21,514 nucleotides of DNA from a virus: the IMG/VR virus record IMGVR_UViG_3300011116_000799, positions 1-21,514 of that record, one strand, 5' to 3'. Shown here one piece after another: positions 1 to 21,514 of this stretch (positions within the stretch are counted from its first letter, which is position 1; every line of letters begins with the position of its first letter). The translations under genes were made by a program, and so were the position numbers. The notes beneath the pieces were generated by a model. The model was not told where the DNA came from, did not search any database, and saw only the letters and a list, made by a program, of their open reading frames with translations.

Positions 1-21
1 CCCCCCCCCCCCCCCCCCCCC
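1..21. repeat. Poly-C run at the window edge
   Basis: The first 21 bases are all C, followed by a normal leader and the first gene. A homopolymer starting exactly at base 1 is most simply a contig-end artefact (a poly-G read tail in reverse complement, or a tailing product). The same window carries three other simple-sequence tracts, so a real homopolymer upstream of the first gene cannot be excluded. It is about 9 bases from the likely ribosome binding site of the next gene. Confidence 0.6.
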
Positions 22-42
22 TCAACCACAAAGGTACCCACT

Positions 43-708
43 GTGAAACTCGAACTTAACGATATCGGCGAACTCGACCAGTTCATGCAGTACTGCGTAC
101 ACGTTGGCCGCCAGTTTTTGCAATCAACGCTTGGACATACTGCGGCGGCGGCGGCGGCGAGCAAATCGCAGGAACCGCGCGATTTGTTCGTCGAGGCGAT
201 GGCGAAACTGCCCGACACACCGCCTGAGGATGCGGAACCGCTGTCAAGGTTGATTGAGCAACACTCGGAAAACGTCGAAACGCAGGAACCTGCGCGTCGC
301 AAACGTCGCACCAAGGCGGAAATGGAAGCGGCCCGTGCTGGCGAAACAACCACGGAACTTGTGGCCACTGGATCGATGGACGCTGCGGCGGACATTGCAG
401 CCGCTACGCCCGTCGATAATCCGTTCGCTATCGCGGCGACCGCTACTCAGGTGATCCTGGATGCGCCGGCGCAATCCTCGTCAATGCTGGCCGGGACGGC
501 TGTAATGCAGGCGGCCGACAAAGCCACCGCCGCACCGAGCGGGATCGAGAGCATCGAGCATCTGCGCGCGTGTCAATCGTTCATCCAGACGCACGGCATG
601 ACGAAATACAACGAGTCGTTTCGCGACGGCCTGAGTGCAAACATCGCGGCCTATACGCCTGAGCAGCGCGCGCAGCACGTCGCGATCCTTGAACAACTGG
701 CTGCGTGA
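43..708 (+). CDS. Unknown Ala-rich phage protein with basic linker
   Basis: A 221-aa protein that I cannot assign to a named function. It starts at GTG, with AAAGG at 31-35 as ribosome binding site; poly-C rules out a useful start further upstream. The N-terminal ~30 residues look folded. A run of six Ala follows, coded by six GCG repeats at 142-159. A charged middle contains RRKRRTKAEME (about residues 85-95), then a low-complexity Ala/Thr region. The last ~55 residues form a compact helical domain ending in a PEQRAQHVAILEQL helix. Basic 'RRKRRTKAE' linkers joining an N-terminal part to a small C-terminal domain occur in phage DNA-metabolism accessory proteins, so a DNA-associated role is a guess. 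It is followed 12 bases later by a membrane-protein gene, so the two are probably co-transcribed. Confidence 0.75.
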   Translation: MKLELNDIGELDQFMQYCVHVGRQFLQSTLGHTAAAAAASKSQEPRDLFVEAMAKLPDTPPEDAEPLSRLIEQHSENVETQEPARRKRRTKAEMEAARAGETTTELVATGSMDAAADIAAATPVDNPFAIAATATQVILDAPAQSSSMLAGTAVMQAADKATAAPSGIESIEHLRACQSFIQTHGMTKYNESFRDGLSANIAAYTPEQRAQHVAILEQLAA

Positions 709-720
709 CCGGAGTGAATC

Positions 721-1044
721 ATGATTGCAATCCTGTTCCTGATCCTGATCGTTTGCGCGCTTGGCGCGGGGGCGGGATTACTCTCCGCGCTGTGCAGTGT
801 GTTACGCCTGGTGTTCGGATTGCTTGACGCGCTCGTGCAGCAAGTCCCGAGCGGCGTAGCGCTGTTCTTACGGCTCGCGACGTGGGCCGTGGTGCGGTCG
901 GCGAAGGTGTTCCGCTGGGTGTATGGGCGCATGAAGCGCGACGGCTTGTGGATCGCGCAGCACGCCTACGTGTGGCTTCTTGTATGGTCGTATCTGCTGC
1001 GCGAATGGTACGTGTCTAGCGAACTGAAAAGGCGAGGTGCATGA
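721..1044 (+). CDS. Small membrane protein, unknown role
   Basis: A 107-aa protein with an N-terminal hydrophobic segment (about residues 2-22). Two further weakly amphipathic hydrophobic stretches follow, rich in Leu, Val and Trp, and the C-terminus is basic (ELKRRGA). It has a good ribosome binding site (GGAG at 713-716) six bases before ATG. It probably sits in the inner membrane with one to three passes. It follows the 221-aa gene closely and its stop overlaps the next start as ATGA. Candidates such as an accessory holin or a superinfection-exclusion protein fit by size, but nothing in the sequence decides between them. Confidence 0.7.
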   Translation: MIAILFLILIVCALGAGAGLLSALCSVLRLVFGLLDALVQQVPSGVALFLRLATWAVVRSAKVFRWVYGRMKRDGLWIAQHAYVWLLVWSYLLREWYVSSELKRRGA

Positions 1045-1130
1045 TGCTATTGACCGCTTACGTAGAATACGAGCGCTTCTCGCATGGCATCGACACGGAG
1101 CCTGGCCATTACGGTTGCGGGTGCGTATGA
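1041..1130 (+). CDS. Micro-ORF 1, 29 aa
   Basis: The ATG overlaps the stop of the membrane-protein gene as ATGA, and a GGCGAGGTG ribosome-binding-like stretch lies just upstream. The product would be 29 aa, beginning MMLLTAYVEYERF and ending CGCV. Its own stop overlaps the next micro-ORF start, again as ATGA. I recognise no family. Support comes only from the overlap chain and the ribosome binding site. Confidence 0.4.
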   Translation: MMLLTAYVEYERFSHGIDTEPGHYGCGCV

Positions 1131-1186
1131 CAGAGGGGGTGCTCAAAGCCTGCGTCGTTCGGCGTACCCCCTCTCACTATCCATGA
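1127..1186 (+). CDS. Micro-ORF 2, 19 aa, over a hairpin
   Basis: The ATG overlaps the previous stop (ATGA) and the TGA overlaps the next ATG (ATGA). The 19-aa product reads MTEGVLKACVVRRTPSHYP. Almost all of it lies inside the inverted repeat at 1132-1174, so the stretch could instead be a structural RNA element or a leader peptide. No family recognised. Confidence 0.3.
   Translation: MTEGVLKACVVRRTPSHYP
1132..1174 (+). other. Stem-loop, 9-bp perfect stem
   Basis: AGAGGGGGT (1132-1140) pairs perfectly with ACCCCCTCT (1166-1174) around a 25-base loop. There is no T run after it, so it is not a classical terminator. The right side, TCGGCGTACCCCC (1159-1171), is identical to 13031-13043, where it also closes a G5/C5 stem. 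It may be a regulatory or small-RNA element. Confidence 0.5.
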
Positions 1187-1272
1187 CACGCGCCGAATGC
1201 GCGCTGCCGAGATCGAAGTGGAAATATCTGCTGATGCTCGTCGCGCCGTTCGTCGTGTCTTGGGATGGCTAG
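1183..1272 (+). CDS. Micro-ORF 3, 29 aa, hydrophobic tail
   Basis: The ATG overlaps the previous micro-ORF stop as ATGA. The 29-aa product ends in a hydrophobic stretch (WKYLLMLVAPFVVSW) after a basic N-terminal part, so it could be a tiny membrane peptide. It is the last ORF before the terminator at 1290. The same frame is open upstream to 1084, but the ATGA overlap favours the start at 1183. No family recognised. Confidence 0.35.
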   Translation: MTRAECALPRSKWKYLLMLVAPFVVSWDG

Positions 1273-1289
1273 CGATCAACGCGTAAAAT

Positions 1290-1312
1290 AAGGCCCGCGC
1301 AAAGCGGGCCTT
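1290..1312. terminator. Hairpin terminator between converging genes
   Basis: AAGGCCCGC (1290-1298) and GCGGGCCTT (1304-1312) form a perfect 9-bp stem with a GCAAA loop. On the minus strand the stem is followed by ATTTTA, a fair T tract, so it probably ends the leftward virion operon. On the plus strand the stem runs straight into the TTAGCC repeats. It lies between the plus-strand micro-ORFs and the tail tube gene. Confidence 0.8.
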
Positions 1313-1364
1313 AGCCTTAGCCTTAGCCTTAGCCTTAGCCTTAGCCTTAGCCTTAGCCTTAGCC
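1311..1364. repeat. Nine tandem copies of TTAGCC
   Basis: Nine perfect head-to-tail TTAGCC units (54 bases) begin in the right arm of the terminator stem and stop five bases before the tail tube stop codon. The tract is noncoding. The first unit coincides with the terminator arm end, so the array could have expanded by slippage from the terminator itself. Confidence 0.95.
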
Positions 1365-1368
1365 GCGC

Positions 1369-1800
1369 TCAGAGCGGTGAGACTTGCAGCGTATTGAAAA
1401 CGAACACGACGACGGCCGGCTGTAGAATCTTCTTGCCGCTCGGCGCCTTGTACGACCGCATGAACCCGTTCGTAAGTTCGTAACGCTTGCCGACTGCCGG
1501 AAGCGTCACGGTCACTTGCTGCGTGAGCTTCGTGCGATTCGAGTACTCGTACTGCCAGATGTTTTCGAACAGCCCGAGCGAGGGGGAATCGGCCTGCAAG
1601 GTCATCGTGAACGGAATCTCGTTGAATACGAAGCCCGCCGACAGCTTGCCGTCGATGCCCATGCTGTATTCGCCGTTCTCGACTTCATCGAAATCGAAAG
1701 CGTCATCCGCAGCGTAACCCTGCACGCGTTGCGCGCTCGTGTAGAGCGCTTCGGTAATCATCGTGAGAGTTGAATTCGCGACCGTCAACGTCCCTGCCAT
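1369..1800 (-). CDS. Tail tube protein (DUF3277-like)
   Basis: A 143-aa protein beginning MAGTLTVANSTLTMI, with a strong AAGGGGA ribosome binding site upstream. Its place directly after the sheath gene, its size and its beta-rich composition (DGKLSAGFVFNEIPFTMTLQ, then short alternating strands) fit the major tail tube protein that forms the inner channel of a contractile tail. I assign it to the DUF3277-type tube family by pattern and context. It is the last gene of the virion operon, only 12 bases after the sheath gene, and the terminator at 1290-1312 follows. The tail chaperones and tape measure that usually follow the tube are not here. Confidence 0.8.
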   Translation of the reverse strand: MAGTLTVANSTLTMITEALYTSAQRVQGYAADDAFDFDEVENGEYSMGIDGKLSAGFVFNEIPFTMTLQADSPSLGLFENIWQYEYSNRTKLTQQVTVTLPAVGKRYELTNGFMRSYKAPSGKKILQPAVVVFVFNTLQVSPL

Positions 1801-1812
1801 AGCTGTATCCCC

Positions 1813-3303
1813 TTAAATAATAGCAACGCTGTTGACGTTGAGTTGCTGCACGGACCCTCCGTCTGACCAGAAAAGTGTAGCCGCGGGGCTTGTGCGCTGC
1901 TGGCGGCCTTGCCCGGCGTCCGCTGGGTTGCCGATCAGGTAGTACCAACCGCGCGACTGTACCACGTCGCTGATGTCGCGGCCGGCGGCCGTGTTGATCT
2001 GCTGGACCTGGCTCTGCGTGAGCGTGACGCCCGCACGGATAATGCCGCTCGTCACGGCCGCCGTGATGACGCCCATCGCGCCCTGATAGAGCGCGGCGTA
2101 GCCGTCCGAGTTGTAAGGAATGCTGTCGTAAGCAAGTAGCGTCTCGAAGTTCGCGCGCTGCAATTCGCGGTTCAGATAAATCTGGTCCAGATATGTGTCC
2201 GACCACAAGAACGAACCCGACGTTTTCCCGTTGTAGGCAATCGTGTAAGTGTTCGCCGCATTTGCATACGCACCGATGTATGTGTAGCCGTTCGACAGCA
2301 GCGCGTTCGCGCGCGTCAGGTCGTCGACAGTGGCCGGTGTGCCCGCGTTGAACTGACGGAAAGCTAGTGTGGTGCGGCCGTTCGTGATGTTGTAATTGAT
2401 CGACGCGGCGTAGCCCATGAAGGCCGCAGCGGTCGCTACCGTGCCGTAGACGGGCGTCGTGCCCTGATACGGCGCGGCGAGCACCTGCGCGCCGAACGAA
2501 GCTGCGTTGTTGAGTATCAGGCTAGCAGCATCGGTGTCCCATCCGAGATACCAGTACTGATAGTTCTGACCGCTGTTCCACTGCGCGAACGCGAGACGAT
2601 CGGCGATGACGGTCGCCCATGTGGTGGAGAACGAACCCCAGTTCGTAGTCTGTGCCACGAGGCGGTTCATCGCGCTGGCGGGCGTGTCAGCCGCGACACC
2701 TGCGGTCTGGATGAACGCGCCCGCCGACTGTGCCAACCCGACACTAGTGGCGAGTGTGCCGGACACGTCCGTCGATGTCGCGGCCGGGCCGGTTGCAGTC
2801 GTCAGCAACAGAAAACGGTTGCGCGCGACATCGTAAGTGATCGCAAAGTTGGGCGACGTAAAGGCCGCCGTCATCTTCGCAGCGGCGTCCGCAAAGCTGG
2901 TTGCAGTTGACAGGTTGATCGAACTTGACGTGAACAGCGCAGTCGTGGTGACGATCAGCGTACCGGTGAGCGCTTGCAACTGCGTCAGCGTCAGTGCGCC
3001 GAGGCTCGCACCATACGCGCCCGCCGGTGTCGCTGTCGAGGCATAGCGCGCATAGGTGAGCGAATACGGGAGTTGACCGCCATTGACGACGCCGGGGAAA
3101 TAATTGTCCGCGGCGTTTCGCTCAGGCGAGGCGGGGCCGAACCACGAACCGGCCGTTGCCGCCGTGAAGAACGTTTGTGGTTTACCAGGCGGGATTGAGG
3201 GGTCTTGTGTCAGCATAACGCCAACAAGGCGCGAAGCCGCTCCGCCGGCGCCGATGACGCCCGGAATAACCTGCGCGATCTGACTGATAGGAATCGTGGG
3301 CAT
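1813..3303 (-). CDS. Tail sheath protein (DUF3383 family)
   Basis: A 496-aa protein, the usual length for DUF3383 proteins, which act as the contractile sheath in Bcep781-type myoviruses. The N-terminus (MPTIPISQIAQVIPGVIGAG, then a SRLVGVMLTQD strand) is typical. The middle is rich in Thr/Ala/Ser, with many aromatic-anchored segments (NYQYWYLGWDTDAAS). The C-terminal part includes a SQVQQINTAAGRDISDVV helix, also typical of sheaths. It starts at ATG with AAGGAG eleven bases upstream. The product would polymerise around the tube and contract to drive it through the host envelope. A hairpin and a possible promoter lie just upstream, so its level may be set separately from the neck genes. Confidence 0.88.
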   Translation of the reverse strand: MPTIPISQIAQVIPGVIGAGGAASRLVGVMLTQDPSIPPGKPQTFFTAATAGSWFGPASPERNAADNYFPGVVNGGQLPYSLTYARYASTATPAGAYGASLGALTLTQLQALTGTLIVTTTALFTSSSINLSTATSFADAAAKMTAAFTSPNFAITYDVARNRFLLLTTATGPAATSTDVSGTLATSVGLAQSAGAFIQTAGVAADTPASAMNRLVAQTTNWGSFSTTWATVIADRLAFAQWNSGQNYQYWYLGWDTDAASLILNNAASFGAQVLAAPYQGTTPVYGTVATAAAFMGYAASINYNITNGRTTLAFRQFNAGTPATVDDLTRANALLSNGYTYIGAYANAANTYTIAYNGKTSGSFLWSDTYLDQIYLNRELQRANFETLLAYDSIPYNSDGYAALYQGAMGVITAAVTSGIIRAGVTLTQSQVQQINTAAGRDISDVVQSRGWYYLIGNPADAGQGRQQRTSPAATLFWSDGGSVQQLNVNSVAII

Positions 3304-3327
3304 GCTCGCGTTTCTCCTTGATGCGCG

Positions 3328-3345
3328 AAAAGCGCCGAAAGGCGC
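3328..3345 (-). terminator. Hairpin with T run before the sheath gene
   Basis: GCGCC (3332-3336) and GGCGC (3341-3345) form a 5-bp stem with a 4-base loop. Read on the minus strand, the stem is followed by CTTTTCGC. It is short, so partial termination or attenuation between the neck and sheath genes is more likely than a full stop. Confidence 0.45.
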
Positions 3346-3372
3346 GATTGAGTGACGCTATTTACTTCGCGC

Positions 3373-3401
3373 AGTCTATCATTTGCGCTAATCGGTGGAA
3401 A
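3373..3401 (-). promoter_or_regulatory. Possible promoter for sheath and tube genes
   Basis: On the minus strand TTTCCA (3401-3396) and TAGACT (3378-3373) are 17 bases apart. The -10 resembles the TAAACT seen at other candidate promoters in this window, while the -35 is weak. Sheath and tube are needed in many copies, which makes a private promoter sensible, but the match alone is poor. Confidence 0.3.
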
Positions 3402-3404
3402 GAG

Positions 3405-3971
3405 TTATGGCGCCCGGTAGTCAGCCGGGACGGTCAGGTCAAGCTCGGGCGCGGTCGAGAAGAATTCTTGCGGCAACGAAACAGTTTGGTTCGCCTGCAA
3501 ATGTAAGCGCAACATGAATCGCTGTTCATACTGCAATTCCGCATTGACAATATTCAACTGCTGCGGCTCGTCGGCGTATAGCGGCGTCACCGGCAGTGGC
3601 GCGCCGGACGTTGGCATCGCGAGGTAGCCGTTGAAAAAATCCGACGTCCAGAGCGACGGCCATGCAATAGCGATCGTGTTTGCGAGATCGGGCGCGATGG
3701 GGCCATAACAGTCGCATTGATACAGGTATTCAGTGTCACGCTCGACATTGACGACAAGGCTCGCGGCGTCATAATCACGCCGGAGCTGATTTTGGCGCAC
3801 AACAATACCCGGCTGCAACACGACATAACTGGCGCCGGGCGGCGTCGCTGTCATGTTCTGGAAACCCTTGAAAATATTGGCGGACAGCGTGGAGCCGAAA
3901 ACCGCATCGATGTAGCCCCACAGCGCGTCGAAGAGCTGATTTTCGGTCGGCGTCAGTACGGCGGCGGTCAA
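3405..3971 (-). CDS. Neck/tail terminator protein (LIC_12616/gp12-like)
   Basis: A 188-aa protein. The start is TTG, overlapping the previous stop as TTGA. It begins with a helix (TPTENQLFDALWGYIDAVFG), followed by a beta-rich core and a C-terminal strand rich in polar residues (QRFMLRLHLQANQTVSLPQ). This pattern and the position immediately before the sheath gene match the phage neck terminator (gp12-like, LIC_12616) family, which caps the top of the tail tube or sheath. It is translationally coupled to the gene before it. The family assignment rests on order and overall pattern rather than a clear motif. Confidence 0.6.
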   Translation of the reverse strand: MTAAVLTPTENQLFDALWGYIDAVFGSTLSANIFKGFQNMTATPPGASYVVLQPGIVVRQNQLRRDYDAASLVVNVERDTEYLYQCDCYGPIAPDLANTIAIAWPSLWTSDFFNGYLAMPTSGAPLPVTPLYADEPQQLNIVNAELQYEQRFMLRLHLQANQTVSLPQEFFSTAPELDLTVPADYRAP

Positions 3972-4393
3972 GGGTTTGCTCCATTCTTCAATTGTGCGAG
4001 CAGCGTCGCGAGGTCTGCGGCGTTGAGCTGCTCCGTGATATTAAACGAGCACCACGACGGCCAAAACTCTTGCACCTGATTGATGTACCACCAAGTGCCG
4101 TTAAACGCGCAGATCGAGCCGCCTGTTCCTGTCGGGCGGTCCAGATCGCGAAAGTTGCCGTACGCATAGACCGTGTACAGTGATTTGTTGTATTCGAGGC
4201 CGCGCTCCTGCTGCAAGCCGGAGTGGGCGTCCGCCTGAACTTGCAAGCGCGCAGAGACCGCTGAGAAAGTCGGCGTCAGGATGCCGCGCACATTCGTGCG
4301 ACCGGTTGACACGTACACCGTGCCGGGCGTGTCCGAATTAATCGTCTCGATCGCGCCCCGAACCACATCGTGAAAGTTAAAGTTGACGGTCAC
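3968..4393 (-). CDS. Neck/head-tail connector protein, putative
   Basis: A 141-aa protein with a GTG start overlapping the upstream stop (GTGA). It has a beta-rich core with many aromatics (GTWWYINQVQEFWPSWC, about residues 100-116) and a C-terminal helix (EQLNAADLATLLAQLKNG). Its place between a gp10-like neck protein and the terminator protein suggests head-tail joining. I do not recognise the family. The role is inferred from position in a coupled five-gene run. Confidence 0.5.
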   Translation of the reverse strand: MTVNFNFHDVVRGAIETINSDTPGTVYVSTGRTNVRGILTPTFSAVSARLQVQADAHSGLQQERGLEYNKSLYTVYAYGNFRDLDRPTGTGGSICAFNGTWWYINQVQEFWPSWCSFNITEQLNAADLATLLAQLKNGANP

Positions 4394-4887
4394 GATTTAT
4401 CCTTGACGGCCGACTCAACGCTGTTCAGCAAATGTGACGTAAATGTCAACCCTTTGTTAAACCCTTTAAACGCGGCCCACTTATCGCTATTATCCGCCGG
4501 CCAAGCATTAATGGTCGCTTGAATGTCTTCCTTCATGACTTGGCCGATCGTCGCGAGCGCCTGCTTCGGATTGACTGGGAACAGATTCATCGGATCGGCA
4601 CCTGATCCGCGCGTCAATAGTTTCAGGATTCCTTCGACCCACTTCTCTTTCTCTCGCAGCACGGTCGTCTGCATGAAAGGACGCGGATGATTCTGGCCCG
4701 TGCCGTACTCCAGCGCTGCGGCAATCGTTGCAACGTGCATACCTGCGCGCGCATCATCCACTTCCACGCCGCGCGCGTGGTCAATGATTTTCTGCGCCGG
4801 ATACGTCGCGTTTGCCAGAATGCCAGCTTCGACCGATAGCGAATCCGGTGCAGCAGGCATCTTCAAACCGCGGCGCGTGACGCTCAT
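4390..4887 (-). CDS. HK97 gp10-like neck protein, putative
   Basis: A 165-aa protein whose ATG overlaps the DUF4054 stop as ATGA. The segment VATIAAALEYGTGQNHPRPFMQTTVLREKEKW (given here only as a span, about residues 52-83) has the 'A-x-x-x-E-x-G-T, PRPFM-x-x-T' layout typical of gp10-like head-tail joining proteins. The rest is helical, with a C-terminal 'LLNSVESAVKDKS' tail. It should act in the connector that joins head and tail. A second in-frame ATG nine codons in is possible, but the overlap favours the first. Confidence 0.65.
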   Translation of the reverse strand: MSVTRRGLKMPAAPDSLSVEAGILANATYPAQKIIDHARGVEVDDARAGMHVATIAAALEYGTGQNHPRPFMQTTVLREKEKWVEGILKLLTRGSGADPMNLFPVNPKQALATIGQVMKEDIQATINAWPADNSDKWAAFKGFNKGLTFTSHLLNSVESAVKDKS

Positions 4888-5360
4888 ACGCCACCCGGCA
4901 TGTTCGTGAACGGCACGCCGTATGCGCGAGCGTAGCCGACGCCAGACGGCACCCCGAAATATTTAGCCGAACGGAACGGCGCCGAAGCGGCCCAGAACAG
5001 TGCGCCATATTTCGTCTGTAGGTACCAGGCCGCCATGGCGGAGCCCTGCGGAACCTGGTAATCAAACTGCGACGTGACTGTGCCTTGCGTCGCGCTGGAT
5101 ATGCGGCCCGGCGGCGTGTTGTTCAATGTTGGCGTGGCGCTCGTGCCATACAGCAGTAACAGGTGCGCAACGAGCAGATAGAACAGCTGCGTACGTTGTG
5201 TCAGGTCCATCACCGGCCCGTTGTCGGTGTTATCGAGCAGCGTGGTTGAGGCAATCAGGAACATGTTGTTCGCGCGCGCGTCCGACACGACGTAGGGCGC
5301 CGCGTTGAACTCGGGGTACTCCGCCTTAAACGCGGTAGGGTCAAACGTCACGATAGCCAT
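4884..5360 (-). CDS. DUF4054 head-tail connector protein
   Basis: A 158-aa protein that matches DUF4054 in length and pattern. It begins MAIVTFDPTAFKAEYPEF, then a helix with N-x-x-F, then TQLFYLLVAHLLLLYG (about residues 57-72) and an SQFDYQVP segment near residue 100. It ends in a YFGVPSGVG-type loop. DUF4054 proteins lie next to capsid genes and are thought to be head-completion or connector proteins. The start has GAGAGG and AGGA just upstream. The next gene overlaps by ATGA. No capsid gene precedes it here, which is unusual. Confidence 0.82.
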   Translation of the reverse strand: MAIVTFDPTAFKAEYPEFNAAPYVVSDARANNMFLIASTTLLDNTDNGPVMDLTQRTQLFYLLVAHLLLLYGTSATPTLNNTPPGRISSATQGTVTSQFDYQVPQGSAMAAWYLQTKYGALFWAASAPFRSAKYFGVPSGVGYARAYGVPFTNMPGGV

Positions 5361-5376
5361 ATTCCTGACCTCTCAA

Positions 5377-5775
5377 TCAGTTGCCCGGGCCTTTGTCACC
5401 TTCGCCGTCTACCTGGATGCGCATGTGCTGCGGCAGACCGTTCGACGGGTCTTTGGGGTCGATCGGGTCAAACCCGCTGTTCACGTCCTTGCGCTCAATC
5501 GCTTTGTCGCTCGCGTCTTGCGGCTTATTCATCGCGAACACGATTTCGTTTTTCATGTACGCAGCCTTGCCGATCACCGGGTGCGCTTCGACAGCCGCCC
5601 AAACCGCAGCATTGATACCTTGCGTCATGCCGTGCCCGCCGACTGCATATGGCGACATAGCGCCATGCAGCTTGATGTCGATGCCTTGCTCGGGAATCTT
5701 GATGTGCAAACCTTGCGGGAGCTTGCACGCGATGGTGAGCGTATCGCCGGACGAAACGCTTTTGCGGGTAGCCAT
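5377..5775 (-). CDS. Conserved-looking head protein, unknown role
   Basis: A 132-aa protein starting MATRKSVSSGDTLT; GGAG lies upstream of this ATG. The frame stays open 17 codons further upstream, but that part overlaps the hairpin at 5799-5823 and the candidate promoter, so I chose the internal ATG. It has a beta-strand-rich first half (LTIACKLPQGLHIKIPEQG), a helix around INAAVWAAVEAHP, and an acidic, Pro/Gly-rich tail. It is first in the virion operon and 16 bases before DUF4054, so it is probably a head decoration or connector protein. No family recognised. Confidence 0.7.
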   Translation of the reverse strand: MATRKSVSSGDTLTIACKLPQGLHIKIPEQGIDIKLHGAMSPYAVGGHGMTQGINAAVWAAVEAHPVIGKAAYMKNEIVFAMNKPQDASDKAIERKDVNSGFDPIDPKDPSNGLPQHMRIQVDGEGDKGPGN

Positions 5776-5798
5776 AAGGACCGATCTCCGAAATGAAT

Positions 5799-5823
5799 AA
5801 GGACGGCCACTATGGCCGTCCTT
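5799..5823 (-). terminator. Strong hairpin ending the replication operon
   Basis: AAGGACGGCC (5799-5808) and GGCCGTCCTT (5814-5823) form a perfect 10-bp stem with a 5-base loop. On the minus strand the stem is followed by ATTCATTTC, a modest T-rich tail. It lies between the 85-aa repeat ORF and the first virion gene and overlaps the expected transcription start of the promoter at 5826-5854. Confidence 0.75.
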
Positions 5824-5825
5824 CA

Positions 5826-5854
5826 AGTTTAGCGTAAATCTATCATGTTGTCAG
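5826..5854 (-). promoter_or_regulatory. Promoter for the virion operon
   Basis: On the minus strand CTGACA (5854-5849) and TAAACT (5831-5826) are separated by exactly 17 bases. The same spacing and -10 occur upstream of plus-strand genes in this window. The -35 overlaps the stop codon of the 85-aa ORF, and the predicted start point falls inside the terminator hairpin. Confidence 0.6.
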
Positions 5855-6108
5855 CTTCGCACGTCGCCGGCGGCACGAAGCGCATCGACATCAATGTCCG
5901 CGAAGTATGCAAGGATCGTCACGGGCCTTCTCCGTTCCGTTCCGTTCCGTTCCGTTCCGTTCCGTTCCGTTCCGTTCCGTTCCGTTCCCTTGATGTATTG
6001 CACCATTCCATCGCGCTCTTCCTTGGTGTCCGCCACGACGCGCTGCATGCAACCATTCTGGATTGCCGATCGCTCGCGCAGGCGCGCAATGATCGCTCGT
6101 GTGTCCAT
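5851..6108 (-). CDS. 85-aa ORF with in-frame 5-bp repeat tract
   Basis: Starts at ATG with GGAGGTG five bases upstream, one of the best ribosome binding sites in the window. That start is preferred over the longer TTG-started frame. The ATG overlaps the stop of the preceding small ORF (TGATG). Residues 1-40 are helical and charged (MDTRAIIARLRERS), and residues 41-60 are four GTERN-like units coded by the TCCGT tract. Residues 61-85 form a short domain (PVTILAYFADIDVDALRAAG). The repeat unit is 5 bp, so a gain or loss of one unit shifts frame, and both alternative frames stop soon after the tract. No family recognised; it is the last gene of the replication operon. Confidence 0.6.
   Translation of the reverse strand: MDTRAIIARLRERSAIQNGCMQRVVADTKEERDGMVQYIKGTERNGTERNGTERNGTERRRPVTILAYFADIDVDALRAAGDVRS
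5931..5988. repeat. TCCGT pentanucleotide repeat, 11 copies
   Basis: Eleven perfect TCCGT units (5931-5985) are followed by a partial TCC before the sequence diverges. On the coding (minus) strand it reads as GGAAC-type units and translates to repeated GTERN. Simple repeats with a unit not divisible by three, inside a gene, are classic slippage-driven switches in bacteria. Confidence 0.97.
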
Positions 6109-6265
6109 CAGATCACCTCCCGCACCGTGTTGCTGTGGCCTTTTTTCATCAGTTCGGCCTGCATACCGATCAGCAGTACGAGCAGGCCGCCAGGCCGCGG
6201 CAGCGCTTCCGTGCGCGCCGTGATCGCGCAACCTTCTGTTCCTGTTCTTTCGTAATGGTGCTCAT
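6108..6265 (-). pseudogene. Small ORF with apparent frameshift
   Basis: The ATG overlaps the primase stop (ATGA) and has GGAGAG upstream. It reads MSTITKEQEQKVA, then continues in the same frame only as a basic, unlikely stretch to a stop at 6170. Another frame picks up right after 'KVA' with ITARTEALPRPGG, LLVLLIGMQAELMKK and ends VREVI, its stop overlapping the next ATG (TGATG). Removing two bases (or adding one) at the GCGCG near 6225 would give one ~51-aa protein with correct overlaps at both ends. It is either a real frameshift mutation, a sequencing error in a CG repeat, or programmed frameshifting. Function unknown. Confidence 0.5.
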
Positions 6266-8742
6266 GCTGTTCTCTCCGTTGTGAATGGACTTACAACAGA
6301 TAGTAATGGCCTATTCTCGTCAGCGTCAAGGAAATCTGTCGGCGGGACGTAATAGCGCGCGCTCGCGGTTCGCTCCGTCAACCAGCCGCGAGCCGTCAAC
6401 CATTTCGTGTACTCGCGCGTTTTTATGGCCCGGCCGCTTGGCGTCGAATCTAGCGACGCGCGAATCTGCGAGCCCTTGATCTTGCCGTTGAACTGATTTA
6501 CCAAGCCGCGCATCAGCTCGGGCAAAATATCATCTACTTCCGACACCACGGTGCCCACACCGCGTCTCATGTCCGCCTGGTTGAAATCGAACACGGCATC
6601 CGCAGCCTGCTCGATCAATCGTTCATAAACGCCATCCTCATCGCAGAAGCGCGCCTTCGCCTCGGCGAACAATTGCGGCGCCTCCACAACCCAGTTCGGG
6701 TCGATCCGCTGCTCGACCATGACCGGCATGAACCGGCGGTTGCCATCCTCGTCACGATTCAACTCGTGCTTGTTTGCGGTGCCGATCAGCACGAAGCGGC
6801 GGGGGTGAGGTTCCGCGCGGCGCTCATAGGGTCCACGGTATACGTCCTGGCATTCCGTAGTCCACATCTTCACGTCTTCTACGTCACGTTTTGCCATGCC
6901 GGACATTTCGCCGAGTTCGGCGATCGCGCTCACGCTCGCGGCCATCGTCATGCGGATGTCGTCACTAAACGAAATCGCCGCTGGCGGGGGCAGCCCTAAA
7001 GCGCGCGCGAGTGCGCTTACAAACCGGGACTTGCCCGTGCCACCCTTTCCGATCAGTACGGGCACGATTGGGCACGGTGCGCCGGGTTTTAGTTGGCGCA
7101 TGATGACGCCCGAGAACAGAACCTGTCCAGTGAAGGTCAACGCGTCAGACGGCATTGCGCCACACAGGTCGGTAAAGAACGTGTCCAGCCGCGGCAGCTT
7201 GTCCCATTGCGGCAGTGCGAGTACGGCATCTTTCCAGGGATCAGTGCGATTGCGGCGCGCGATCGTTTCGAGTGCGTCCTCAATCGGCTTCTTCGTTACA
7301 TTGTTACAACCAATGCGCGAAAGCGCGTCGAGCAGATCGCCCACTTCGGGCGCATCGTCCAGGTCCAGTGCGTAGGTGCTCGCGTTGAAGGCCGGTTTGC
7401 AGCCGATTTCGCGCAGCAGCAGCGAAACTCCGTGGGTGATATTCACGAGCGGCGCAGACTTCTTGCCGGCCGCTTCGGGGTACTCAACCAGTCCGCACAA
7501 CTTTTCCGCAGCCATGTCAAGCGGGGAAGCCAGATCAGCGGCGCGATCCTGCGTAAATTCGAAGAATTCTTGCAGCTTGTGAGACCAGACGCCGGGGCGG
7601 TCGTGCATCATCACGATTTCCGCTTTCGTGCAATCGCGTGGCTCAAGATCGGGACGCCAGGCATCGAATGGGTCTGCGCACTGAAACCCCAGCGATGCGG
7701 GGAGCGCGTCAACGATCTGCTGCACGGTTTGAGGGCCGATATTGTTGACGAATACGGTCCATGTTGCGGGCAGTTTGTGATCGCCGAGTGCGCGCGTAGC
7801 GAGCAAGCCCAAGCGCTCGCCCATCTGCTCATCTAACCCGCTCGCTATCGCATTCGTGCGCTGATAGTCAATTGCTATTTTCTTCGCTTCGCGGCGGCGT
7901 GCTTTCTTCGCATCGCGCTGCATGGTCGCAGCCCGGCGCGCGTCGATCTCGCGCAGCGGCGTGAGTAGCGCACAGTCGAGCAAGCCATCGGGCGAGCGCG
8001 CCTTGAGCGGCGGCCCGATGGGTCGCGTTGCACGAACGACAAACGCCTGTTCCTCGGGGACTTCGCGCACCACGCCGTCGCCGCATACGGGCGTTGCTTC
8101 GAACATGATCCGCGACGGCTGATACACGAGCGCATCCGAAAGTTGGCGGACCAGCAGCGCGCCGGACTTTGAGATTTTGATCGAACCGCGATTCGCGAGC
8201 CACTGCTCGGCCTTCATGCGCTCGGCCAAGTTTGGAATGTCAACGCCACGGGTAACGGCAAAATAGACGTGCACGCCGCGCAGGCCGCGGCCGCCGACGA
8301 ACGAGGAAGACGACGGACGCGCCGCGCGCGTGATGTGGGCTAACCAGGGATGACATGCTTCAAGTGCGTCAAGTACGGCGGCGACTGACGTGAAATCGCC
8401 TGTATCGACGTCGATATCGACCGGGCAGAGCGCGGGTCCGGTAGGCCAGTCGAATGCCTCATTGGTGCGCGCGACGGCGTTCTGTCGAAACTCCACGCCC
8501 GCGCGCGTGGTGAGCGCCGTATCCCCGACGCGCGGCACGCCGCAGGTAATTGCCTGGCGCAACGTAAGGTTGCGCAGCACAGCGTCCAGCTCGCACACAT
8601 CGGCGATTGTGCACAGCTTTGCCGTGCCTTCGGTCATATGTGCAATTGCCGTCGATTCGAGCTGGCCGTGCGCGTTGAGTGAATACCGCTTCGTCAGTTC
8701 GCAGTTGGTCGCTGCGATCTGCGTGAACGTGATTGTTGGCAT
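6262..8742 (-). CDS. Primase-helicase (prim-pol plus VirE-type ATPase)
   Basis: An 826-aa two-part replication protein. The N-terminal part has VDIDVDTGD (Asp 109, 111, 113), a metal-binding pattern of archaeo-eukaryotic-type primases, then a G-rich segment with HVYFAVTRG. The C-terminal part is a superfamily 3-like/VirE (virulence-associated E) ATPase. Walker A is GKGGTGKS (about 565-572), a Walker B-like acidic segment is AIAELGEMSG, and a sensor-type asparagine lies in FVLIGTANKHELNRDEDGNRR (span cited, about 655-675). It would prime and unwind phage DNA at the origin. I chose the ATG at 8742 because upstream codons (TTG at 8793) overlap the inverted repeat at 8776-8823. No strong ribosome binding site is seen. 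It is followed by two small overlapping ORFs. Confidence 0.85.
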   Translation of the reverse strand: MPTITFTQIAATNCELTKRYSLNAHGQLESTAIAHMTEGTAKLCTIADVCELDAVLRNLTLRQAITCGVPRVGDTALTTRAGVEFRQNAVARTNEAFDWPTGPALCPVDIDVDTGDFTSVAAVLDALEACHPWLAHITRAARPSSSSFVGGRGLRGVHVYFAVTRGVDIPNLAERMKAEQWLANRGSIKISKSGALLVRQLSDALVYQPSRIMFEATPVCGDGVVREVPEEQAFVVRATRPIGPPLKARSPDGLLDCALLTPLREIDARRAATMQRDAKKARRREAKKIAIDYQRTNAIASGLDEQMGERLGLLATRALGDHKLPATWTVFVNNIGPQTVQQIVDALPASLGFQCADPFDAWRPDLEPRDCTKAEIVMMHDRPGVWSHKLQEFFEFTQDRAADLASPLDMAAEKLCGLVEYPEAAGKKSAPLVNITHGVSLLLREIGCKPAFNASTYALDLDDAPEVGDLLDALSRIGCNNVTKKPIEDALETIARRNRTDPWKDAVLALPQWDKLPRLDTFFTDLCGAMPSDALTFTGQVLFSGVIMRQLKPGAPCPIVPVLIGKGGTGKSRFVSALARALGLPPPAAISFSDDIRMTMAASVSAIAELGEMSGMAKRDVEDVKMWTTECQDVYRGPYERRAEPHPRRFVLIGTANKHELNRDEDGNRRFMPVMVEQRIDPNWVVEAPQLFAEAKARFCDEDGVYERLIEQAADAVFDFNQADMRRGVGTVVSEVDDILPELMRGLVNQFNGKIKGSQIRASLDSTPSGRAIKTREYTKWLTARGWLTERTASARYYVPPTDFLDADENRPLLSVVSPFTTERTA

Positions 8743-8775
8743 GTGTGCGAATGGTCGGGGTGAACGGTCAACAGA

Positions 8776-8823
8776 TTTTGATAGCTTTGTCAAATTTTGT
8801 CTAATAGCTTGTGGCTATCAAAA
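8776..8823. promoter_or_regulatory. 10-bp inverted repeat upstream of primase
   Basis: TTTTGATAGC (8776-8785) and GCTATCAAAA (8814-8823) are perfect inverted arms 28 bases apart, in an AT-rich stretch that contains the end of the 121-aa gene and the primase leader. It may be an operator or an mRNA hairpin that controls primase translation. A TTGACA lies between the arms on the minus strand, but I see no matching -10. Confidence 0.5.
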
Positions 8824-9166
8824 ACCCGGCGCGAGCGCAGGCGCTACCGAGCGCGCTTAGTTCTTTCATCAGCTCAGCGTGCGCGCGCTCCGCAACGAAA
8901 CGCGCGAATTGCCCGCAATGGGGCAAGGCTTCTTCGGGCACGCTCCAAAATTGTGTGTCGTGGTACGCATAACCCGAACGATATTTCCACGCGTGTGCAC
9001 CACCGTGTTCGTCACAACGTAATTCCAGAAAACGCCGCACGCGGCCGCCGTTGCGGTTGCGCGCCGAGTAGTGCGCGCGAAAGTGACATTCGCCACCTTC
9101 CTGGCGAACACTGAATGTGTGCAGGCTACCCCGCGCAGGATTGACGATAAGTTCGAGAATTTCCAT
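8801..9166 (-). CDS. Unknown 121-aa early protein
   Basis: Starts at MEILELIVNPARG, with GGAG seven bases before ATG. A longer frame exists to 9190, but the internal start has the ribosome binding site. It has a beta-rich N-terminal half (LHTFSVRQ, ECHFRAHYSARN), a middle with several aromatics (YRSGYAYHDTQFW) and a helical C-terminus with scattered Cys. It is the first gene of the leftward replication operon and lies just behind a candidate promoter. No family recognised. Confidence 0.65.
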   Translation of the reverse strand: MEILELIVNPARGSLHTFSVRQEGGECHFRAHYSARNRNGGRVRRFLELRCDEHGGAHAWKYRSGYAYHDTQFWSVPEEALPHCGQFARFVAERAHAELMKELSALGSACARAGFLIATSY

Positions 9167-9189
9167 TTGTACTCCGGTTAGTGTGCCCA

Positions 9190-9219
9190 ATCATATGACA
9201 AAACACTACCGAACTGCAA
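9190..9219 (-). promoter_or_regulatory. Leftward early promoter
   Basis: On the minus strand TTGCAG (9219-9214) and TATGAT (9195-9190) are 18 bases apart; the -10 matches the sigma-70 consensus in 5 of 6 positions. It would start transcription about 15 bases upstream of the 121-aa gene start. A TGACA motif at 9196-9200 abuts the -10. Confidence 0.6.
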
Positions 9220-9282
9220 GGGGTGCCGCGCGCCCGCTATCGAGTGCTCGCTTAGTGACAAGATGACATGACAATATATGTT

Positions 9283-9334
9283 TTCACTTAGTATGCGAGA
9301 CTCAAAAATGATCTAATTCCTCTCTTTAAGTGAA
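9283..9334. repeat. Inverted repeat TTCACTTA / TAAGTGAA
   Basis: Perfect 8-bp arms at 9283-9290 and 9327-9334, 36 bases apart, inside the AT-rich control region. They may be paired operator half-sites or part of an origin structure. Confidence 0.45.
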
Positions 9335-9407
9335 TATGGCTTTATGGAGTCTATATAGAAATGACATTGTCAGCCCGTCATTTTGTCACGAATAGCACGG
9401 GCGTTCG

Positions 9408-9436
9408 TTGCGCCTTTGCGAAGTTCGCGTTAAACT
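9408..9436 (+). promoter_or_regulatory. Rightward promoter for DUF2800 gene
   Basis: TTGCGC (9408-9413) and TAAACT (9431-9436) are 17 bases apart. The -35 is weak, but the -10 and spacing match other candidate promoters here (5826, 12918). The expected start lies about 28 bases before the gene at 9470. Confidence 0.5.
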
Positions 9437-9469
9437 TGCGCGACACTCACACGTAAAGGACGTAACAAC

Positions 9470-10657
9470 ATGTCAAACCCCGTAGTTGTGCACTCAAAAC
9501 TGTCGTTTTCGGGCCGCGCGCGCTGGCGCGCTTGTCCGATTTCGGTCCAATTGTCCGCAGGCATGCCCGACAAGTCGGGGCCAGACGCCGAGGAGGGGAC
9601 GCGCGCGCACGCCGTTGCGGAGTGGTACGTGCGCCAACTCGGAACGGCATATGGTCTGCCGCCCGCTACGGACGCGATGATGCAAGAAGCGCCGTTGCAG
9701 GACTTTCCCGAAGGTTTTGACCCGAAAGGCAAGACGTTGGAGAACTGGAACGAGGAACTGCGCGCGAACGGCAGGCTATATCGTGAGTTCATCCTATCGC
9801 GCATCCCTGCCGGTGAGCAGGCGTTTGTATCGCTCGAGCAGAAGGTGCGCGCAAAGTCGATCAGCGAGTACCTATTCGGCACAGCCGACTGCCTGATCTG
9901 GCTTCCGCGTCTGCGCAAGCTGATCGTCGTAGACTACAAGTATGGCTTCATGGAAGTAGAGATTGGCGACGAGCGCAGCGCTAATCCGCAGCTGGCCGCA
10001 TACGCCGTTGCCGCTCTCGATCAATGCACGCTCGATGCCGAAGGCGGAGTCCAGCTTGCGGTGTTCCAGCCGAGGCGCATATTCGGCAAGTCGGCGCAGA
10101 CGCTCGACTTGCCGTTCTCTTGGGTGCAGGCCGAGCGCGCCGCACTCGCGCGCGAAGTTGCCGCCGTCGCAGCCGGTGGGGAACCGAATCCGGGAGTGCA
10201 CTGCCGCTACTGCAAGGGCAAGTCGAAGTGTCAGCCAGTGCACAATGCCCTTGCGGCTGGAATACAGGCCCATAGCGGCGCTCTCGATCTGTTGGCTATA
10301 CCCAAGGATGACTTGATCACTTTGTGGGCTGCTCGAGCCGCTTTTAAAGCTTTCTGGGAAGATGTCGAAGAACTGATCGAACAGGAAGCCAAGGCGGGCA
10401 ACCCGCGCTTGATGGTGAAAGAGACGAAAGGCCGCCAGATATGGGCCGATCAGGAGGCCGCCACGCTCACGTTGCTCGCGCTCGGGCGTACGGACCTGCT
10501 AAAACCAGGTAACGTCGGCGACTGCGCGCCGCACCTGCCCGACGACTGGAAAGCGCAGTTGATCCGCACTAGTGCGCCGTCGCGCTCAATCCGCCTTGCG
10601 ACGGGTGTGCCGCCGTCCGAAGTTGCCGCGACTTTCGCAAAATATGCTAAGAAGTAG
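9470..10657 (+). CDS. DUF2800 RecB/Cas4-like nuclease
   Basis: A 395-aa protein of the DUF2800 family, usually paired with DUF2815 in phages. The N-terminal SFSGRARWRACPISVQLSAG and the EEGTRAHAVAEW segment are family hallmarks. DYK (155-157), preceded by hydrophobic residues, is the D-x-K part of a PD-(D/E)xK nuclease core. Cysteines in CRYCKGKSKC (245, 248, 254) resemble the C-terminal Fe-S cluster ligands of Cas4/AddB-type nucleases. It probably processes DNA ends for recombination or replication. The start has AAAGGA upstream. It stands first in the rightward recombination set; the partner ssDNA-binding gene follows after a promoter and structured leader. Confidence 0.85.
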   Translation: MSNPVVVHSKLSFSGRARWRACPISVQLSAGMPDKSGPDAEEGTRAHAVAEWYVRQLGTAYGLPPATDAMMQEAPLQDFPEGFDPKGKTLENWNEELRANGRLYREFILSRIPAGEQAFVSLEQKVRAKSISEYLFGTADCLIWLPRLRKLIVVDYKYGFMEVEIGDERSANPQLAAYAVAALDQCTLDAEGGVQLAVFQPRRIFGKSAQTLDLPFSWVQAERAALAREVAAVAAGGEPNPGVHCRYCKGKSKCQPVHNALAAGIQAHSGALDLLAIPKDDLITLWAARAAFKAFWEDVEELIEQEAKAGNPRLMVKETKGRQIWADQEAATLTLLALGRTDLLKPGNVGDCAPHLPDDWKAQLIRTSAPSRSIRLATGVPPSEVAATFAKYAKK

Positions 10658-10686
10658 TTGACAAACGAACCAGCTAACACTAAAGT
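10658..10686 (+). promoter_or_regulatory. Promoter for ssDNA-binding gene
   Basis: TTGACA (10658-10663) and TAAAGT (10681-10686) with a 17-base spacer. The full consensus -35 begins right after the DUF2800 stop codon. It gives a leader of about 93 bases before the DUF2815 start. Confidence 0.7.
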
Positions 10687-10695
10687 TTGGCTCAT

Positions 10696-10751
10696 GGCGC
10701 AGCACGATTGGTAAGAAGACCAAACGGCAGTAACGGGTAGGGTGTTGCGCC
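10696..10751 (+). promoter_or_regulatory. Structured 5' leader of the DUF2815 mRNA
   Basis: GGCGCAGCAC (10696-10705) can pair with GTGTTGCGCC (10742-10751) over 10 bp with one G-U pair. Inside it, TTGGT (10708-10712) pairs with ACCAA (10719-10723). The outer stem begins a few bases after the predicted transcription start, as expected for a folded leader. Autoregulation by the ssDNA-binding product, or mRNA stabilisation, is possible. No known riboswitch class recognised. Confidence 0.45.
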
Positions 10752-10785
10752 GTACCTTTAACCTTTTATCTGGGAAACTTTGAAC

Positions 10786-11448
10786 ATGGCTCTCGATCAA
10801 CACGTTGCAATCCTCGCGCACTCCTCGCTAGACGTTCCGCGCGTCAACCGCCTCAATCCCCAAAAACCCGCATCGTTCTATGCACAGATCGCTTTTCCGC
10901 CCGCCGCCGGCGCCGACCTGCACGCGCTCGCAGCGGCAGTCGCGCCGGGCGGCAACTTCGCGGGTCTTGAAGTCGGCGTGAAGACGAATGGTCAACTTGC
11001 GAAGCCGTTGCCGGGAATTCCGGCAGACTGGTTCGTGATACGCGCGTCAACGCAGTTCGCCCCGTACGTCGTGGACGGCGCCGGCAACCATTTGGACCAG
11101 AACAATCCGGCAAATCACGGCGTCATCAGGTTCGTGTTCTACGCGGGCAAAAAGGTACGTGCGGCGCTGTCGGCATACTTCTGGACTCACCCGGCAACCG
11201 GCAAGCGCGGTATTTCGTTCAACCTGCAAGGACTCATGGCGTCTGACGACAGCGAGCGGCTGAACATCGGCCCGGGTACGATCGTCAACGCGTTTGCTCA
11301 GTACGCCGATCCGAGCAAGGCCGCAGGCTTCACCGCAACACCGGGTGCGAATGCGCAAACGGTCGAAACGCAGCAGACGCAAGCGGCGAGTGCGAACCCT
11401 TTCGCGCAGCAGACGCAAGCGGCGGCTAATCCGTTCACGGCCGCGTAA
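10786..11448 (+). CDS. DUF2815 ssDNA-binding protein
   Basis: A 220-aa protein of the DUF2815 family (phage ssDNA-binding, OB-fold type). It has an early SFYAQIAFPP strand, an FAGLEVGVKTNG segment, 'P..PADWFVIRAST' and a PGTIVNAFAQYA-like strand near residue 165. The C-terminal ~40 residues are a low-complexity Gln/Ala tail with two NPFAQ/NPFTA repeats, comparable to flexible partner-binding tails of SSBs. The ATG at 10786 is preferred to the TTG two codons upstream, with GGGAA upstream. It coats ssDNA and would work with the DUF2800 nuclease. A strong terminator follows at 11484. Confidence 0.85.
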   Translation: MALDQHVAILAHSSLDVPRVNRLNPQKPASFYAQIAFPPAAGADLHALAAAVAPGGNFAGLEVGVKTNGQLAKPLPGIPADWFVIRASTQFAPYVVDGAGNHLDQNNPANHGVIRFVFYAGKKVRAALSAYFWTHPATGKRGISFNLQGLMASDDSERLNIGPGTIVNAFAQYADPSKAAGFTATPGANAQTVETQQTQAASANPFAQQTQAAANPFTAA

Positions 11449-11483
11449 GCGACGAAGTATCGCTCTGCGACACGCATTAAACA

Positions 11484-11510
11484 AAGCCCGCTTCGGCGGG
11501 CTTCCTCTTC
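11484..11510 (+). terminator. Rho-independent terminator after DUF2815
   Basis: AAGCCCGC (11484-11491), a TTCG tetraloop and GCGGGCTT (11496-11503), followed by CCTCTTC. A perfect 8-bp stem with a stable UUCG loop, 35 bases after the stop codon. Confidence 0.85.
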
Positions 11511-11528
11511 CCCGCTAGCGTTACATTG

Positions 11529-11537
11529 TGTTAATAT
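11529..11537 (+). promoter_or_regulatory. Extended -10 promoter, possible leaderless start
   Basis: TGTTAATAT (11529-11537) fits an extended -10 (TGn plus TAATAT) and ends six bases before the methyltransferase ATG, where transcription would normally begin. No -35 and no ribosome binding site are seen for that ATG, which together suggest a leaderless transcript. Confidence 0.45.
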
Positions 11538-11543
11538 CGCGCT

Positions 11544-12584
11544 ATGACAGCTTATTACAATGAGGTTGACCCCTACGCCGCGCAGTGGTTGCGCAACCTT
11601 ATCGAAGCCGGCCACATCGCTTACGGAGTGGTCGATGAACGGAGCATCGAAGATGTACGACCTGACGAAATCGCGGGATACACCCAATGTCACTTCTTCG
11701 CCGGAATCGGTGTCTGGTCGCACGCGCTTCGACGCGCAGGCTGGCCTGACGATCGACCTGTTTGGACCGGTTCCTGTCCGTGCCAACCTTTCAGCGCGGC
11801 AGGCAAAGGAGCTGGGTTTGATGACGAGCGGCACCTCTGGCCTGCGTGGTACTGGCTCATCGGCGAGTGCCGACCTCCAGTCGTCTTTGGAGAACAGGTT
11901 GCGAGTTCGGCTGTCGATCCTTGGATCGACCTTGTACACGCTGACGTGGAAGCGCTGGACTACCACTTCGGGTGTGTCCCGTTCCCGTCTGCGGGCGGTG
12001 GTGCTCCGCACATCCGCGATCGAGCTTTCTGGCTGGCCTACGCCAACGGCCGCGCTCGCCGAGAAAGGCGTGCGCACATTCGAAGGGGGCTTGATGGAAG
12101 CGATGCGCAGTCATGGTCCGGATCTGGCTGCAACGGTATGTCTGGCCGGCTGGCCGACTCCGACGGTGAGCAACGCGGAGGGATCACAGTCGTTCGCGGG
12201 ACTGAGCTCGACGGGCAAGACGCCGGACGGCCGCAAGGTTGCGGTGAGCCTGAATCACGTGGCGCAGTTCGCGGGCTGGCCGACGCCCACAACAACGGAT
12301 GCGTTGCGCAAGCCAGCGGCGCAGTTCTCGACGACGAACATCACGTTGAACCATGCAGCCGCGCTGCTAAAGGACAACCCGATGCCGGCCCGACTAACAG
12401 CTTCTGGCGAGCTGCTGACTGGCTCCTCTGCCGGGATGGAAAGTGGCGGGCGGTTGAACCCGGCGCATTCCCGTTGGCTGATGGGACTCCCGCGAGAGTG
12501 GGACGATTGCGCGCCTACGGAAACGCGATCAACGCGCAAGCCGCGAAAGTCTTCATCGAAAGCGTAATGGACTGCACCCCTTGA
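11544..12584 (+). CDS. DNA cytosine-C5 methyltransferase
   Basis: A 346-aa enzyme that would methylate cytosine C5 in DNA using S-adenosylmethionine. Conserved blocks are in the usual order: motif I FAGIG (52-56), motif [11 protein letters not shown] with catalytic Cys 80, motif VI as GEQV (116-119, Gln in place of the usual Asn), motif VIII-like HIRDR (156-160), and motif X with GNAI near residue 322. Between VIII and X lies the variable target-recognition region, with three LADSDG-like repeats (about 164, 203, 245). There is no ribosome binding site; an extended -10 sits six bases upstream. A second long gene is nested in the +1 frame from 11635 to 12567. The stop overlaps the RusA start (TTGA). 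It may protect phage DNA from host restriction. Confidence 0.9.
11635..12567 (+). CDS. Protein nested in the methyltransferase gene (+1 frame)
   Basis: A 310-aa ORF lying wholly within the methyltransferase gene in another frame of the same strand. I chose ATG 11635 because GGAG lies six bases upstream, although the frame is open from 11560. The product has features I recognise from a family of phage and prophage proteins found beside such methyltransferases. These are IDLFGPV..., [29 protein letters not shown], three GWPTPT motifs (residues 133, 172, 214), and an [16 protein letters not shown] ending (from 274) like the C-terminal segment of some phage DNA methylases. Function is not known; target recognition or partnership with the methyltransferase is a guess. 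Keeping all these blocks while the other frame keeps all its own motifs argues that both are translated. Confidence 0.7.
12031..12292 (+). repeat. Three dispersed dual-frame repeats
   Basis: Related 19-base units at 12031-12049, 12148-12166 and 12274-12292 share GGCTGGCC followed by a C-rich GAC/CCGAC part. In the methyltransferase frame they encode LAYANG, LADSDG and LADAHN; in the nested frame they encode GWPTPT each time. They are spaced 117 and 126 bases apart, both multiples of three, so both frames keep phase. Confidence 0.8.
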
Positions 12585-12943
12585 AAAACCTGACGCTTAG
12601 ACTGCCCTTCCCCCCGTCCCTGAACCGCATCTGGCGCGCGGTTCAAGGGCGCGTTGTGCTGGCGGCAGCGGCGCGCGAGTGGAAAGCGGCCGCCGTCAAT
12701 TTGCTGCCGCGCGGGCGCGTTGCCGCGCCGCTCGAAGGCCGCCTGGTCGTCACGCTGCTACTCTGCCCGCCAGCGAAATACGGCAAGCGCAAGTGGGACG
12801 TTGCGAACCGCGAGAAATTGCTCGCGGATTTCCTCACCGAACAGCGAATCTGGTTAGACGATTCGCAGATCGATACTTGGCTGATCGTGCGCGGCGAACC
12901 TTCGGACAGGGGTTATGTTGACATTTTGATATCCTCGTATTAA
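12581..12943 (+). CDS. rusA: RusA-type Holliday junction resolvase
   Basis: A 120-aa protein of the RusA family. The N-terminal LRLPFPPSLNRIWR matches the typical 'PPSLN-x-x-W' opening. The acidic active-site region is WDVANREKLLADFL followed by IWLDDSQID, giving the D-x-x-N-x-x-K and DDSQI pattern. It would cut four-way junctions formed in phage recombination or branched replicating DNA before packaging. The start is TTG overlapping the methyltransferase stop (TTGA), with no good ribosome binding site, so translation is probably coupled. A promoter for the next transcript lies inside its 3' end. Confidence 0.9.
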   Translation: MKNLTLRLPFPPSLNRIWRAVQGRVVLAAAAREWKAAAVNLLPRGRVAAPLEGRLVVTLLLCPPAKYGKRKWDVANREKLLADFLTEQRIWLDDSQIDTWLIVRGEPSDRGYVDILISSY

Positions 12944-12946
12944 ACT
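12918..12946 (+). promoter_or_regulatory. Promoter inside the 3' end of rusA
   Basis: TTGACA (12918-12923) and TAAACT (12941-12946) with a 17-base spacer. The start would be near 12953, about 20 bases before the stem-loop element at 12973. Confidence 0.65.
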
Positions 12947-12952
12947 TCGCTC

Positions 12953-13108
12953 AACTTGAACGAGGTACATCAGGGGGACGGCTCATTGCCGCCATCGCGC
13001 TTTTGCGCGCGCATCGACAGCGATAGTCCGTCGGCGTACCCCCGGCCTCGTGTCGGGCGCGCATATGTGCATGTCTACCTGGAAATTCTGATTGACAAAC
13101 CGTTGTAA
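12953..13108 (+). ncRNA. Possible structured RNA or leader
   Basis: GGGGG (12973-12977) can pair with CCCCC (13039-13043), and ACGG (12978-12981) with CCGT (13028-13031), leaving a CGGCGTA bulge. An inner GCGC/TTTT/GCGC hairpin lies near 12997. The right side TCGGCGTACCCCC is identical to 1159-1171. It starts just after a good promoter. A 50-codon frame from TTG 12956 to TAA 13108 also covers it, but without a ribosome binding site or recognisable product, so I lean to RNA. It is not a tRNA (no T-arm or anticodon pattern). The rest of 12944-13149 holds only this element and the promoter at 13092. Confidence 0.35.
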
Positions 13109-13120
13109 TTCGGTTAAGTT
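13092..13120 (+). promoter_or_regulatory. Promoter for the 225-aa gene
   Basis: TTGACA (13092-13097) and TAAGTT (13115-13120) with a 17-base spacer. The first nine bases (TTGACAAAC) equal those of the promoter at 10658. It lies 30 bases before the next start codon. Confidence 0.55.
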
Positions 13121-13149
13121 ACGATTACCTTTCAACCACGGAGTTTAAG

Positions 13150-13827
13150 ATGTCCTTTCTCGATTCCCTTCAGCAAGACGCATTGGCCGTTCTCCATGCC
13201 ACGGCAAACGCTCTTCACGCGCAGCTCGCAAACACGCTCGCGCAGGCCGGCCACCCGGTGAGCGAAGCCGATCACGTTGACACACTCGTACAGACCGCGC
13301 AGGGGGCCGCTACGGGCGCTGCGGGTGCGCCGACCGCAACGAGCACCGCCCCGAACTACGCCGATCACGCTCTGGCGACGTTCAACCAGTCGATGACTGC
13401 GGCGCTGATCCAGTTCGCACAGCAGCACCTGCCGGCGAAGTTCCAGGGCGTCGCCGCTGACGCTGCGCAGACTGTGGCCGATATCGCCGCAGATGGCAGC
13501 GTGACCGCGAACGAAGTGGCCGGTGCAGTGGCGAATATCGGTGCGGCCGTCGCCTCGGCAGTCGCGCCGGGCGTTGCTCCGATCGCGCAAGCTGCCGCAG
13601 CGAGTGTCAGCGCAGTCACGAGCGGGCAAATGGCGCCGGAAGCGGCTGTTGCAGACGTAGCAAGCTCAGCACTGCAAGCGGGTGAGTCGATGGCCGCCGA
13701 AGCAGCAGACAAGGCGCTGCCGGGCGCGGGTGCGTTCGTGAGCGGCGTCTTCAGCGTAGTCGAACGCGCGCTGTCTGGCAAAAGCACGGCGGATACGCCG
13801 CCGACCGCAAACACCTCGGGTATGTAA
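13150..13827 (+). CDS. Unknown Ala-rich 225-aa protein
   Basis: Starts at ATG with ACGGAG eight bases upstream and its own candidate promoter. It is very Ala-rich and mostly helical: an N-terminal amphipathic helix (MSFLDSLQQDALAVLHATA), a Thr/Ala/Pro linker, a helical middle with DIAADGSVTANEVAGAV and a hydrophobic Ala/Val stretch (about residues 125-165), then a Ser/Thr-rich tail. The 'DGSVTANE' segment loosely resembles a calcium loop but is not convincing. No signal peptide. No family recognised; a virion or host-interaction role is open. The frame continues after its TAA stop into a second ORF that has no start codon of its own. Confidence 0.7.
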   Translation: MSFLDSLQQDALAVLHATANALHAQLANTLAQAGHPVSEADHVDTLVQTAQGAATGAAGAPTATSTAPNYADHALATFNQSMTAALIQFAQQHLPAKFQGVAADAAQTVADIAADGSVTANEVAGAVANIGAAVASAVAPGVAPIAQAAAASVSAVTSGQMAPEAAVADVASSALQAGESMAAEAADKALPGAGAFVSGVFSVVERALSGKSTADTPPTANTSGM

Positions 13828-14112
13828 GAAGACCGCCATATCGAGCCGCATGAAACCTACGAGCAATTCGTTGCGGACGCGCGCGCCCGGCATGGCGACA
13901 AGTTTAGCTGTCCGGCGGACGGTAAATACACGGGCGATTGTTGCCGCGCGCGCATTATCTGCCGCACACACGGCGCGTTCATGAAAGACGTGGTGGCGCC
14001 GTCAGGTGCCACCGCGGCAAAGCATAAGGGCCGCAAGGCCACCGCGAAAGGAATGGCGTCACCGCCGTTCGGCGCACTTGGCGGAATCTACACACTGCCG
14101 TTCAGGGCCTAA
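13828..14112 (+). pseudogene. Zinc-ribbon-like ORF cut off by an in-frame TAA
   Basis: Directly after the TAA of the 225-aa gene, in the same frame, 94 codons remain open. They encode a recognisable domain: ETYEQFVADARARHGDKF, then Cys residues in a 'YTGDCC..IICRTHGAF' pattern. This resembles small zinc-binding domains (DUF723-like, with '...HGDKY.. IICPEHG') found beside phage endonuclease genes. The C-terminal part is basic (AAKHKGRKATAKG). There is no ATG, GTG or TTG before the domain. The nearest ATG (13822) is followed at once by TAA. Its TAA meets the endolysin stop, overlapping 3 bases, as a genuine gene end would. A nonsense mutation in a formerly longer gene, or stop readthrough to a 320-aa product, would both explain it; sequencing error is also possible. 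Confidence 0.5.
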
Positions 14113-14636
14113 ACGATCACACTTTTCGCGAGTGCCAGCAGGGCTTGCCGATCGGCAAGCCCGTTCAAACCGCCGTTGATTCGGCGAGTGATCTTCTCGA
14201 AGTCGCCCGCGTCCGCGAGCGCATTCAATCCTTTCGTGCTCCAGTACCACGCCGCCGACAGTGCGGCGTTGTCGGGTTGTTCGAGCAGCGCGGGCTGGGC
14301 CGTCAATGGCAGGTCCAACGCCGCGCCGGCCATCGCGTAGTTCGCGCGACCGGTGATCTGAATAAGCCCGCGGCCCATGAACAGCTCGCCATCGCCCGGC
14401 TGCGTATTGCCGAGGTCCTTGCGGCCTTCATAGCCCCGCTGCGCGAGTGTCGGCCCCCACAACTCCTTCACGTAGACCAGCCGCCCGCTCTCATGGCCGA
14501 TCTGCGCGGTGAACATTGCCTGTCGCGACGGCGTGTCAATCCCCCATAGCGCCATTGCGGCGCTGATGGGGTCCGCCCACACCTGCGCCCGACGTAGCGG
14601 AATGCCGAGCGCAGCGGAGAGTGTCTGCGGGGTCAT
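14109..14636 (-). CDS. Endolysin, GH19 chitinase-like
   Basis: A 175-aa glycoside hydrolase family 19-type lysozyme that would cut the sugar backbone of peptidoglycan at lysis. GHES (47-50) carries the likely catalytic Glu 49. The GRGLIQITGRANY block (88-100) is the family's best-known signature, and W-rich segments (AAWYWSTKGLNALAD) follow. No signal peptide or signal-anchor is seen, so it should need the holin for release. The ATG overlaps the stop of the small membrane-protein gene (ATGA). It is the last gene of the leftward late operon; the convergent zinc-ribbon-like ORF overlaps its stop by 3 bases. Confidence 0.9.
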   Translation of the reverse strand: MTPQTLSAALGIPLRRAQVWADPISAAMALWGIDTPSRQAMFTAQIGHESGRLVYVKELWGPTLAQRGYEGRKDLGNTQPGDGELFMGRGLIQITGRANYAMAGAALDLPLTAQPALLEQPDNAALSAAWYWSTKGLNALADAGDFEKITRRINGGLNGLADRQALLALAKSVIV

Positions 14637-14779
14637 GGCTTGGCCGGTACTTGCTTGACTATGCAGGTTTGCTCGTGCACGGCGCGAGCCGTGTGCAGTT
14701 CGTAGAATGACGCGGCTAGATTAGCGAGCGCGAGAACCAGAAGAATCGCCACGGTGTGGCGGACAAGGCGTGGACTCAT
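14633..14779 (-). CDS. 48-aa membrane protein in the lysis cassette
   Basis: The ATG overlaps the holin stop and the TGA overlaps the endolysin start, both as ATGA. A short basic N-terminus (MSPRLVRH) is followed by a single membrane segment (about 9-26, TVAILLVLALANLAASF) and a 20-residue periplasmic tail with one Cys. It has no lipobox, so it is not a clear outer-membrane spanin, and it is short for an inner-membrane spanin. A holin regulator (antiholin) or a reduced spanin are options. It overlaps both lysis genes, which supports a lysis role. Confidence 0.65.
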   Translation of the reverse strand: MSPRLVRHTVAILLVLALANLAASFYELHTARAVHEQTCIVKQVPAKP

Positions 14780-15165
14780 GATTTACTCTTTCCCTCAATT
14801 TCCCCTATTGTGGACTTGTGCTCATCGCGTGTCGCGTCATTTGCTTCGTTACACTTAACAGGTTCTTCATCAGGGATGTTCACGCCTAATTTCGACTCGA
14901 TCAACCGCTCCAAATAGTCGATTGTGCGCTGCGCACCGAGCCACCCCGACACACCAACGAACACGAAGGTCAGATCGTCGGACACGCCACCAGCGTGGCA
15001 AAGCTTCGCCACGAGCAGCCCGACGAACCCGGCACCGAGCGCGCCAAGCATTGCTGTCTGCCAGGTCGATGCTTCCTTGCGCATCAGCGCCCCGATCAAC
15101 CCCCCAAAGAAAGCCAGCGTGACTTGCGACAGGCTTTCGAACCATTTATTGTCGTCGACCTGCAT
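14776..15165 (-). CDS. Holin
   Basis: A 129-aa membrane protein between tail fibre and endolysin genes. Three hydrophobic segments are seen (about 14-30 with TLAFFGGLIGALM, 36-57 with AMLGALGAGFVGLLVAKL, and 63-82), then a long charged cytoplasmic C-terminus. This fits a class I holin (LydA/phage_holin-type) that makes holes in the inner membrane for the endolysin. The ATG overlaps the fibre gene stop (TGATG). The three-TM count is from reading hydrophobicity by eye. Confidence 0.75.
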   Translation of the reverse strand: MQVDDNKWFESLSQVTLAFFGGLIGALMRKEASTWQTAMLGALGAGFVGLLVAKLCHAGGVSDDLTFVFVGVSGWLGAQRTIDYLERLIESKLGVNIPDEEPVKCNEANDATRDEHKSTIGEIEGKSKS

Positions 15166-16589
15166 CAAGCGTACTCGCGAACGATAACCCGGCCTGCGCC
15201 ACCGGCGCCGCCGTAAAAAGCGGGTTGGCCAGGCCCGCCAACGGCGCCCCCGCCGCCGGCACCAGGTGATTGGGAGTCCTGCCCGTTGCCGCTCAAATTG
15301 AATGGCTGACCGCCTTGGCCGAAATATGACTGCCCACCAAAAGAGCCTACAAGTTGCGCGAGCGACAGCACCGAAGACGTAGTGGCCGCGCCGCCTTGCG
15401 CGTTTACGCTACCATTGAAACCCAACCCTCCCGGCGCAGAGCCGACTGAGAACGGGAAAGTTCCGCTAGTCACCCCCTGAAACCCTCCAACACCACCTGT
15501 CGCGTAAAGTAATGCGCCGAACGAGGCTTTTTGACCGGGGTTACCCGCATTAGCGCCAGGCGCCGTCCGCATACCGCCGTCCCCGACAACTATCGCGACA
15601 CTAGAAAATCCGCTAGTAAAAACCTGTCGCGCATACCCGCCCGCACCACCGCCGGAAGCAATCGCGGATTGGCTACCTGATGTCGCCCCCGTGCCGCCAC
15701 CCGACCCGCCACCAGCCAAAACTTCCACATCAACGCTTGTCGTGAGTGCCAACGGATTGAACGTAGATGCACCAGTTGTCGTGGCTGCACCACCATTAAC
15801 TGACACGAACTGAACGCCGCCAACGTTGCTATAGACAGAAGTACGAAGCAGCCGCCCTGTCGCCTGCCCGAGCTGTAGTGGTTGCGTACTCAACGTGGCG
15901 GCTGCGACGTTCTCCGCTGCCTGCACGATATTCGTGCCGTCGCCACTAACGCGAGTCGGGGACGCGTTTTGCGGAATCGTAACGCCCGAACCGGCCGCTG
16001 TTTTTACGATCGTCACGAAAGCCCCAGTCGTGCTGTTCGTGATCGTCCAATTCGTGACCCAGTTCGGCAGGATGACGGTCAGTGCGCTGGTGAGCGTACC
16101 CGCGAGCGTGATGCTGCCTTTCGCGGCCTGCGCGGGCGTCGGTGTAACTGTTCCGCCCGTCAGGCCCGTGAGCGCGGTCGTACCGTACTGGAAACCCGGC
16201 ACCCAGTTCGTGCCGGTTGTGTCCGGGTTGTTCTGGTTGTTGTCGGCAGTGTTAATCCAGTTGCCGAGCGAATCCGCGCTTTGGAGATATGCGCCTTTCG
16301 GGTAGCCGTTGATGTTTGAGTTCGTCGCGAACGTCGAATCATACTGCCACTGGCCGCCGTTCAGAATCCACCAGGCGACGCGCGCCACCTGATTCATGCC
16401 GCCGTTGAAATCCTCGCCCTGGGGCGGCACACCGCCCGATTCCGGCGGCTGCATGGTCAGCGGCGGGAAGCCGAGCGTCTGCGACGCGCGCGTAGGATCG
16501 GAAGTCGTGACGGGCAGTTCGACGCGCGCCGTGTCTCCTTGCGCGAAGGGTACGTACCACTTGAGCGGAATAGATGCTTGTGCGGTCAT
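15165..16589 (-). CDS. Tail fibre with glycine-rich receptor-binding tip
   Basis: A 474-aa fibre protein. The N-terminal ~125 residues are a typical baseplate-attachment region (LGFPPLTMQPPESGGVPPQG, then GGMNQVARVAWWILNGG). The middle (about 140-240) is a Thr/Ala-rich shaft. From about residue 290 to the end come many Gly-rich loops (AGGGSGGGTG, ASGGGAGGY, GAGGGGAVGGPGQ), closing with GGAGGAGRVIVREYA. Such polyglycine C-termini form stacked-helix adhesins like the S16 gp38 tip, so this part probably binds the host surface. AGGTGA precedes the ATG. It follows the signal-peptide-bearing fibre gene. Confidence 0.8.
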   Translation of the reverse strand: MTAQASIPLKWYVPFAQGDTARVELPVTTSDPTRASQTLGFPPLTMQPPESGGVPPQGEDFNGGMNQVARVAWWILNGGQWQYDSTFATNSNINGYPKGAYLQSADSLGNWINTADNNQNNPDTTGTNWVPGFQYGTTALTGLTGGTVTPTPAQAAKGSITLAGTLTSALTVILPNWVTNWTITNSTTGAFVTIVKTAAGSGVTIPQNASPTRVSGDGTNIVQAAENVAAATLSTQPLQLGQATGRLLRTSVYSNVGGVQFVSVNGGAATTTGASTFNPLALTTSVDVEVLAGGGSGGGTGATSGSQSAIASGGGAGGYARQVFTSGFSSVAIVVGDGGMRTAPGANAGNPGQKASFGALLYATGGVGGFQGVTSGTFPFSVGSAPGGLGFNGSVNAQGGAATTSSVLSLAQLVGSFGGQSYFGQGGQPFNLSGNGQDSQSPGAGGGGAVGGPGQPAFYGGAGGAGRVIVREYA

Positions 16590-16629
16590 ATCGGTTTCAC
16601 CTGTTCAATAGGCAAAGTATATCATCGTG

Positions 16630-17790
16630 TCACTGCATTACGCGCAAGTAGTAGACGGACGCAGTCGGCGCCGCCCCCGTGCCGCTCTTAGCTTGGCAGA
16701 CAGCAGTCGTGACGACCCCCGGCGCACTGACATAGGCGTGCCAAAAGAACGCGTCGCCGGGGTATGTGGCGGGTGTTGCGGCGACCGTGTTGCCGACGAC
16801 TGCACCGGTTACGGTCGTGTTGACTGTCGCGCACGCGCCTTCGACCAGATTCGAGCCGCCAATGCTCGCCGTTGTCGCTCGCAGTGGCGGCTTGATGTCC
16901 ACGCCCCGAAGCGTGAGCGTGCCGGGGATGATGAAGTTCGGCGCTGTGTTGACTTCGGGCCACACGTCTGACACGCCATCCGTGTAGGCGAGCAGCGACG
17001 TGTTGTTGCCGCTTCCTTGGGGCAGGGTGAAACCCGTACCGGTCGAACCGCCCAAACCATCCGACAGTTTGACAGTGATCGAGAATGCGCCAGTCGTGTT
17101 GTTCTGGAAGCCGATCCGACGCGCGCCAGCGAGGTACGTGCCGTTCGGGATGACGATCGTTGCGTTGCTCGTCAGTGTGCCGCTGAGGCTGGCCGTACGC
17201 GAGCCCGCAGGCAGCGGAGACCCCGAAAGCTGCGGCGTGCCGCTGTAGCCCGTACCACCATAGAAAACGGTCGCAGCAGTCACGGCGCCGCTTGATACCG
17301 ACGATACATACAACAGGCCGTCGCCATTGCCGCCAACCATCGTGATCACGTCACCGACCTGGTAGCCCGTGCCGCCTGCGACAATGCCTGTCACGCTCGC
17401 AATCGCACCGCTCGAAGTTGTAACGCCAAAGATCGCACCAATACCTGCCGTTGCGAAGTTATACGTACCACCCGTAATGGTCATCGGGACGTAAGCCGTG
17501 CGCGCGAGGATCAGTTGCCTGACAAACGCACTCGTCGTGACGCGCGTCGAGTTGTCCGTGTAACCCTGCGTCACGGCGTGTGTGTTTGCGCCAAAGGTGT
17601 TCGCACCGTTCAGCGTGACGGCGCCGGTCGTCAGGATTGATGTCGATCCGTTAATCGAGCCGCCAGTGATTGCCGGCGCGGCGAGCGCAGCATTCAGCGC
17701 CGTAGCAGTCAGCACCGTGTTTGATGAAAACTGTGCGCGCGCCGAGACGCAGGCCACGGAGAGCACGATTGCCAAACATATGCGTTTCAT
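16630..17790 (-). CDS. Tail-fibre-like protein with signal peptide
   Basis: A 386-aa protein. Residues 1-19 look like a Sec signal peptide (basic MKR, hydrophobic core ICLAIVLSVACV, ARA before Gln 20). The following QFSSNTVLTATALNAAL opens many phage tail-fibre-type proteins. The rest is Gly/Thr/Ser-rich beta repeats (GGTYNFATAG, ATVFYGGTGYSGTPQL), with an SLSGTLTSNATIVIPNGTY module also partly shared with the neighbouring fibre. The C-terminus has paired Cys (AVCQ, GACATV). AGGG precedes the ATG, 2 bases after the DUF2612 stop. An exported virion protein is odd; the peptide may be retained as a non-cleaved anchor or the protein may act in the periplasm. Confidence 0.7.
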   Translation of the reverse strand: MKRICLAIVLSVACVSARAQFSSNTVLTATALNAALAAPAITGGSINGSTSILTTGAVTLNGANTFGANTHAVTQGYTDNSTRVTTSAFVRQLILARTAYVPMTITGGTYNFATAGIGAIFGVTTSSGAIASVTGIVAGGTGYQVGDVITMVGGNGDGLLYVSSVSSGAVTAATVFYGGTGYSGTPQLSGSPLPAGSRTASLSGTLTSNATIVIPNGTYLAGARRIGFQNNTTGAFSITVKLSDGLGGSTGTGFTLPQGSGNNTSLLAYTDGVSDVWPEVNTAPNFIIPGTLTLRGVDIKPPLRATTASIGGSNLVEGACATVNTTVTGAVVGNTVAATPATYPGDAFFWHAYVSAPGVVTTAVCQAKSGTGAAPTASVYYLRVMQ

Positions 17791-17792
17791 AC

Positions 17793-18548
17793 TTACCCTA
17801 ATTGGGATTGATCGAGTATAAATGCGCTGCCGGAGTTACTCAGCAGGCTACCCCCGGGCGCGCCCCTCGGGTAGAACGGACCCTGACCCCAACCCGTCAC
17901 ATACTTCGGATCGGCGCCGTCGTTCATGCTCTCGAAACCAAACGGGGCATAGGCGATCACTTCGTAAATGAACGTCGCGGTCGTACCGGCAGGCTGCGGG
18001 AACAATCCTGATTGAATGATCGATTTTTCGACTGGCGTCGGAAAGAATTCGAAGTGATAGCCAATGTGCATCGGGTTCGCGATGTCATAGCCGACGAAAC
18101 AGCGCCCGCGCGCCCCGAACATGGCGCGCATCAGTGCATTGATCGACGGGCAGTCGCATGTCGCGATGTTCGCCGCGGCCTTCACTAGCAGAAGCTGGCG
18201 ATAATAGGCATCCTGCAAGGGGAACGACACGGTGCCGGCCGCTGCGCCACCGTAGAACGGTGCCTGCGACCACGGTTGCCACTGCATGCCCGGCGTCGAA
18301 TTGATGTTGAAGCCGAAGTTGTCGCCCGGCGTCTGCGCGATCTTAATATAGCGCGACTGTCCAAGGATTCGCCCCCATATGTCAAGTCCGAACCCTTGAG
18401 CCGTCGAGATGTCCCAGACGTAAGACAGAAACTGGTCCGTGAATTGCGTCGGATCGATCCATTGATCGAAGTCGGAAAGCAGCGCAAGCAGCGTCGGGCT
18501 GTTCGCGTACTGCCTCATCACCGTTTTGCCGAGGTATCCGGTCGTCAC
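17793..18548 (-). CDS. Baseplate protein, DUF2612
   Basis: A 251-aa protein of the DUF2612 family, a baseplate component placed after gpJ-like genes and before fibres (positionally like P2 gpI). I chose GTG 18548, whose GTGA overlaps the stop of the small upstream ORF and has GGAG eight bases before it, although the frame opens eight codons earlier. The DPTQFTDQFLSYVWDISTAQ span, GFGLDIWGRILG and a YYRQLLLVKAAANIATCDCPSINALM helix are family-like; the C-terminal segment includes FGFESMNDG. It should connect baseplate wedge and fibres. Confidence 0.82.
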   Translation of the reverse strand: MTTGYLGKTVMRQYANSPTLLALLSDFDQWIDPTQFTDQFLSYVWDISTAQGFGLDIWGRILGQSRYIKIAQTPGDNFGFNINSTPGMQWQPWSQAPFYGGAAAGTVSFPLQDAYYRQLLLVKAAANIATCDCPSINALMRAMFGARGRCFVGYDIANPMHIGYHFEFFPTPVEKSIIQSGLFPQPAGTTATFIYEVIAYAPFGFESMNDGADPKYVTGWGQGPFYPRGAPGGSLLSNSGSAFILDQSQLG

Positions 18549-18673
18549 GATACGGTCTCCGCCACCAGCCACACGAGCCGCATTGCATGCGCCAGTTCGG
18601 GCGCTTTGTGCGGGCCGACGTTTTTGCCAACACTTGGGCTAGAAATCAGGTAGATGCCAGTTCGTTTCATCAT
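18545..18673 (-). CDS. 42-aa ORF between baseplate genes
   Basis: The ATG overlaps the gpJ stop (ATGA) and the TGA overlaps the DUF2612 start (GTGA). It encodes a 42-aa product starting MMKRTGIYLISSPSVG and ending MRLVWLVAETVS. I recognise no family. The tight overlap at both ends is the main reason to call it a gene. Confidence 0.5.
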   Translation of the reverse strand: MMKRTGIYLISSPSVGKNVGPHKAPELAHAMRLVWLVAETVS

Positions 18674-19938
18674 ACCGAGACGGCGTTCACCGTGACACTC
18701 AATTTAGGAAGTACGGGTTGCTGGTCAATACCCATCGTGAGCGACGCACCGCTACTTGGCGCAGGGCTAGTGCCGATAAAGATTGTCACGGGCGTGATGT
18801 TGCCAAGCGCGAGGATCGGCGCACTATATTCAGCGGCAACGATCTGACCACCGATCCGTGCGCGCGGCACGCTGATCGTGCCGTCAGCCGACGTGAAGCC
18901 GTTCGCGAACGCTGCCGCGACAACCGCCTGCACCTGCGTAATGTAGTTCGCTGGCAGCGTGGAAAGGTTCGCCACATTGACCGTGATGTACACGCTTGTG
19001 TTCGCGGGGCGAACGAAGCGCACCGGATACGTCGGGTACGGCGCGACGTAATTTACCGTGTCCTGCACATTGACCGTCACGAGCGTGCCGAGCCCAGCCG
19101 ACGTTGACATACCGCAACCGCAATCTAGCTTTGAGTTGATTGCCGCCGCCACATCGGCGTTTGCACCGCCCGTCACGCTAATTGCGAGCGAGTGTGCCGG
19201 AATTGGGTAGCTCGTCGTGCCGTAGGTGATTGCGGCATCGCCACCGTTGTTGTAGATAAACAGGTCCGTGACGCCCGTCACGTTCGCGATAGCGGCGCGC
19301 ACGTTCGCGGCTTGACCGACACCGCCGATCTGCACGGATGCGGCGCGGCGCGTCTCGAACTCGACACGAGTTTCGGTATCCGTGCCGGGTGAACTCGGTG
19401 CGCTGTTCGATACCGCTATCCAGTTCGGGACTTGCTGATAGATGCGAAGATCATTGACGCCCGCGGCGGGCGCACTGCCCGCTACGAGAGATTGAAATAT
19501 AACGGGTGCCGTGCCGCCGGCGCTATAGACGACCTCCGTTGTCGATGCCCAGATCGTGCCGTCAGCCGACTTGACCTGAGAACCTGCGGGGAGCGTCGCG
19601 CCGATCGTGCCGGTGACGGTTGCCTGTACTGTTGCAAATGTCGCAGCTTGCCGCGTCAGGAAGTAGATGCGGCCGAGCGCGTCCTGATAGACGCCGCTGG
19701 CGGTCATCGGGTCAATGTTCGCGATCAGGTCGGCTAGCGCCGCCTGAAAGGCCGTGACCATGTACGCCTGGGACTGTTGAAGCTGCCCTTGCGGCGTTGT
19801 CAGTTCGGTGTTGAGCGCCTTGCCCGAAAGGGCGAACGCGGACGCCCAATCCGCCTGTACGCCCGACAGAATGGTCTGTTCGTCGAACGTTTTCAGTCCG
19901 GTCGGGGTAAAAACTGGAATTGGGACATTTGTAGCCAT
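18670..19938 (-). CDS. Baseplate J-like protein
   Basis: A 422-aa protein of the baseplate J / Mu gp47 family, a wedge component of contractile tails. It opens with PIPVFTPTGLKTFDEQTILSG, has a helix and a NIDPMTASGVYQDALGRIYF segment typical of the first domain, then GTIGATLPAGSQVKSADG, a common J signature. ETRVEFETRRAASVQIGGVG starts the second domain, with long beta repeats to the end. No strong ribosome binding site is seen upstream; 53 noncoding bases separate it from the spike gene. Confidence 0.9.
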   Translation of the reverse strand: MATNVPIPVFTPTGLKTFDEQTILSGVQADWASAFALSGKALNTELTTPQGQLQQSQAYMVTAFQAALADLIANIDPMTASGVYQDALGRIYFLTRQAATFATVQATVTGTIGATLPAGSQVKSADGTIWASTTEVVYSAGGTAPVIFQSLVAGSAPAAGVNDLRIYQQVPNWIAVSNSAPSSPGTDTETRVEFETRRAASVQIGGVGQAANVRAAIANVTGVTDLFIYNNGGDAAITYGTTSYPIPAHSLAISVTGGANADVAAAINSKLDCGCGMSTSAGLGTLVTVNVQDTVNYVAPYPTYPVRFVRPANTSVYITVNVANLSTLPANYITQVQAVVAAAFANGFTSADGTISVPRARIGGQIVAAEYSAPILALGNITPVTIFIGTSPAPSSGASLTMGIDQQPVLPKLSVTVNAVSV

Positions 19939-19991
19939 GGCGCAGAGTGTAACGCAATCTCAACGGCATGGCGATAGCTACAGATTATCGG

Positions 19992-20726
19992 TCAGTTGCG
20001 CGGCGGCCCGACTACACCACCCTGCGGATCGTTGTGGGTGTGCGTCGATTGCCTCACGCCGTTGATAATCGCGTCAGGTGCGACGATCGTGCCCGCGAAG
20101 GCATACGCGCCGGCGCCAGTCTTCGTGCCCGACATCGTGCCGTTGAGCGTCACATCGGCGTCGATCGTGAAGCCGCCTGGCGCGGTTAGGTGCGCGGTCG
20201 TGCCAGCGGTGATCGTGACGCTCGACCCCGCCTGGAGCGTAATCGCGCCGGGCGAATGGATGACGATACCCGCGCCGCCCGGCTGAAACTGCACATATTG
20301 TGTCGCGTCCGGGTTCAAGACTCCGCCGATATACAACCCGTCCGCTGTGTTGTGCGAACGCTGCGTTGCTGCGGGGCCGGGCGCGCGCGTTTGCTTCACG
20401 TTCGTGATGTCGTTCTCGGCGAAAATCGCGATGCCGATATCGTTCACGACCGGATCGAGAATCACCGCGCTGGGTCCGCCCTGGTATCGCACGTACGGCA
20501 CGTTATAGATTGGTGCCTGCGCGAGCACGAGATTGTTCGTGTCCGTCTCCATTACGAGCGGCTGCACGGTCAGGAAGCCCACTTTGCCGGATACCGGATT
20601 AACCGCCTGCACCTGCACGAGTTGGCATGTGTGCACGCCAAGCAGCAACCTCGTGATGATGAACAGCTGCGCACGGTCGGGGTCAAACTGAGCTTCAAAA
20701 GGTGAATTGTAAAGTTTGCCGGTCAT
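19992..20726 (-). CDS. Baseplate spike (gpV/Gp138-like)
   Basis: A 244-aa protein. The N-terminal ~100 residues fit an OB-fold hub domain. Then comes a beta-helix-like part with short hydrophobic repeats (ITLQAGSSVTITAGTTAHL, DADVTLNGTMSG), and the C-terminal tip ends STHTHNDPQGGVVGPPRN. The HTH with Gly/Pro is like metal-binding spike tips of P2 gpV/phi92 gp138. It would puncture the outer membrane. GGAA lies eight bases upstream of the start. Confidence 0.87.
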   Translation of the reverse strand: MTGKLYNSPFEAQFDPDRAQLFIITRLLLGVHTCQLVQVQAVNPVSGKVGFLTVQPLVMETDTNNLVLAQAPIYNVPYVRYQGGPSAVILDPVVNDIGIAIFAENDITNVKQTRAPGPAATQRSHNTADGLYIGGVLNPDATQYVQFQPGGAGIVIHSPGAITLQAGSSVTITAGTTAHLTAPGGFTIDADVTLNGTMSGTKTGAGAYAFAGTIVAPDAIINGVRQSTHTHNDPQGGVVGPPRN

Positions 20727-20754
20727 AGTTTTCCACGCCGCTGCCGATTGGGGG

Positions 20755-20970
20755 TCATTCTACATAACTGCGGAATGCGGCGTATTCGGGGTGCTTCAGC
20801 TGTGCCGCGCGAAACATCGCGCCAAGAAGGTGTAGGTGTCCAAGGTAGACACGGCCGCTGCGACAGCACCTCGACGACCATGTAGCCGGGTGCCCACAGG
20901 CGCAGAGCTTGTTCAGGAATTTTTCACCACCTCGCCGGTTTGCATGTTCTTTACGCGCGCGATCGTCCAT
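20755..20970 (-). CDS. Small Cys-rich ORF, unknown
   Basis: The frame encodes 71 aa from ATG 20970, overlapping the end of the 61-aa gene by 58 bases; a later, non-canonical CTG start near that gene's stop is conceivable. It contains LCACGHPATWSSRCCRSG, a CxCGH...CC pattern that could bind one zinc, then a hydrophobic LGHLHLLGAMFR helix. It ends 28 bases before the spike gene. The start is uncertain, and no family is recognised. Confidence 0.4.
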   Translation of the reverse strand: MDDRARKEHANRRGGEKFLNKLCACGHPATWSSRCCRSGRVYLGHLHLLGAMFRAAQLKHPEYAAFRSYVE

Positions 20971-21098
20971 TCGGTGCCGGCAATAAGCTGCTGCGCATAT
21001 AGTAGCGCAGCGTTGTAGTCGGCAGCCTGCACGATGATCGTATGCGCGTATTTAACGGGGTGCACCAACTTGAACGCGAATTGCACAAGGTTACTCAT
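20913..21098 (-). CDS. Unknown 61-aa protein
   Basis: The ATG overlaps the stop of the hub-like gene (ATGA), with AAAGGA upstream. It encodes 61 aa (MSNLVQFAFKLVHPVKYAH..., ending GEVVKNS) with a short beta/alpha/beta feel, including YNAALLYAQQLI as a helix. The product is small and possibly a tail assembly factor. No family recognised. The frame continues upstream as a longer ORF, but the overlap and ribosome binding site fix the start. Confidence 0.6.
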   Translation of the reverse strand: MSNLVQFAFKLVHPVKYAHTIIVQAADYNAALLYAQQLIAGTEWTIARVKNMQTGEVVKNS

Positions 21099-21514
21099 TG
21101 TCCGTTTCCTTTCGCACCGAATGAGTTGCACGCGAGACTGGTCGTCCACCGGCCGCCGGGCACGTTTGGCTCTATCTGGTGCGACAGCACTGCGGCAACC
21201 CATAGTGTGCGGTTGACAAAATCGAACTGCTGCGTTTCGACATCGCATGCGACGCCCGGGCGCAATAGCGGGTTAAACAGCGTATCCAACTGAATACCGC
21301 TTGACGAATAAACGGGCAACCGGTTCATACCGTTATCGACCGCGACGCGCACTGGCGTATCTGTGAGCGGGGCGTTTGCAAGGCGGACTATCAATCGCTG
21401 CAACACGATAGTCCACGTCAATTGTGGATAGTGCCGCATCAGGTCAATGACCTGATCAAGCGGCGCGCCAGTCAGCCGCAAGTCCGTACACTGGATAGCA
21501 GGGATGTCTGCGGC
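21095..21514 (-). CDS. Baseplate hub-like protein, 3' part only
   Basis: The frame is open to the window edge, so only the C-terminal 139 residues are visible (reading AADIPAIQCTDLRLTG...). The fragment has a helix (LDQVIDLMRHYPQLTWTIVLQ), beta strands (VRVAVDNG, RLPVYSSSGIQLDTL) and ends PGGRWTTSLACNSFGAKG. Its position just upstream of the spike and small ORFs fits a hub (gp27/Mu gp44-like) or late-control-type protein, but the visible part has no decisive motif. The TTG at 21481 is in frame but internal, so it is not the true start. Confidence 0.5.
   Translation of the reverse strand, partial: AADIPAIQCTDLRLTGAPLDQVIDLMRHYPQLTWTIVLQRLIVRLANAPLTDTPVRVAVDNGMNRLPVYSSSGIQLDTLFNPLLRPGVACDVETQQFDFVNRTLWVAAVLSHQIEPNVPGGRWTTSLACNSFGAKGNGQ

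Follow-up and report, generated by a model that had tools for sequence, protein, structure and literature searches.

A second conserved protein in the +1 frame of a phage C5-cytosine DNA methyltransferase gene: a proposed nested target-recognition subunit

Comparative analysis indicates that positions 11544-12584 of a 21.5-kb virus record carry two conserved proteins in two reading frames of the same DNA, and we regard the dual coding of this locus as very secure. Our preferred reading, to which we assign a probability of about 0.8, is that the two products would be the subunits of one methyltransferase, with the gene for the target-recognition subunit nested in that for the catalytic subunit, a variation on the arrangement known from M.EcoHK31I. 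The whole stretch analysed, hereafter the window, comprises positions 1 to 21,514 of record IMGVR_UViG_3300011116_000799. Other genes on it encode contractile-tail components (tail sheath, baseplate), a primase-helicase, a PD-(D/E)XK/DUF2800 exonuclease, a probable ssDNA-binding protein and, directly downstream of the methyltransferase, RusA. The TTG start of this RusA-like resolvase gene (12581-12943) overlaps the methyltransferase stop codon, which suggests translational coupling. No endonuclease gene was seen adjoining the nested pair.

The catalytic chain is encoded in frame 0 and has the following features:

11544..12584, + strand: C5-cytosine DNA methyltransferase, motifs I-VIII and X, without motif IX (Pfam, PHROGs, HhaI)
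11688-11717, + strand: motif I, frame 0
11772-11795, + strand: motif IV, frame 0
11883-11906, + strand: motif VI, frame 0
12009-12023, + strand: motif VIII, frame 0
12498-12533, + strand: motif X, frame 0, near-invariant in the relatives' alignment

This open reading frame of 346 aa matches Pfam PF00145 (1.1e-9) and phrog_363 (4.3e-88), and HhaI is both its top PDB profile match and its fold match. The signatures of a C5-cytosine methyltransferase are all present (FxGxG of motif I, PCQ of IV, the Glu of VI, RxR of VIII and GN of X), and motifs I, IV, VI, VIII and X were found where an earlier reading of the sequence without database searches (the sequence-only reading) had placed them. PCQ, E117, R158 and R160 are invariant and G326-N327 near-invariant; motif VI is spelled GEQV, not ENV. 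Frame 0 does not carry the motif IX and recognition domain that PF00145 members have on one chain. AlphaFold predicts a confident catalytic core that matches HhaI, and pLDDT is below 50 at residues 192-259 and 271-291 (most of 180-290).

The +1 frame is open from an ATG at 11560 to a stop at 12567 (335 aa). Within it, we delimited the following features:

11653..12567, + strand: nested gene, 304 aa, proposed target-recognition and motif-IX subunit (phrog_1008, phrog_31772, dual-frame constraint)
11641..11655, + strand: internal ribosome site GGAG and nested-gene ATG (GGAGCATCGAAGATG), conserved in relatives, with codon bias
11785..12010, + strand: nested-protein N-terminal domain (... SRLRAV), overlapping motifs IV to VIII (near-invariant columns in 106 relatives; constraint)
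11923-11952, + strand: conserved +1 block ahead of the cassettes (motif coordinates)

The nested gene probably starts at 11653, eight bases downstream of the GGAG. The sequence-only reading had proposed an ATG served by this site and a frame of about 310 codons; the site holds, and the length is corrected to 304 aa. An ATG occupies the same place in 165 of 214 relatives. The Asp codon that makes it is GAT in 165/195 cases, compared with 45% elsewhere before G (p=8e-28), and upstream of it AGG for Arg and AGC/AGT for Ser, the codons that yield GGAG, are enriched. The conserved blocks claimed for the +1 product are likewise where they were said to be: the protein belongs to phrog_1008 (9.4e-41, covering residues 39-327) and also matches phrog_31772 (5.5e-37). 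Pfam, NCBIfam and PADLOC hold no known function for it. Modelled alone, the nested protein gave a poor structure (pLDDT 61), and a fold search with this model returned no match and was uninformative; a poor lone model is what a domain folding on its partner should give, yet is no evidence of such folding.

The length of the open +1 frame had been taken as exceeding chance. We held the methyltransferase protein fixed and resampled synonymous codons from the gene 5000 times; the +1 frame of the window stayed open in 395 of 5000 resamples (8%), with 2.2 stops expected. Openness alone is thus not significant here, and comparative evidence has to decide. This result is what one would anticipate if the +1 frame were an untranslated by-product, left open by GC-rich codon usage, DNA repeats and the conservation of the methyltransferase. 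The same explanation gains from the observation that methyltransferase constraint by itself generates some +1 profile score, with synonymous shuffles reaching a median of 38 and a maximum of 171 bits. The real genes, however, score a median of 376 bits, well above that null maximum. Because the methyltransferase sequence alone yields part of the +1 similarity, weak matches such as L387 and L388 are not secure, and very weak relatives were not relied on. Open +1 frames are also kept in phages with a GC content of 48-50%, where a comparable frame arose in 0 to 20 of 5000 resamples (0-5 for most); for AT-richer relatives the figures were 1/5000 in Paenibacillus phage Diva, 5/5000 in Bacteroides phage BKO1-TP3 and 0/5000 in L305.

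Substitution patterns at homologous loci speak against a by-product as well. At protein identities of 90+, 80s, 70s and 60s, 2.6, 11.3, 19.2 and 27.7% of the four-fold sites of the methyltransferase frame differ, and the figures for flanking genes on those contigs, in the same identity bins, are 19.0, 24.7, 39.2 and 56.9%; four-fold sites in the overlap therefore change about half as often as those of flanking genes, or less. Pairwise codon resampling at matched nucleotide distance gave a weak signal, with few alternative codons allowed, and was dropped in favour of this comparison and of site-class ratios, estimated from pairs at 85-99% identity with pair bootstraps. Over motifs I-VIII, dNN/dSN of the methyltransferase is 0.22 [0.16-0.29] and dNN/dNS of the +1 frame 0.47 [0.33-0.60]; the corresponding values are 0.78 [0.61-0.89] and 0.28 [0.13-0.44] in the variable region, and 0.20 and 0.67 [0.44-1.01] in the tail. 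For the flanking genes used as controls, the ratio is 0.19 in the gene's own frame and 0.86 [0.70-0.99] in +1. By these ratios both frames are under purifying selection, as the dual-frame check proposed by the sequence-only reading had anticipated, and in the variable region the methyltransferase frame is almost neutral and the +1 frame constrained. The variable region is where one-chain enzymes have their recognition domain, and the ratios show that here this region is encoded by the +1 frame.

The +1 frame contains a run of repeated units followed by a motif-IX signature:

12031..12147, + strand: recognition cassette 1, family F0; 53 distinct copies, identity 0.82 in +1 and 0.41 in frame 0
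12148..12273, + strand: recognition cassette 2, family F5; 16 distinct copies, identity 0.81 in +1 and 0.47 in frame 0
12274..12384, + strand: recognition cassette 3, family F2; 37 distinct copies, identity 0.70 in +1 and 0.36 in frame 0
12454..12501, + strand: signature of motif IX, read in +1; present in the +1 product of 232/271 loci

The three DNA repeats that had been noticed, with motifs in both frames and a spacing in multiples of three, are real: GWPTPT recurs at 12031, 12148 and 12274, at intervals of 117 and 126 nt. Cassette identity overall is 70-86% in +1 against 36-50% in frame 0, and the variable base is the +1 wobble position; F0 copies have nucleotide identities of 0.46/0.82/0.90 at positions 1/2/3 of the methyltransferase codons, as expected of a gene read in +1. 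Taken together, the profile scores, the four-fold sites, this cassette pattern and the open frames of AT-richer phages, all of them results on sequences, led us to reject the by-product reading, to which we attach next to no probability.

The W-x-TP cassettes, of about 35-42 residues each, lie upstream of motif IX and are shuffled between phages. The 204 proteins that contain at least two units show 191 different unit orders, where for some proteins a W.TPSGR segment near the N-terminus was counted as a unit, and none of the 204 contains one family twice. F0 alone was seen anywhere from position 1 to position 5, next to 14 left and 20 right neighbours. Cassettes were clustered greedily, single linkage having merged most of them; the candidate families F4, F8 and F16 were rejected as cassettes, being the W.TPSGR segment of the N-terminal domain. 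In these respects the cassettes resemble an exchangeable set of recognition modules and may read DNA. Whether phages rebuild an overprinted specificity subunit by shuffling its +1 cassettes, each phage thereby acquiring a different multi-sequence methylation pattern that the catalytic frame passively tolerates, we consider an evenly balanced question.

The motif-IX signature is found in the methyltransferase frame of 5 of 271 loci and is missing from that frame in the other 266. By motif patterns, 195/271 loci have exactly motifs I-VIII and X on the large chain and IX on the small chain. The counterpart of the signature in HhaI is LHPRECARVMGYPDSY (confirmed), also given for HhaI as LHPRECARVMGYP, and that in phage Diva is LNPDWVECLMGFPIGW. 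A search for a significant direct match of the nested protein to a solved enzyme found none; the assignment as motif IX draws on the short signature and on one-chain homologues, and is probable on those grounds.

The two proteins occur together throughout the family. The +1 protein was present, always in +1, in 117 of 117 loci fetched by methyltransferase queries alone, and the refuting case named by the sequence-only reading, a methyltransferase of this family beside a ruined second frame, was not found among them. A tblastn search with the +1 protein gave 200 phage records at E <= 1e-5, and among those compared the two proteins share the same place. Other searches found the pair in 214/218 loci and in 38/38 bacterial contigs, ranging from Pseudomonas and Burkholderia to Spirochaetaceae and Nitrospira bins, these having been fetched with the +1 protein; loci inside each set are kin, and the counts are not numbers of independent events. 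Phages of Proteobacteria, Firmicutes and Bacteroides have the nested pair, and a plasmid search for a restriction-linked version returned the same pair, mostly in enterobacterial records. With the synonymous-site constraint, the two-frame ratios and the start signals, this universal co-occurrence bears out the proposal of a dual-coded gene pair.

Several individual loci are also of note. In Consotaella salsifontis (L366:3915-5127), the methyltransferase has an in-frame stop in the variable region and the nested +1 frame is intact over 383 codons. Both frames are broken together in an Arsenophonus endosymbiont (L380, L385), resembling a decaying prophage pair. Gordonia phage JKSyngboy (L387) and Mycobacterium phage Fancypants (L388) have motif IX in the methyltransferase frame; the N-terminal part of the nested protein seems readable in +1 at a weak 23-27 bits, which may be partly automatic. 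Stenotrophomonas phage SBP4phi2 (L284:1782-2546) encodes a short related methyltransferase without recognisable cassettes or nested protein. BKO1-TP3 (L390:1327-2496; GC 48%), far outside Proteobacteria, has an unannotated open +1 frame of about 326 codons with the same blocks.

A fully stand-alone gene for the nested protein, for which the sequence-only reading had suggested a search, was not found; non-overlapped counterparts, in frame or on split chains, were. L330/L347 and L348 have the W.TP cassettes in frame on a single chain together with motifs IX and X. A split form is seen in L299, L328, L332 and L334: here the first chain ends after motif VIII, and a +1 chain overlapping it holds the cassettes and both IX and X. 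The nested form, with motif X kept on the first chain, is that of the window, Diva, BKO1-TP3 and phage C72C1. The single-chain family phrog_116 matches the motif IX-X part of the split second chains.

These arrangements bear on two other explanations. The +1 protein could be real and conserved but have a separate role, for example as an inhibitor, regulator or anti-restriction protein, with nothing but the DNA in common with the methyltransferase, as its own start signals and its lack of a function in the three databases would allow. Its C-terminal part, however, is the in-frame recognition and motif-IX region of the one-chain L330 and L348 and accompanies motif X in the split relatives, and frame 0 is without motif IX and nearly neutral where the recognition domain is expected; we consider a separate protein unlikely. 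Alternatively, programmed frameshifting after motif VIII could join frame 0 to +1 in a single chain, with no independent nested protein. The split relatives, in which frame 0 stops after motif VIII and +1 continues through IX and X, fit such a shift, but the +1 frame is constrained upstream of that point, over motifs IV-VIII (0.47 compared with 0.86 in controls), the nested ATG and its codon bias are conserved, and reaching motif X in the window would take a second shift back. Frameshifting is accordingly given a very low probability, clearly below that of a separate protein.

Under the preferred two-subunit reading, one DNA stretch would yield a heterodimeric C5-cytosine DNA methyltransferase. 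Frame 0 would give the catalytic chain, with the AdoMet-binding and catalytic motifs I-VIII plus motif X, and ribosomes would also initiate at the internal Shine-Dalgarno/ATG about 37 codons in, producing a +1 chain made of the N-terminal domain, the W-x-TP cassette run and the motif-IX signature. In one-chain enzymes motif IX packs against the recognition domain, and the second chain would provide this small domain (recognition and motif IX) in trans. The cassettes, exchangeable between phages, would determine the methylated sequence or sequences, so that methylation may shield phage DNA from host restriction. The sequence-only reading had left the partner as one of specificity or control; we favour specificity over control, inferring a recognition role for the nested protein from the motif-IX signature, which lies in the +1 frame, and from the recognition region, where only the +1 sequence is constrained.

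In bacteria and phages, there are few long same-strand nested gene pairs for which both proteins are backed by evidence. The present pair extends over about 300 codons and would divide labour by region, with catalysis in one frame and recognition in the other. If the two-subunit reading is true, the catalytic chain expressed alone is predicted to lack activity or specificity, and the phages offer a large natural stock of recognition cassettes that can be exchanged; the series from one chain through split to nested could reveal how such overlaps arise. Because gene callers usually keep only one frame, annotation can miss either subunit and give the other a wrong name. Public annotation is uneven: most records have the methyltransferase only, PMG1 (L006) only the +1 protein and R6L (L003) only part of it. 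Both frames are annotated in K1G (L285; ORF31/ORF30, 'Mte8-like') and Diva (L283; gp49/gp50, 'g49 internal gene'), which have the same pair; we found no further comment on this double annotation, and a literature search for the gene pair found no description. In PHROGs, phrog_363 and phrog_1008 are the same two proteins, held as two families both named 'DNA methyltransferase' without a stated link, selection test or function.

Among known systems, lambda Rz/Rz1 is a phage gene wholly nested in +1 inside a functionally partnered gene (PMC4936722). Its proteins are unrelated to the window pair and the overlap is much shorter. Multispecific phage C5 methyltransferases of the SPbeta/phi3T type have, between motifs VIII and IX, a series of recognition modules each about 40 residues long, on single chains in one frame; the phage pair has similar serial modules but uses a nested second chain. 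The small chain of M.AquI includes motif X as well, and part of the enzyme's variable region belongs to the large chain (PMC3404938). The likeness lies in a recognition region and motif IX on a second chain, and L299, L328, L332 and L334 look alike in this; the window differs in having motif X in the catalytic frame and nested genes, and IX and X together on the second chain occur only in relatives such as L299. The small-chain gene of M.EcoHK31I reportedly lies inside the large-chain gene in another frame (Lee et al. 1995). M.EcoHK31I has motifs I-VIII and X on the large chain and IX on the small chain, and it is the large chain to which its predicted recognition domain is assigned (PMC3404938). 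The phage pair departs from this last point, its constraint and several exchangeable cassettes being in the nested +1 chain, and it sits in a phage with no adjacent endonuclease seen. By motif layout it is nevertheless likened to M.EcoHK31I (and M.EaeI): as a predicted two-polypeptide C5 methyltransferase, the window pair has the same motif split.
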